From contig CAMBEQ010000005.1 of the NCBI GenBank assembly GCA_945865545.1, forward strand, positions 1-64,000: a stretch of 64,000 nt of DNA. The letters run 5' to 3'. Below, piece by piece: positions 1 through 64,000 of the stretch (positions are counted from its first letter, which is position 1; each line of letters begins with the position of its first letter). This DNA is from Sediminibacterium ginsengisoli (lineage in GTDB: Bacteria > Bacteroidota > Bacteroidia > Chitinophagales > Chitinophagaceae). A model generated the notes under the pieces. The model saw only the letters and a program-made list of their open reading frames with translations. It was not told where the DNA came from and searched no databases. The position numbers and the translations under genes were made by a program.

Positions 1-1328
1 AAATTAGTCCCATCACGATGGGGCATCCCGGCACTTTACCAAAGACCAATGAAACAGCTATAGAATACGCCATTATCATGGGCTTAGCCTGTGGTTGTAC
101 TATTGAAAAAAATAACTATTTCGCTAGAAAAAATTATTTTTATCCCGACCTGCCAAAAGGGTATCAAATTTCACAACATACTACGCCTATTTGCGTAGGA
201 GGTAATGTATCTATAAAAACGTCAAAGGGGGAAAAAAGTATTCAATTGAATCGAATTCATTTAGAGGAAGATGCAGGTAAAAGTATTCATGATCTTTCTG
301 ATACCTCTACCATGATAGATTTAAACAGAGCAGGTACCCCCTTAATTGAGTTAGTGACCGAACCATGCCTTCACTCCGCCGAAGAAGCATTTGCCTTTGT
401 AACAGAAATTAGAAAATTAGTAAGATGGTTAGGGGTATGTGATGGCAATATGGAAGAAGGAAGTTTAAGATGCGATGCCAATATTTCTATTCGCTTACAA
501 GGGGAAAAAAAATTAGGCACAAGGGTTGAAATAAAAAATTTAAACTCGATACGTAATATCAAGAAAGCCATTGAATATGAAATTGATAGACTTATTGAGA
601 TTACTGAAACGGGTGGAAAAATTATTCAACAAACAAGAAGTTTTGATGCCAATAACGATACCACTTTCTCTATTAGAGATAAGGAAGATGCCAATGACTA
701 TAGGTATTTTCCCGATCCCGACCTGGCTCCCTTTCATTTAAGCAATGAAAGTATTGAAGCCATTAGAAAGAAATTACCCGCATTACCCAATGAGCTTCAA
801 AAACAATGGGTTAGCCAGTTTCATTTGTCAGAATACGATGTAGAGCAATTAAGCGAACATAAGAATGAAGCCACTTTTTTTATTGAATTAACTAAATTAA
901 GCACCCATTACAAGTCTATTGCTAATTGGATTTTAGGCCCCATTAGATCCTATTTGAATGAATCTAATGCTAGTTATGAAGAATTGGGCTTAGCATTACC
1001 TTATATTGCAGCATTAATTGAAATGGTTGAAGCCAACCAGTTAAATTTTTCTGTTGCAAGTAATAAAATATTGAAAGAAATTATAGAACAACCACAATCT
1101 CCATTAACTTATGCCGAAGAACATAATTTGCTGCAATCCAATTCAGCGGATGAAATGGAACAATGGGTTAATGAGGTTTTAGTAAAACATCCCGACAAAG
1201 TAACTGAATATAAAAAAGGAAAAAAGGGCTTAATAGGTTTATTTGTAGGAGAAGTAAAAAAAATAAGTCAAGGAAAAGCCGACCCAAAATTAAGTACACA
1301 ACTGCTTGAAAATAAATTAGCAGAATAA
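1..1328 (+). CDS. gatB: Asp-tRNA(Asn)/Glu-tRNA(Gln) amidotransferase subunit B, 5' truncated by the window edge
   Basis: Reading frame is open from base 3 (ISPITMGHPGTLPKTN...), followed by CGCTIEKNNYFARKNYFYPDLPKGYQISQ and IELVTEP, typical of GatB; C-terminal YqeY-like tail. Confidence 0.96.
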   Translation, partial: ISPITMGHPGTLPKTNETAIEYAIIMGLACGCTIEKNNYFARKNYFYPDLPKGYQISQHTTPICVGGNVSIKTSKGEKSIQLNRIHLEEDAGKSIHDLSDTSTMIDLNRAGTPLIELVTEPCLHSAEEAFAFVTEIRKLVRWLGVCDGNMEEGSLRCDANISIRLQGEKKLGTRVEIKNLNSIRNIKKAIEYEIDRLIEITETGGKIIQQTRSFDANNDTTFSIRDKEDANDYRYFPDPDLAPFHLSNESIEAIRKKLPALPNELQKQWVSQFHLSEYDVEQLSEHKNEATFFIELTKLSTHYKSIANWILGPIRSYLNESNASYEELGLALPYIAALIEMVEANQLNFSVASNKILKEIIEQPQSPLTYAEEHNLLQSNSADEMEQWVNEVLVKHPDKVTEYKKGKKGLIGLFVGEVKKISQGKADPKLSTQLLENKLAE

Positions 1329-1360
1329 ACAATAGTTATTCAATTTTTTAAAATATTAAT

Positions 1361-2497
1361 ATGAACATCAAAAGTATTTCAACCATCTTATTCAGCACCC
1401 TCTTTTTATTGGTTGGTTGCAAAAAAAAGTCAAACGAAGCCACTTATTCAGTGACGGGACAAATTCAAAATGCAGTCAATAGTAAATTGTTATTACAAGA
1501 AGTACCTTATGGTGGAAAACCCATTGTTACACTTGATTCTACTACCTTGGATAAGGAGGGCAAATATGCATTTAGATTCATTGCAAAACAAGAAGGTATT
1601 TACAGATTGGCAACCGAAAAAGATTTTGAAATTATATTTGTCAATGATGAAGAAAATATTCAAATAAATGCAGATGCAGCTAATTATCAATCCTATAATA
1701 TAAAGGGTTCTAAAAATAGCAGTGCCCTACTAAATTTTTTAATCCAATATCGAAAAAAAGATTCTTCCTTATTTTCAACCTTATTTAATTTAGACGCTTT
1801 ACAAAAACAAAAAGCAAAAGATAGTAGTATCTTCTGGCTGCAAAAACAAAGAATTACAAAAATTAATGATTTAAATGAATTGGTAGAAAATAACATCATT
1901 AGTTCGTCTAGCCCAGCTATTATTTATTATAGCCTAGGTTTAAGCTTGAGATCAATGGAATCAGCCAAAGTATTAGCCCTTGCCAAAGCAGCTGCAGAAA
2001 AGACAAAAGCAGTTCCCCTGGTTGAATTTGTTGCTTTATTAAGCACTCAAGTACAATCCAATACAAAAGAAGCAGCAGCAAGTGTAGGTAATATTGCGCC
2101 TGAAATTTCATTAGCAGACCCCAATGGAAAAATTATATCCTTAAGTAGTTTGCGTGGAAAATATGTATTGGTTGATTTTTGGGCAAGTTGGTGTGGACCC
2201 TGCAGAGGAGAAAATCCAAATGTAGTAGCTGCTTATGAAAAATATAAAAATAAAAATTTTACCGTATTGGGTATATCACTAGATGAGGACAAAGCCAGCT
2301 GGTTAGAAGCCATTAAAGACGATAACTTAAATTGGCAACATATAAGTGATCTGAAAAAATGGGAAAGTATTGTAGTAGGCGCTTATCAAATAGAAGGAAT
2401 TCCTTTTAATGTGTTAATAGATCCAACTGGGAAAATTATAGCAACTGAATTAAGAGGCCAAGCTTTACAAGAAACATTGGCTAACGTATTACAATAA
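1361..2497 (+). CDS. TlpA-family thioredoxin-like lipoprotein with N-terminal DUF4369-like domain
   Basis: Lipobox-like LLVGC near N-terminus; thioredoxin motif DFWASWCGPCRGENP. Confidence 0.88.
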   Translation: MNIKSISTILFSTLFLLVGCKKKSNEATYSVTGQIQNAVNSKLLLQEVPYGGKPIVTLDSTTLDKEGKYAFRFIAKQEGIYRLATEKDFEIIFVNDEENIQINADAANYQSYNIKGSKNSSALLNFLIQYRKKDSSLFSTLFNLDALQKQKAKDSSIFWLQKQRITKINDLNELVENNIISSSSPAIIYYSLGLSLRSMESAKVLALAKAAAEKTKAVPLVEFVALLSTQVQSNTKEAAASVGNIAPEISLADPNGKIISLSSLRGKYVLVDFWASWCGPCRGENPNVVAAYEKYKNKNFTVLGISLDEDKASWLEAIKDDNLNWQHISDLKKWESIVVGAYQIEGIPFNVLIDPTGKIIATELRGQALQETLANVLQ

Positions 2498-2524
2498 AAT
2501 TATTTCAGATCAAGTACGCCTCTT

Positions 2525-4852
2525 TTATTTTTGTTTAATAAAGGTCTTTATTAATGCAGGCAGTAATATCAAATTGGTAAAGGTACTCACCACCAAGGTT
2601 AACGACGTAAGCCACCCTAAGGCCTTGGTGCCTCCAAAATCGCTGAAACAAAAAATAACAAACCCTGCCACCAACACCATAGAAGTATAAATAATACTGA
2701 TGCCAGTATGCTTTATCGTTTGTATTAAAGTAACATTGACCTGATTATTTAAACGAGGCAATTCTTGTTTATAATTCACTAAAAATCGAATGGTTACATC
2801 TATAGCAATTCCTAATGCTACGCTAAAAACCAATACCGTAGATGGCTTTAAAGAAACACCTATCCAACCCATCACTCCAGCAGTAATCAATAAGGGGACT
2901 ATATTAGGCACCAAAGAGCACATCAATATAGGAAAGGACCTAAATAAAAATATCATGCACAAAGCAATTAATAAAAAAGCCCAAAAAATTGATTCCCCTA
3001 AGCCAGTAATAATAAAATTACTTCCTTCTAAAAAAGTAACACTACTCCCTGTAATTTGAATATTGTATTTACTACTATCAAAAATAGATTGGGTAGCACT
3101 ATCTAATTTTTTTAAGAAGATGGGCAATTGAGCACTACCAATATCTTTCATATTAACACTCACTCTTGTTTGACTTTTGTCCTTATCAATAAATTTTGCT
3201 AACAACTGCGCAGGGCCAGCTGACACGCCCTTGCCTTCTTTATTCTCTTTGTTGAATTGTAAAAAGGGGGCTATAAAAGCCATTTCAGTAGTGGTAGGTA
3301 GTGAATAAGCAAGACTATCTCCATCATAAAATGCTTGTTTAGCAAATTTAATTCCATTTAATAAGCCCATGGGCTTACCCAATTCAGGTTGTTGGCTTAA
3401 ATACACTTCTAAAGATTCCAAGTCTTCCAGTGGATGTATGCTTTTTATTAAGCCATTCCTTTTTTTGGTATCAACAATAATTTCTAAAGGCATCACCCCA
3501 CCTCCTTCTTTTTCAAACCATTTCAAATCGGTATAGAGTTGGTCTTTTTTAGGCAAATCATCTACAATAAAAGCTTCCTTCTTAATATGCATCACCCCCA
3601 TTAAAGAAAAAATAATAAAAACTAATGTAATTCCAAAAACCCATTTAGTATGACTAAAGGTCCATTTTTCTATTCTAAGTAAAATCTTTTCTAGATATTT
3701 ATTGTCTAAATATTTAACATGTTTAGGCGATGGGGCATCTAAATAAGTAAGCACTGGCGGTATAAATAATAAGCTAATAAAAAATATGGCCATAATATTT
3801 AATCCCGATACCCATCCAAACTCTTTTAACAAAGGACTTTTTGTGAAAGCAAATACAAAAAAACCGATCGCTGCTGTGATATTGCAAAATAAAGTAACAA
3901 TACCCATCCTACTCACCATTTGAACAATTGCTTGTTCTTTATTTTTAGTTTCCTTAAAGGAAGTGTGGTACTTATTTAAAAAGTAAATACAATTGGGAAT
4001 CCCAATCACTACAATCAAAGGAGGGATTAATGCAGTAAGTAAAGTAATTTTTTGTCCCATTAAAACCATGGTCCCAAAACTCCAAATAACACCCATAATT
4101 ACTACCGACAAACTTAAAAGTGTAGCAGAGAGGGATCTGAAAAATAACATCAAGGTAATGGCAGATAATAATAAGGAGCCAATCAAAAACCAAACCATTT
4201 CTTTTTTAATTCTATCCGCCAAAATGGTTCTAATAAAAGGTAAGCCACTTATGTGCACTGTTAATCCGGTCTGCTTTGAAAAAAAATCGAGTTTGCTTTG
4301 TAACATAGCGATAATATGCGACCGAGCACCGCTATTAATAGAGTCTGGTTGAAAGCTAACCGCCATGATATAAGCATGGCTATTGGGATTGTACAATAAA
4401 TTTTTATAAAAAGGCAATTGCTCTAGGGTGGCTTTATTATTTAATAAACTAGAGTCATTTTCATAAGGAGCATTAAAAACTTTATTGACAAGAAATTTAG
4501 TTTGAGTGCTATCTTTACTAATGGTATACGCATAGGGCAAACTAAGGACATCTGTTACACCTTGGATTTTCTTTAAAGATTGATGTAAATTATATACAGC
4601 ATTAAAAACTGATTTAGTATATAGGCTGTCTGTCTGAAATCCAACCACTACGGTGGTGCCATCTACCCCAAATTTCTTAACGAAATTTTTATAAATAATG
4701 AATTTAGGATTGTCTTCAGGTATAGCCTTAGTAAATTCATAACTCAGTTTTACTTGAATGGCAAAATAGCCCATGATTAAAGTAATTACACCCAATAGGA
4801 TTAAGGACACTACTTTGAATCTAACTATTAATTGGCCAAGTTGTTGCCACAT
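2525..4852 (-). CDS. RND/MMPL-family transporter (predicted exporter)
   Basis: 775 aa with two repeats of a periplasmic loop plus TM bundle (IGIPNCIYFLNKYH / LGIAIDVTIRFLVNY), typical of MMPL/RND permeases. Confidence 0.85.
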   Translation of the reverse strand: MWQQLGQLIVRFKVVSLILLGVITLIMGYFAIQVKLSYEFTKAIPEDNPKFIIYKNFVKKFGVDGTTVVVGFQTDSLYTKSVFNAVYNLHQSLKKIQGVTDVLSLPYAYTISKDSTQTKFLVNKVFNAPYENDSSLLNNKATLEQLPFYKNLLYNPNSHAYIMAVSFQPDSINSGARSHIIAMLQSKLDFFSKQTGLTVHISGLPFIRTILADRIKKEMVWFLIGSLLLSAITLMLFFRSLSATLLSLSVVIMGVIWSFGTMVLMGQKITLLTALIPPLIVVIGIPNCIYFLNKYHTSFKETKNKEQAIVQMVSRMGIVTLFCNITAAIGFFVFAFTKSPLLKEFGWVSGLNIMAIFFISLLFIPPVLTYLDAPSPKHVKYLDNKYLEKILLRIEKWTFSHTKWVFGITLVFIIFSLMGVMHIKKEAFIVDDLPKKDQLYTDLKWFEKEGGGVMPLEIIVDTKKRNGLIKSIHPLEDLESLEVYLSQQPELGKPMGLLNGIKFAKQAFYDGDSLAYSLPTTTEMAFIAPFLQFNKENKEGKGVSAGPAQLLAKFIDKDKSQTRVSVNMKDIGSAQLPIFLKKLDSATQSIFDSSKYNIQITGSSVTFLEGSNFIITGLGESIFWAFLLIALCMIFLFRSFPILMCSLVPNIVPLLITAGVMGWIGVSLKPSTVLVFSVALGIAIDVTIRFLVNYKQELPRLNNQVNVTLIQTIKHTGISIIYTSMVLVAGFVIFCFSDFGGTKALGWLTSLTLVVSTFTNLILLPALIKTFIKQK

Positions 4853-4867
4853 AGAGTTTTATTTAAA

Positions 4868-5506
4868 TTATATTATCCATATAAAAGCGGCTACTTGCGT
4901 AAACGCGCCTATGGCGAAACCAACTATTAATTCATTTTTAGTATGATCGCTTACCACCATTCTAGCACTTACCACCAAAGCAGCGAATACGATGGCCATT
5001 AAAATCCAAGTTAAATTATTTACTGGATAATAAACCCCCACCAAAATTACAGCCATTAGTAAGCCACTTATAGCCATTGCATGTAAGCTTACTTTTATAA
5101 AATTATTAACAGTTAATCCAATAGCGCTGGCTATAAAAATACCAAAATAAAAATACTTCAGTGCCAAAGGCTGATCCGTAAAATTTCTACTTAAATAATA
5201 CATCCACCAATAAAAGAACATGGTAATGACATAAGGTATAATTCTTTCTTTTCTTGTACGTAAAAAAATACTATCACTTAACTTAAGTCTCCATAATAAA
5301 AATACGGCAAAGGCTGGAAAGAAAGCAGTTAGCCAAAAAACACTAAACAGCTTTAATTTTAATTGCCAGTCGGTGATGCCTGCAAATTCAAACGGCACCA
5401 AATACATTAAGTAGATAAAAAAGTAGGTAGGTATAAATAAGGGATGAAATACATAAGAAATTGCATTGGCAATATAGGCAAGTGGTTTGGGGGCTTTGTT
5501 TTCCAT
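4868..5506 (-). CDS. Multi-pass membrane protein, possibly PAP2-like
   Basis: 212 aa, strongly hydrophobic; C-terminal SDHTKNELIVGFAIGA resembles a PAP2-type motif but is not a clean match. Confidence 0.5.
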   Translation of the reverse strand: MENKAPKPLAYIANAISYVFHPLFIPTYFFIYLMYLVPFEFAGITDWQLKLKLFSVFWLTAFFPAFAVFLLWRLKLSDSIFLRTRKERIIPYVITMFFYWWMYYLSRNFTDQPLALKYFYFGIFIASAIGLTVNNFIKVSLHAMAISGLLMAVILVGVYYPVNNLTWILMAIVFAALVVSARMVVSDHTKNELIVGFAIGAFTQVAAFIWII

Positions 5507-5522
5507 GGATGGTAATATTTAG

Positions 5523-7037
5523 CTAGAGTTCTTTTCTTAATCTAGCTACTGGAATATTTAATTGTTCTCTGTATTTTGCCACAGTTCTTCTCGCAATATT
5601 ATACCCTTTTTCTTGCAATTGTTCTGTTAATTCATCATCACTAAAGGGTTTATGCTTGTCTTCTGATTCTAATAACTCTTCTAAAATTGCTTTTACCTCT
5701 TTAGTGCTCACTTCTTCCCCTGAATCGGTAGTCAAGGATTCACTAAAAAAATATTTTAATAAAAATGTGCCAAATTCAGTTTGTACATATTTACTATTGG
5801 CAACCCTACTCACGGTAGAAACGTCTAAATTAGTTTTTTCGGCAATGTCCTTTAGTATCATTGGCCTTAGTTTAGTAGTATCTCCGCTCATAAAAAAAGC
5901 CTCCTGATGAATCAAGATAGAATTCATTGTTTTCAAAAGAGTTTGTTGTCTTTGAAGAATCATTTCGATAAACCATTTAGCAGAATCAATCTTTTGCTTT
6001 AAAAAAAATACCGCTTCCTTTTGAGCCTTATCCTGCTTGTTGCCTCTGTCATACTCCTTTAACATTAACTTGTAATCATCGCTAATCACCAGTGGCGGCG
6101 CATTCCTACTATTTAAAATTAACTCTAATTTTGTATTATTAATTAATACTGTAAAATCAGGGATAATATATTTATCCGCTTCACTCATATGTCCCGTTTC
6201 TGCACCAGGCTTTGGATTTAAAGAAACTATTTGATGCAGCACTTTTTTAATCTGACTTTCATCTAAATGAAAACTCTTCTGTATTTTATCGTAATGTTTT
6301 CGAGTAAATTCTTCAAAATATTTTTCAATAATGGTAATAGCTAAAACCGTATCTAGATCAACCTCTCCAGCTTCTTCTTTTCTTCTCTTTAATTGCAACA
6401 GTAAGCATTCTTGTAAATTTCTGGCACCAATGCCAGGGGGATCAAATTGTTGCACTTTTAACAAAATCGCCTCTATTTCACTCACTTCTACCGTCATGCT
6501 TTGTTTAAAAGCGAGGTCATCGGCTATGGATTGTAGGGCTCTTCTTAAATACCCATCATCATCTAAACTTCCAATAATTTGTTCGGCAATTTTATAAGCA
6601 TGTTCTTCCAAAGCCAACATACTTAATTGATCCATTAAAATTTCATGTAAACTTAATTCCGCTTTAATAGGGATAACCTTATCGTCGTCTAATTCTGGAA
6701 AATAATCATCTTTGGTTTTATAGTTAGCCACATCCCCGTCATCATCATAATCATAGTTGCTCAATTCTTCATTGCTCATTTCAAATTCATCTACTGGAAT
6801 AGCTTCTTCCTCTTCTATATTTCCATCCAATAATTCATCTTTCATTTCTTCCACCGACTTCTCCATATCTCCTTCTAACAAATCTGCATTCATTTCCAAT
6901 GCTGGATTTTCTTCTAGTTCCTCCTTAATTCTTTGTTCAATTTGTGCAGTGGGAACTTGCAACAACTTCATGAGTTGTATTTGCTGCGGCGACAATCTTT
7001 GTAATTGTCTTTGTTGCAAGGATTGTCCTAATGACAT
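5523..7037 (-). CDS. rpoN: RNA polymerase sigma-54 factor
   Basis: N-terminal Q-rich region I (SLGQSLQQRQLQRLSPQQIQLMKLLQVP) and C-terminal RpoN box ARRTVAKYREQLNIP. Confidence 0.97.
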   Translation of the reverse strand: MSLGQSLQQRQLQRLSPQQIQLMKLLQVPTAQIEQRIKEELEENPALEMNADLLEGDMEKSVEEMKDELLDGNIEEEEAIPVDEFEMSNEELSNYDYDDDGDVANYKTKDDYFPELDDDKVIPIKAELSLHEILMDQLSMLALEEHAYKIAEQIIGSLDDDGYLRRALQSIADDLAFKQSMTVEVSEIEAILLKVQQFDPPGIGARNLQECLLLQLKRRKEEAGEVDLDTVLAITIIEKYFEEFTRKHYDKIQKSFHLDESQIKKVLHQIVSLNPKPGAETGHMSEADKYIIPDFTVLINNTKLELILNSRNAPPLVISDDYKLMLKEYDRGNKQDKAQKEAVFFLKQKIDSAKWFIEMILQRQQTLLKTMNSILIHQEAFFMSGDTTKLRPMILKDIAEKTNLDVSTVSRVANSKYVQTEFGTFLLKYFFSESLTTDSGEEVSTKEVKAILEELLESEDKHKPFSDDELTEQLQEKGYNIARRTVAKYREQLNIPVARLRKEL

Positions 7038-7048
7038 AAATAATCGCT

Positions 7049-8248
7049 TTAAGAAAGTGCTTTAAGTAAAACAGTTGAAAAAAGAGCTCCTTTTTCATGC
7101 ACTTGCTCTTCCGTCCAAGTTAAACTCATTGCCGTTGAAATACATCTACTCATGATGGCATCACTTTTTTCAAAAGAAGTTATATTTAATTTTTCTAAAC
7201 CTGCTTGTTGCTCCGCGTTTAATCTATTCAAACTTTGAACATTTTTAAGATGCATCCATTTTTTAATATAATGCCAGTTGTTGGCGTACCAATAAAAATT
7301 ACCTGGTAATATTCCAGCTTCTTTAAATGCAGCAATCACTTTATCCGCTGCTGCTTGAGTGGGTAAAAACCAACTTAAGAAACTTCCACTGTCTCCAGCA
7401 GGATCAGGAACGGTTCTAAATTCAATGCCCGGCACTTTTTCCAAATAAGATTTTAATATAGATTGATTCTTTTTTTGAATACTTAAAAAATGATCTAGTT
7501 TTCTAATTTGAGCCAAGCCTACCGCTGCATGCAATTCACTGATTCTAAAATTATACCCTAAAAAAGGATGTAAATCGGCGCCTCTGTCTACGCCCAAATG
7601 ATCATGCCCATGATCGGTGTAGGCATCTGCTTTAGTGTACACTTCTTTGTCATTAGTCATCACTACACCCCCTTCTCCACAGGTAATTGTTTTTACAAAA
7701 TCAAAAGAAAAAGTACCTGCATGACCAATGGTACCAAGTGCCTTTCCTTTATACGTGCCACCAATACTTTGGCAGGCATCTTCTAATAATATTAATTGAT
7801 GTTCATCACAAATTGCTTTTAAAGCATCCATATCGGCCATGCTTCCGCACATATGTACGGGCATTATACACTTCGTTTTTGAAGTAATCGCAGCCCTAAC
7901 TGCTGAAGGAGATAAAGTGAGAGAGCTGTCTATATCTACTAAAACGGGAACGGCGCCCACACTTAAAATAGCCTCAAAACTAGCCACAAAGGTAAAAGCT
8001 GGCATAATGACTTCATCCCCTGCTCCAATGCCAAAGGCGGCCATAGCGGTAGTGAGTGCAGCAGTTCCGCTAGAGGTTAACTGTGCATACTTGCTTCCAA
8101 ATTGAGTACAAATAGCTTGTTCCAGCTCTTTAGATTTCCAAATACCCTTTCTTGGCCCATCAAATCCATAACGCATTAATATACCGGTCTCTAGGACCTC
8201 ATTTACTTCTTTTTTTTCTTCTTCTCCAAAGAATTCAAATCCTGGCAT
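7049..8248 (-). CDS. DegT/DnrJ/EryC1/StrS family PLP-dependent aminotransferase
   Basis: SSGTAALTTAMAAFGIGAGDEVIMPAFTFVAS and FSFDFVKTITCGEGG (PLP lysine region). Confidence 0.9.
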   Translation of the reverse strand: MPGFEFFGEEEKKEVNEVLETGILMRYGFDGPRKGIWKSKELEQAICTQFGSKYAQLTSSGTAALTTAMAAFGIGAGDEVIMPAFTFVASFEAILSVGAVPVLVDIDSSLTLSPSAVRAAITSKTKCIMPVHMCGSMADMDALKAICDEHQLILLEDACQSIGGTYKGKALGTIGHAGTFSFDFVKTITCGEGGVVMTNDKEVYTKADAYTDHGHDHLGVDRGADLHPFLGYNFRISELHAAVGLAQIRKLDHFLSIQKKNQSILKSYLEKVPGIEFRTVPDPAGDSGSFLSWFLPTQAAADKVIAAFKEAGILPGNFYWYANNWHYIKKWMHLKNVQSLNRLNAEQQAGLEKLNITSFEKSDAIMSRCISTAMSLTWTEEQVHEKGALFSTVLLKALS

Positions 8249-8270
8249 ATCCTTGATTTTTAATGATAAA

Positions 8271-8278
8271 CAAAGGTA
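8271..8278 (-). promoter_or_regulatory. Bacteroidota -7 element TACCTTTG upstream of the DegT gene
   Basis: Minus strand reads TACCTTTG (TAnnTTTG), 22 bp before the start codon; no clear -33 box. Confidence 0.35.
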
Positions 8279-8342
8279 GTTTAAAAAACGAAAATTGGGT
8301 GTTTTTCAGTAATTTGCGCCCGTAAAAAACCCTAGTGAACTT

Positions 8343-8765
8343 ATGGAATACAGCAAATTGATCTCCGTGTCTGGCAAGTCTGGATTATTTGAATTATTAA
8401 CCAGTAAAAGTGATGGCGCCATTGCTAAATCTTTAGAAAACGATAGTACTCAATTTATTAGTTCTAGAGCCCATCAATTCTCCCATTTAGAGAGCATTGA
8501 AGTATTTACCACCCACGAAAACGTATTCTTAGCAGAGGTTTTTATTGCCATGGGAAAATCAAAAGAAGCCTTACCTAATGACAAGGATCCTAAATTGGTA
8601 CAAGCTTACTTTAAAAAAGTATATGCCAAAATGGACTTTGATCGCGTTTACCCAAGCGATATGAAAAAGATGATCAAATGGTACACTCAACTACAAAAGC
8701 ACGAAGTAACCCCTACTTTACCCGAAGTAGAGGATGATGCTGAAGAAGAAGAAGAAAAGGCATAA
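8343..8765 (+). CDS. DUF5606-like conserved protein with acidic C-terminus
   Basis: MEYSKLISVSGKSGLFELLTSKSDGAIAKSLE, typical of the Bacteroidota DUF5606 family; ends DDAEEEEEKA. Confidence 0.75.
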   Translation: MEYSKLISVSGKSGLFELLTSKSDGAIAKSLENDSTQFISSRAHQFSHLESIEVFTTHENVFLAEVFIAMGKSKEALPNDKDPKLVQAYFKKVYAKMDFDRVYPSDMKKMIKWYTQLQKHEVTPTLPEVEDDAEEEEEKA

Positions 8766-8934
8766 GCCTTTTCTGATGAAAGAGTCACACTCCCTAGCTT
8801 TTGCTGATAACAGAGTAACACTCCCCGGCCTTTGATGATAACAGAGTCACACTTCTTGCCTTTTCTGATGAAAGAGTCACACTCCCTAGCTTTTGCTGAT
8901 AACAGAGTCACACTTCTTGCCTTTTCTGACAACA
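8766..8934. repeat. Tandem repeat, five 30-31 bp units plus a partial sixth
   Basis: Units at 8766-8796, 8797-8827, 8828-8857, 8858-8888, 8889-8918, partial 8919-8934; consensus GCYTTTKCTGATRAMAGAGTCACACTYCYT(A). Units 1 and 4 are identical. Confidence 0.95.
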
Positions 8935-8950
8935 ATCAACAATTTATATA

Positions 8951-8984
8951 AAAAACTTACTCAACTTAGGGTAAGTTTTTTTTT
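8951..8984 (+). terminator. Intrinsic terminator after the DUF5606 gene
   Basis: AAAAACTTAC-TCAACTTAGG-GTAAGTTTTTTTTT: 10-bp stem with T tract. Confidence 0.8.
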
Positions 8985-9043
8985 ATGCTTAAATTGCAAG
9001 AGAAGCAAATACTATTAAAATTCAATTTGCCTAAATAATTAAA

Positions 9044-11914
9044 ATGAAAAAATTAGTTCTACTATTTTTTGTGTTATCTATACTAACTGAAAATGGTTTT
9101 GCTCAAAGTAGCCAGGGAAAAAAATGGGTACGCCAACAATTTGCTGCACTTTCCTTAAATGAAAAAATTGCACAGCTCATGGTGTTAAGAGTACACAGCA
9201 ATTGGAAAGCAAACAAACTAGATAGTTTAGGCGAAATAATAAAAAAGTACAATATAGGTGGATTGTGTTTTTTTCAAGGCGGCCCTATTAGAGAAGCCCT
9301 TCTAACGAACCATTATCAATCCTTAGCAAAAACACCTTTGTTTATAGCCATGGATGCCGAATGGGGTATAGGGATGCGATTAGATAGTGTTGAAATATTT
9401 CCAAAACAACTTTCATTAGGTGCGATTTCTTCTTCTCATTTAATGTATCAAATGGGCGTAGCCATTGCTGAGCAATGTAAAAGAATGGGCATACAAATTA
9501 ATTATGCTCCAGTCATTGATATTAACAATAACCCTTCTAACCCTGTCATTAACGACCGAAGTTTTGGGCAAAATAAAAACAGAGTCATTCAACATGGAAT
9601 TGCCTACATGCAGGGCCTTCAAGACAATGGAGTGATGGCCACTGCAAAACATTTTCCAGGTCATGGAGATGTTTCAGTAGATTCTCATAATGATATTCCC
9701 ATTGTCTTAAAAACCAGAGCCGAATTAGATACGCTAGAGCTGACTCCTTTTAAAGCCCTTATCGACGCAGGCATTGGCTCGGTGATGATAGCTCATTTAG
9801 CTGTCCCAAGCATTGATAGTACTCCAAAATATCCAACGTCTTTATCGGCAAAAGCAATCAATGGTTTATTAAAGAATGAATTAGGATTCAAAGGAATCGC
9901 AATTACTGATGCACTAGATATGAAAGCCATTAGTAATTATTTCCCAGAAGGCGAAGCCAATGTGCAAGCCATAATAGCGGGCAATGATATGCTATGTTTG
10001 CCTGGTGATATTGAACAATCAATAAAAAGAATCAGCACTGCCATTAGTGAAGGTCGTATTAGCAAAAAAGATATTAATAATCGAGTTAAAAAAATATTAG
10101 CCGCTAAATACAAATATGGTTTAAGTCAATTAATTCCAATAGATACTACAAATATCATTGCAGATTTAAATAAATCAGTAGGTAGTATCAAAAGTCAAAT
10201 GGCCTTGCAATCTTTGACATTTTTAAAAGGCAACCAAACATTGCCCTATCTAAGTCCCAATAAAAAAATTGCCTACGTTGCTTTAAATCTAAGTCAACCT
10301 AATCTGCTTACAAAAGCGTTAGAGGAAAAATACCAAGCAAAAATATTTTATGTCAATGCAAAGGATAGCAATGATATGGCTAATTTAAAAACGAGTCTAA
10401 CACTTTTTGATCAAGTAGTAATTGGAATACACAATTACAACAGAATGCCAGCCAATCATTTTGAAATTCCTACTTCTATTATTAATTTAATGAATGAAAC
10501 CCAGTCGAATCATTGGATTCATTTAATTTTTGGAAATCCTTATGCCGTAGCTAATTTTAAAAATATTGATAATATATTATTCGCTTATGAGGATAATAGC
10601 TACACCCAAGCAGCGGTATTAGAATGGCTAGAAGGAAAAGTGCAAGCCACAGGCCAGCTGCCTGTTACAGTGAGTGATAGCTTAGAGTATGGCTCAGACA
10701 ATAAAAGCAAAACAACCGTTGCTGTTCCTATTATTCCAGAAATTCGTCATCCATTAAGTTTTATAGACTCCATTGTTTTAGACGCTATAGAGAAAAAAGC
10801 CATCCCAGGCTGTCAGGTTTTAGTTGCAAAAAATAATCAAATCATATTCAATAAAGCTTTTGGACATGTGGCTGGAGAAGGCTCCCCAAAGGTAGATTTG
10901 GAAACCGTATACGACCTGGCCTCACTAACTAAAACTACAGCTACCACGATGTCTATTATGAAATTAGTAGAAGAGGGGAAGGTTTCCATAGATAAAAACA
11001 TTGGGGATTATTTGCCATGGGTAAGAGGCAATGAAAAAGAAAAAATTACCATAAAAGATTTACTCTTGCATCAAGCAGGACTCTACCCTTATATTAAATT
11101 TTACGAATCTTTGTTAGAAAAGGATGGTCAATTTAAAGCAGGTTTAGTAAGCATGACGCTAGACAATAAGCATCATACAATGATTACCCCGTCTAAATTT
11201 TTAATTGATAGTTGGATCGATAGCGTTCATCATAAAATACTTGAAAGTCCCCTGTCCACTCCAGGCAAATACGTATACAGTGACAATGACTTTATTTTTT
11301 TAGGGGCTATTGTAGAACAGGTAGCTGGCATGTCCTTAAATGCATTTACCACTAAAAATTTATACGCACCGCTAGGAATGAAATCTACTGGATTCTTACC
11401 TTTACAAAAAACAAGTATTGAAAAAATTGCCGCCAGTGAAATTGATAACTATTATCGTCATGAATTAATTCAAGGAGTTGTGCACGACGAAGGCGCATCA
11501 GTAATGGGTGGCATTGCAGGGCATGCTGGTTTATTTAGCAATGCAACCGATTTAGCAAAAATATATTTAATGCTGCTTAATAAAGGACAATGGGAAGGCA
11601 ACAGGTATTTTCAATCCAATACCATTAATTTATTCACCTCCTACCAAACCGAAAATAGTCGCAGAGGGCTTGGATTTGATAAGCCCGAAAAAAACAATGC
11701 CATTGTAAAAGATCCTTACCCATGCTTAAGCGCTTCTCCTAGTACATTTGGTCATACTGGATTTACAGGAACCTGTGTTTGGGCCGATCCGGATAAAAAT
11801 TTATTGTTCATTTTCCTATCCAATAGAGTCTATCCAACAAGAGATAGTAAAAGTTACAACGCATTAAATATCAGGTCTAAAATACAAGAAGGGCTATATA
11901 CTTTATTAAATTAA
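9044..11914 (+). CDS. GH3 beta-N-acetylglucosaminidase (NagZ-like) fused to a serine beta-lactamase/transpeptidase-fold domain
   Basis: NagZ motif KHFPGHGDVSVDSHNDIP; C-terminal domain with SLTK (SxxK), YSDND (YxN) and HTGFTG. Confidence 0.92.
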   Translation: MKKLVLLFFVLSILTENGFAQSSQGKKWVRQQFAALSLNEKIAQLMVLRVHSNWKANKLDSLGEIIKKYNIGGLCFFQGGPIREALLTNHYQSLAKTPLFIAMDAEWGIGMRLDSVEIFPKQLSLGAISSSHLMYQMGVAIAEQCKRMGIQINYAPVIDINNNPSNPVINDRSFGQNKNRVIQHGIAYMQGLQDNGVMATAKHFPGHGDVSVDSHNDIPIVLKTRAELDTLELTPFKALIDAGIGSVMIAHLAVPSIDSTPKYPTSLSAKAINGLLKNELGFKGIAITDALDMKAISNYFPEGEANVQAIIAGNDMLCLPGDIEQSIKRISTAISEGRISKKDINNRVKKILAAKYKYGLSQLIPIDTTNIIADLNKSVGSIKSQMALQSLTFLKGNQTLPYLSPNKKIAYVALNLSQPNLLTKALEEKYQAKIFYVNAKDSNDMANLKTSLTLFDQVVIGIHNYNRMPANHFEIPTSIINLMNETQSNHWIHLIFGNPYAVANFKNIDNILFAYEDNSYTQAAVLEWLEGKVQATGQLPVTVSDSLEYGSDNKSKTTVAVPIIPEIRHPLSFIDSIVLDAIEKKAIPGCQVLVAKNNQIIFNKAFGHVAGEGSPKVDLETVYDLASLTKTTATTMSIMKLVEEGKVSIDKNIGDYLPWVRGNEKEKITIKDLLLHQAGLYPYIKFYESLLEKDGQFKAGLVSMTLDNKHHTMITPSKFLIDSWIDSVHHKILESPLSTPGKYVYSDNDFIFLGAIVEQVAGMSLNAFTTKNLYAPLGMKSTGFLPLQKTSIEKIAASEIDNYYRHELIQGVVHDEGASVMGGIAGHAGLFSNATDLAKIYLMLLNKGQWEGNRYFQSNTINLFTSYQTENSRRGLGFDKPEKNNAIVKDPYPCLSASPSTFGHTGFTGTCVWADPDKNLLFIFLSNRVYPTRDSKSYNALNIRSKIQEGLYTLLN

Positions 11915-11918
11915 CTGC

Positions 11919-14117
11919 ATGCTAAGGTCTTTAATTTTAGTTATTCTTTTATTCAATCAAATTACTGATAGTCGAGCACAAAGCATGCTAGGTGCCATTG
12001 GTCAATGGAGAGAGCAATACAATAATAAAAGTGTTCAACATCTTATCAAAGGTGATAAAATTTATGGCGCTACTACTCATCAACTATTTAGTATTGACAA
12101 TAAGAATAATATTGAATGGCTGGGGAAGTCAACTGGTTTAAATGAAATAGGCATTGCCGCGATGGCCTGGGATGAATTAGAACAGCAATTGGTAATTGCC
12201 TACAATAATAGTAATATAGATATTATTAAAGGAGACAATATTTATAATATTAATGACATAGTATTATCTAATTTATATCCTAATAAAAAAATTAATGACA
12301 TTAAAATTTTAAATCAATGGGCATTCATTGCAACCAATTTTGGTATTGTGGTATTAGATTTAAAAAAACATGAAATAAAGGACACTTGGTTTCCCAATAA
12401 TACTAGACAGGCTATAGTCACTTATCAAACTGCTATTACAAAAGATAGCCTCTACGCCGTTACTGAAGAAGGATTATATAGCGCAGCCATAAAAAATAAT
12501 TGGGTATCAATAAATAGTTGGAATAATTTAAAAGCCTACCAAAATTTAGGGATTAAAAAAATAAGCAGTAACGCGAATTTAGTTACTGTGTATAATAACA
12601 ACAGTGTATTTCAATTGCCCTCTATTCAACCCATTTTTAAAACTACTAATAGCAATATTAAACATTTAATAATTGCCAAAGATGGGGGCATCTTATTTTT
12701 TTCGAACAAAAGCGAAAGTGGAACTCTATTTAAGTTAAATGCCGACAAAAGTACTTCTGTACTTATTGATTCAACTATATTAGGAAATCCAATGGAGATA
12801 GTAGTAGATGAAAATAATTTTTGGATAGCAGATAGTGCGAATGGATTGTTACTCAAAAATACAACGAGCCAATGGATAAAATTAGCTGGCCCCATTGAGT
12901 ACATTAAAGGAAAGTCATCCATCAATGACAAGGTTTTGTTGGCGCCATTCCATGGCAATGCCAATGGGTTTAGTGTCTTTGAAAAATCTGTATGGAAAAA
13001 TTATACTAGCATCAATAGCTCCAAACTTCCAATATGTATCGCTAGTGCCATTGATCCTAAAGACCAAAGTTGGTGGTTTAGCACCCCTTCGGGTTTACTA
13101 CATTTTAATTCCAACACGGCCATTTTAGAAAGTAGCACCCCTTCCAATTTAAATGGGACCTATACGGACCTTCAATTTAGTACCAATGGAAATTTATGGG
13201 TTTTACAAGACAATCAAGGCCTTTTGCAAAAAAAGGATAATACCTGGAAATTATTTGCCCCACCTAATAATTTTATGAAGTCCGGCTTAAATAATATGAT
13301 TATTAATAAGCAAGGGCAAGCTTGGATGATAGCACCAAAAAATCAAGGATTATATATCTATCAATCCACTGAAAAATACCCTACTGAATTATGGAAGCAA
13401 TTAACTACTGCTAAATCAAATGGAAATTTACCCAGTAGCAATGTTACTTGCATCGCAGAAGATCGTGATGGATCCATTTGGGTGGGTACCGATAACGGTA
13501 TTGGTATTTTTAATTGTGGCGATATTTCAAAAGAAATATGCGACGCCTCCATCCCACGTGTTAATAACACCAATAAATTTGTAGGACAGCTTTTCCAGAA
13601 AGAAATTGTGAATTGCATAACAGTCGATGGCGCCAACAGAAAATGGGTAGGTACTAATAATGGGGCCTGGTTATTAAGTTCAGATGGATTAGAAGTAATT
13701 GAACATTTTACCAAAGACAATAGTCCGCTTCCTAGTGATACTTTATTGCAAATTATGATTGACCCCAATGAAGGGGAAGTTTTTTTTAATACTAACACTG
13801 AAATAGTAAGTTATAGAGGCAGCGCCACAGCAGGTGTAATGGTTCAAAATGAGATCGCTATTTATCCGAACCCGGTGGGACCTGAATACAATGGCCCTAT
13901 CGCTTTTAGAGGATTGGTAGAAAATGTAATTGTAAAAATTACGGAGTTAAACGGTAGGCTGGTTTTTGAAACACGCGCCTTAGGTGGTCAAGCTATATGG
14001 AATGGAAAAACTTATGAAGGAAAAAAAGTAGCTTCTGGAATGTACCTAGTATTTGTTAGAGACGAATTAGGCAATGAAAGAGGAGTAGGTAAAGTTTTAA
14101 TCACAAGTGGTTTGTAA
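11919..14117 (+). CDS. porZ: PorZ-like T9SS-associated beta-propeller protein with C-terminal sorting-type domain
   Basis: Two-component-regulator-type propeller repeats (DRDGSIWVGTDNGIGIF, ANRKWVGTNNGAWLL) and C-terminal YPNPV...GKTYEGKKVASGMYLVFV. Confidence 0.75.
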   Translation: MLRSLILVILLFNQITDSRAQSMLGAIGQWREQYNNKSVQHLIKGDKIYGATTHQLFSIDNKNNIEWLGKSTGLNEIGIAAMAWDELEQQLVIAYNNSNIDIIKGDNIYNINDIVLSNLYPNKKINDIKILNQWAFIATNFGIVVLDLKKHEIKDTWFPNNTRQAIVTYQTAITKDSLYAVTEEGLYSAAIKNNWVSINSWNNLKAYQNLGIKKISSNANLVTVYNNNSVFQLPSIQPIFKTTNSNIKHLIIAKDGGILFFSNKSESGTLFKLNADKSTSVLIDSTILGNPMEIVVDENNFWIADSANGLLLKNTTSQWIKLAGPIEYIKGKSSINDKVLLAPFHGNANGFSVFEKSVWKNYTSINSSKLPICIASAIDPKDQSWWFSTPSGLLHFNSNTAILESSTPSNLNGTYTDLQFSTNGNLWVLQDNQGLLQKKDNTWKLFAPPNNFMKSGLNNMIINKQGQAWMIAPKNQGLYIYQSTEKYPTELWKQLTTAKSNGNLPSSNVTCIAEDRDGSIWVGTDNGIGIFNCGDISKEICDASIPRVNNTNKFVGQLFQKEIVNCITVDGANRKWVGTNNGAWLLSSDGLEVIEHFTKDNSPLPSDTLLQIMIDPNEGEVFFNTNTEIVSYRGSATAGVMVQNEIAIYPNPVGPEYNGPIAFRGLVENVIVKITELNGRLVFETRALGGQAIWNGKTYEGKKVASGMYLVFVRDELGNERGVGKVLITSGL

Positions 14118-14132
14118 CTATATAAATGAAGG

Positions 14133-14720
14133 TTAAGGCTTGACATCCAAATCCAAATTTTTGAAGGACTTGAATTTTAAATAACCATCATCCTCCGCCA
14201 CCACCCGATACATTATTTGTCTAACCTTATTGGTAGGTATTTTAATATTAGTATCCAAGTCGTAAATAGGAAATTTTCTAAAAAGAATGCCTTCCACTAA
14301 TTTAAAATCATCTTTTCCTCTATAGCCTTTACTTAATTGCATGTCATTGGTAATATCAGGAAATAAAATAAGCTCCATGCGTTCATTATTTTTTGAAGTG
14401 AGGCTAAAAACATTAATTCTATCACTTTTATCACTAACGTAAATAATTAGATCTGGAAATCCATCATTATTTAAATCATCTACTTCAGCACTTGCTACCT
14501 TACCTTTTAACAACAAATTCGCTTCCCTAGCCTGGCTAGAAAAACCAATTGGCTTAATGGTCATAGAATTTTCATCTACTGATTTATTTAAACACATGAT
14601 ACGAAAACCTGCTTTCCCAATTTTGAGTGTACTGTCATACTTAATTGGTTTTTGCCCAAAAACCTGTGTAGACAAAAAAAGCAAGCCAAAAAATAAACAT
14701 TTATTCATATTTAATTTCAT
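14133..14720 (-). CDS. Exported hypothetical protein with FG-GAP/VCBS-like motif
   Basis: Signal peptide; VDDLNNDGFPDLIIYVSD motif. Confidence 0.6.
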   Translation of the reverse strand: MKLNMNKCLFFGLLFLSTQVFGQKPIKYDSTLKIGKAGFRIMCLNKSVDENSMTIKPIGFSSQAREANLLLKGKVASAEVDDLNNDGFPDLIIYVSDKSDRINVFSLTSKNNERMELILFPDITNDMQLSKGYRGKDDFKLVEGILFRKFPIYDLDTNIKIPTNKVRQIMYRVVAEDDGYLKFKSFKNLDLDVKP

Positions 14721-14768
14721 TACTTACCAAAGTTAATAGATTAGTTCTAATTTTCCATTCAAACAAGA

Positions 14769-15716
14769 TTGAATATGGCCTTTGAAATTCAAATTTCACC
14801 CCTTTTTGACTTCGAAAAAGTACGACTCATAGATACTGAAATGGGCGTAGCTATTGAAATTATAACCAAAGGTGCCTTAATGAATAGCTGGCAGGTCCTA
14901 TCCCAAAATAAGACCTTACACTTAATTGATGGGAATGAATTTGGCAATGGATGGGGACTATATGAACAGAATGGTTTCAAAGGAGCAAAAATGGCCCCAT
15001 TTGCTTGCAGACTAGAAGAGGGTCAATATGTTCATGAAGGGGACAAATACAGCATAGAGAAATTTTATTTTGATAAGCATGCCATCCATGGTATTGTCTA
15101 CGATGCTTTGTATACCATACAATCTACTCAAACGGATGAACAGGGCGCTTATGTCATTTTAAAATACGCCTATTTAGGCACCGACCAAGGATATCCTTAT
15201 CACTTTCACTTACAAATAAAATGGCATTTACAAAAAAATAATAAAGTGAGTGTAGAAACTATTTTGACAAATGATGCGGAAGCAACTATTCCCATAATGG
15301 ATGGATGGCATCCCTATTTTAAATTGGGTGGTCTCATTAATGATTGTAGTTTATATTTTAATAGTAAGGGGAAAGTAATTTTTAACAACCAGCTATTACC
15401 TACAGGGCAAATGATGGAAGATTTTACTTACAATACCCCTACAAAAATCAATACTACAACATTAGATAATTGTTTTTTATTAGATCCCGCCAACCATGAA
15501 TGTATAGTAGAAAATGAACAACTAAAATTAGTAGTTCAAGCAGGTTTAAATTATCCTTATTTACAATTGTATATACCACCCCACAGAAAAAGCATTGCTA
15601 TAGAAAATTTGAGTGGAGCTCCCAACTGCTTTAATAATAAAATGGGGCTCCTATACATGAAGCCCCATGAAAATTTAGTATTTAAGACAAGCTACCAAGT
15701 TTTTATAAAATTATAA
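14769..15716 (+). CDS. Aldose 1-epimerase family protein
   Basis: Galactose mutarotase-like sequence: [36 protein letters not shown]. Confidence 0.8.
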   Translation: MNMAFEIQISPLFDFEKVRLIDTEMGVAIEIITKGALMNSWQVLSQNKTLHLIDGNEFGNGWGLYEQNGFKGAKMAPFACRLEEGQYVHEGDKYSIEKFYFDKHAIHGIVYDALYTIQSTQTDEQGAYVILKYAYLGTDQGYPYHFHLQIKWHLQKNNKVSVETILTNDAEATIPIMDGWHPYFKLGGLINDCSLYFNSKGKVIFNNQLLPTGQMMEDFTYNTPTKINTTTLDNCFLLDPANHECIVENEQLKLVVQAGLNYPYLQLYIPPHRKSIAIENLSGAPNCFNNKMGLLYMKPHENLVFKTSYQVFIKL

Positions 15717-16097
15717 CTCAATAACAGCAGTAATGCTTACTTCAATATTAACATTGCGTGGCAAAGTTTTTACAGCCACTGTTTCACGTGCTGGAAATTG
15801 CGAAGTGAAATAACTTCCATATACATCATTGACTTGTGCAAACAATTGCATATCACTCAAGAAAATAGTTGTTTTAACAATGTGTGCAAAATTTAGCTTC
15901 GCTTCATCCAAAATAGCTTTAATATTTTCCATGACTTGCCTCGTTTCAGATTGGATATCTGTTAATACCAATTCTCCATTCGCAGGGTTAAATGCGATTT
16001 GGCCACTGGCAAATAAAAAGCCATTCGCGATAACAGCCTGACTATAAGGTCCAATAGGAGCAGGCACTTTACTAGTTTGAATAATTTCTTTTGACAT
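15711..16097 (-). CDS. ridA: RidA family enamine/imine deaminase
   Basis: SKVPAPIGPYSQAVIANGFLFASGQIAFNPANGEL ... FPARETVAVKTLPRNVNIEVSITAV. Confidence 0.93.
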   Translation of the reverse strand: MSKEIIQTSKVPAPIGPYSQAVIANGFLFASGQIAFNPANGELVLTDIQSETRQVMENIKAILDEAKLNFAHIVKTTIFLSDMQLFAQVNDVYGSYFTSQFPARETVAVKTLPRNVNIEVSITAVIEL

Positions 16098-16172
16098 ATA
16101 ATTAAATTAAGATTGCAATTTCTTGTTTTTCTATCAAATCACCACCTATTTTTGTAAAACATTTTAATAATC

Positions 16173-16850
16173 TTGGCAACTATCTTACATATTGACACTG
16201 CTGGTGAAAAAGCCATGATTGCCATTACTAGAAATAAGGAGGTCGTAGCTAGTAAAGAAAATGCAGTTTCCAATACCCACGCTTCCTTTGTCCAAGCTAG
16301 TATTCAAGAATTAGCCGCTTTAGCTAAAATAGATCTTCCTTCCATAGAGGCTATAGCCGTTACCATGGGGCCAGGCAGTTATACTGGCCTTAGAGTAGGT
16401 TTGTCCAGCGCAAAGGGAATCGCTTATGCGCTACAAAAACCCTTAATTGGATTATCTACCCTAGCCCTCTTGGCCAATACGGCAAAAAGAAGCCCCCTAT
16501 TTTCTAGCCAGGGATTGCAAATTTTTACCATGATTGACGCCAAAAGAATGGAGGTATTTGGTGCCATTTTTAATCAAGCCCAAGAAATCTGCTTAAAAGA
16601 ACAAGCCATTGAATTAGATACCGCTTATTTTGAAAATTTAGTGAGCAATGGCCCCATTCTCTGTATAGGTAGTGGGGCTCCTAAAGTAAAAAATTTAACC
16701 ACCCATCCTTCCGTATTGTATTGCGATTTATCTTATAATATTTTGGATTTCATTGAATTAGCTGAATCAAAATTTGCACTACAAGACTTTGAAGATATTG
16801 CCTATACGAGCCCTGCCTATTTAAAGGAGTTTTATTTAAAAACGAACTAA
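16173..16850 (+). CDS. tsaB: tRNA threonylcarbamoyladenosine biosynthesis protein TsaB (TTG start)
   Basis: ILHIDTAGE, MGPGSYTGLRVGLSSAKGIAYA. Confidence 0.95.
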   Translation: MATILHIDTAGEKAMIAITRNKEVVASKENAVSNTHASFVQASIQELAALAKIDLPSIEAIAVTMGPGSYTGLRVGLSSAKGIAYALQKPLIGLSTLALLANTAKRSPLFSSQGLQIFTMIDAKRMEVFGAIFNQAQEICLKEQAIELDTAYFENLVSNGPILCIGSGAPKVKNLTTHPSVLYCDLSYNILDFIELAESKFALQDFEDIAYTSPAYLKEFYLKTN

Positions 16851-17038
16851 TGGAAGGTCGATGAAAAAAATAATTAGCGGGTAAAACTTATTGTGTAGAA
16901 ACTAATCTAATTTTTTAGCCAAAAACTTACACAAACAGCAAACTGTGAACATTTTATATATTAATAAAAATTAAGTTTGAACTTTAATCATTAGCTTTGC
17001 TATGCAAATTTTAATAACAAACCCATTACTATTTTTAT

Positions 17039-17374
17039 ATGAATCAGTCATTACCACAGTTACAACTCGCCAATGGAAATAATCTATTAAAAGTAGATTT
17101 ATTGCACAGCAAAAAGGCGGCTATGATTCTTCGTGCATTGAATCACAAATTGCGTCAGCAAATTGTAAAATTAATCGACGAACAACAAAAAGTAACGGTG
17201 ACTGAAATTTATGTAAAATTAAGATTAGAACAATCTGTTGCTTCTCAACATTTGGCCATTTTAAGAAGAGCCAGTATTGTTTCCACTATCCGTGAAGGAA
17301 AATTTATTTTTTATACAGTGGATTACAATCGACTAGATCAAGTAAATAAATTCATTGAACAACTAGTTGGATAA
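17039..17374 (+). CDS. ArsR/SmtB-type winged-helix regulator with no cysteines
   Basis: LNHKLRQQIVKLIDEQQKVTVTEIYVKLRLEQSVASQHLAILRRASIVSTIREGKFIFYTV. Confidence 0.9.
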   Translation: MNQSLPQLQLANGNNLLKVDLLHSKKAAMILRALNHKLRQQIVKLIDEQQKVTVTEIYVKLRLEQSVASQHLAILRRASIVSTIREGKFIFYTVDYNRLDQVNKFIEQLVG

Positions 17375-17376
17375 AA

Positions 17377-18048
17377 ATGTCTTTATCAATAGAACAATTT
17401 CAAGCGCTTACACTTGATGAATCTGTTTACATTATAGATACAAGACCTGCTGAATTATTTATTAATGGATATATTCCCAATGCCTTAAATATAACGCCTG
17501 CTACTATTAAGTATGCAATAGCTATGGGAATTCTTACAAAAGAAACACCCGTAGTATTTGTAACTCAAGATGATTTGATTGCAGAAACAATGGCTTACTT
17601 TACCAAAGCTGAATTTACTCAAATCAAAGGTTATTTACAAGGTGGTTTTGCAAGCTGGTTGGCTACTTCCAAGAAATATGATTTAATTATTGAAGTGGAA
17701 GTGGATGAATTAGCAATGGACATCCCTTTTGATGAATATTTAATGGTTTTAGATACGCGCGAAGAAAATAATTTTGACAAGGAGCATATAAAAAACTCGG
17801 TTTCCCTTCCTTTATCTGAAATGGGAGATCCGGGTAGCATGTCAGAATTAGATGAGCATTTTAATATTTATATCCTAACTGATAATGGGGAAAGTAATAC
17901 TCTTGCTGCCAGTTTATTAAAAAAACAAGGCATACATAATATCAGAATTACAAAAGGCGGATGGGAAGAATTACTACAAATAAAAGATAAATTCAAATTC
18001 GAACGCAGTCCGCAAAAATCTGTAGAGGAAGACTCCTCCTTAAATTAA
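17377..18048 (+). CDS. Tandem rhodanese-like domain protein lacking catalytic cysteines
   Basis: Two rhodanese-like halves (DTRPAELFINGYIPNALNI, DTREENNFDKEHIKNSVSLPL); the entire protein has no Cys. Confidence 0.85.
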   Translation: MSLSIEQFQALTLDESVYIIDTRPAELFINGYIPNALNITPATIKYAIAMGILTKETPVVFVTQDDLIAETMAYFTKAEFTQIKGYLQGGFASWLATSKKYDLIIEVEVDELAMDIPFDEYLMVLDTREENNFDKEHIKNSVSLPLSEMGDPGSMSELDEHFNIYILTDNGESNTLAASLLKKQGIHNIRITKGGWEELLQIKDKFKFERSPQKSVEEDSSLN

Positions 18049-18060
18049 GTACTTACCCAA

Positions 18061-18948
18061 CTAGTGCACTACTAAATTACTGTGTTTAGTAGCATCATAG
18101 GGAAATCTCCAACGTCTATGTGTCCATAAGTAATTAGAAGGATTTTGCTTTATTTTTTCTTCAAGTACTTTAACATACAAAGCGGTTAATTGCCCATCTT
18201 TAAAATAATTGGGCGAAGTGGTCATCACTTCATACTCAGAATGATAATATCCTCTTTTAACTCTATAAAAATGCACAAATACTTGTGCTGTATTATTTAA
18301 TTTAGCTCCTTTCTCGGGACCCTTTACAAAGGGAGTAAGTTGACCAAAAAAGGGAACCCAAAAAGCGGACAAAGGATTGCCTGGATTTTGATCGGCTGCC
18401 AATGCCATTGCATAGCGTCCTTCAGTGGCAAATTTTTGAAACTGTGCTCTAAAATTAGTAGCAGGAATCATAATACTTCCGTACCTTTTTCTTAACCCTA
18501 ATATTATTTTATTAAAATGCGGATTGCTCAAAGGCATATATACTGCAATAAATGGATAATGGCCATACTTGGCTACACCCCAATTGGCAAACTCCCAATT
18601 AAAAAAATGGCCTGCCATAATTTGTACATTCTGCCCAGTCTTGTATAAATCATTCAATACTTCTGCATTCGAACTAAACCTTTTCATAAAAGTCTTATCT
18701 GATATAGATAATAACTTAAAAGTTTCAATAAAAGAATCTGTAAATTGTCGATAAAAATCATTGGCAATTTTTTTTCTTTCAATAAGGGTCTTATTGGGAA
18801 ATGCTATGGCTAAATTTTGATTGACCACTCCTACTCGATACTTGACTACTCTTTGTAATATAAAAGCAACAACATCGCTTAACAAATACATCATTCGCCA
18901 AGGAAGTAAAGAGAATAAATAACAAAAACTATAAATAATAAAATACAT
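18061..18948 (-). CDS. Lysophospholipid/lipid A acyltransferase family protein (LpxL/HtrB-like)
   Basis: GHFFNWEFANWG, ADQNPGNPLSAFWVPFFGQLTPFVKGPEKGAKL. Confidence 0.85.
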   Translation of the reverse strand: MYFIIYSFCYLFSLLPWRMMYLLSDVVAFILQRVVKYRVGVVNQNLAIAFPNKTLIERKKIANDFYRQFTDSFIETFKLLSISDKTFMKRFSSNAEVLNDLYKTGQNVQIMAGHFFNWEFANWGVAKYGHYPFIAVYMPLSNPHFNKIILGLRKRYGSIMIPATNFRAQFQKFATEGRYAMALAADQNPGNPLSAFWVPFFGQLTPFVKGPEKGAKLNNTAQVFVHFYRVKRGYYHSEYEVMTTSPNYFKDGQLTALYVKVLEEKIKQNPSNYLWTHRRWRFPYDATKHSNLVVH

Positions 18949-18972
18949 GTAGTGATTTATTCGATCATCAAA

Positions 18973-20988
18973 TTATTGAGGAGCTATCCACGCTCCGTGT
19001 TCCTTCAAAAGTTGGATGAGTTCATCCACAGCTACCGCACTGTCTATATTTCTTTTCATCACTTCCTTCCCTTTGTACAAAGTGATCTTTCCCACTCCAC
19101 TTCCCACATAACCAAAATCGGCGTCTGCCATTTCACCAGGTCCATTTACGATACAACCCATGATGGCTATTTTCAACCCTTTTAAATGACTGGTAACACT
19201 TCTAATTTTAGCGGTGGTTTCTTGTAATTCAAATAAGGTTCTTCCACAACTAGGGCAAGAAATATATTCTGTTTTGGAAATTCTTGTTCTGGTAGCTTGC
19301 AATATTCCAAAAGCAGTCGTATTCAAAAACTGTTCCATGGAATGATTGCTAAAATAATTTCTACCTGACACTTTACCACCTTCCGTGGACAAGGCAAAGT
19401 CGGCGTGCACTTTTTCATTGACCCCCAGAAATAATCCATCCCCCATGCCATCTAGTAAAAGCGCCCCTGTTTCAGTGGCAAAATGTATTAAGTGCTCATC
19501 GGCTGTGTTCCATGCAGTTTGGGTAGTTAAAATTACCGGCTGGTTGATGTTCAATTCCATCATTCGAACCAACATCCGTCGCACTGCTGGCATAGCATGT
19601 GCCAACGGGCTGCTTAAGCAAAAAACAACCGATTTGTCTTTGGCAATTTCTAGTAATTGATCTTCTCTTATTCCGTTTTTAAACCCAAAACAATCCACTT
19701 CTACAAAGTTGATAAAAGCACTTTTACGAGTGGCTTTCAAATATTCTTTATAATCAAAAATAGGTAAGTACTTCGTACGGTCAGTTACGGTTTCCCATAA
19801 TTCAGGCGTAGTAATAACTCTTAAAGTGCCTGGTAATTCAAAATCTAATAAAGCATTTTGTAAGAAAATAAAATCTGCAGCCGCATCAGAAATATTCCAC
19901 TTGTCTGTTGCTGTATCATATTGATACCCTATCGCAATTAGATCGTCTGGGACGATGGTTTGTTGATGTCTAAAATCGGCAATCACCACAGGAACGGACT
20001 TGCTCCCAATGTTATGATTGCTTATAGTTGTTCTTCTTTTATATTCAAAAGGATTGTAAGTTAATTTTTCTATGGAGGGGATATGTTGGATTCCTTTCAT
20101 TCTATTGGCAGGATATCTTTTCACTAAATCTTTACACACAGGAATTTCTAATTCTGGATCTTCTGTTAAACTTACTCTAATAGTATCACCTATGCCATCT
20201 TCTAATAAAGTGCCAATTCCAATCGCACTTTTAATACGACCATCTTCCCCATCACCCGCTTCTGTTACTCCAAGGTGTAAAGGATAACATTCTTTAAATT
20301 CATTCTGCATTTGTTGTATCAGCAATCGATAAGCTTGCACCATTACTAGTGGATTGCTCGATTTCATGCTTAGAATAATTTGATGGTAGTCCAAGCTTCT
20401 GGCTATTCGCAAAAATTCCATTGCGCTCTCTACCATGCCCATGGCGGTATCTCCATACCTACTCATGATACGATCACTTAAGGAACCATGATTGGTACCA
20501 ATGCGCATAGCAGTTCCATGCTGCTTGCAAAGTAACACTAGAGGCGAAAATCTTTCTCTTATCCTTTCTATTTCTTCTAAATATTCCGCATCCGTATATT
20601 CAATTTGTTCAAATTTCTTTTTGTCTACATAGTTACCCGGATTCACTCTTACTTTTTCCACAATACCGGCGGCTATTTCAGCAGCATTCGGTGTAAAATG
20701 AATATCGGCAATCAAAGGGGTAGTATATCCTTTAGCGTGTAAGGAAGCTTTAATAACCACTAAATTTTCTGCTTCCGTTTTACTGGGTGCAGTAATTCTT
20801 ACTAATTCCGCTCCGGCTTCAATACAACGAATTACTTGAGCCACTGTTTTTTCAGTGTCTAAAGTATCTGTGGTGGTCATCGTTTGAACTCGTATCGGAT
20901 GGCCTCCACCAATAATTAAATTGCCCACTTTTACTTCACGGGTAATTAAACGTTGATAGCTGGTTAAAGAATTGCAATATTGTTCCAT
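18973..20988 (-). CDS. ispG: 4-hydroxy-3-methylbut-2-en-1-yl diphosphate synthase, long form with central insertion
   Basis: VRINPGNY-type motif, MSRYGDTAMGMVESAMEF, IAIMGCIVNGPGEMADADFGYVGSG; 671 aa. Confidence 0.95.
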   Translation of the reverse strand: MEQYCNSLTSYQRLITREVKVGNLIIGGGHPIRVQTMTTTDTLDTEKTVAQVIRCIEAGAELVRITAPSKTEAENLVVIKASLHAKGYTTPLIADIHFTPNAAEIAAGIVEKVRVNPGNYVDKKKFEQIEYTDAEYLEEIERIRERFSPLVLLCKQHGTAMRIGTNHGSLSDRIMSRYGDTAMGMVESAMEFLRIARSLDYHQIILSMKSSNPLVMVQAYRLLIQQMQNEFKECYPLHLGVTEAGDGEDGRIKSAIGIGTLLEDGIGDTIRVSLTEDPELEIPVCKDLVKRYPANRMKGIQHIPSIEKLTYNPFEYKRRTTISNHNIGSKSVPVVIADFRHQQTIVPDDLIAIGYQYDTATDKWNISDAAADFIFLQNALLDFELPGTLRVITTPELWETVTDRTKYLPIFDYKEYLKATRKSAFINFVEVDCFGFKNGIREDQLLEIAKDKSVVFCLSSPLAHAMPAVRRMLVRMMELNINQPVILTTQTAWNTADEHLIHFATETGALLLDGMGDGLFLGVNEKVHADFALSTEGGKVSGRNYFSNHSMEQFLNTTAFGILQATRTRISKTEYISCPSCGRTLFELQETTAKIRSVTSHLKGLKIAIMGCIVNGPGEMADADFGYVGSGVGKITLYKGKEVMKRNIDSAVAVDELIQLLKEHGAWIAPQ

Positions 20989-21022
20989 AATTAGTATACG
21001 TAAAGTTAATTATTTTATCGAC

Positions 21023-21772
21023 CTATCTAAGTCCTTTTAAAAATCCTTGTTGTAATAAAATCGTTTTTAACAACGGCACCGAAGACTTCGAAGCTCCCTC
21101 CTTTGCTAACTCCTTGGTTTTAGCACTTGTATTTAAAACAAAGAAGTAGATATGCTTATTCTCTTCAATAAAACCTACTACCCATGAAATTTGACTCAAC
21201 GAGTCCGAGGCTTCCATATAACTTAAATGATAATTGCTATTGTCTTCTTTTGAAATCATTTTTTTAAATAGCTCCTGGCTTCGCTTTTGAAAGGGCAGCT
21301 CTTTAAAATACATTTTTTTAATAAGGCCAAGCTGTTCGTCGGCTGTGATACGCAAAGATTGATCTCTCCAAAATTCATTACTATTAGCACTTACCACTCC
21401 TTTTCCATAATGAATGGAATCAATACTTTTAATGATTGCCTCTCTTCCAAGATTGGACATTAAATTTTGGTAAAATACAATTGAATCTGCGCTTACCCAA
21501 GTAGCTTGGTTTGGATTGATGACCCCTTTGTCTAAAGCGATTAAACTTGGGATGATAAAAAAAGTATTCAAAGGACTATACGCAGAATCTTTGTATCGAG
21601 ATAAATTAGCAATAGTAAATTGACCAGAACCATTTTCTAGCAAAGCAAAACTTCCTTCTACACCTGCACTATCCAAAAGTTTTGTAATACTAGCTTCCAA
21701 TTTTACATTGTTAGGCGAGCAGCCAAAAAATAAGGCAAGTGCCATCAGGAAGGGGAAAAGTTGCTGTTTCAT
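21023..21772 (-). CDS. Class D (OXA)-type beta-lactamase-fold lipoprotein, catalytic residues degenerate
   Basis: NTFFIIPSLIALDKGVI aligns with STFKIPNxxIGLExGVI; NEFWRDQSLRITADEQLGLIKKMYFKELPF and ISWVVGFIEENKHIYFFVLN match the OXA fold; lipobox LFFGC. Confidence 0.78.
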   Translation of the reverse strand: MKQQLFPFLMALALFFGCSPNNVKLEASITKLLDSAGVEGSFALLENGSGQFTIANLSRYKDSAYSPLNTFFIIPSLIALDKGVINPNQATWVSADSIVFYQNLMSNLGREAIIKSIDSIHYGKGVVSANSNEFWRDQSLRITADEQLGLIKKMYFKELPFQKRSQELFKKMISKEDNSNYHLSYMEASDSLSQISWVVGFIEENKHIYFFVLNTSAKTKELAKEGASKSSVPLLKTILLQQGFLKGLR

Positions 21773-21817
21773 AATACTGTTTTAACGAGGTACAAAATTA
21801 CCACTTAATACCAATAA

Positions 21818-21853
21818 AAACACCCCCATCTTATGCATTCAGTGGGGGTGTTT
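21818..21853 (-). terminator. Intrinsic terminator for the FKBP gene
   Basis: AAACACCCCC ... GGGGGTGTTT 10-bp stem; T tract on the minus strand. Confidence 0.85.
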
Positions 21854-21869
21854 AACAATTTTTAGGTGC

Positions 21870-22601
21870 TTATTCTATGCCCAATAGTTCTACTTCAAAT
21901 ATCAAAGTAGATCCTGGTCCAATGAATGGCCCAGCTGAACGTTCGCCATAAGCCAACTCAGAAGGAATAAATAACTTCCATTTACTGCCCAATGTCATTA
22001 GCTGTAATCCATCTTGCCAGCCTTTGATTACCCCATTCAATGGAAAGCTAATCGGCTCTCCTCTTTGAACAGAACTATCAAAAATAGATCCATCAATTAA
22101 AGTACCATGGTAATGTACTTTTACTTTACTCTTTAAAGTAGGTTTGGTGGTGTCATTGCTTGCTACAATAACTTGGTATTGCATGCCATTAGACATTTTA
22201 ACTACGCCTGGTTTTTTTGCATTTTCAGCTAAAAAATTAGCGCCCATTTCGCGATTTAGTGTGATTTTTTCTTGACTCATTTTATCTTGGTAGGTTTTAA
22301 TGCAAACGTCTAATAAACTATCTGGAATGACTCCTTTTGAAAGAAATCCAGCTAAGATACCCTTTTCAAAGACAGACATATTAATATCTTGCAATCCTTG
22401 ACCTTTCATGCTTTGAGCAATTCTATACCCCAAAGCATAAGAGGCGCTGTCTTTCCCATTTTTAATAACTAATGGAGGCGTAACGCTCATCGCTACTTTG
22501 GCATTGCCCACTTTCACTTGTTTAGCTGGAGCTTTTTTAGTTTGAGCCATAGCACTCATGGTTACTAAAACTAAACTTAAAATTAATAAGGTTTTTTTCA
22601 T
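21870..22601 (-). CDS. FKBP-type peptidyl-prolyl cis-trans isomerase
   Basis: VKVHYHGTLIDGSIFDSSVQRGEPISFPLNGVIKGWQDGLQLM and IPSELAYGERSAGPFIGPGSTLIFEVELL. Confidence 0.95.
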   Translation of the reverse strand: MKKTLLILSLVLVTMSAMAQTKKAPAKQVKVGNAKVAMSVTPPLVIKNGKDSASYALGYRIAQSMKGQGLQDINMSVFEKGILAGFLSKGVIPDSLLDVCIKTYQDKMSQEKITLNREMGANFLAENAKKPGVVKMSNGMQYQVIVASNDTTKPTLKSKVKVHYHGTLIDGSIFDSSVQRGEPISFPLNGVIKGWQDGLQLMTLGSKWKLFIPSELAYGERSAGPFIGPGSTLIFEVELLGIE

Positions 22602-22659
22602 AGTATATTTTTTTCTTCTTTAGAGGCTCAAAAATACAGTTAGGATTTGAATTATTGGC

Positions 22660-23997
22660 TTAAAGTTTCAATAATTGTTTAATTTGTTGCTCTACTTTAA
22701 CAATTTCCATAGAAGCCACCACTTTTTGCATTGTGGCCGCTATTTGAGTGGTACAAAGATTGCCTAAACTGCCTTCATGGGTATGTTTCATTTGAGTGGA
22801 ATAGCTGAATTTACCTGCTTCTATGTCCATTCCAATTTGCTTATAAGCGTCTCTAAATGGCATGCCACTTAAAACCAATTTATTCACTTCTTCCACGCTA
22901 AATAGGTATTGGTATTTAGGATCTTCCAATAAATCTTTTTTCACTTCCATATTTTGAATCATTAAAGAAGCCATCTCTATACAATTTCTAAGTTGCGTAA
23001 AGGCTGGAAATAAATGCTCTTTCAACAATTGCAAATCACGATGATAACCAGATGGCAAATTGGTCGTCATCATCATTATTTCATTGGGTAAAGCTTTAAT
23101 TCGATTGCAATAAGACCTTATTAATTCAAAAACATCTGGATTTTTTTTATGTGGCATGATGCTAGAGCCTGTGGTCAATTCTTCGGGAAATTGTATGAAA
23201 CCAAAATTTTGATTCATAAACAAACAAGCGTCCATACTTAATTTAGACAAGGTATCTGCTATATTAGCTAAGGCCATAGCGGTAACTCTTTCTGCTTTAC
23301 CACGACCCATTTGCGCATACACTACATTATAATTTAAAGTTTCAAATCCCAATAATTCCGTAGTTCTTTTTCTATTGATGGGAAAGGAAGATCCATAACC
23401 GGCAGCAGAGCCTAAAGGATTTTTATTAACGATGGTATAAGCTGCTTGCAACATGGTCATATCATCTACTAAACTTTCTGCATAAGCGCCCAGCCATAAA
23501 CCAAAGGAAGAAGGCATGGCCAATTGCAAATGCGTATAACCTGGAAGTAAATCATTTTTATGCGCTTCACTTTTTTCTTGTAGCAAAGTAAAAAAAGTTT
23601 GCACCGATGCACTCATACTAATTAATTCGGCGCGTAAAAATAATTTGATGTCTACTAAAACCTGATCATTCCTACTTCTGGCACTATGAATTTTTTTGCC
23701 CACATCTCCCAAGCTTTCGGTCAACATCATTTCTATTTGTGAATGGATGTCTTCTACACCTGGGTCCAATTTAAAATCGCCTGCTTGAATTTTTTGGTAT
23801 ATTTCAATTAAAGCTTTTTTGAGTTGTGTTTGTTCTAATGCAGTAAGTAAGCCTACTTCAGACAACATGGTAGTATGCGCAATAGATCCTAATACATCGT
23901 AGGCCGCTAAATAGGTATCCATGGCTTGATCATTGCCAATGGTAAATTTTTCTACCGCTGCTGATACCTTGCTGTTTTTTTGCCAAAGCTTACTCAT
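22660..23997 (-). CDS. argH: Argininosuccinate lyase (start MSKLWQK preferred over ORF start 24015)
   Basis: GSSIMPHKKNPDVFELIR; SARSRNDQVLVDIKLFLR. Confidence 0.97.
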   Translation of the reverse strand: MSKLWQKNSKVSAAVEKFTIGNDQAMDTYLAAYDVLGSIAHTTMLSEVGLLTALEQTQLKKALIEIYQKIQAGDFKLDPGVEDIHSQIEMMLTESLGDVGKKIHSARSRNDQVLVDIKLFLRAELISMSASVQTFFTLLQEKSEAHKNDLLPGYTHLQLAMPSSFGLWLGAYAESLVDDMTMLQAAYTIVNKNPLGSAAGYGSSFPINRKRTTELLGFETLNYNVVYAQMGRGKAERVTAMALANIADTLSKLSMDACLFMNQNFGFIQFPEELTTGSSIMPHKKNPDVFELIRSYCNRIKALPNEIMMMTTNLPSGYHRDLQLLKEHLFPAFTQLRNCIEMASLMIQNMEVKKDLLEDPKYQYLFSVEEVNKLVLSGMPFRDAYKQIGMDIEAGKFSYSTQMKHTHEGSLGNLCTTQIAATMQKVVASMEIVKVEQQIKQLLKL

Positions 23998-25093
23998 GAT
24001 TAAACATTTTTTCAAGTAATTGAATATAAGTTACAATACCTTCTTCTATCTCATTAATATATATACACTCATCTGCTGTGTGGCTTCGAGCAGAATCGCC
24101 TGGTCCCATTTTTAAAGTAGGGAAAGGCATTAAGGCTTTATCAGAAGAAGTCGCCGAACCAAAATAGTTCTTACCTAATGCACTACCACATTTGACTAAT
24201 GGATGATCAACTGAAATATTGGTAGACCTTAGTCTTACACTTCTTGGTGTAACGGTTGATTTTACATGTTGTTGTACTGTAGTTACAATTTCTTCTAAAG
24301 TATACAATTCATTCACACGTACATCCACTATCAATCTACAAGTAGATGGAACCACATTGTGTTGTTTATTATCTGTTTCAATTACCGTAACACTCATCTT
24401 CACTTTACCCAACAATGGAGATACTTTGTCAAATTGAAAACTTTTAAACCACTCTACATCCGGTAATATTTTATACAAAGCGCTTTCTCCCTCTTCTCTT
24501 GCAGCATGACCTGGTTTCCCTGTAGCCACTATATCTAAAACTAATAATCCTCTTTCTGCAATGGCCATTTCCATTTGGGTGGGCTCTCCTACAATTCCAC
24601 AATCAATGGTAGGCAATTGTGGTAAAACCAATTCTATGCCATCCTGGCCCGAAATTTCTTCTTCTGCAGAAGCCACCAATACAATATTATAAGGTAAATT
24701 GGTTTGCGCATAAAAATATAAAAAGGTAGCTATTAAACTTACCAAACATCCTCCTGCATCATTACTACCTAAGCCGTATACTTTCCCATCCTGTTCAAAA
24801 GCGTTAAATGGTTCAAGTGAATAACCCTTATTAGGTTGTACCGTATCGTGGTGTGAATTTAATAATAAGGAAGGCTTATTGGAATCAAAATGTAAATTAG
24901 TGACCCAGATATTATTTTTTACTCTATTGGTTGGAATACCTCTATCTGCAAAAAACTGAGTTAATACTAAAGCGGTTTTATCTTCCTCCTTACTAAAAGA
25001 AGGAATAGCGATTAACGTTTTTAATAAGTCAATCGCCTCTTTTTGTAAGATGTTTATATTATTTGAATTGTATAGGTTATTATTAGGTGACAT
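23990..25093 (-). CDS. argE: M20 family deacylase, acetylornithine/N-acyl-citrulline deacetylase role by context
   Basis: LLNSHHDTVQPNKGYSLEPF, GLGSNDAGGCLVSLIATF, ASAEEEISGQDG. Confidence 0.85.
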   Translation of the reverse strand: MSPNNNLYNSNNINILQKEAIDLLKTLIAIPSFSKEEDKTALVLTQFFADRGIPTNRVKNNIWVTNLHFDSNKPSLLLNSHHDTVQPNKGYSLEPFNAFEQDGKVYGLGSNDAGGCLVSLIATFLYFYAQTNLPYNIVLVASAEEEISGQDGIELVLPQLPTIDCGIVGEPTQMEMAIAERGLLVLDIVATGKPGHAAREEGESALYKILPDVEWFKSFQFDKVSPLLGKVKMSVTVIETDNKQHNVVPSTCRLIVDVRVNELYTLEEIVTTVQQHVKSTVTPRSVRLRSTNISVDHPLVKCGSALGKNYFGSATSSDKALMPFPTLKMGPGDSARSHTADECIYINEIEEGIVTYIQLLEKMFNHE

Positions 25094-25875
25094 TAGTTGG
25101 TGATAGTGGTACCAGCAGTACCTTTGATTAATTCATCCATTCTTTCGGCTTTCCCAATAATAACCGATTGCACCCCGTGTTCAAGCGCCGAAAATGCATT
25201 ATCAATTTTGGGAATCATTCCTTCAGTTACAATTTGTTCCTCTTTGAACTTTTTGTAAAGTAGCTTGTCTAGCTTAGTAATCACTGAACTTGAATCATTG
25301 ACGTCTTTGAGCACCCCTTCTTTTTCGAAACCATAAATTAAATGTACTTGATAGGTTGTAGCCAAAGACGTAGCAATACTTTGTGCAATGGTATCGGCAT
25401 TGGTATTCAATAACTGTCCCTTGCCATCGTGCGTAATGGGTGCGATAACAAGTCTGCTATTATTTAAAAGCATTTGATTTAACAATTTGGTATTGACTGC
25501 ATCAATATCACCCACCATACCAAAATCAATTGCAGCATTAACTCTTTTATGCGCAAGTATTAAATTACCATCTACCCCCGACAAGCCTATAGCATTGACA
25601 CCCTCTGCTTGTAATTGTGCTACAATGTTTTTATTGATATAGCCCGCATACACCATGGTTACAATTTTCAAAGTAGCCTCATCTGTGATTCTTCTTCCCT
25701 CTACCATGGTTTGTTGCACACCCATTGAATCGGCCATACTAGTGGCTAATTTACCACCACCATGCACTAAAATAGCCTGACCCTTTACTTTCGCAAAAGA
25801 TTGTAAGCAAGCAGTTAACAATATAGGATTGTCTACAATATTGCCTCCTATTTTAATGACATATAATGATTCCAT
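25093..25875 (-). CDS. argB: Acetylglutamate kinase
   Basis: YVIKIGGNIVD, ILVHGGGKLATSMADSMGV, GLSGVDGNLILA. Confidence 0.95.
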   Translation of the reverse strand: MESLYVIKIGGNIVDNPILLTACLQSFAKVKGQAILVHGGGKLATSMADSMGVQQTMVEGRRITDEATLKIVTMVYAGYINKNIVAQLQAEGVNAIGLSGVDGNLILAHKRVNAAIDFGMVGDIDAVNTKLLNQMLLNNSRLVIAPITHDGKGQLLNTNADTIAQSIATSLATTYQVHLIYGFEKEGVLKDVNDSSSVITKLDKLLYKKFKEEQIVTEGMIPKIDNAFSALEHGVQSVIIGKAERMDELIKGTAGTTITN

Positions 25876-25919
25876 AAATTAACTTCTCTATTTTCCTTTG
25901 TTATTGAACTCGTTTTATA

Positions 25920-26888
25920 TTATTTGCTTTTCAAAATTTCTGACAAAACAGCTTGTGCCGCCCACACTCTATTAGAAGCTTCTTTAGTCACTAAACTATT
26001 AGGGCCGTCTAATATTTCATCACTCAATTCCACATTTCTTCTTACAGGTAAACAATGCATCAGTTTGGCATTATTGGTAAGCGCTAGTTTTTTATTATTC
26101 ATCATCCATTGAGTATCGCTACACAATACCTTACCATATTGCTCATAACTACTCCAATTTTTTACATACACAAAATCGGCGTCTTTCAATGCATCGTCTT
26201 GATGGTGCGTAATGATTGCCCCATTGGTATATTCGGCAGCCAATGCATAACCTTCTGGATGGGTAATTACAAAATTAGCTTCTCCCCAAGCATTCACCCA
26301 CTGGCTAAAACTATTAGCCACGCATTGTGGAATAGGTTTGATATGGGGCGCCCAGGTTAAAACAATTTTTGGTTTCTTATTTTTAAAAGAAACATTGGAA
26401 GCGATGGACTCTTGTATAGTAATAATATCTGTTAAAGATTGTAATGGATGTAAAGTCGCCGATTCTAAGCTTACAATGGGAACTCCTGCATATTTTATAA
26501 ATTGGTTGATTATTTTTTCGCCATAATCTTCTTCTTTATTAATCAAGCCAGGAAAAGTACGAATACATACTATATCAAAATAGTTCCCCAAAATAGGTGC
26601 CGCATCTTTAATATGCTCTACTGTAGTTCCATTCATGATAGCTCCTTCTGCAAATTCTAAAGCCCAGCCTTCTTTGTCTACATTAAAAACAATGGGTTCC
26701 ATTCCCAAATTTTGTGCAGCCACTTGTGTACTTAATCTGGTTCTTAAACTAGGATTTAAAAATAATAGTCCAATACGTTTATTAGCCCCCAATGATTTAT
26801 CTAAAAAAGGTTGCGCTTTATATTCTAATGCCTTTTTTACCAATGCATTAATATCAGAAACATCTTTTACTGAAATAAACTGTTTCAT
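25920..26888 (-). CDS. argF': N-acetyl/N-succinyl-ornithine carbamoyltransferase (ArgF'-type)
   Basis: FLNPSLRTRLSTQVAAQNLGM, SLESATLHPLQSLTDIITI, NNAKLMHCLPVRRNVELSDEIL. Confidence 0.9.
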   Translation of the reverse strand: MKQFISVKDVSDINALVKKALEYKAQPFLDKSLGANKRIGLLFLNPSLRTRLSTQVAAQNLGMEPIVFNVDKEGWALEFAEGAIMNGTTVEHIKDAAPILGNYFDIVCIRTFPGLINKEEDYGEKIINQFIKYAGVPIVSLESATLHPLQSLTDIITIQESIASNVSFKNKKPKIVLTWAPHIKPIPQCVANSFSQWVNAWGEANFVITHPEGYALAAEYTNGAIITHHQDDALKDADFVYVKNWSSYEQYGKVLCSDTQWMMNNKKLALTNNAKLMHCLPVRRNVELSDEILDGPNSLVTKEASNRVWAAQAVLSEILKSK

Positions 26889-26891
26889 AAT

Positions 26892-28043
26892 TTAAGAATG
26901 GGTTTGTTTCAATTGTTGAATAGCGGCATTCAACCTGTTTAAAAATAAGTTAATATCCTCCATCGTAATCGCCAATGAGGGCAATAGCCTTATTACATTA
27001 GGTTTGGCTTCGCCGGTAAATACTTTACAATCATTCAGCAACACTTTACGTAGTTCTTCTAATCCTGTTTCCATTTCAAAACCAATCATTAAGCCACGAC
27101 CTCTTACTGTTTTAATGCCTGCAGTATTTTTTAATGCATTAATTAAGTAAGTGCCTTTTTCTGCTGCTGCATCCATTAAATTTTCTTTTTGGATTACTTC
27201 AATCACTGCCAATGCTGCCGCACAAGCCAAAGGATTACCACCAAAAGTGGTTCCCAATAAACCAAACTTAGCTTGAATATGCGGGGCAATTAAAATGGCG
27301 CCAATAGGAAATCCATTGCCCATGCCCTTGGCCATGGAATAAATATCTGCATTAACACCAGCTATATCATGAGAAAAAAATTGTCCAGTACGACCATAGC
27401 CACATTGAACACTATCGGCAATATATACTGCCCCTGCCTCATCGCAACATTTTCTGATCGCCTGTAAAAAAGTAGTACTTGCTTCATAAATACCTGCCAC
27501 CCCCTGAATGCCTTCAATAATGACTGCAGCAATTTCATTGCCTTGAGTAGTAAAACAATTTTGTAACGCAGCTATATCATTAAAAGGCAAAAAGATAATA
27601 TTACCCGTCTCATTCACAGGAGCTACAATACTTGGATTGTCTGTAGCCGCTACTGCCAATGAGGTACGTCCATGAAATGCTTTCTTGAATGAAATAATTT
27701 TTTTTCTTCCTGTATGGAAGGAAGCTAATTTTAAAGCATTCTCATTGGCCTCGGCACCACTGTTGCATAAAAATAATTGAAAATCTTTTTTTCCGCTCAC
27801 TTCATTGATAGCAGTCGCCAATTGCGCTTGAATAGGCATAATCACTGAATTGGAATAAAAAGCCATCGCATGCAATTGATCCTCGATTCTTTTTACCCAA
27901 TGCGGATTGGTATGGCCAATGCTAATCACTGCATGACCTCCATACATGTCTAAATATTCCTGATCCTTATCGTCCCACACACGGCTGCCAGCCGCCTTGG
28001 TAATAGCGATAGGATTTAAAGGATATACATTGAATAAAGACAT
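26892..28043 (-). CDS. argD: Acetylornithine/succinylornithine aminotransferase
   Basis: FLCNSGAEANENALKLASFHTGRKKIISFKKAFHGRTS; Lys motif MAKGMGNGFPIGAI. Confidence 0.95.
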   Translation of the reverse strand: MSLFNVYPLNPIAITKAAGSRVWDDKDQEYLDMYGGHAVISIGHTNPHWVKRIEDQLHAMAFYSNSVIMPIQAQLATAINEVSGKKDFQLFLCNSGAEANENALKLASFHTGRKKIISFKKAFHGRTSLAVAATDNPSIVAPVNETGNIIFLPFNDIAALQNCFTTQGNEIAAVIIEGIQGVAGIYEASTTFLQAIRKCCDEAGAVYIADSVQCGYGRTGQFFSHDIAGVNADIYSMAKGMGNGFPIGAILIAPHIQAKFGLLGTTFGGNPLACAAALAVIEVIQKENLMDAAAEKGTYLINALKNTAGIKTVRGRGLMIGFEMETGLEELRKVLLNDCKVFTGEAKPNVIRLLPSLAITMEDINLFLNRLNAAIQQLKQTHS

Positions 28044-28065
28044 GGTTATAAATTAAATAAGTCGT

Positions 28066-29046
28066 TTAAAAATAATTTGCTTTTAATTGAAGCCCTGCGA
28101 TTTCTTCCAATCCAAAAATTAAATTCATATTTTGAACTGCTTGCCCTACTGCCCCTTTCAATAAATTATCCAATACCGCATGAATGGCAATTTTATCACC
28201 TTGTTGCTCAATATGAATCAAACACTTATTGGTATTTACTACTTGCTTCAAATCGATATTGGTTTTACTTACATGCGTGAAAGGCGCACCTGCATAATAA
28301 GATTCATATAGTTCATACAGTGCTTCTAATTTTAATGTAGTAGACAATATGGAACTTACCAATATACCTCTGGTAAAATCGCCTCTCCATGGAACAAAAT
28401 GAACTGCCGCTTTATTTTTTCCTTGCAACTTATTAAGGTTTTGTTCTATTTCATTAATATGTTGATGTTGCAATGTTTTGTAGGCTTGAATATTATTGGC
28501 TCTCCAACTAAATTGATTGGTCGCCGTAAGCCCTTGCCCTGCACCAGTGGATCCTGTAATGCCAGTGGTAAACACATCACTTAATACTCCTTGGGAAGCC
28601 AATGGCAATAAGCTTAATTGAATGGCGGTGGCAAAACAACCTGGGTTGGCAATGTTTTGAGCAGCTGCTATGGAAGACTTATTGAATTCCGGTAAACCAT
28701 ATACAAATTGTCTGTCTCCAATGGAAGAAGTTTCAGTTAATCTAAAATCTTGGGAAAGGTCAATGATCTTGATGCTTGATTTTATTTCATGGCTGGTCAA
28801 AAACTTTTTAGCATCTCCATGGCCTACACATAAAAATAGCACCTCTATGTTTTGATCCAATTCATTTACAAATTTTAAATTTGTATCCCCCACTAAATCG
28901 GCATGCACTTTACTCAATAGTTCCCCTGCATTACTGGTACTATGCACAAAAGTAATAGTAGCATTAGGATGACGAAGCAATACACGCAGCAATTCGCCAC
29001 CTGTATACCCCGCACCTCCGATAATTCCTATTTTTACTTTTTGCAT
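28066..29046 (-). CDS. argC: N-acetyl-gamma-glutamyl-phosphate reductase (start MQKVKIGIIGGAGYTGG)
   Basis: GIIGGAGYTGGELLRVLLRHP, NPGCFATAIQLSLLPL. Confidence 0.96.
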   Translation of the reverse strand: MQKVKIGIIGGAGYTGGELLRVLLRHPNATITFVHSTSNAGELLSKVHADLVGDTNLKFVNELDQNIEVLFLCVGHGDAKKFLTSHEIKSSIKIIDLSQDFRLTETSSIGDRQFVYGLPEFNKSSIAAAQNIANPGCFATAIQLSLLPLASQGVLSDVFTTGITGSTGAGQGLTATNQFSWRANNIQAYKTLQHQHINEIEQNLNKLQGKNKAAVHFVPWRGDFTRGILVSSILSTTLKLEALYELYESYYAGAPFTHVSKTNIDLKQVVNTNKCLIHIEQQGDKIAIHAVLDNLLKGAVGQAVQNMNLIFGLEEIAGLQLKANYF

Positions 29047-29056
29047 TTTTATTTTT

Positions 29057-30256
29057 TTATTTTTTGTTCGAATCTTTGATCTGATGAAAAATACTGGTTT
29101 GATTGCCAAATATTTTTGTAAAACCTCTTACATCTGCACCAGTCCAGCCTGTATTCATTTCTCCATACTTGCCAAATTTAGCGCTCATTAAATCATTCGC
29201 CGATTCAATACCTATCACTTGAAAACGATACGGATTTAATTGAATAAACACTTCTCCAGTGACTTGTTCTTGTGTACTATTTAAGTAAGCTTCTATATCA
29301 CGCATCACTGGATCTAAAATTTGTCCCTCATGCAACCAATTGCCATAAAATTGTGCCAATTGGTCTTTCCATGATAATTGCCATTTAGTTAAAACATGTT
29401 TTTCTAAAGCATGATGTGCTTTTAATATCACCATGGGGGCAGCCGCTTCAAAACCAACTCTTCCTTTAATACCAATGATGGTATCTCCCACATGAATATC
29501 TCTTCCAATACCATACGCCCCTGCTATAAATTGTATGTATTGAATGGCTTCGGTTGGATGAGTAAAAGTTTTTTTATTAACGGTTTTAATTTCTCCTTTT
29601 TCAAAACCTATCACCATTTCTTCGGTTTGCCCTTCTTTGGTCATTGGAGTAGGCCAAGCGCTTTCTGGCAACATGCCTTTGGATTGTAAAGTTTCTTTGC
29701 CACCGACACTGGTGCCCCATAAACCTTTATTAATTGAGTAAGCCGATTTTTCAAAATTCATTTGAACTCCTTTTCCTTTCAAATAATCAATTTCGGCTTC
29801 TCTACTCAATTGCAAATCACGAATGGGTGTTAAAATTTCAACTCCAGGAATCATAATTTGAAAAATCATATCAAAACGTACTTGATCATTTCCAGCACCC
29901 GTACTGCCATGCGCCACTAATTTAGCCCCCACTTTTTTTACATGGGCTGCAATATGCAATGCCTGGCTCAAACGCTCCGCACTCACACTTAATGGATAGG
30001 TATTATTTTTTAAAACATTCCCAAAAATTAAATACTTAATAATGCTATCATAATATCCCTTTACAGCATTAACGGTCGTATGTGATTTTACGCCTAATGC
30101 ATAAGCATGTGCTTCTACTTTTTTTAATTCCTCTTCGCTAAAGCCACCTGTATTCACTATCACACTGTGTACTTCTAAACCTTTGTCCTCGGTTAAATAT
30201 TTTACACAATAGGTAGTATCCAACCCCCCACTAAATCCTAATACAATTTTTTCCAT
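29057..30256 (-). CDS. argG: Argininosuccinate synthase
   Basis: KIVLGFSGGLDTTYCVKYL; AHGSTGAGNDQVRFDM. Confidence 0.96.
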   Translation of the reverse strand: MEKIVLGFSGGLDTTYCVKYLTEDKGLEVHSVIVNTGGFSEEELKKVEAHAYALGVKSHTTVNAVKGYYDSIIKYLIFGNVLKNNTYPLSVSAERLSQALHIAAHVKKVGAKLVAHGSTGAGNDQVRFDMIFQIMIPGVEILTPIRDLQLSREAEIDYLKGKGVQMNFEKSAYSINKGLWGTSVGGKETLQSKGMLPESAWPTPMTKEGQTEEMVIGFEKGEIKTVNKKTFTHPTEAIQYIQFIAGAYGIGRDIHVGDTIIGIKGRVGFEAAAPMVILKAHHALEKHVLTKWQLSWKDQLAQFYGNWLHEGQILDPVMRDIEAYLNSTQEQVTGEVFIQLNPYRFQVIGIESANDLMSAKFGKYGEMNTGWTGADVRGFTKIFGNQTSIFHQIKDSNKK

Positions 30257-30261
30257 AACAA

Positions 30262-30909
30262 TTATTTTTTTCTAAGCCAATTCAGTAATTTACTTTGTTT
30301 TATTTTCATAAAACGCTCATATAGCTTAGAGTTATTTGAAAATTCAGCCGCTACCTCTTCCACACTGTGTATTTGCTTTGGCTCATACAACATGGCGGTA
30401 CACATACAATTTTTACGATCCTTACTCATTAAAATTTCATAGTTCACACAGCTTTTGCAACCAGCCCAAAATTCTTCATCATCGGTAAGCTCGCTATAGG
30501 TAACTGGCTCATACCCTAATTCACTATTTATTTTCATCACTGCTAACCCCGTAGTCAATCCAAATATTTTTGCATTGGGATACTTTTCTCTGGACAATTG
30601 AAAAGTAGTTTGTTTAATTTTTTTTGCAATCCCAGTTTTTCTAAAGGCTGGTGCTACAATTAAGCCACTATTGGCTACAAACTGTCCATGTTGCCAGGCT
30701 TCTATATAACAAAACCCTACCCAGGTTCCATCTTCTGTTAAAGCGATAACGGATTTGCCTTCATTTATTTTCATGGCAACATATTCAGGACTGCGTTTGG
30801 CAATACCCGTACCACGCGCTTGAGCCGAAGAGGCCATTTCATCAGTAATATCATGTGCAAAGGAGGCGTCCCCACTGTGGGCAACGCGTACAATAATTTT
30901 CTGTTCCAA
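30262..30909 (-). CDS. GNAT family N-acetyltransferase, candidate first-step enzyme of the operon (TTG start)
   Basis: GNAT core GFCYIEAWQHGQFVANSGLIVAPAFRKTGIAKKI; C-terminal CKSC-x13-CMC motif; first gene of the arg operon. Confidence 0.8.
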   Translation of the reverse strand: MEQKIIVRVAHSGDASFAHDITDEMASSAQARGTGIAKRSPEYVAMKINEGKSVIALTEDGTWVGFCYIEAWQHGQFVANSGLIVAPAFRKTGIAKKIKQTTFQLSREKYPNAKIFGLTTGLAVMKINSELGYEPVTYSELTDDEEFWAGCKSCVNYEILMSKDRKNCMCTAMLYEPKQIHSVEEVAAEFSNNSKLYERFMKIKQSKLLNWLRKK

Positions 30910-30972
30910 TGAGCTTTAAATTTTAAGGAAATACTATGCTGGCGGAAGAATGCTTCTTTGGGGTTTTTTCCA

Positions 30973-31127
30973 CTGATAGGGGCAAGTGCCAATTGCTCGT
31001 CCTATCAGAATCCACGTCGGCAAAAAAAGCCTAAGATCCTAGGCATCCAAATTGGGCTGGGTTCATTCAAAACAGGTACTGGTGCATATTTTGCACTAGC
31101 GATAATAGTATGTAATTGTACCTGTTT
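30973..31127 (-). promoter_or_regulatory. Structured arg operon leader (possible attenuator)
   Basis: 10-bp inverted repeat 31070-31079/31118-31127; hairpin 31082-31086/31092-31096; GCCTAGGATCTTAGGC-T7 at 31022-31044; 8-bp inverted repeat 30973-30980/31001-31008. Confidence 0.55.
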
Positions 31128-31130
31128 CAT
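31005..31130 (-). CDS. Putative 41-aa leader peptide of the arg operon
   Basis: ATG with AAAGGAG Shine-Dalgarno 8 nt upstream; reads MKQVQLHTIIASAKYAPVPVLNEPSPIWMPRILGFFCRRGF stop. Below the ORF-track length cutoff. Confidence 0.6.
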   Translation of the reverse strand: MKQVQLHTIIASAKYAPVPVLNEPSPIWMPRILGFFCRRGF

Positions 31131-31206
31131 TTAGATTACTCCTTTGTATAAGAAAGAGGACCTAAAAGTATAAAATAAAATAGACAAATAGGGCTATAGA
31201 CCCCCT

Positions 31207-31224
31207 CTAATTTGATCAAATTAG
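31207..31224. promoter_or_regulatory. Perfect 18-bp palindrome CTAATTTGATCAAATTAG between divergent transcripts
   Basis: Sequence equals its own reverse complement; between the arg leader and the YHS gene. Confidence 0.6.
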
Positions 31225-31314
31225 AACTAAAAGGACTCTATTGACCCTAAAATGAATGGCTGTTAGTTTTAAGATCCCCCAATAGAATCGTAGTTTTGTT
31301 GCAAATAGGAATGT

Positions 31315-31629
31315 ATGAAAATAGTTAAAAGTGGATTTTTAGTAGGATGCGTTCTGCTAATTTTAGCCTGTGGCCAAAGCAATTCAAATAATTCAGTTTC
31401 CCCCACCGATACCATTAATGTGGTGGCAGCGGATACGGCTACTGAAAAAACTTTTGCAGTAAGCTTAGTAAATAATAAAAAAGATCCCACTTGTGGCATG
31501 CCGGTAACTGCAGGAATACATGATACCACCCATTATGAAAATAAGGTATTGGGATTTTGTTCCACTGAATGCAAAAATGAATTTTTGAAAAATCCTAAGG
31601 CGAATCTAGCTGCTGCAGAAATAAAATAA
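31315..31629 (+). CDS. YHS-domain lipoprotein
   Basis: Lipobox ILAC; DPTCGMPVTAGIHDTTHYENKVLGFCSTECKNEFLKNP. Confidence 0.85.
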   Translation: MKIVKSGFLVGCVLLILACGQSNSNNSVSPTDTINVVAADTATEKTFAVSLVNNKKDPTCGMPVTAGIHDTTHYENKVLGFCSTECKNEFLKNPKANLAAAEIK

Positions 31630-31651
31630 ATTAGACGGAAATTAATAGGGC

Positions 31652-34600
31652 TTAACTAAATAAATAAGCAATATCGTCCTTGGTTAAAGATTTAACAAAA
31701 CCCACTTCATCCGATATTAATTCTTTGGCTAAATTTCTTTTCCTTTCTTGTAGCTTCAAAATTTTATCTTCTACCGTATCATTACAAATCATTCGATACG
31801 CAAAAATATTTTTTGTTTGTCCTATTCTATGGGTTCTATCAATCGCTTGTTGTTCTACTGCAGGATTCCACCAAGGATCTACAATATAAACATAATCGGC
31901 TGCCGTTAAATTCAAACCTACGCCACCGGCTTTTAATGATATTAAAAATACACGACAATTGTCGTCATTTTGGAATCGCTCAATTGCACGTTCTCTTTCT
32001 TGAATGGTACTTCCTCCATCAAAATATTCATAATCGATGCCTAATTTTTTTAGCTGCTCTTTAATAAGTGCCAACATCCCTAAAAATTGAGAGAACACCA
32101 AAGCCTTGTGCCCGCCTATATTTTCGGCAATTTCACGAGTAAGTTCATCCAGCTTTACAGACTCATTAGGATAGGCTTCGTCTTTCAAAATAGCAGGGCT
32201 GTCACAAATTTGTCTCAGCTTCATCAATCCTTGTAAAATGGAAAGTTGTGATTTTTGTATACCCTTCTCTTCCACCATACCAATTAATTTATCTCTGTAA
32301 TCATTTCGGTAAGCTTCATAAATTTTTCTTTGTGCATCCCCCATTTCACAATACAAGACCATTTCTTGTTTTTCAGGCAAGTCTTTAGCTACTTGTTCTT
32401 TGGTTCTTCTTAATATGAATGGGAAAACAAATTTACGTAGATGCTCTTTTTGTTCCTGCTCATCAAACTTATCAATAGGCATGGAGAAATTATGCTTGAA
32501 ATATTCCACCGTACCCAACATGCCCGGATTTAGGAAATTCATTTGAGCATAAATATCAAAAGTATTGTTTTGTAAAGGCGTACCACTTAAGCATAATTTA
32601 TTAGCCGCTTTTAACAAGCAAGCAGCTTTGGTTACTTTACTAGAAGGATTTTTAATGGCCTGACTTTCATCCAAAATCACATAATCAAAATTCACTTCCA
32701 CAAACATTTTAATATCACTTCTTAAAGTACCATAAGTGGTAATGATTACTTCTACTTCTTCTTTTAAAATAAGTTGTTTGTTCCTGCTTCCCCCATGATG
32801 AATGTGATACGTTAAAGTCGGCGTAAACTTTTTTAATTCATTTTGCCAGTTGTATAAAAGAGTCGTTGGACAAACTACTAAGGCCACCAATTTGCCATTC
32901 TTTTGTTTTAAATGCTGTAAAAAAGACAGGGTTTGTATGGTTTTACCCAATCCCATATCGTCTGCTAATATCCCACCCCATTGTACATCATGCAAATAAT
33001 TCAACCACTGAAACCCACTTACCTGATATGGGCGCAATATAGGCAATAAGTGTTCTGGAGGGGTGATATCCGCTATCGCATAACGTTCTCTAATTTTTTC
33101 ATACTTGCCTTCTAGTTGAAAAATTAATTCTTCCTCATCTCTTTGTTGATACAATTCATCTAAAATAGAGAAATGGTATTTGCTTAATTTTAAAGTATCT
33201 GTTTTCCCTTCCCCTACTTTAAACAATAAAGAATATTTATTAAGCCATTTTTCGGGAAGTACCCCTAAGCTACCATCTTTCAAGGGTACAAACTGTTGCT
33301 TATTAGACAACATATTTTTAATATCTTGAACAGATACCTTTTGTTCTCCAAAAGAAATTTCTACTTTGGCGTCAAACCAATCTGTATTGCTACTAATATA
33401 TAATTTAGTAGATGGCTTGGCCGTATTAAATTTAAATTGTTTTAAATATTCTGTTCCAAATAATGGAATTTGTTTTTCGCGAAGCGTATCAATAAACAAA
33501 AAGAACCAGTTATTTTTTAATACCTCGGCTCCTTTTAATGCCAAAACATTGCCTTCATTGGGTCGAATAAACCCTGAATGCAATTGTTCTATAATATTCA
33601 TTAATTGTCTTTCTGCAGCCAGATCTCTTTCTAAAATAATAATTTTATCGCCAACTTGTTGAATCACAGAAGGACCATCTTCTTTTTGAACGATTATTTC
33701 ATTATAAGCATACAAAGGCTCAAAAAATAAATAGTCTCCGTTTTCTTTTAGAAGAATTTGTAATTGAGGCTTCACCCCTTTTACTTTTTCTTGTAAGACA
33801 TTCTCTAAAGCCACTTGGTATTTTTTTGACAAAGGCAATAAAGTACTTTGTAAATACTGCGGCCATTGATCTAAATCAATTTCATGAAAACCTTTGGGCA
33901 TAAACTTTTCCACCCAGAATAAATCGTCTCTATTTTTCCAAACAAAAAATTGATGATGGTATTGAAAAATAAAATTCGACTTCGCATGGTTCTCTTCTAA
34001 TGGAATATTTCCTTCTGGTAAATTTACTCCTGCATAGATTAAGTATCTGCCCTCTTCTTTCTCCACTTTAAAACTAGGCTGAATGGTATTAAATACCAAT
34101 TCCGCTTTTTGTAAATTTGCAGTAGTGAATGGTTTATTCTGTGGTAAGAAAAAATTAAAAGGATGTTCCGATAAATCTCTCCAGACCTTCTCTAACTTTG
34201 GATGAAGGTATTCTTGAATTAGTTCCTTGGTTTCATCGGGCAAACTATCTTCCTCCGCATGAACAATGGTATCCCATATGCCCTGAAAGGGAGAGTTCTT
34301 GTTTAAGAACTTAGACATCTCTGCAGTTTGTAATTTCTTAACTAACTGTATTAATATTTTATCTTCTTCTTTAATTAAAGCAGGAACTACTAGTTTAGCT
34401 AAATCAATTTTTTCTACTTTCCCAATAAAAGAAGTGCCCTCTTCATTAACCTCCCCCTTGATGACATTAAAAATAATATAAGGATAAGCCGTAGGCTGAT
34501 GCTGCATAACAATACCATAGCGTTCCTTCACTTCCACTTGCTTGGTACTTTCACTGTCTTCCTCTTCTAAGTCCCAATCATTTGACTTAGGTCTTTTGAT

Positions 34601-35416
34601 GGTGGTAATAGTACTATTGGCATTCAGCTTTAAAACTTTTTCATCTAATACTTTTAAAAAGGGTTTTCCATCGTGATAAATAAATTCAAATTTATCTTCT
34701 ATATAATCATCTAAAGTGTAGCCATATAATGCCAATAGTTTATTTTTTTCTCTATCCCAATTTCGAATGGTTTCAAAATAGTCCGCTCCTTTTAGTTGAA
34801 ACAGCTGCAATAATAGAATGGTCTTATGTAAACAAAGTGGGTATTCGGTTTCAGATAAACAATCGCAAGAAGTATCAAAAAAACGTTCTTCATTTTTTTG
34901 AATAATAATATGATGGGTTTTCCCTTTATCGTGAAATTCAGCAACCACTTTTTCATTTTCACTTTCAACAATATGTGGTCTTATTGATTTTAATGTTTCT
35001 TCTGCTTTTTCAAAGACGTTCTTAGAACATAGCATTCGAATCATTTTTAGATCCAAGCTTTTTGTTCTTAATAAGGTATGGGTAGTTTTATAAGATGCCG
35101 GCTTGTAGTCTAATAAATTTTTATCTAGTAAATCCTGCACATAAAATAAGGCAGCTGCCTTATGTCTACACACTTCAGATAAATTATAAGGACAACCACA
35201 TCTTAAAGATAAAGTGGCAGCACTTTTAAAATTCTCAATGGTTACTTTATAATAAGTACTATACCCATCATCTTTTACCCTGCAAAATATAGTTCCAATT
35301 AAAGGATCAAATTTTGCGAGTTCAATATTTTTAAGGGCAAATATTTTTTTACCGCGACGTATCACCTCTTCGGTGCCGTAGCTATAAATGTGTTTTACTA
35401 AGTAGGGTAATGCCAT
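31652..35416 (-). CDS. SNF2-family helicase with SWIM-type zinc-binding motifs
   Basis: GGILADDMGLGKTIQTLSFL, DESQAIKN, LISLKAGGVGLNLTAADYVYIVDPWWNPAVEQQAIDRTHRIGQ; CGCPYNLSEVCRH near N-terminus. Confidence 0.95.
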   Translation of the reverse strand: MALPYLVKHIYSYGTEEVIRRGKKIFALKNIELAKFDPLIGTIFCRVKDDGYSTYYKVTIENFKSAATLSLRCGCPYNLSEVCRHKAAALFYVQDLLDKNLLDYKPASYKTTHTLLRTKSLDLKMIRMLCSKNVFEKAEETLKSIRPHIVESENEKVVAEFHDKGKTHHIIIQKNEERFFDTSCDCLSETEYPLCLHKTILLLQLFQLKGADYFETIRNWDREKNKLLALYGYTLDDYIEDKFEFIYHDGKPFLKVLDEKVLKLNANSTITTIKRPKSNDWDLEEEDSESTKQVEVKERYGIVMQHQPTAYPYIIFNVIKGEVNEEGTSFIGKVEKIDLAKLVVPALIKEEDKILIQLVKKLQTAEMSKFLNKNSPFQGIWDTIVHAEEDSLPDETKELIQEYLHPKLEKVWRDLSEHPFNFFLPQNKPFTTANLQKAELVFNTIQPSFKVEKEEGRYLIYAGVNLPEGNIPLEENHAKSNFIFQYHHQFFVWKNRDDLFWVEKFMPKGFHEIDLDQWPQYLQSTLLPLSKKYQVALENVLQEKVKGVKPQLQILLKENGDYLFFEPLYAYNEIIVQKEDGPSVIQQVGDKIIILERDLAAERQLMNIIEQLHSGFIRPNEGNVLALKGAEVLKNNWFFLFIDTLREKQIPLFGTEYLKQFKFNTAKPSTKLYISSNTDWFDAKVEISFGEQKVSVQDIKNMLSNKQQFVPLKDGSLGVLPEKWLNKYSLLFKVGEGKTDTLKLSKYHFSILDELYQQRDEEELIFQLEGKYEKIRERYAIADITPPEHLLPILRPYQVSGFQWLNYLHDVQWGGILADDMGLGKTIQTLSFLQHLKQKNGKLVALVVCPTTLLYNWQNELKKFTPTLTYHIHHGGSRNKQLILKEEVEVIITTYGTLRSDIKMFVEVNFDYVILDESQAIKNPSSKVTKAACLLKAANKLCLSGTPLQNNTFDIYAQMNFLNPGMLGTVEYFKHNFSMPIDKFDEQEQKEHLRKFVFPFILRRTKEQVAKDLPEKQEMVLYCEMGDAQRKIYEAYRNDYRDKLIGMVEEKGIQKSQLSILQGLMKLRQICDSPAILKDEAYPNESVKLDELTREIAENIGGHKALVFSQFLGMLALIKEQLKKLGIDYEYFDGGSTIQERERAIERFQNDDNCRVFLISLKAGGVGLNLTAADYVYIVDPWWNPAVEQQAIDRTHRIGQTKNIFAYRMICNDTVEDKILKLQERKRNLAKELISDEVGFVKSLTKDDIAYLFS

Positions 35417-35425
35417 AATGGTACA

Positions 35426-35446
35426 AAAAGCCCTTAAAAAAGGGCA
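35426..35446 (-). terminator. Intrinsic terminator after comB
   Basis: Minus strand GCCCTT-TTTT-AAGGGC-TTTTT. Confidence 0.6.
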
Positions 35447-35516
35447 ATTTGCAAATGTAAGGCTTTGCTAGCTAATTATGTAGTCCTATTCCAATGAATG
35501 TGAAAAATAAAAATAA

Positions 35517-36254
35517 TTAACCCTGATTGATCAGCGCTCCCTCTTTAAAAAGGGGTAAGGATGGTGCAGAATCTATTGAAATACAATACAACATGTCCTC
35601 TTCTAGTCCAAAAGCAGCTAAACGATGCCAATGAGTGACTGTTTTAATATAAGTAGTTAATTGATCCTTTTGTTGCATATATAGCTGATTGGCCATAAAA
35701 CTACTATCACATTGAATATCAAAATGCGTCTTTACTTCTTCAATAACTGCCCCAGCAAATAAAACATCTTCGATGTTAAATTTATTTTTCCAGCCAGAGC
35801 ATCCTAAAATAACGGGCGAATCTTGGCTTTTTAGAAACTCAACTACTTTACTCAGGTTAGGAAAAGAACCTGTAATGATATTTTTTGCACCTTGTTTCAA
35901 GGCCATATGCAACAGCTTAGTTCCATTGGTAGTGGTAATCACCAAAGTTTTATTTTCAATAAAAGACCTTGGGTATTCCGATGGTGAATTGCCATAGGAT
36001 AGTCCAGGTATAATTTTACCATCTCTTTCCCCCGCAGTTACTCCGCTAGTTTGTTTTCCCACTTCAATACAAAGCTCTGGCGAATCAACAGGTATCACTT
36101 TACTGGCTCCATTGTATAAAGCAGTCGCAATGGTAGAAGTTGCTCTGAAAACATCTATAATAACTACAATACTATCTTTAATCTCATATAGATCTAAAAG
36201 CTGTGGCGTAAGTACGGTATGTAAACTTGGTTTAGATTTCTTTACTGCATTCAT
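35517..36254 (-). CDS. comB: 2-phosphosulfolactate phosphatase family (ComB) protein
   Basis: VVIIDVFRATSTIATALYNGA, GERDGKIIPGLSYGNSP, VITTTNGTKLLHMA. Start at 36254 preferred because a TATCTTTG -7-like element overlaps the ORF start at 36263. Confidence 0.88.
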   Translation of the reverse strand: MNAVKKSKPSLHTVLTPQLLDLYEIKDSIVVIIDVFRATSTIATALYNGASKVIPVDSPELCIEVGKQTSGVTAGERDGKIIPGLSYGNSPSEYPRSFIENKTLVITTTNGTKLLHMALKQGAKNIITGSFPNLSKVVEFLKSQDSPVILGCSGWKNKFNIEDVLFAGAVIEEVKTHFDIQCDSSFMANQLYMQQKDQLTTYIKTVTHWHRLAAFGLEEDMLYCISIDSAPSLPLFKEGALINQG

Positions 36255-36281
36255 AAGACACAAAGATACACAACACTTATT

Positions 36282-36641
36282 TTAAACTAATTCTTTTGTG
36301 ACCGCATTTTTCTTACTTAAAATTAATATTTCTGAAACAATAATGTCTGTACTTACCCTTTTGACTGCATTTTTGTCGGTATAGGATTTCGTTAGCAATC
36401 TGCCTTCCACAGCTACCTCGATTCCTTTGACTAAATATTTTTCGGCATACTGCGCTAGCTTAGACCAGGCCACCAAATTAAACCATTGCGTTTCCTCCAC
36501 CCATTCCCCCTTGGCATTTTTATAACGGTCATTTACCGCCAAACGCATATTGGCCAATTGATTGTTTTCTTTAAAAATTTTGATTTCCGGATCGGCGCCT
36601 AAATGTCCGATCAATTGCACTTTGTTTTTAATTGCTTTCAT
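36282..36641 (-). CDS. ssb: Single-stranded DNA-binding protein
   Basis: NKVQLIGHLGADPEIK, WFNLVAWSKLAQYAEKYLVKGIEVAVEGRL. Confidence 0.93.
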   Translation of the reverse strand: MKAIKNKVQLIGHLGADPEIKIFKENNQLANMRLAVNDRYKNAKGEWVEETQWFNLVAWSKLAQYAEKYLVKGIEVAVEGRLLTKSYTDKNAVKRVSTDIIVSEILILSKKNAVTKELV

Positions 36642-36741
36642 AAGAATTTGATTTGTTAAGCAACAAAATTGCAATTCTTATGCATGTCAAAATGCAGTAT
36701 TTATCTCAATAAAAATAGGTACAAATAAAGGGAACTTAAAC

Positions 36742-37836
36742 TTATTTAAAAGGAAACTTCACTACCTGTGCTTTCACTAAGGTATTGCGAATGTCAATAA
36801 AAATAGCCGTTCCAGGCTTGGCATGCTCAGCTGCCACATACCCCATTCCAATGGCTTTGCCCAAACTTGGCGCCTGAGTTCCAGAAGTAACAGATCCAAT
36901 AAATTTTCCAGCTGCATCTTTAATTTCATAATAATGTCTAGGTATACCGCGATCAATCATTTCAAAACCAACTAATTTTTTGGAAACTCCATTTGCTTTT
37001 TGATCGGCTAAAGAACTTGAGTTGGTAAACGATTTAGTAAACTTAGTTATCCAACCTAAGCCTGCTTCTATAGGACTGGTGGTATCATCAATATCATTTC
37101 CGTACAAACAAAATCCCATTTCTAAACGCAAGGTATCTCTTGCCCCTAAACCAATGGGCTGAATACCATAAGCCGCTCCCGCTTCAAAAATAGCTTCCCA
37201 AATTTTATTGGCATTGTCATTAATATCTTCAAAATAAATTTCCACACCGCCAGCACCCGTATATCCCGTCGCACTTATCAATACATTGTCAATACCTAGC
37301 ATTTCCCCTTTAGCAAAACTATAATAAGGCATATTGGTTACATCCATTTTAGTTAATGTTTGTATCACTTGTGTAGCTTTAGGACCTTGCACCGCTAATA
37401 ATGCAGTTTTAGGACTTATATTATGCATCTCAACTCCTTGCGTATTGTGTTTCGAAATCCAATTCCAATCCTTTTCAATATTAGAAGCGTTCACCACCAA
37501 CATGTATACTTTATTTTTTTCAACACAGTACACCAATAAATCATCTACAATCCCACCCTCCGTATTTGGTAAACAACTGTATTGCGCTTTACCATCTTCT
37601 AATAAAGAAGCATCATTAGAAGTAACACTTTGAATTAAATCCAATGCATGGGGCCCTCTTAAAATAAACTCTCCCATATGACTCACATCAAACACACCCA
37701 CTTTATTTCTTACCGCTGCATGTTCATCGTTGATACCCGTATAGCTGATAGGCATATTGTAACCAGCAAAGGGTGCCATTTTAGCGCCCAATGCGATATG
37801 TTTATGGGTAAAAGGAGTGTTTAATATTTCGCTCAT
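36742..37836 (-). CDS. gcvT: Glycine cleavage system T protein
   Basis: [50 protein letters not shown]. Confidence 0.97.
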
Positions 37837-37880
37837 GGAATAAATTATTTACACGAAGATAAACAAAAAGAATACCAAAT

Positions 37881-37910
37881 AAAAAACCCCCTCTATGGTA
37901 GAAGGGGTTT
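37881..37910 (-). terminator. Intrinsic terminator for the PspC gene
   Basis: Minus strand AAACCCC...GGGGGTTTTTT. Confidence 0.75.
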
Positions 37911-37941
37911 GTTTATAAGAACCAATAGATATTATGAAACC

Positions 37942-40164
37942 TTAATAAGTGAAGCGGTCTAGCACCCAATGCAAGTCTGCAAATTTTGAAGCCGCTTTAT
38001 TTACTTTGTTAATCGCACTGGGCTCATCCAAATGAATATTGCCCGTTTTTTTAGACGCCTTTTCAGCCTCTTTTTGCAATTTAAGTCTTTCCTCTTTCAG
38101 CTCATTTAATTCTCTTTGCATTTCAGTTGGATTATCTGAATCAATAAGATCATCTGGTTCAGTAGTATAGATATCTGATGCCCTTTTAATTTTTTCCAAG
38201 CCCGTGCTGGTCATTTTATATTCCACCCCTCTTTCAAATTGATAAGATTCATTGTCCCAAGGTTCATTCCACTCATCAATCCAATTCTCATCAGAGGCAA
38301 TTCGGTCAATAGTGCCCATCCTCATGCCCCTTCCATTGATATTCACATTGGTTTGAGACCAACCTTTATTCGAAATTTTAATACGCTTGCCAATAGGTAC
38401 CGCAATGGTCATTATCACATGCTGATTTCTAAATTTATCTATTTTATTAATACCAATACCTCTGTCTAAATACAACAAACTATCTTGCTGTGCGAGTTCA
38501 AAGTTTATTTTATTAGCGAGTTCATTGGCGTTTTGAATGGTCTTACCATTACTTAGCTTCACAATTTTCACTTGAAAACTATCATTTAAAGATTGAACAA
38601 TTCTAATGCGTAAGTTTCTTACATAAACAGTGTCTTCATCAGAGAATCCTTGAAATGGCTCAATTTGAAACCAATGATTTTCATAATATTTCATTTTGGG
38701 TGCTGCGGTAATTTCTATGAAGTCAATGGCAGGGTTGGTCAAAGCAATACTTTGCTCTGCAGGAACATTATGCCTTGAAAAACTATTCACTAAACTACTT
38801 CCAAAATAGAAAAGCATTACCCAGCCCACTATCCATAAGGCCCAAAAACTGGATCTTACCCAAATATTTGCTTTTTTAAATCCGGCAAATTTTCTGATCA
38901 CCGCTGTTACAATACCAATAATAGGCACCCAAATGAAAAGCAAAATGGCTCCAATCACAGACCAGGTTTGCGCACCCTCTTCCAATAAGAATTTTTTTAA
39001 GGGCAATAAAGCAGTAGCTGCTACACCAATTCCAAATAAAGCAGCTAATAAGGAGATACCTACTATAGCCAAGATAAAATAAACGAATCCCTTAATGCAT
39101 ATAGTAATAATCCTTCCTATAAAATGGAATAATCCTTTTCTCTTTTCTATGGGTGTAGCAGCAGCAGCATTGGATGTGGTTGGAACACTTTCACTATTCG
39201 CCTCAGCATTGCCCTTATTTTTATTATATAAATCACTCCCCCAGGATTGAGCTCTTTTGCTAAAACCTTCCATATCATTTTGAATGGTGTTCTTTATACT
39301 ATTTATATCCACTTTTTCACCAATCATTTCTAATTTGTCAGCACTCGACTTTGCTTCAGGTAATACCAACCATAATACGATGTAAATAAAAATAGCACCA
39401 GGACTGAATGTAATGTCTAAAAAATTAGGGAAATCGGGAAATTCCCAAAATTGCCAAAGATGTAAATGTCTAAAATTAAAAATAAATCTGATGAATGGAA
39501 TTAAAAACAAAATTCTAATAATCCATACTTGAATACCAAAATATTTTGATAAGCCTCCGCAAACACCGCCTAATATTTTATTGTCTAAATCTCTAAACAA
39601 TCTTTTCCTAGGACCCCCCACTTCTTTGACAGAAGAACTAGGTACTGCAATCCATAAAATTAAATAACCTAGAATATTAATTCCAATTAAAAATATCCAA
39701 AGTATTCGAACCACTAAGGGATCTATATTAAAATACCTAGCAATACCACTACAAACGCCACCTAATACTTTATTTTGTTCATCGCGATACAATCGCTTTT
39801 GACGGGTGCCCTCATTAGAGCTATTTGCATCATTAGCGCTTTGTTGGCGACTATCATTTGTAGCATTGGTAGTAGATGAAGTAGTTTGTTCAAAGCCATC
39901 CTGTGCTTCAAAGTCGGCAGGGCGACCAATACTGGTAATAATTAAATTCATGTCCTGCGCTGCAATGCAAACGGTTCCTTTTTTCAAACGATCTTCGCAC
40001 AATTCTGCAATGCGACATTCGATGTCATTGATAATTTCATCACGACCTTCCTCGTTAGCGAAATAAGTACGAAGCGATTCTATATATTGTTTCAACATTT
40101 CATAAGCCAATTCCTCAATGGGAAGTATGCGACCTTGAAAATTGATATTGATAACTTTGTTCAT
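37942..40164 (-). CDS. PspC-domain membrane protein with two PspC domains
   Basis: KRLYRDEQNKVLGGVCSGIARYFNIDPLVVRILW and KRLFRDLDNKILGGVCGGLSKYFGIQVWIIRILF. Confidence 0.92.
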   Translation of the reverse strand: MNKVININFQGRILPIEELAYEMLKQYIESLRTYFANEEGRDEIINDIECRIAELCEDRLKKGTVCIAAQDMNLIITSIGRPADFEAQDGFEQTTSSTTNATNDSRQQSANDANSSNEGTRQKRLYRDEQNKVLGGVCSGIARYFNIDPLVVRILWIFLIGINILGYLILWIAVPSSSVKEVGGPRKRLFRDLDNKILGGVCGGLSKYFGIQVWIIRILFLIPFIRFIFNFRHLHLWQFWEFPDFPNFLDITFSPGAIFIYIVLWLVLPEAKSSADKLEMIGEKVDINSIKNTIQNDMEGFSKRAQSWGSDLYNKNKGNAEANSESVPTTSNAAAATPIEKRKGLFHFIGRIITICIKGFVYFILAIVGISLLAALFGIGVAATALLPLKKFLLEEGAQTWSVIGAILLFIWVPIIGIVTAVIRKFAGFKKANIWVRSSFWALWIVGWVMLFYFGSSLVNSFSRHNVPAEQSIALTNPAIDFIEITAAPKMKYYENHWFQIEPFQGFSDEDTVYVRNLRIRIVQSLNDSFQVKIVKLSNGKTIQNANELANKINFELAQQDSLLYLDRGIGINKIDKFRNQHVIMTIAVPIGKRIKISNKGWSQTNVNINGRGMRMGTIDRIASDENWIDEWNEPWDNESYQFERGVEYKMTSTGLEKIKRASDIYTTEPDDLIDSDNPTEMQRELNELKEERLKLQKEAEKASKKTGNIHLDEPSAINKVNKAASKFADLHWVLDRFTY

Positions 40165-40175
40165 GTTAATATAAT

Positions 40176-40541
40176 TTAAGAAACAGTTTTAGTTTCTGAT
40201 GAATTAATGGGGTTGGTATTTTGAATCAGTTCATTAACGGAATTGGTCATCTCTTTCCAAGTTTTTAATAAAACTTCGAAAGCAGCTTTTCCTTCTTCTG
40301 TCATCACAAAATATTTTCTTGGCGGACCACTGATACTTTCTACCCAACGATAATTTAAAAGTCCTGCGTTTTTTAAACGAGTCAACAAAGGATACAAGGT
40401 TCCTTCTAGAATATGCAAATTGGCCCCTTTCATTTTCTCAACAATATCACTTGGATACACCTCCCCTTGTTGAATGATGGACAATATGCAAAACTCCAAA
40501 ACGCCCTTGCGCATCTGACTTTGTGTGTTTTGAATATCCAT
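40176..40541 (-). CDS. PadR family transcriptional regulator
   Basis: MRKGVLEFCILSIIQQGEVYPSDIVEKMKGANLHILEGTLYPLLTRLKNAGLL...GPPRKYFVMTEEG. Confidence 0.93.
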   Translation of the reverse strand: MDIQNTQSQMRKGVLEFCILSIIQQGEVYPSDIVEKMKGANLHILEGTLYPLLTRLKNAGLLNYRWVESISGPPRKYFVMTEEGKAAFEVLLKTWKEMTNSVNELIQNTNPINSSETKTVS

Positions 40542-40572
40542 AACAATTGATTTGAAATGCAAAGCTATGGAT

Positions 40573-40607
40573 AATTATAGTACTATGTATCACATAGTAC
40601 TATAATT
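40573..40607. promoter_or_regulatory. Candidate PadR operator: perfect 16-bp inverted repeat with 3-nt spacer
   Basis: AATTATAGTACTATGT-ATC-ACATAGTACTATAATT; contains ATGT...ACAT half-sites. Confidence 0.7.
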
Positions 40608-40706
40608 TATAAAATAAAATCATAACTACTTCATAATAAGTATATTATAAAATATATATTTTTACCAGCGTTTAAATAAAAGGATAAATGGTCACTAATG
40701 ACTGTC

Positions 40707-41990
40707 TTAATAGACCACTAATTCATAGAAATCTTCCTCTTTAAGATAGGTATTGGCCAAGGCTAAAATTTGCTCCGGCTGTACTTCCCGAACCACTTGA
40801 ATGGTATTGTAAAAATAGTCGGCGGTTAAGTCATTTAAAAGATAAGATTTCCAACGACTAATAATTTGAAAAGGACCATCCAAATCGCCTAATAATGCAC
40901 CCAACATATAATTTTTAACCAATTTTAATTCATCTGGTTCCACTAAAGTTTCTCTTAATTTTTTCATTTCCTTATACACTTCTTCGATAGTGGCTTTACA
41001 AACATCTTTGCCTGCATCAGTGCTCACCATCCAAGCCCCTGCATGTTTATAATTTTGCAAATAACTATGTATGCCATAGGTATAGCCTTTGTCTTCTCTA
41101 ATATTACTCATTAGCCTGGATCCAAAAAATCCACCAAAAATATTATTCAGCACTTGCGCTGCTGGAAAATCAGGATGATGTCTATTGGGAAAATGTCTGG
41201 CTAAACGAATAGATCCTTGCACCGATGCCGCATCATTCACAATGCTGTATTTTTTTTGAGTAGCCGAAACAATAGGATGAATCTGTTCTTTAATTTCTTT
41301 TTTATTTAAAGCAAGTTGACCAATATGCTTATTCAGCAAGGCTTCTATATTGCTTGGAAATTTACCTGCAATAAAAATTACACATTTCCCTTGCTTATAA
41401 TACTTGTCATAAAAAGCCATCAAGTCCTCTCTATTGATATTTTTATAATCCTGTTCCACAGAATATTTTCCATAAGGATGTTCAAACCCAAATAAATATT
41501 CATCAATCAATCTATTGGCAATAAAATCCCCTTTTTTTAAATTCAGCAGCAACCTTTGAATTTGATTTTGTTTTAAAATAGCAATTTCTTTTTCAGGGAA
41601 AGTGGCTTGGGATACAATTTCTCCCATTAAAGGAATGACTTCTTCGAAATGTTTTGTTAAACAATGCAAAGTAACCGTGGCTGTTTCATTGGTACAAGTC
41701 CTATTTAAATGCGCCCCATAAAATTCAAAAGCATCTGTAATTTCAAAGGAAGTTTTTGTACTGGTTCCATTTTTTAATAAAAAATTAGTAGCTGCTGCTA
41801 CCCAGTTTTTTTCTTCATAAGTATTGCCAGCGTCAAAAACCATATCTACCAACAACACTTCTTGAGAGCCTCCCTCGAAGGCATACACTTCTACCCCATT
41901 GTCTAAAGCAAACTTTTGATAGGGTTTCAATTGAATATCAAAATCGATAGCGTCTTTTATTATAGGTGCTACTATTCGGTCTACTGCCAT
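40707..41990 (-). CDS. M16 family peptidase-like protein (C-terminal-type partner)
   Basis: M16 fold sequence; FFGSRLMSNIREDKGYTYGIHS; lacks the HxxEH zinc motif. Confidence 0.85.
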   Translation of the reverse strand: MAVDRIVAPIIKDAIDFDIQLKPYQKFALDNGVEVYAFEGGSQEVLLVDMVFDAGNTYEEKNWVAAATNFLLKNGTSTKTSFEITDAFEFYGAHLNRTCTNETATVTLHCLTKHFEEVIPLMGEIVSQATFPEKEIAILKQNQIQRLLLNLKKGDFIANRLIDEYLFGFEHPYGKYSVEQDYKNINREDLMAFYDKYYKQGKCVIFIAGKFPSNIEALLNKHIGQLALNKKEIKEQIHPIVSATQKKYSIVNDAASVQGSIRLARHFPNRHHPDFPAAQVLNNIFGGFFGSRLMSNIREDKGYTYGIHSYLQNYKHAGAWMVSTDAGKDVCKATIEEVYKEMKKLRETLVEPDELKLVKNYMLGALLGDLDGPFQIISRWKSYLLNDLTADYFYNTIQVVREVQPEQILALANTYLKEEDFYELVVY

Positions 41991-41993
41991 AAT

Positions 41994-43232
41994 TTAAGAT
42001 TTACTATAATAATATAAAGTGTTGCGATTGGTGTCTTGGAAAATTTGTTTTGCCGTTTGCTGAATCATCGAAGGGGTCACTTTTTGATACAAAGACAACT
42101 CTTTGTTCATTAAGTCGGCATCGCCCAATAATTCATAAAATGCTAAGCTATGCGCCCTATTCATAATACTCATGTCTTCAAAACAAATTACGCTCTCCGT
42201 TTTGTTAATTACTTTTTGCACTTCTTTGGCATCTAGTATTTCATTTTTAATTTTCTCAATTTCGTCTAGTACTGCTTTTTCAGCTACGGTCATGCTGATG
42301 CCTTTGACTAATTTTCCTTCGATCACCAATAGGCCTGGGTCAACGGTTCCAAAATGATAACAATCTATAGAAGAAAATATTTGTTTTACTTTAATCAATT
42401 GCTCATACAATCTAGCCGAAGTTCCTCCCCCTAAAACTTCTGTAATTAAATCAGTGGCATGATAGCCTTCATCAAATCGGCCACCCATATGCCAAGTCAT
42501 CATCAGCATATCCAAAGGCACGTCGGCACGCACATCCATGGTTCTACTTTTTTCTTGCACCGGCTCCTTAGGCAAACTGCGCACATACGCTGTGCCAGCC
42601 TCAATTGGACCAAACCATTTTTCTGCCAATTGCTTTACTTGATCTGTTTGTACATTTCCAGTTACGACCAATATGGCATTATTAGGTCTATAAAATTGAA
42701 AGAAAAAATCTTTTACATCTTGCATGGTGGCGTCTTCTACATGCGAAAGCGAAGCCCCAATAGTCATCCAACGATAAGGATGTTTAGTATACGCCAAGCT
42801 GCGCATTTTATGCCAAGCATCTCCATAAGGCTTATTAATATAATGTTCTTTAAATTCTTCACACACTACTTTACGTTGTACCTCTAAACTTTTTTTACTA
42901 AAAGCCAAAGACAACATTCTATCACTTTCTAACCAAAAAGCAGTTTCAATATTTTCTGCAGGAATTTGACAATAATAATTGGTTAAGTCGTTAGTGGTAT
43001 AAGCATTATTTTCTCCGCCTGCTCTTTGCAAAGGCTCATCATACACCGGAATATTGATACTGCCTCCAAACATGAGATGCTCAAATAAATGTGCAAACCC
43101 AGTTTTAGTTGGATCCTCATCTTTAGCACCCACATTGTACAATACATTCACTACCGCCATGGGGGTACTGGTATCTTGGTGCACCAAAACTTTTAAGCCG
43201 TTGTCGAGTTGAAATTTTTCAAATTGTATCAT
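41994..43232 (-). CDS. M16 family zinc peptidase
   Basis: GFAHLFEHLMFGGSINIP (HxxEH inverted zinc motif). Confidence 0.92.
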   Translation of the reverse strand: MIQFEKFQLDNGLKVLVHQDTSTPMAVVNVLYNVGAKDEDPTKTGFAHLFEHLMFGGSINIPVYDEPLQRAGGENNAYTTNDLTNYYCQIPAENIETAFWLESDRMLSLAFSKKSLEVQRKVVCEEFKEHYINKPYGDAWHKMRSLAYTKHPYRWMTIGASLSHVEDATMQDVKDFFFQFYRPNNAILVVTGNVQTDQVKQLAEKWFGPIEAGTAYVRSLPKEPVQEKSRTMDVRADVPLDMLMMTWHMGGRFDEGYHATDLITEVLGGGTSARLYEQLIKVKQIFSSIDCYHFGTVDPGLLVIEGKLVKGISMTVAEKAVLDEIEKIKNEILDAKEVQKVINKTESVICFEDMSIMNRAHSLAFYELLGDADLMNKELSLYQKVTPSMIQQTAKQIFQDTNRNTLYYYSKS

Positions 43233-43324
43233 AAAGACTGCGAAAATACTTAATAAGTACAACAGTTCCTTTTCTATTGAGAAGAAGCCCCTTTTAATCC
43301 TTTTCGAAACCCGATAAATTCAAT

Positions 43325-43332
43325 TAACTTTG
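43325..43332 (+). promoter_or_regulatory. Bacteroidota -7 element TAACTTTG upstream of mqnC
   Basis: TAnnTTTG match 21 bp before the start codon; no clear -33 box. Confidence 0.4.
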
Positions 43333-43353
43333 GGCCCAATAAATACCTAAGCT

Positions 43354-44478
43354 ATGCAGCTGGAAGCCTTATACCAACGTGCCCTGAATTTTGAACACTT
43401 AAGCAAAGAAGAAGGGATGTTTTTATTTGAAAACGCACCTTTAACTGAATTAAGTTATATAGCCAATGAGTTAAGAAAAAAACAAGTGCCCCATGGTAAA
43501 GTTACCTGGCAAATTGATAGGAATGTAAATACCACTAATGTATGTATTGCCAATTGCAAGTTTTGTAATTTTTATCGCGTACCGGGTCATCCAGAGTCCT
43601 ACATTACTAACATGGATACCTACCGTGAAAAAATAAAAGAAACCATTGAATGGGGAGGCGATCAATTATTATTACAAGGAGGACATCATCCTGAATTAGG
43701 CTTAGCATTTTATACCGATATATTTAGTCAGATAAAAAAAGAGTTTCCAACGATTAAGTTGCATACCCTAGGGCCCCCAGAAATTGCACATATTGCGAAA
43801 TTGGAAAACAGGAGTCATACCGATGTTTTAAAAGCATTGGTGGCAGCCGGCATGAATTCATTGCCTGGCGCAGGTGCAGAAATTTTAGTAGACCGTGTAA
43901 GAAAATTAGTATCTAACGGAAAATGTGGTGCAGATGAGTGGTTAGAAGTGATGGCCGCAGCGCATCAATTAAATATTACTACTAGTGCCACAATGATGTT
44001 TGGCCATGTAGAAACCATAGAAGAAAGATTTATTCACTTAGTGCGTATTCGTGAAGTACAGGATAAAAAACCAGCCAATGCAAAAGGCTTCTTAGCTTTT
44101 ATTCCTTGGACCTTCCAAGACGTAGATACTTTATTAACCAAAATTAGAGGGGTTCATAATTTAACCACCACCGAAGAATACATTAGGATGATCGCCATTA
44201 GTAGAATTATGCTACCTAATATTAAAAATATACAAGCAAGTTGGTTAACCGTTGGAAAAGCCACGGCACAGGTTTGTTTAGAAGCAGGTGCCAATGATTT
44301 TGGAAGTATTATGTTGGAAGAAAATGTGGTAAGTGCGGCAGGTGCCCCACACCGTTTTACCTATAAAACCATTCAAGAAGCCATTAAAGAAGCAGGTTTT
44401 GAGCCCCAATTAAGGGACCAACAATATGAATGGAGAACTTTGCCTGCAGCCATTCAGGAGCAAGTGATTAACTATTAG
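43354..44478 (+). CDS. mqnC: Cyclic dehypoxanthinyl futalosine synthase (radical SAM)
   Basis: CIANCKFCNFYR radical SAM motif; LLQGGHHPELGLAFY; TSATMMFGHVETIEERFIHLVRIRE. Confidence 0.9.
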   Translation: MQLEALYQRALNFEHLSKEEGMFLFENAPLTELSYIANELRKKQVPHGKVTWQIDRNVNTTNVCIANCKFCNFYRVPGHPESYITNMDTYREKIKETIEWGGDQLLLQGGHHPELGLAFYTDIFSQIKKEFPTIKLHTLGPPEIAHIAKLENRSHTDVLKALVAAGMNSLPGAGAEILVDRVRKLVSNGKCGADEWLEVMAAAHQLNITTSATMMFGHVETIEERFIHLVRIREVQDKKPANAKGFLAFIPWTFQDVDTLLTKIRGVHNLTTTEEYIRMIAISRIMLPNIKNIQASWLTVGKATAQVCLEAGANDFGSIMLEENVVSAAGAPHRFTYKTIQEAIKEAGFEPQLRDQQYEWRTLPAAIQEQVINY

Positions 44479-44485
44479 GGCGATT

Positions 44486-44512
44486 TGTAACTTTTTGGCC
44501 CATAGTACGTTT
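44486..44512 (+). promoter_or_regulatory. Candidate ECF-sigma-type promoter upstream of the ECF sigma gene
   Basis: TGTAAC-N16-CGTTT immediately upstream of the sigma gene; resembles ECF -35 (AAC) / -10 (CGT) architecture. Confidence 0.4.
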
Positions 44513-44541
44513 TACGTATACTAAACAGTCAATTCTAAAGG

Positions 44542-45033
44542 ATGAGGGATATTGAATTCAATAATTGCGTTGATGACCACGCCGATGGCGTCTACCGATT
44601 TATATTAAAAAATATAGGTCATGTAGAAGATGCGCAGGATATTGTTCAAACTGCTTTTGAAAAGCTCTGGGTCAATCGAAATAAAGTAGAACCGCTCAAA
44701 GCCAAGTCTTATTTATTTACCGTGGCCTATCATCAAATGATAGATCATATTAGAAAAGAAAAGAAAGCCACTATAACGGATAGTTATGAAGAAGCCAATG
44801 CAAAAGCAACTTATCAGAAAGATCCTGAATTAAAACAGTTGTTATTAGCAGCCATTAACGAATTAAATCCTACACAGAAAAGTTTGGTTTTATTAAAAGA
44901 TTATGAGGGCTATTCTTATCAAGAAATTGGGGAGATCATGAATTTATCAGAAAGTCAAGTAAAAGTATACCTGCACCGAGCGAGAATATTTTTAAAAGAA
45001 AAATTAGTTCACCTTGAAAAAGTGGCTAACTAA
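44542..45033 (+). CDS. RNA polymerase sigma factor, ECF subfamily
   Basis: HVEDAQDIVQTAFEKLW (region 2) and LVLLKDYEGYSYQEIGEIMNLSESQVKVYLHRAR (region 4). Confidence 0.93.
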   Translation: MRDIEFNNCVDDHADGVYRFILKNIGHVEDAQDIVQTAFEKLWVNRNKVEPLKAKSYLFTVAYHQMIDHIRKEKKATITDSYEEANAKATYQKDPELKQLLLAAINELNPTQKSLVLLKDYEGYSYQEIGEIMNLSESQVKVYLHRARIFLKEKLVHLEKVAN

Positions 45034-45034
45034 A

Positions 45035-45898
45035 ATGAATATCAACAAAACCAATTACGAAAATTATTTCTTGTTGTACATCGACAAGGAACTCTCTGCT
45101 TCGGAACAAGCAGCTGTAGAAGGTTTTGTACAAGAAAATCCCCGCTATGCAGATGATTTAGCTTGTTTACAAAAAGCTAAATTAAGTACAGCACCTACCA
45201 CCGAAAAAATAATTTTCACTAACAAAGCATTATTATACCGATTACCTGAAATGGAAGCAAGTCTTCCACAACAGTTCAAAAACAAATTGTACAAACAATC
45301 ATCATCAATACTACGACCCAACTTTAATTATACAATAAAAGCGGCTCTACTAAGTATTGCTGCTCTATTTATAGTGTTTTTAGGTTATCAATTTAATCAA
45401 GTCAACAGTGTAGCCTCATTGCCAACTCCAATGACCGCTAAGGCAGATAGATTGACCCCACCTAGCACTAACAAGGCTATTGTAAAATTGGATCAACCTA
45501 TCATTGCTAAATTTAGCAATCAATTAAAAAAAGCTACAAATAAATTTCAACGCTCCAATGAAACTGTTTACAACACAGTAAATGTTAACCCCATTGTTGC
45601 CATGGAAACATCTGCTTTAGTAGTCAATGCTGCAACTGCCGCTATTGAAAACGCTCCACAAAATTTAAACAATATTTCACCCATTATTGAAACCAACGCT
45701 GAACAAAGTGAAATAATTGATCCTCTACCCCTGGAAGAAATGCCAAGTCCTATAGAAGCAAATGGGTACAAGGTAGTAGACACCGACGAAACAGATAGAA
45801 CCATCTATATCGCTAATTTTGAAATTGATGGCGCTAGTTTTAGAGGCCTTACTAGAAAATTTAATGCACTATTTAAAAGAAATAAATCAGAAAAATAA
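45035..45898 (+). CDS. Single-TM putative anti-sigma factor (start MNINKTNYENYF)
   Basis: Downstream of the ECF sigma gene; N-terminal NYENYFLLYIDKELSASEQAAVEGFVQENP, central TM segment AALLSIAALFIVFLGYQF. Confidence 0.7.
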   Translation: MNINKTNYENYFLLYIDKELSASEQAAVEGFVQENPRYADDLACLQKAKLSTAPTTEKIIFTNKALLYRLPEMEASLPQQFKNKLYKQSSSILRPNFNYTIKAALLSIAALFIVFLGYQFNQVNSVASLPTPMTAKADRLTPPSTNKAIVKLDQPIIAKFSNQLKKATNKFQRSNETVYNTVNVNPIVAMETSALVVNAATAAIENAPQNLNNISPIIETNAEQSEIIDPLPLEEMPSPIEANGYKVVDTDETDRTIYIANFEIDGASFRGLTRKFNALFKRNKSEK

Positions 45899-45911
45899 AA
45901 AGATTCAACTT

Positions 45912-47024
45912 ATGAAAAAAATAATACTTGCCATTGGTTTACTCAACATTAGCTTCTTTGCTCATGCACAAAAAGATAGCAGCTCCAACACTAGTTCCGA
46001 TTCTTCAAAAAAAGAAATAGCTGATACCATTAGAATTGGCAATATGATTATTGTAAATGATAAAAGTAAAACTGGCACTTACGAATTAGGGCGTGGGATA
46101 GTTAAAATTGATTTGAATAGTAATGATTATGGGTATCGTCATGCAATACGTGCCAATAAGAAAAGATACACCAATAGAAATGCAAGTGTATATTTAAAAT
46201 CCAATAAAGACACTCTATTCTCTGTTAATGATGATACGGTGAGAGTAGGTCGTATTAATATCATTAAATCTCAGGACGGAGATATAAAAAAAGATTGGGA
46301 ATCGATCTTCGAAGATGGCGATTTCGATAATACCCATATTAAAATTGAACGCGCGCCTAAAAAATTAAGCAATGTTTCTACCAATTGGTGGATTTTCGAT
46401 TTAGGTTTCGCCAATTGGATTGACAAAACATCCAATCAATTATACAGTTCTTCACCTATCAACTCATTGGCCCGTCAATATGAAATTAATACAGAATTAA
46501 AATTAAATAATGTTAAATCAAGCAATGTAAATATTTGGATAGTGCAACAAAAAGTAAACCTAATAAAACATTACCTAAATTTAAAGTATGGGGTGGGTAT
46601 CGAAATGTATAATTTTAGATTCGAACAACCTATTAGTTTTAGTAAAAACCCTAACAGTCCTACTATCTTTATTGATGATGCAACCTTTTCAAAAAATAAA
46701 TTATTTGCAGAATACCTTACTGTTCCAATTCAATTAAATTTTAAATCCAATCCAAGCAATAACAAAAGCTTTTATGCAAGTATTGGAATTAGTACGGGTT
46801 ATTTAATTCAATCGCGTACCAAACAAATAAGTGAAGAAAGAGGAAAGAAAAAAATGAATGGCAATTTTAATTTAAACAATTTAAAAATGGCCACTATTGG
46901 CGAATTAGGCATTGGGTCTATCCGATTGTATGGCTCTTATAACATGACTAATTTCTTTGATAAAAGCTTAACCAATTACAATTTTTTACCCTACGCCATT
47001 GGTCTAAGGTTTAGTAAATTTTAA
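45912..47024 (+). CDS. Outer-membrane beta-barrel-like protein (start MKKIILAIGLLNISFFAHAQK)
   Basis: Signal peptide; alternating-strand C-terminus ending LPYAIGLRFSKF. Confidence 0.65.
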   Translation: MKKIILAIGLLNISFFAHAQKDSSSNTSSDSSKKEIADTIRIGNMIIVNDKSKTGTYELGRGIVKIDLNSNDYGYRHAIRANKKRYTNRNASVYLKSNKDTLFSVNDDTVRVGRINIIKSQDGDIKKDWESIFEDGDFDNTHIKIERAPKKLSNVSTNWWIFDLGFANWIDKTSNQLYSSSPINSLARQYEINTELKLNNVKSSNVNIWIVQQKVNLIKHYLNLKYGVGIEMYNFRFEQPISFSKNPNSPTIFIDDATFSKNKLFAEYLTVPIQLNFKSNPSNNKSFYASIGISTGYLIQSRTKQISEERGKKKMNGNFNLNNLKMATIGELGIGSIRLYGSYNMTNFFDKSLTNYNFLPYAIGLRFSKF

Positions 47025-47057
47025 TAGCCTTCTTTCCCGCTTGGTTTTAGCGCTCAT

Positions 47058-47090
47058 AACAAAGCCCTCCCAAAATGGAAGGGCTTTGTT
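47058..47090. terminator. Bidirectional terminator between convergent genes
   Basis: AACAAAGCCCT...AGGGCTTTGTT 11-bp stem between the beta-barrel gene (+) and serS (-). Confidence 0.8.
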
Positions 47091-47104
47091 CTTTCTATAA
47101 AAAA

Positions 47105-48376
47105 TTAAATTAAATTTTCAGCACCAAAATAAGATTGCAAAGCCTTAGGAAGTGCAATGCCAGATTCAGTTTGATAGTTCTCTACAATGGCTGCAAAAAT
47201 TCTAGGCAAAGCCAAAGAACTTCCATTTAAAGAATGTGCAAATTGTATTTTACCAGCAGCGTCTTTAAAACGGCATTTCATTCTATAAGTTTGGTAAGCT
47301 TGGAAATTAGAAACACTACTTACCTCCAGCCATCTTTCTTGCGCAGCACTGTACACTTCAAAATCATAGGTAATGGCAGAAGCAAATCCCATATCACCGC
47401 CACATAATTTTAAAATACGGTAAGGCAATCCTAAACTCACTAATAATTTTTCAACATGGGCAACCATGTCATTTAACACTTCATCGCTTTTATCGGGATG
47501 TACAATTTGTATAATTTCTACTTTCTCAAATTGATGTACTCTGTTTAATCCACGCACCTCTTTACCAAAACTTCCCGCTTCTCTTCTAAAGCAAGGAGAA
47601 TACGCAGTCATTTGTAAAGGTAAATCGGCTTCTTTCAATACCACATCTCTAAATATATTGGTCACAGGAACTTCTGCAGTAGGTATTAAATAAAAATCAT
47701 CTTCGGTGGCGTGATACATCTGCCCTTCTTTATCAGGTAATTGACCTGTTGCAAATGCTGAAGCTGCATTCACCATAAAGGGCGGCAAGTATTCGGTATA
47801 GCCCGCAGCCGTATTAAAATCTAAAAAATATTGTACCAGTGCTCTTTGAAACTTAGCGCCCTTGCCTATGTATAAAGGAAAACCACTACCAGTTATTTTA
47901 GCCCCTGTTTCAAAATCAACTAAATTGTATTTTTTAATTAAATCCCAATGCGCTTCGGCACCAGCAGGTAATTTGGGTCGTACGCCCCCTTCTCTTACCA
48001 ATACATTTTCTTCCGGGCTTTTTCCCAAGGGTACTAAGTCATGTGGCAAATTGGGAAATTGAACCAATGCGTTTTGTAAATCTATTTCCACCTGAGCCAT
48101 CTTTTCTTTCAAAGGCTCTAATTGTTTTTTCCATTCTCCCACCGCCGTTTTAGTGGCTTCTGCTTTTTCCTTATCCCCCTTAGCCATCAAAGCGCCAATT
48201 TCTTTGGAAGCACTGTTCACTTTCGCCTGTGTTTCATCAAAAGAAGCTTGTAATTGCTTTCTTTCATCATCTAAATCTATAACGGTATCCACCAAATCAG
48301 GTTGGGCAAAATGCTTGATAGCCAATTTCTTTTTAGCTAAGTCCCTATTTTGACGTAAAAAACTCACTTGTAACAT
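47105..48376 (-). CDS. serS: Seryl-tRNA synthetase (start MLQVSFLRQNRD)
   Basis: N-terminal coiled coil; LIPTAEVPVTNIFRD, TAYSPCFRREAGSFGKEVRGLNRVHQFEKVE. Confidence 0.97.
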   Translation of the reverse strand: MLQVSFLRQNRDLAKKKLAIKHFAQPDLVDTVIDLDDERKQLQASFDETQAKVNSASKEIGALMAKGDKEKAEATKTAVGEWKKQLEPLKEKMAQVEIDLQNALVQFPNLPHDLVPLGKSPEENVLVREGGVRPKLPAGAEAHWDLIKKYNLVDFETGAKITGSGFPLYIGKGAKFQRALVQYFLDFNTAAGYTEYLPPFMVNAASAFATGQLPDKEGQMYHATEDDFYLIPTAEVPVTNIFRDVVLKEADLPLQMTAYSPCFRREAGSFGKEVRGLNRVHQFEKVEIIQIVHPDKSDEVLNDMVAHVEKLLVSLGLPYRILKLCGGDMGFASAITYDFEVYSAAQERWLEVSSVSNFQAYQTYRMKCRFKDAAGKIQFAHSLNGSSLALPRIFAAIVENYQTESGIALPKALQSYFGAENLI

Positions 48377-48463
48377 CGGATCAAATTTTAGCAAAGATAA
48401 TCAAAGCATCCTACTACGCCTAGATATCCCCTACCTTTGCTTGACAAATAGAAAAAGACAGCT

Positions 48464-48811
48464 ATGGCATCGATAAAAGATGATTTTCAGACCAGGTGGT
48501 GGGATTTAGAGAAAAAATTGATGGATCGATTTGGCAAAAAGCCCGACACCGAATCTATCCTATTCCTTATTGGGCTTCAAGAAACCGGATTTTTGGTAGA
48601 AAAAATTAGCAAGGAACAGAAGCAAGACCTCATGCATGTGGCCATTTGCTCCATCTTAGCGGTAAGTGGATATTACTTATTAGAAGGACAGGATGAAGAA
48701 GGCTGGCCTCACTTTAAGCAATTGAAGGGCCTCCCCACCATGGACCTCATGGAACAAGAAAGCTTTTTAAAAGACCATATTCTACTCTATTTTGAAAACA
48801 ATAGCTTCTAG
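48464..48811 (+). CDS. Conserved hypothetical protein
   Basis: Complete ORF; TACCTTTG -7-like element at 48432-48439; sequence MASIKDDFQTRWWDLEKKLMDRFG. Confidence 0.7.
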   Translation: MASIKDDFQTRWWDLEKKLMDRFGKKPDTESILFLIGLQETGFLVEKISKEQKQDLMHVAICSILAVSGYYLLEGQDEEGWPHFKQLKGLPTMDLMEQESFLKDHILLYFENNSF

Positions 48812-48865
48812 CTCATTGGTTTTTTAGTGTTTTTTATGAATCTTTGCATCAATAAAAAATAAACT

Positions 48866-49243
48866 ATGCAATTCCCAGCAGACTTACGTTACACCAAAGA
48901 TCACGAATGGATTAAATTAGAAGGTACCACTGCCACCATTGGCATTACCGATTTCGCACAAGGCGAACTAGGGGATATTGTATACATTGATATAAATACT
49001 GTAGGCAAAAGCCTTTCAGCAGAAGCTATTTTTGGTACAGTGGAAGCGGTAAAAACAGTAAGTGATTTATTTTTACCAGTTGCTGGAACCATATTAGAAG
49101 TGAACCCCGCATTAACTGCACAACCGGAATTAGTCAATTCAGATCCTTATGGTGCAGGATGGATGGTAAAAGTAACCGTAGTGAATGCCGCAGACGTAGC
49201 AGCTTTGTTAACTAGTGAAGCTTATGCGCAGTTGGTACACTAA
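48866..49243 (+). CDS. gcvH: Glycine cleavage system H protein
   Basis: [35 protein letters not shown]; lipoyl Lys region [15 protein letters not shown]. Confidence 0.97.
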
Positions 49244-49256
49244 ACCAACCCCAGCC

Positions 49257-49649
49257 ATGAAAAGTTTAATTTGGGTAGTGGGTGAAATTTTACTGGTGTT
49301 TATTCTATTGAGCTTACCAGGAAATAATTTTTCACATCCTCATTACTGGATCGATGATTTGCATATAGACAAGTTGGTGCACATGGCTTTATTTGGCTCC
49401 CTGGCTTTGTCGTTTTTTGTATATTTCGAAGGCAGCAATAGTCAATTCTTAAAATCAATTAGAGCAAAGGCAATAACCTTAATTTTTTGTACTTTGTATG
49501 GTATTGGTATGGAATATTATCAAAAATATTTTGCTCCAACAAGAGGATTTGAGGTAACCGATATGCTAGCAGACGCCATAGGGGCAATTTTAGCTTTGCC
49601 TTTTTTCACAATAGTTAGAAGAAAATATTTAATTAGCTTTAGTAAATAA
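49257..49649 (+). CDS. VanZ-like family membrane protein
   Basis: DKLVHMALFGSLALSFFVYF; YQKYFAPTRGFEVTDMLADAIGAILALPFF. Confidence 0.75.
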   Translation: MKSLIWVVGEILLVFILLSLPGNNFSHPHYWIDDLHIDKLVHMALFGSLALSFFVYFEGSNSQFLKSIRAKAITLIFCTLYGIGMEYYQKYFAPTRGFEVTDMLADAIGAILALPFFTIVRRKYLISFSK

Positions 49650-50110
49650 TGGGAATAGAAAAAGACATACAACAACCCACTTTTAGAAATGAATACCAAA
49701 AAATGGGTATCAATATTATTTTTACAGCTAATTGGTTGAATGAAAGAATTGCGCAAATTTTAAATAATGAAAAAATAACGCAACAGCAATACAATATTTT
49801 AAGAATTTTACGCGGAAGTGAATGTCCTTTAAGTACCCTTAAAATAAGAGAACGCATGTTAGATAAGATGAGTGATACCAGTAGAATTGTAGATAGATTA
49901 ATTACAAAGGAGTTGGTAGAAAAAACAGCTTGTCAAGCCGATAAAAGATTAGTAGATATCACCCTTTCTAAAAAAGGACAGTTGTTATTGGAAAAATTAG
50001 ACCATTTTAATGATCAGATTGATGCTATATTAAAAGGAATTAATGAAAAGGAAGCCTCCACCATCAATCAAATTTTAGATAAGTTAAGAGACACCCCTGT
50101 CTACAAATAA
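49649..50110 (+). CDS. MarR family transcriptional regulator
   Basis: ITQQQYNILRILRGSECPLSTLKIRERMLDKMSDTSRIVDRLITKELVEKTACQADKRLVDITLSKKG. Confidence 0.9.
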   Translation: MGIEKDIQQPTFRNEYQKMGINIIFTANWLNERIAQILNNEKITQQQYNILRILRGSECPLSTLKIRERMLDKMSDTSRIVDRLITKELVEKTACQADKRLVDITLSKKGQLLLEKLDHFNDQIDAILKGINEKEASTINQILDKLRDTPVYK

Positions 50111-50121
50111 TAATAAATTTT

Positions 50122-51594
50122 ATGAAGCGATTTACGCTTGGCGTATTGATACTTATGGTTTTTATAAGTGTACAAGCCCAACCCAACATAGCAGATAAAA
50201 ATGTTTTTGAATTTAGAGGCGTATGGATTGCCACCGTCGAAAATATAGACTGGCCAAGTAAAAGGGGCTTATCCAATGAGGCACAAAAGCAAGAATTCAT
50301 TGCTTTATTAGATCTGCACCAAAAAAATGGAATGAATGCCATTATTATGCAAGTGCGTCCTTCGGCCGATGCTTTGTACCCTTCTACCTTAGAACCTTGG
50401 AGCGAATATTTAATGGGCCAACAAGGCTTACCCCCTAGCCCTTTTTATGACCCATTAGAATTTATGATTTTGGAAACGCATAAAAGAGGAATGGAATTTC
50501 ACGCTTGGATCAATCCATATCGAGCGGTATTTAATATAAAAAAATCAAGTATTGCGCCAAGTCATATTACTCGTTTACATCCCGAATGGTTTCTAACCTA
50601 TGGCGATAAAAAATATTTCAACCCTGGTTTGCCAGAAGTATGGCAGCATACCAATCGTATTGTAAGAGATTTAGTGAGCAGATACGATATTGACGCTATT
50701 CACATGGATGATTATTTTTATCCTTACCGTATTGCAGGTAAAGAATTTCCAGATGAGGCCACCTATGTAAAAAATAAAAGAGGCTTACCCAAAGAAGATT
50801 GGAGAAGAAGTAATTGTGATACCATTGTAAAACAATTGTATGCTACTATACATCAAGTAAAACCTGCAGTGCAATTTGGCATTAGCCCTTTTGGTGTTTG
50901 GCGCAATAAATCACAAGACCCTAGAGGAAGTGAAACCAAAGCAGGTCAAACCAATTATGACGATTTGTACGCAGACATTTTATTATGGCTTGAAAAGGGA
51001 TGGGTAGATTATATCGCCCCACAAATTTATTGGGAACACGGACACCCTTTAGCCAATTACGATATCATTATTGATTGGTGGAATAAACATAGCTATGGAA
51101 AAAATTTGTACATAGGACATGGTATGTATAAAGCAGGTAGCAATACTCCTTGGCGAGACAAGAATGAACTTCCTTACCAAATTAAAAGAGAAAGAGAAAT
51201 AGAAAATTCAAGAGGTAGTATTTATTTTAGCAGCAGTAGTTTTAAAAACAATCCTAATAATTGGAATGATAGTTTGCAACAAAATTATTATCAAAAGCCT
51301 GCACTATTACCTACTATGCCATGGCTGGTTCAATATGAAGTGAATGCGCCTGTAATCGTAAAGAAATCAAACAATACCTATCAAATTAATCAAAGTCAAG
51401 GAAATAAGGTAAAACAAATTGCCTTATTACAAGGAAATGAAAAGCATTTTACCGTTACTGCATTATTAGCTGGTGATACCAAAATTCTAAATTTAAATCA
51501 GCTGGGTATTGATAAAAAGAATCCACAGCCTTATTGGATCATAGCCATTGGGAAACAAAATCAAATAAGCAAACTGGTAGCGCTGCCCAGATAG
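50122..51594 (+). CDS. Glycosyl hydrolase-like family 10 (GHL10/DUF187) protein, exported
   Basis: EFRGVWIATVENIDWPSK, NAIIMQVRPSADALYPS, HAWINPYRAVF, AIHMDDYFYPYR. Confidence 0.9.
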   Translation: MKRFTLGVLILMVFISVQAQPNIADKNVFEFRGVWIATVENIDWPSKRGLSNEAQKQEFIALLDLHQKNGMNAIIMQVRPSADALYPSTLEPWSEYLMGQQGLPPSPFYDPLEFMILETHKRGMEFHAWINPYRAVFNIKKSSIAPSHITRLHPEWFLTYGDKKYFNPGLPEVWQHTNRIVRDLVSRYDIDAIHMDDYFYPYRIAGKEFPDEATYVKNKRGLPKEDWRRSNCDTIVKQLYATIHQVKPAVQFGISPFGVWRNKSQDPRGSETKAGQTNYDDLYADILLWLEKGWVDYIAPQIYWEHGHPLANYDIIIDWWNKHSYGKNLYIGHGMYKAGSNTPWRDKNELPYQIKREREIENSRGSIYFSSSSFKNNPNNWNDSLQQNYYQKPALLPTMPWLVQYEVNAPVIVKKSNNTYQINQSQGNKVKQIALLQGNEKHFTVTALLAGDTKILNLNQLGIDKKNPQPYWIIAIGKQNQISKLVALPR

Positions 51595-51611
51595 GCATAT
51601 CTATTCCATAT

Positions 51612-53582
51612 TTATTCGTACACTCTTTTCAAAAGCGACTGCTCATTGGCTTTAATGATTAATGGCACATGTTCCACCACAGTCATATCATTATCCAAGC
51701 CAAATGCTTTTTGATCACTTTGTGATAGTTGTTTAATATTAAAGTACACATCCATAATAAAATCTTCCTTAAAGCTTAATTCGTTTTCAATGGAGAAAAA
51801 GCTTTCAATAATTACATAGGTAATATCGGTATGGAAATCCTTACTCTTCAAAGATTCATATTTACTATAAATGCCTAATTCTTGAGATTCATTTAATTCC
51901 TGCATTACTTTTTTAAAGCATAAATTCACACGAGGCTGAATTCTAAAACCCAATTTAAAATCAACACGCATCACTTTGTCATCTACCAGTTCGCGAATAG
52001 AATATTCCATGCCATAAGGAGAATCGGTTCGATCAATATGCAAAAACCAATAAATATCAGCACGTTTTGGTTTTCTATTCAAAATAGAATCTATAATACG
52101 ATGTTCAATTTCGCGGTAATTATTTGCTTTCGTTAAATACACTAAGTGAGTTGCATATTTAGGCATATCCTTATCAACACTTAGTTCAGCCAATGGTTCT
52201 AAATAGTCCTTTAACTTTACAAAATCCAAATATCGATTCGTAATTTTTCTAGCTCTATGCCAAATCATCATGACAAAAATGATACTGAATGAAAAACCTA
52301 AAGTGATATAAGCATGTTTAATTTTAATAACATTTGCTAAAAAAAAGGAGATTTCAACTGTACTAAAAACTAAGATAACAAAAGTGACAAGCGGTTGACT
52401 CCATCTTTTAACATTCAATAAATAAAAATTGATTAAAACCGTAGTCATCATCATAGTTAAAATAACCGAAAAGCCATAAGCGTTAAGCATACTTTCACTA
52501 TCTCTAAAAAAGAATAACATGGAAACACATCCAAACCATAACAATAAATTAAAACTTGGAATATATATTTGTCCTTTTTGATCGGTCGGAAACTTTACAG
52601 TCACCCTTGGCCAAAAATTCATACTAATCGCTTCATTAATTAAAGCAAAAGATCCACTAATTAAAGCTTGACTCGCAATAATGGTTGCAAAAGTGGCAAT
52701 ACCAATGCCTATTAACAAAAACCAATGTGGCATTAATTCATAAAAAGGATTCATTTCCCCAATGGTCTGTCCCATGTGTTGCATTAGCCATACCCCCTGG
52801 CCCATATAACTAAATACCAAGGCGATTTTTACAAAAATCCAGCTTACTTGAATATTGATACGCCCACAATGTCCTAAATCACTATACAAAGCCTCAGCCC
52901 CTGTAGTACATAAAAAAACCGCTCCCAATAACCAAAACCCATGCGGATAATTTGCAAGTAAATCATAAGCATAATAAGGATTCAGTGATTTTAAAATGGC
53001 TATATTTCCCATAACAGGAATAAGACCAAGAATCAAAATCATCGAAAACCAAACTAACATTATTGGTCCAAAAGCGAAGCCTACAATTTTGGTGCCGAAT
53101 CTTTGAAAGAAAAACAATAGTGAGATAATGGCGAAAACAATTCCTACCGTCAAATTATTACCGGGTACAAAAATAGTTTCAAGCCCTTTAACATCTTTTA
53201 AAGCTTCAATAGCAGATGAAACAGAAAGCGGAGGTGTTATCATACCCTCTGCTAATAATAATGCTGCACCAAATATGGCAGGAATATAAATCCATTTAAC
53301 GTAACGACGAATAAGTGCAAACAATGAAAAGATTCCACCCTCTCCTCTGTTATCAGCGCGAAGCGTTAATAATACATATTTGAAAGTGGTTTGTAAAGTG
53401 AGTGTCCAAAAAACACAAGATATAGCGCCATATACTAACTGCTCGGTAATAATTTTATTATGAACTATGGTTTTAAATACATACAAAGGGGAGGTTCCAA
53501 TATCACCGTATATAATTCCTAAAGTAACTATTAAACCTGCTACGGAGAGTTTGTGGGCATGCCCATTGGTTGTTTGTGCCAT
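51612..53582 (-). CDS. kup: KUP-family potassium transporter (start MAQTTNGHAHK)
   Basis: LIVTLGIIYGDIGTSPLYVFK; RADNRGEGGIFSLFALIRR; TTGAEALYSDLGHCGR. Confidence 0.95.
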   Translation of the reverse strand: MAQTTNGHAHKLSVAGLIVTLGIIYGDIGTSPLYVFKTIVHNKIITEQLVYGAISCVFWTLTLQTTFKYVLLTLRADNRGEGGIFSLFALIRRYVKWIYIPAIFGAALLLAEGMITPPLSVSSAIEALKDVKGLETIFVPGNNLTVGIVFAIISLLFFFQRFGTKIVGFAFGPIMLVWFSMILILGLIPVMGNIAILKSLNPYYAYDLLANYPHGFWLLGAVFLCTTGAEALYSDLGHCGRINIQVSWIFVKIALVFSYMGQGVWLMQHMGQTIGEMNPFYELMPHWFLLIGIGIATFATIIASQALISGSFALINEAISMNFWPRVTVKFPTDQKGQIYIPSFNLLLWFGCVSMLFFFRDSESMLNAYGFSVILTMMMTTVLINFYLLNVKRWSQPLVTFVILVFSTVEISFFLANVIKIKHAYITLGFSFSIIFVMMIWHRARKITNRYLDFVKLKDYLEPLAELSVDKDMPKYATHLVYLTKANNYREIEHRIIDSILNRKPKRADIYWFLHIDRTDSPYGMEYSIRELVDDKVMRVDFKLGFRIQPRVNLCFKKVMQELNESQELGIYSKYESLKSKDFHTDITYVIIESFFSIENELSFKEDFIMDVYFNIKQLSQSDQKAFGLDNDMTVVEHVPLIIKANEQSLLKRVYE

Positions 53583-53675
53583 GAAGATGAGTAATTGGAA
53601 GACAAAGTTTATTAAAATTAAACATACAAACATCAAACGGAGGAACTATTTTACAAATACCGCCATTTATTTTTA

Positions 53676-54149
53676 CTAAGGCTTGTAAGCACCCCATTTT
53701 TGCTCCACTGCCTGAAACCTAAAATCAAAAATGCCTTGTAATTGCTTTTTGACCAATAGCACTTGAGCAATATCTCCCAAAAATCCCAATGGAATTTTAT
53801 AATGAACGATGTCTTCCATCTTCACCCCACCTTGCACCGCGGTAAAATGATGTTGATGGTGCCACATTGTATAAGGTCCAAAGCGTTGTTCATCTACAAA
53901 ATAAGCCCCCTCTTTCACATGCGTAATTTCGGTCATCCAATACAAAGGAATTCCTAAAAGAGGCTTTACCGTGTATTCAATAATTTGACCTGGGTACATT
54001 TTTGAACCATGGTGCTTACTAATAATGTTAAAACCCATTTTGGCTGGGGTAATTTTGGCCAAATTGGCTGGGCTACTAAAAAAATCCCAGGCTTCTTCAA
54101 GAGAAATAGGAATAAACTGCTCTGTATGGATAGAATATACTTTTGACAT
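53676..54149 (-). CDS. SRPBCC-fold ligand-binding/cyclase-like protein (start MSKVYSIHTEQF)
   Basis: EAWDFFSSPANLAKITPAKMGF ... GPYTMWHHQHHFTAVQGGVKMEDIVHYKIPLGFLG. Confidence 0.85.
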   Translation of the reverse strand: MSKVYSIHTEQFIPISLEEAWDFFSSPANLAKITPAKMGFNIISKHHGSKMYPGQIIEYTVKPLLGIPLYWMTEITHVKEGAYFVDEQRFGPYTMWHHQHHFTAVQGGVKMEDIVHYKIPLGFLGDIAQVLLVKKQLQGIFDFRFQAVEQKWGAYKP

Positions 54150-54215
54150 ACTAATACAACAAGCAAGTCTTGTTTTTGTTGTAATAATTCCCCCTAAAGC
54201 CATTAATTTTATCCT

Positions 54216-57200
54216 ATGATAAGTAAGGCTGAACAATTAAAGGCATTTGAGCACATTTATAAGGACCTCAATACACAACAAAAGGTAGCGGTGGACACCA
54301 TTGAAGGCCCGGTGATGGTCATTGCAGGACCGGGAACAGGCAAAACGCAAATACTAGGCGCCCGTATTGGAAAAATATTATTAGAAACAGATACGGCCCC
54401 GGAGAACATATTATGTTTAACCTATACAGATGCTGGTGCTATTGCTATGCGCAAAAGGTTGGTTGGATTTATTGGTGCAAGTGCCTACAAAGTAAACATT
54501 TCTACTTTCCACTCTTTTTGCAACGATATCATTCAAGATAATTTATACTTGTTTGAAAAACCTAGTTTAGATCCCATTTCTGAATTAGAAAAAATTGAGT
54601 TGCTCAAAAAACTCATCGACCAATTTGAAAAAAATAATCCATTAAAAAGATACCGTGGCGATGTATATTATGAAATGAATAATCTAAGTAGATTGTTTAG
54701 CACTATGAAAAAAGAAGGTTGGACTACTACTTATTTAGTTCAACAAATTGATCGCTATATTACCGATATTCCTACCAGAGATGAATTTGTATATAAGAAA
54801 AAATACAAGCAGTTTGAAGCGGGTGCGCTCAAACAAGGATTGTTAGATGCGGCCATAGAAAAAATGGAGAAATTAAAAGCAGCGGTTTTAGCATTTGATA
54901 CCTATCAAGAACTTATGAAAAGTCATAGTAGGTATGACTTTGACGACATGATTAATTGGGTCATCACTGCCTTTAAAGAAAATAAAAACCTGCTATCGCA
55001 ATACCAAGAAAAATATTTATACATTTTAGTAGATGAATACCAAGATACCAGCGGCACCCAAAATGAATTAGTACAATTGCTTGTTAATTATTGGGATCAG
55101 CCTAATTTATTTGTGGTGGGCGATGACGATCAGAGTATATTCAGATTCCAAGGTGCTAATGTGGAGAATATGTTGCATTATCAAAAGCAATACCAGCAAG
55201 AGATAACCACGATTGTGCTTGAAAATAATTACAGATCTACACAACCTATTTTAAACGCCTCTACTTTGTTAATCAACAATAACCAAGAAAGGCTCATTAA
55301 TAAGATAGAAGGATTATCCAAAAATTTAATTGCCTCTTTGCCTGAAAATAAAAATATCGACCTACTGCCTTCGATACATTGCTACAACGATCCGCAGGAA
55401 GAAATGATAGGAATTGCAGAAAAAATAAATCAACTCATTCAAACAGGTACGGCTCCAAAGGAGATTGCTGTTTTATATAAAGAAAATAAATACGGCGAAG
55501 AAATTGCTCATTTTTTACAACAAAAAAATATTCCATTATTTACCAAGAGAACGGCCAACTTATTTGACCAAGTTTTGATTCAACAAATTATACGCATCTT
55601 AGACTATCTCGCCTGCGAATGGGACCAGCCTAACGAGGGTGCTAATTTATTATTTGAAATATTGCATTTCTCCTGGTGGAAAATTTCGCCCATCACCATT
55701 GCTACGTTAACAGTAGAAGCCAATCAATTAAAATATGCGCACCCCGAAAATACTTTTCGAAAAGTATTAATTGATAAAACCAAAGATGCCCAAACACAAT
55801 TATTTAATGAAGGAGGTATTGGTGATGTAGCCCATGCTATGCAAGTGTTAGAAGATTTAATGGCCCAAGTAGCCAATGTAACCCTGCTTAATTTGGTAGA
55901 AAAAGTTTTACAAAATACAGGCATTATTCAAAATGTACTTTCGGGAAATAATAAAAGCTATGAATTAAGCTTAGTAAGTGCCTTCTTTGATTTTATCAAA
56001 GAAGAAACCCATCGACATCCAAGTTTGCATTTAACTTCTTTAGTAGAGATGTTGAAGCTGATGCGTAGAGAAGATATAAGACTTCCCCTTCCTATTACCA
56101 CTGGCAACGAAGCAGGTGTTAACTTATTAACCACCCATGGAAGTAAGGGGCTCGAGTTTCAGTATGTTTTTGTAGCGGGTACCAATGCCCATTATTGGGA
56201 AAAGAAAAGAAGAACGGCTAGTGCAGGTTATACGCTGCCAGACACCGTACTCAATAGTTTAGAACACGCCGATGATAAAGAAGAATTAAGAAGATTATTT
56301 TATGTAGCTATTACCAGAGCCAAACAATTCTTAACCATTTCCTATAGCCAATACAAAGCAGATGGAAAAGAAGCAGAACCAAGTCAATTTATTATTGAAG
56401 TGCTAGAAGGTAAAGAAGCGGCCATTCAAAAAATTGAATTGCCAGAAAATATTAAAACTACCTATAAATTACTGCGCTTGCAAACGGCCCCAATGCCAGA
56501 GATTCAACAGTTAGAAGAAGATTTTATCAACCCTAAATTGGAAAAATTTTCAATGAATGTAACGGCATTAAATAATTATTTAAAATGTCCTTTACATTTT
56601 TATTATAATAGTTTAATAAGAGTACCTGCAGGAAAATCCGAGGCCACTACTTTCGGATCAGCCATACACGATGCATTGCATAAGTTATTCAAAAAAATGC
56701 AAGATGGTGGAAATAATACCTTTCCCGATACACAAACCCTTATTCAAGATTTCAACTATTACATGAATCGACATCGAGAAGCGTTTACGCAACAAGAGTT
56801 TAAGGATAAATTGGAATTAGGAGAAACAGTGCTTATAAAATATTATGAACGTTATGCCAAGGAATGGAATAAAGTAGTCTCTACTGAATATCGCATCAAC
56901 AACGTGGTGGTTAAAGATATTCCTTTAAAAGGAGCCATTGATAAAATCGAGTTCAACGGAAAGCAAGTAGTGGTGGTAGATTATAAAACAGGCAATATTG
57001 AAAATGCCCGTGAAAAAATGCAAGGCCCAAATGAAAAACATCCTTTAGGTGGCGATTATTGGAGACAGGCTGTTTTTTACAAAATTCTTTTAAACCATCA
57101 TCCCAAAAACTGGGAGGTCATCAATGCCGAATTTGATTTCATTGAACCCAATAAGAAAAAAGAATTTGAAAAAATTGCAGTGCCTATATCGGATGCCGAT

Positions 57201-57371
57201 ATAACGACGGTAAGCCAGCAAATACAAATGGTCTGGGGTAAAATTCAACAGAAAGATTTTTACACAGGCTGCGGCAAAGAAGATTGTCATTGGTGTAATT
57301 TTGTAAAAACAAACGAATTGGCAGTGGCATTGCATGAAATAAAGAGTGAATCAGAATCAGAGGAGGAATAA
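54216..57371 (+). CDS. UvrD/Rep-type helicase fused to a PD-(D/E)XK nuclease with putative Fe-S cysteines
   Basis: GPGTGKTQILGARI (Walker A), VDEYQDTSGTQNELV, GDDDQSIFRFQGA; C-terminal GAIDKIEF...VVDYKTG...QAVFYK; NYLKCPLHFYY and CGKEDCHWC. Confidence 0.94.
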   Translation: MISKAEQLKAFEHIYKDLNTQQKVAVDTIEGPVMVIAGPGTGKTQILGARIGKILLETDTAPENILCLTYTDAGAIAMRKRLVGFIGASAYKVNISTFHSFCNDIIQDNLYLFEKPSLDPISELEKIELLKKLIDQFEKNNPLKRYRGDVYYEMNNLSRLFSTMKKEGWTTTYLVQQIDRYITDIPTRDEFVYKKKYKQFEAGALKQGLLDAAIEKMEKLKAAVLAFDTYQELMKSHSRYDFDDMINWVITAFKENKNLLSQYQEKYLYILVDEYQDTSGTQNELVQLLVNYWDQPNLFVVGDDDQSIFRFQGANVENMLHYQKQYQQEITTIVLENNYRSTQPILNASTLLINNNQERLINKIEGLSKNLIASLPENKNIDLLPSIHCYNDPQEEMIGIAEKINQLIQTGTAPKEIAVLYKENKYGEEIAHFLQQKNIPLFTKRTANLFDQVLIQQIIRILDYLACEWDQPNEGANLLFEILHFSWWKISPITIATLTVEANQLKYAHPENTFRKVLIDKTKDAQTQLFNEGGIGDVAHAMQVLEDLMAQVANVTLLNLVEKVLQNTGIIQNVLSGNNKSYELSLVSAFFDFIKEETHRHPSLHLTSLVEMLKLMRREDIRLPLPITTGNEAGVNLLTTHGSKGLEFQYVFVAGTNAHYWEKKRRTASAGYTLPDTVLNSLEHADDKEELRRLFYVAITRAKQFLTISYSQYKADGKEAEPSQFIIEVLEGKEAAIQKIELPENIKTTYKLLRLQTAPMPEIQQLEEDFINPKLEKFSMNVTALNNYLKCPLHFYYNSLIRVPAGKSEATTFGSAIHDALHKLFKKMQDGGNNTFPDTQTLIQDFNYYMNRHREAFTQQEFKDKLELGETVLIKYYERYAKEWNKVVSTEYRINNVVVKDIPLKGAIDKIEFNGKQVVVVDYKTGNIENAREKMQGPNEKHPLGGDYWRQAVFYKILLNHHPKNWEVINAEFDFIEPNKKKEFEKIAVPISDADITTVSQQIQMVWGKIQQKDFYTGCGKEDCHWCNFVKTNELAVALHEIKSESESEEE

Positions 57372-57377
57372 ATAAAG

Positions 57378-57385
57378 TAAGTTTG
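57378..57385 (+). promoter_or_regulatory. Bacteroidota -7 element TAAGTTTG upstream of the Ig-like lipoprotein gene
   Basis: TAnnTTTG match just upstream of ATG 57392; spacing is short. Confidence 0.3.
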
Positions 57386-57391
57386 CAGGGT

Positions 57392-58804
57392 ATGAATAAA
57401 TACGCATTTATAAAAAATATCGTCATTTGCTTTTTTGCTTTTAGTAGTGCCGTACAAATAACTGGCTGTGCAACCATCGTACCTCCAAGCGGTGGGCCCA
57501 AAGACAGTATACCGCCCTATTTAATAGCAGCCAAGCCCCATGATTCCTCATTAAATATTCAACCAAAAGAACTGCTCATTACTTTCAATGAATTTATTGT
57601 TAGTAGTGCCATACAAGAAAATTTAGTCGTTTCTCCCTCCTTAAAAAATGTTCCTTTAGTAGATGCTAGATTGAATATGCTAAAAGTTAGAATTATTGAT
57701 TCCTTACAACCGAATACGACCTATAGTTTTGAATTTGGCAATGCCATAAAAGATGTCAATGAAGGAAATGTAGCCACCAACTTTACTTATGTATTTAGTA
57801 CTGGAGATCATTTAGATACGGGTGTTTTGAAAGGAACTGTAACCATTGCAGAAACTGGAAAAGTGGATAGTACCTTAATTGTTATTTTACAACCAGTTAA
57901 AAAAGATTCTGCTATTTTTAAGGAAAAGCCGCTTTACTATACTAGAATAAATGGCAAAGGAATATTTACCTTTCATTTTTTACCATCAGCTACTTATAAT
58001 TTATTTGTACTACCCAATGATTACACAAAAAAATACGATGATAGTACTAAATTATTTGCCTTTGTTAATGAACCAGTAGTCATTCAACCCAATTCGGACT
58101 CTATTCAGTTATATGTATTTCAAGGAGCAAAAAAATTAGAAAAGAAAAAAACTACCAACAACAAAAATGCCAATAAACTTAGTGTTGGGTTAAAATACTT
58201 GAAAAATTTTGAGGGCAATGAACAGGATTTATTAAAAACACTAAATCTTATATTTGAGACCCCTATTCATCTCAATGACAGCTTCCCCATTTTATTATGC
58301 GATACTTTTAATAAGAAATTAGCCGGCTACACCATAAAAATTGATAGCACTCATCCTGAAACGCTTATCATTGATTACCCTTGGAAATCTCAAACCAAAT
58401 TGCATTTAATCCTACCCAAGGCGAGTATCAAAGATTCATTAAATAATACACTAAGTAAAACGGACACGCTTAAATTTATAACCAAATCAGAAGCTGCTTA
58501 TGGTGGCTGCACGATTAGAATCATTGGTTATGATGAAAAATTAAATCAAGTATTACAATTGGTGCAGGATGACAAGGTTAAGTTCAGTTATCCCATTACT
58601 AATAGACCCATTAATATAAAACAATTACCCCCAGGAGAATACGTTGTAAAGTTATTGAATGATACCAATAAGAATGGCATTTGGGATACAGGTAGTTATT
58701 ATGGAAAACCAAAAAAACAGCCAGAAAAAGTTAAACTACTTGCAACACCATTAATGATAAAAGCGAATTGGGAGAATGAACTTATTTTAAATATTAATAA
58801 GTAA
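57392..58804 (+). CDS. Ig-like (Big_5) domain lipoprotein
   Basis: Lipobox ITGCATIVPPSGGPKDSIPP and ELLITFNEFIVSSAIQENLVVSPSL, typical of Bacteroidota Ig-like lipoproteins. Confidence 0.85.
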   Translation: MNKYAFIKNIVICFFAFSSAVQITGCATIVPPSGGPKDSIPPYLIAAKPHDSSLNIQPKELLITFNEFIVSSAIQENLVVSPSLKNVPLVDARLNMLKVRIIDSLQPNTTYSFEFGNAIKDVNEGNVATNFTYVFSTGDHLDTGVLKGTVTIAETGKVDSTLIVILQPVKKDSAIFKEKPLYYTRINGKGIFTFHFLPSATYNLFVLPNDYTKKYDDSTKLFAFVNEPVVIQPNSDSIQLYVFQGAKKLEKKKTTNNKNANKLSVGLKYLKNFEGNEQDLLKTLNLIFETPIHLNDSFPILLCDTFNKKLAGYTIKIDSTHPETLIIDYPWKSQTKLHLILPKASIKDSLNNTLSKTDTLKFITKSEAAYGGCTIRIIGYDEKLNQVLQLVQDDKVKFSYPITNRPINIKQLPPGEYVVKLLNDTNKNGIWDTGSYYGKPKKQPEKVKLLATPLMIKANWENELILNINK

Positions 58805-58823
58805 TTTTACTACTTTATAAATT

Positions 58824-59438
58824 ATGCAATTACCTTCTACTTTATTAGAAAACGCAGTAGCCGAATTTGCCAAATTGCCTGGCATTGGTAAAAAGACAGC
58901 ATTAAGATTAGTATTGCATTTGCTAAAACAGGAAGAAGAAGTGACCACTCATTTTAGTGAAGTCTTAAAAAAAATGAGAAAAGAAATTCAATTTTGTCAA
59001 CGCTGTTATAATATTAGCGATGGAACCATATGTTCAATATGTGCTAATTCTGGCAGGAAAAAAGATACGATTTGCGTGGTCGAAAATATTAGAGATGTGA
59101 TTGCCATTGAAAATACCCAACAATTTAACGGAACCTACCATGTATTAGGGGGTATTATTTCACCATTAGATGGAATTGGGCCTGAACAATTAACCATTGA
59201 CCCATTAATTGAAAGGGTGAGCAAAGACAAGGTCACAGAATTAATTTTTGCATTGAACCCGAATATTCAAGGAGACACTACCATTTATTATATACAAAAA
59301 AAGCTAACCCGTTCTAGTTGTCTTATCACTACTATTGCAAGGGGTATCGCGTTTGGTGGCGAGCTAGAATATGCAGACGAAATGACTTTAGGAAAGAGCA
59401 TTTCTAATCGACAACCCATCCATCAATACATCAAATAG
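58824..59438 (+). CDS. recR: Recombination mediator protein RecR
   Basis: FAKLPGIGKKTALRLVLHLL; C4 zinc motif CQRCYNISDGTICSIC; YHVLGGIISPLDGIGPEQL. Confidence 0.96.
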   Translation: MQLPSTLLENAVAEFAKLPGIGKKTALRLVLHLLKQEEEVTTHFSEVLKKMRKEIQFCQRCYNISDGTICSICANSGRKKDTICVVENIRDVIAIENTQQFNGTYHVLGGIISPLDGIGPEQLTIDPLIERVSKDKVTELIFALNPNIQGDTTIYYIQKKLTRSSCLITTIARGIAFGGELEYADEMTLGKSISNRQPIHQYIK

Positions 59439-59490
59439 GTAAAATCATCAAAAAGTAATACTTTTGATGTTCAAACATTGAAATAGGCGT

Positions 59491-60018
59491 ATGAAATTTT
59501 GGACTTTTCTCTTATTAATTGGGTTTGCTACCCCCCTTGCTGCTCAAAAAAAATATAGTACCAACAATGCCATTGTACGTTTTATAGCGGCAGATGATAC
59601 TGATATTGATGCCATCAATAAAGAAGCAGTGAGTCGCTTAGAAACCAATGGTGATTTGAGTTTCATCATGCTCATCAAAGATTTTAAATTTGAAATGGAA
59701 GGCATGCAAAAACATTTCAATGAAGAATATATAGAAAGTGATCAATTTCCTCGTGCTTTTTTTAATGGCAAAATCACCAATTTTTCAAGCGTCAATTTTG
59801 CCAAGGATGGCAAGTACCCTATCTCGGTTGCCGGTTCCATGCAAGTACATGGGGTAAATAAATTCATGCAAACAAGCGGTCTACTTGAAATTAAAAATGG
59901 AATCCCTACAGCAACTGCCCAATTTACAGTCACCTTAAAAGACTTTAAAATTGGAGGCATTCTAATTAAATTGGTAGCTGATAAAATGAATATTGATATT
60001 AAGGCTACCTACCAATAA
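59491..60018 (+). CDS. YceI-like periplasmic protein
   Basis: Signal peptide; MLIKDFKFEMEGMQKHFNEEYIESDQFPRAFFNGKI, GSMQVHGVNKFMQTSG. Confidence 0.8.
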   Translation: MKFWTFLLLIGFATPLAAQKKYSTNNAIVRFIAADDTDIDAINKEAVSRLETNGDLSFIMLIKDFKFEMEGMQKHFNEEYIESDQFPRAFFNGKITNFSSVNFAKDGKYPISVAGSMQVHGVNKFMQTSGLLEIKNGIPTATAQFTVTLKDFKIGGILIKLVADKMNIDIKATYQ

Positions 60019-60047
60019 GTAAGCTTTATTGTTTAATAAGGCCATTA

Positions 60048-60079
60048 TTTGGCTGGAAAGCAATAGTGTATTAACTTTG
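60048..60079 (+). promoter_or_regulatory. Bacteroidota housekeeping-type promoter for metH
   Basis: TTTG (60048-60051) - N20 - TAACTTTG (60072-60079), matching TTTG/TAnnTTTG. Confidence 0.6.
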
Positions 60080-60088
60080 CATCGCATT

Positions 60089-60191
60089 GCAGGCGGATTT
60101 GTTTATTGTTCAACCTGCTTTCCGAAAGGAAAAAAAAGAACTAATAAACGATACTATTTACACCCCCCACTTTTTAATAGTATTATTAGTT
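60089..60191 (+). ncRNA. Structured metH leader: H-type pseudoknot plus mutually exclusive hairpin (riboswitch candidate)
   Basis: P1 60089-60093/60114-60118; P2 pseudoknot 60101-60111/60138-60149 (11 bp, one bulge); GAAA-tetraloop hairpin 60119-60132; competing hairpin 60139-60158/60176-60191. Confidence 0.55.
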
Positions 60192-60230
60192 TCTCTATTT
60201 TCTTTTGGATACATGCATAAAAATTTATTT

Positions 60231-61244
60231 ATGTCAATTCAAGAGACACTCAAAAAAAGAATATTGGTTATTGATGGTGCCATGGGTACCATGATTCAAC
60301 GCCATAAATTAACCGAGGCCGATTACCGCGGTACACGATTTGCCGAATGGCCTTCTGATCTTAAAGGCAATAACGACTTATTATGCATTACCCAACCTGC
60401 CATTGTCACAGGTATTCATTTACAATATTTAGAAGCGGGTGCAGATATTATTGAAACCAATACTTTCAGTAGCACTTCTATTGCCATGGCTGACTATGAT
60501 ATGCAATCATTAGCTTATGAATTAAATGTGGCAGCCGCTAAATGTGTGCAAGAAGCCATTAAGCAATACCAATCAAAACATCCTAACGCCACAGAAAAAT
60601 ATATTGCAGGTTCTATCGGACCATTAAATAAAACATTAAGCTTATCGCCTGATGTAAATAATCCTGGTTTTCGCGCCGTTACTTTTGATGAAGTAGTTAT
60701 TGCTTATACGGAACAAATTAAAGGACTCGTGGATGGAGGTGTGGATGTCATTTTAATTGAAACTATTTTTGATACCTTAAATGCGAAGGCAGCTATTTTC
60801 GCAGTGAAAGAATATTTTAGAAAGGAAGGTAAGCCTGAATTACCCATGATGATTAGCGGTACTATCACCGATGCCTCGGGAAGAACCTTGAGTGGTCAAA
60901 CCTTATCCGCATTCTATACATCCATTGAACATGCCAAACCTTTAAGTGTAGGATTAAACTGTGCTTTAGGCGCGCAAGAAATGAGAAGTCATATTGAAGA
61001 GCTTTCACAAATAGCCATTTGTTATACATCGGCCTATCCCAATGCAGGACTTCCGAATGCTATGGGTGAATATGACGAAGAGCCCCATCAAACGGCGCAC
61101 TTTATTGAAGAGTGGGCTAAAAATAAATTTGTAAATATTGTAGGTGGCTGTTGCGGCACCACCCCAGAGCATATCAAACATATGGCTGACATTGTAAAAA
61201 ATATTACACCCCGTTCACTTCCTATTCTAGACCCAACTATTTAA
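60231..61244 (+). CDS. metH: Methionine synthase, homocysteine-binding module (N-terminal half of split MetH)
   Basis: [40 protein letters not shown]; zinc motif [12 protein letters not shown]. Start [10 protein letters not shown] in frame with ORF 60087. Confidence 0.93.
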
Positions 61245-61247
61245 ATT

Positions 61248-63959
61248 ATGAGTGAAGAAATAATACATATTAAACCTTATTTAAAACTAGCAGGACTAGA
61301 ACCTTTAATTATTCGTCCTGAAACTAATTTTGTGAACGTAGGAGAAAGAACCAATGTAACGGGTTCTAAAAAATTTGCAAGACTTATTAAGGAAAACAAA
61401 TACGAAGAAGCTTTATCGGTAGCTCGTAACCAAGTAGAAAGTGGCGCACAAATTATTGATGTGAATATGGATGATGCCTTATTAGAAGGTGTACTTGCCA
61501 TGACTACTTTTTTAAACTTAGTACAAAGCGAACCAGATATTGCCAAGATACCTATCATGATTGATAGTTCTAAATTCGAAATTATTGAAGCAGGTTTAAA
61601 ATGTGTGCAAGGAAAATGTATTGTGAACTCTATTTCTATGAAGGAAGGAGAAGCTAAATTTATTGAACAAGCCCATATCTGTAAAGCATTCGGCGCTGCA
61701 GTAATTGTAATGGCATTTGATGAGAAAGGACAAGCCGATACCAAGGACCGTAAAATAGAAATTTGTGACCGTGCTTATAAAATTTTAGTAGAACAAGTAG
61801 GATTCGATCCTCAAGATATTATTTTCGATCCCAATATTTTTGCAGTCGCTACAGGGATTGAAGAACATAATAATTATGCAGTAGACTTTATTGAAGCTAC
61901 CCGGGTGATAAAACAAATGATGCCACTCGCTAAAATAAGTGGTGGTGTATCTAACGTTTCTTTTTCTTTTAGAGGCAATGATGCAGTACGTGAAGCTATT
62001 CATGCAGTATTCTTATTTCATGCAGTGAAAGCGGGTATGGATATGGGTATTGTGAATGCAGGTCAATTAGAAGTCTATGACGAAATTGAACCTACCCTAA
62101 GAAATTTGTGTGAAGACGTAATTCTTAATAGAAATAACGACAACAACGAAGCTACAGAAGCTTTAATTCAATACGCCGATACTGTAAAAGCCAAGGGCAA
62201 GGTGGAAGTAAAAAGTGCTGCTTGGAGAGAAGGCACAGTGGAAGAAAGATTAGCACATTCTTTAATTAATGGAATTACCGATTTTATTGATGCAGATACA
62301 GAAGAAGCAAGATTACAATACAGCGAACCTTTGGAAGTGATTGAAGGACCTTTAATGGTGGGCATGAACCAAGTAGGAGATTTATTTGGCGCAGGTAAAA
62401 TGTTTTTACCACAGGTGGTAAAAAGTGCAAGGGTGATGAAAAAAAGTGTGGCCGTTTTAACTCCTTTTATCGAAGCCGAAAAAGAAAGAAAAAAATTAGC
62501 TTCCATTAACCCGAATGGTGCGAGCAAGGGACCTGCCAAAATATTATTAGCCACCGTAAAAGGCGATGTACATGATATTGGAAAAAATATAGTGGGCGTG
62601 GTATTAGGATGTAATGGTTATGAAATTATTGATTTAGGGGTGATGGTCGCTGCAGATAAAATTTTAACTGAAGCACAAAAACAGGAAGTGGATATTATTG
62701 GACTGAGTGGTTTAATTACGCCTTCTTTGGATGAGATGGTGTATATCGCTAAAGAAATGAAACGAAGAGGAATGACTATTCCACTTATGATTGGAGGTGC
62801 TACTACCTCTCGTATGCATACTGCCGTAAAAATTGCACCTGAATATGGTGATGGTGTGATACATGTATTAGACGCTTCAAGAAGTGTAACGGTGGCAAGT
62901 ACTTTACTGAACAAAGACCAAAAAGCGCCTTTCTTATTAGAATTAGAAAAAAACTATGCAGGACTAAAGAACGATTTTGATAATAAAAAAACAACTAAGC
63001 AATCACTAAGCTATGAAGATGCTTTGCAAAACAAAGCAATCATAGATTGGGAAAATTTTAAAGTGGTAGCACCTAGTTTTACGGGCAATAAAGCAATAGA
63101 GATAACTGACTTATCGGTACTCGTAGATTATATCGATTGGAAACCTTTTTTCATTGCCTGGGAATTGCATGGAAATTTCCCTGCTATTTTAACAGATAAG
63201 GTAGTAGGAGAAGTGGCTACAAAATTATATGCCGACGCACAAAAACTATTAACTCAAATCATTGAAGAGAAATGGCTAACAGCCAAAGGAGCAGTGGGCT
63301 TCTGGCCAGCCAGTGCAAATAACGATGATATACTTGTAGAAAATGGTAAAGAAAAAATAGCCTTACATTTTTTAAGACAGCAAGCTAAAAAAACAGTGGG
63401 TCAACCGAACTATTCTTTAGCTGATTTCATTTGCCCTGCCACAGAAAATAAAAAAGATTTTATCGGTGCCTTTGCAGTCACTATTCATGGTATTGAAAAA
63501 CATATCAAGAAATTTGAAGAAAACTTAGATGACTATAATAAAATTATCTTACAAGCCTTAGCCGATAGATTTGCAGAAGCCTTTGCAGAATATTTACATG
63601 CTAAAACTAGAAAAGAATATTGGGGCTATGCCGCAGATGAGACTTTAACGAATGAATCTTTAATTAGTGAGCAGTATGTTGGTATACGTCCTGCGCCTGG
63701 TTATCCTGCTTGTCCTGACCATACTGAAAAATATACTTTGTTTAATTTATTAGAGGCCGAAAAAAATACAGGCATTAGTTTAACAGAAAGCTTAGCCATG
63801 TACCCAGCCTCTAGTGTTTGTGGTTGGTATTTTGCTAATCCAAAAAGTCAATATTTTGGATTAGGTAAAATTAATCAGGACCAAGTATTAGATTATACAA
63901 AAAGAAAGGATAAACCATTGGAATACATTACCAGATGGTTACAGCCAGTTATTGACTAA
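61248..63959 (+). CDS. metH: Methionine synthase, folate/B12/activation modules (C-terminal part of split MetH)
   Basis: [47 protein letters not shown] (B12 DxHxxG); [15 protein letters not shown] activation domain. Confidence 0.96.
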
Positions 63960-63978
63960 CACTACTTTACTAAAAAAA

Positions 63979-64000
63979 AGGAACTTGTCATCAAGTTCCT
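63979..64000 (+). terminator. Likely terminator stem at the window edge, after metH
   Basis: AGGAACTTG-TCAT-CAAGTTCCT, 9-bp perfect stem preceded by an A tract; downstream T tract would lie outside the window. Confidence 0.6.

Follow-up and report, generated by a model that had tools for sequence, protein, structure and literature searches.

Arginine-codon leader and conserved hairpin upstream of the arginine biosynthesis operon of Chitinophagaceae: a probable ribosome-mediated attenuator

The arginine biosynthesis operon in the window (the whole 64,000-nucleotide stretch of Chitinophagaceae, Sediminibacterium-like DNA analyzed here) is preceded by a short open reading frame (ORF) that carries tandem arginine codons near its end and terminates within a conserved RNA hairpin, denoted hairpin 1. 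This leader and hairpin 1 very probably switch the arg genes depending on the arginine supply. The conserved arginine codons, stop position and stems, the selection on CGA codons and the failure to find ArgR in the family strongly support the ribosome-mediated arginine sensor proposed in the earlier note, and we consider it likely that the leader is an attenuator that senses charged arginine tRNA with the polarity described below. Of the individual parts of this reading, sensing by the arginine codons appears very likely; the polarity, with folded hairpin 1 as the "on" state and opened hairpin 1 as the "off" state, is favored on geometric grounds with less assurance; and early transcription termination is a tentative candidate for the output. 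The relevant features of the window are as follows.

31163-31170, minus strand: TACTTTTA, candidate promoter element (-7-like) ahead of the leader ORF (genus alignment).
31139-31145, minus strand: AAAGGAG, resembling a ribosome-binding site, followed by 8 nt and ATG (window sequence).
31005-31130, minus strand: leader ORF of 41 codons, MKQVQLHTIIASAKYAPVPVLNEPSPIWMPRILGFFCRRGF, stop codon TGA (window sequence and coding signature in relatives).
31069-31128, minus strand: leader-ORF hairpin, with the outer stem 31128-31118/31079-31069 and the inner stem 31096-31092/31086-31082 (covariation).
31022-31044, minus strand: terminator-like GCCTAGGATCTTAGGC-T7 inside the ORF (not conserved).
31014-31019, minus strand: tandem putative control codons CGA-CGT, the Arg codons -4 and -3 before the stop (conserved among the type A loci, that is, loci with hairpin 1; 101 non-redundant).
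30973-31008, minus strand: hairpin 1, consisting of arms 31008-31001 and 30980-30973, an ACGA internal loop, an inner stem and an apical loop (covariation).
30988-30992, minus strand: TTGGC, apical loop segment of hairpin 1 (covaries with the downstream segment).
30939-30943, minus strand: GCCAG, downstream complement of the apical loop, segment R2 (GCCA in 34 of 34 close relatives).
30262-30909, minus strand: GNAT acetyltransferase (ArgA-like), which begins the operon and has a TTG start (ORF list and domain search).
29057-30256, minus strand: argG, argininosuccinate synthase (ORF list and profile searches).
22660-29109, minus strand: argC, argD, argF' (acetylornithine carbamoyltransferase), argB, argE and argH, the remainder of the operon (ORFs).

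The ORFs of the window bear out the placement of the leader ahead of an eight-gene operon, GNAT-argG-argC-argD-argF'-argB-argE-argH. The argF' gene was assigned through NCBIfam NF003384, with a match slightly below the cut-off, and argC, argD, argB, argE and argH are what we take the respective genes to be given their recognizable sequences. The leader region is present in a single copy in the genome from which the window comes. On the opposite side, a divergent gene for a small lipoprotein-like protein with a YHS domain (31315-31629, plus strand) adjoins the leader promoter upstream.

Comparison with relatives, whose upstream regions were gathered using the GNAT gene as the query, indicates that the small leader ORF is real and translated. 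The putative ribosome-binding site, the 8-nt spacing, the ATG codon and the 41-codon ORF are all found where the earlier note had placed them. When a leader is defined as a short ORF that stops 75-160 nt before GNAT and has an arginine pair close to its end, an arginine-rich leader ending about 100 nt before this gene is detected in 146 of the 149 family loci, compared to 7.1% for shuffled upstream sequence and 2% for the reverse strand in the same test. The possibility that the ORF is coincidental, which the earlier note had allowed for, is thus far outside chance expectation. Two of the three exceptions (L017 and L046) retain hairpin 1 and have other Arg codons; in the third, the metagenome-assembled relative L172, a deletion takes out both the tandem Arg codons and hairpin 1, and is either a natural mutation or an artifact of assembly.

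The substitution pattern points in the same direction. Among 34 close relatives, changes at the first, second and third codon positions number 760, 584 and 1361, respectively, and single changes include 815 synonymous and 663 nonsynonymous ones; these counts come from relatives picked for an in-frame ORF with an ATG start, exclude the last eight codons and involve non-independent sequence pairs. The excess of third-position changes is the pattern expected of a translated ORF. As a control against frame retention caused by this choice of relatives, ATG-AAR-CAR was sought in all frames ahead of the hairpin; all 33 loci that contain it have it in frame with the TGA, one of them with an intervening stop, and for NTG-AAR-CAR the frame matches in 44 of 48. 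The ORF and its Arg codons are accordingly kept in relatives with start and stop in frame, and the candidate -7 element upstream is conserved as well: the genus alignment contains a TA-N-N-TTT core upstream of the leader start, located 33-40 nt before the ATG in the window. The observations that, according to the earlier note, would have refuted the sensor did not turn up. The leader peptide has no Pfam match up to E = 1.

The tandem CGA-CGT, reported in the earlier note to precede the 5' arm of the hairpin, occupies 31019-31014, and alignment of the upstream regions, which that note had proposed as a check, reveals conservation of the Arg pair, the stop position and the stems. Among the 101 type A loci, codon -4 encodes Arg in 91 and is CGA in 81, codon -3 encodes Arg in 76 and is CGT in 67, and all 101 have two to four Arg codons within the final nine. 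The C-terminal RRG[FC] is well kept in type A, and the stop codon is TGA in 101 of 101 loci, a triplet that the hairpin search pattern itself demanded. CGA accounts for 48.6% of the Arg codons in leaders but only 5.7% in the adjacent GNAT gene (164 loci; the P value for this contrast is inflated by kinship, the contrast itself is not), and in the long ORFs of the window the shares are 9% for CGA and 54% for AGA.

The Arg anticodons among the tRNA loci examined in the same genome are ACG, CCG, TCT and CCT, so that CGA is presumably read by ACG; an ACG anticodon reads CGA via inosine. In a Salmonella his-leader assay, CGA gave the highest de-attenuation next to other Arg codons, AGG excepted, and it was the slowest of the common partners within Arg-Arg pairs (PMC4046918). 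Together, the codon comparisons make a strong case that the slow synonymous CGA is under strong selection in what would be a regulatory role, and such selection at the synonymous level speaks for sensing via decoding speed.

In the window, the arms of hairpin 1 are CTGATAGG (31008-31001) and CCTATCAG (30980-30973), and the TGA (31007-31005) lies within the 5' arm. The overlap of the stop codon with this arm, noted previously from the single sequence, is therefore present in CTGATAGG, and the stop position is conserved. Hairpin 1 has 97.6% of cells paired and a covariation score of 0.224 compared to 0.111 shuffled (0/500). Over 49 diverse rows, 7 of the 8 outer-stem pairs are invariant in sequence, an invariance that partly results from how the rows were chosen, as most of the outer stem was prescribed by the search pattern; the inner stem, which the pattern left free, covaries. 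The ACGA internal loop (31000-30997) and the outer-stem sequence are conserved beyond the needs of base-pairing, and a CAGTGRAA sequence that follows hairpin 1 is highly conserved.

The exact pattern CTGAYAGG..loop..CCCTRTCAGTG occurs once per genome in 32 of the 299 genomes of the order, all from this family, and a covariance model of hairpin 1 yields one match each in 37 of 120 family genomes. The position of hairpin 1 was checked in 36 loci (30 found by the pattern and 6 by the model), and in each it is located just upstream of GNAT. A weak extra match in G021 (E = 0.0025), a genome with no GNAT match and no Arg leader at this site, was taken as a chance hit. A search of Rfam 15 produced no match in the window at the gathering threshold, nor in four loci up to E = 0.5.

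The apical loop appears to pair with a segment farther downstream. Where the loop is of the ACCA type, the downstream segment is of the UGGU type, and the mean longest loop complement is 4.54 nt in the loop's own downstream region compared to 3.83 nt in exchanged ones (50 distinct loops, z = 5.5). The signal is also seen among ACC loops only (z = 3.8); UGGC loops, which hardly vary, show no excess complementarity to the downstream region when taken alone. Two other pairings were considered and discarded: UGGCACUU with AAGUGUCA-U7 as a terminator, which fits some relatives but is lost when the loop changes, and pairing of the tandem Arg codons with downstream segments, which was seen by eye in single loci only and is inconsistent.

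The 10-bp stem across the first half of the ORF described in the earlier note (AAACAGGTAC/GTACCTGTTT) is present, encloses a second stem and is conserved within the close clade. Both stems are kept with compensatory changes (88.6% of cells paired in 33 distinct close relatives; covariation score 0.172 compared to 0.071 shuffled, 0/500). By analogy, this could be a transcription-pause hairpin that lets the ribosome catch up. The AGG codon inside a terminator-like hairpin is likewise present in the window, but it is not conserved and a role for it is not supported: relatives L131, L132 and L135-L137 keep the rest of the ORF but are without the 11 codons in which both the codon and the hairpin lie, and the element is not in the genus alignment outside the window. 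This lack of conservation speaks against the AGG codon and the in-ORF terminator as functional parts, so that of the earlier interpretation the sensor is supported and these two elements are not.

Under the proposed mechanism, folding of hairpin 1 would depend on the position of the ribosome, as suggested by the geometry of the leader. When Arg-tRNA is scarce, the ribosome would stall at CGA-CGN, its A site occupied by the -4 Arg codon. In E. coli, counting from the first base of the codon in the A site, the ribosome reaches about 12-13 nt ahead; the front edge of the stalled ribosome would touch only the foot of hairpin 1 (the first two or three bases), and hairpin 1 together with the loop-downstream pairing would stay formed, leaving the operon on. 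With ample arginine, a ribosome at the UGA would cover the whole 5' arm, hairpin 1 would open and the operon would be off. The folded hairpin is taken as the "on" state because shortage is when a biosynthetic operon should be active. In the "off" state, transcription might stop in a Rho-dependent manner or at a weak intrinsic site, which is a guess; blocked translation of GNAT or mRNA decay would be alternatives. The stretch between hairpin 1 and GNAT contains 20% C and 13% G, a bias that is weakly compatible with Rho. Simple attenuation gives no explanation for the invariant outer stem and the ACGA loop.

In another reading, hairpin 1 and the loop pairing are themselves the sensor, either an arginine aptamer or a site bound by a regulatory protein, with the leader peptide doing no more than tuning the response. 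The near-invariance of the outer pairs, the conservation of the ACGA loop and of the downstream CAGTGRAA, and the long-range loop pairing all fit such a sensor; yet the arginine-rich leader is more common than the hairpin, Arg codons occur without it in type B leaders (those without the type A hairpin) and in other families, the selection on CGA indicates decoding, a stop codon within the 5' arm suits control by the ribosome, and Rfam offers no match, so we regard this reading as improbable. A composite version, in which hairpin 1 and its pseudoknot form a new RNA class that senses arginine or a protein while the CGA codons read tRNA charging, seems a little more improbable still; if true, two arginine signals would be combined in one 150-nt leader. 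The conservation of RRG[FC] in type A and the constant TGA could also be accounted for by nascent-peptide arrest, where free arginine acts on a ribosome whose tunnel holds the peptide; the fungal arginine attenuator peptide and SpeFL are examples. This alternative, which the earlier note had raised, is weakened by the wide divergence of the peptide across the family apart from its arginines, by some type A leaders that end in RRRPEC-like or PQRCPL-like sequences instead of RRG, and by selection at the synonymous codon level, and is in our view very improbable.

Other rivals concern the output. Classical trp-type attenuation at an intrinsic terminator just before GNAT would find a parallel in the leader-ORF hairpin, which resembles the trp pause hairpin, and in three Sediminibacterium loci (L150, L161 and L173) where the stretch from hairpin 1 to GNAT contains an A/U-rich hairpin and then CTTTTT; the arms of this hairpin differ yet remain self-complementary, and it is possibly a lineage-specific terminator. 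However, no such terminator was found in the window, and no conserved intrinsic terminator was detected after hairpin 1 in type A loci, where terminator-like hairpins are in no clear excess over shuffled sequence (mean -0.58 versus -0.41); this reading is unlikely. Alternatively, the freed 3' half of hairpin 1 could hide the GNAT start codon in a translational switch, and complementarity of the loop to the start region is in weak excess (z about -2.3 to -2.7). Over the 101 loci, the predicted accessibility of the GNAT start is nonetheless the same with hairpin 1 folded or open (0.528 versus 0.528, P = 0.5), which does not support hiding of the start as the output, and we hold such a switch to be improbable.

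The attenuator reading has precedents among characterized leaders. One is orf34 (SpeFL) of Salmonella speF, for which experiments show that a hairpin just after the stop codon forms only when the ribosome pauses at tandem Arg codons (PMC6386406). Similarly to the leader described here, orf34 is a short ORF with two consecutive Arg codons and no intrinsic terminator and, as in the proposed model, its hairpin forms at the Arg-codon pause and is prevented when the ribosome reaches the stop; it differs in its target, ornithine decarboxylase, its 516-nt leader, the involvement of Rho and RNase G, its occurrence in Proteobacteria and its peptide (PMC6386406). In the present case, the target is an arginine biosynthesis operon, the stop codon lies inside the hairpin, no sequence relation was found, and the HIRRT-HIMM core of SpeFL (DUF2618) is absent from the leader peptide. 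The trp, his and leu attenuators share with this leader a peptide enriched in the amino acid that the operon makes, control codons beside the stop, an RNA structure at the stop and a possible pause hairpin, whereas here arginine is sensed, there is no conserved intrinsic terminator and the hairpin includes the stop codon. The rbfL leader of Staphylococcus aureus also has rare Arg codons in a leader ORF and responds to arginine supply, but in that case a stalled ribosome occludes the ribosome-binding site of a biofilm regulator, with the result that shortage represses rather than activates (PMC13009471). The proposed system works like speF orf34 and the amino-acid leader attenuators, but is outside the SpeFL family and is without the classical feature of an intrinsic terminator.

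The failure to detect ArgR in the family speaks for such a role. Arginine operons are usually described as controlled by ArgR; ArgR/AhrC performs the same physiological task but, unlike the leader, is a DNA-binding protein. A search for ArgR (PF01316) was negative in all 120 family genomes and positive in 9 of 14 control genomes. Among 199 Bacteroidota genomes, ArgR is strongly matched (E <= 1e-15) in about 70 and GNAT in about 85, and ArgR is present in other Bacteroidota that lack the GNAT gene. In a by-eye comparison of the lists for these 199 genomes, none was seen with strong matches to both. This exclusivity reflects, in part, a split between lineages.

Leaders without hairpin 1 exist within the family and beyond it. 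Type B makes up 34 of 68 sampled family leaders, at least one of these misclassified; its representatives (L003, L006, L009 and others) mostly end in RRPRI, with TAA or TGA as the stop and varied sequence thereafter. Given that these leaders lack hairpin 1, the switching element is not universal. In other Bacteroidota families (f19, f23, f28, f42 and some of f25), arginine-rich leaders end roughly 75-155 nt before GNAT, as identified under a looser rule whose tallies include chance matches; endings seen among Bacteroidota families other than this one (L246-L285 and L104-L128) include RRIPRRR, RRRPYMPRA, RRFRRPSGV, RRRRYFFRV and PTRRRP.

The full-text literature searched, in the parts that were accessible, contains no arginine leader in Bacteroidota; predictions may be included in Lopatovskaya et al., 2010, reportedly a comparative study of attenuators (cited in PMC4833913). 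A passage of a Flavobacterium transcriptome study mentions clues to leader-peptide attenuation upstream of amino-acid operons and does not name arginine (PMC9723704). Chitinophagaceae, with no detectable ArgR, and apparently several other families of Bacteroidota possess leaders with Arg codons ahead of the arg operon. Hairpin 1 adds to the known repertoire a covarying RNA motif that has no Rfam match, and the Arg-codon leaders provide a testable answer to the question of how these bacteria sense arginine.
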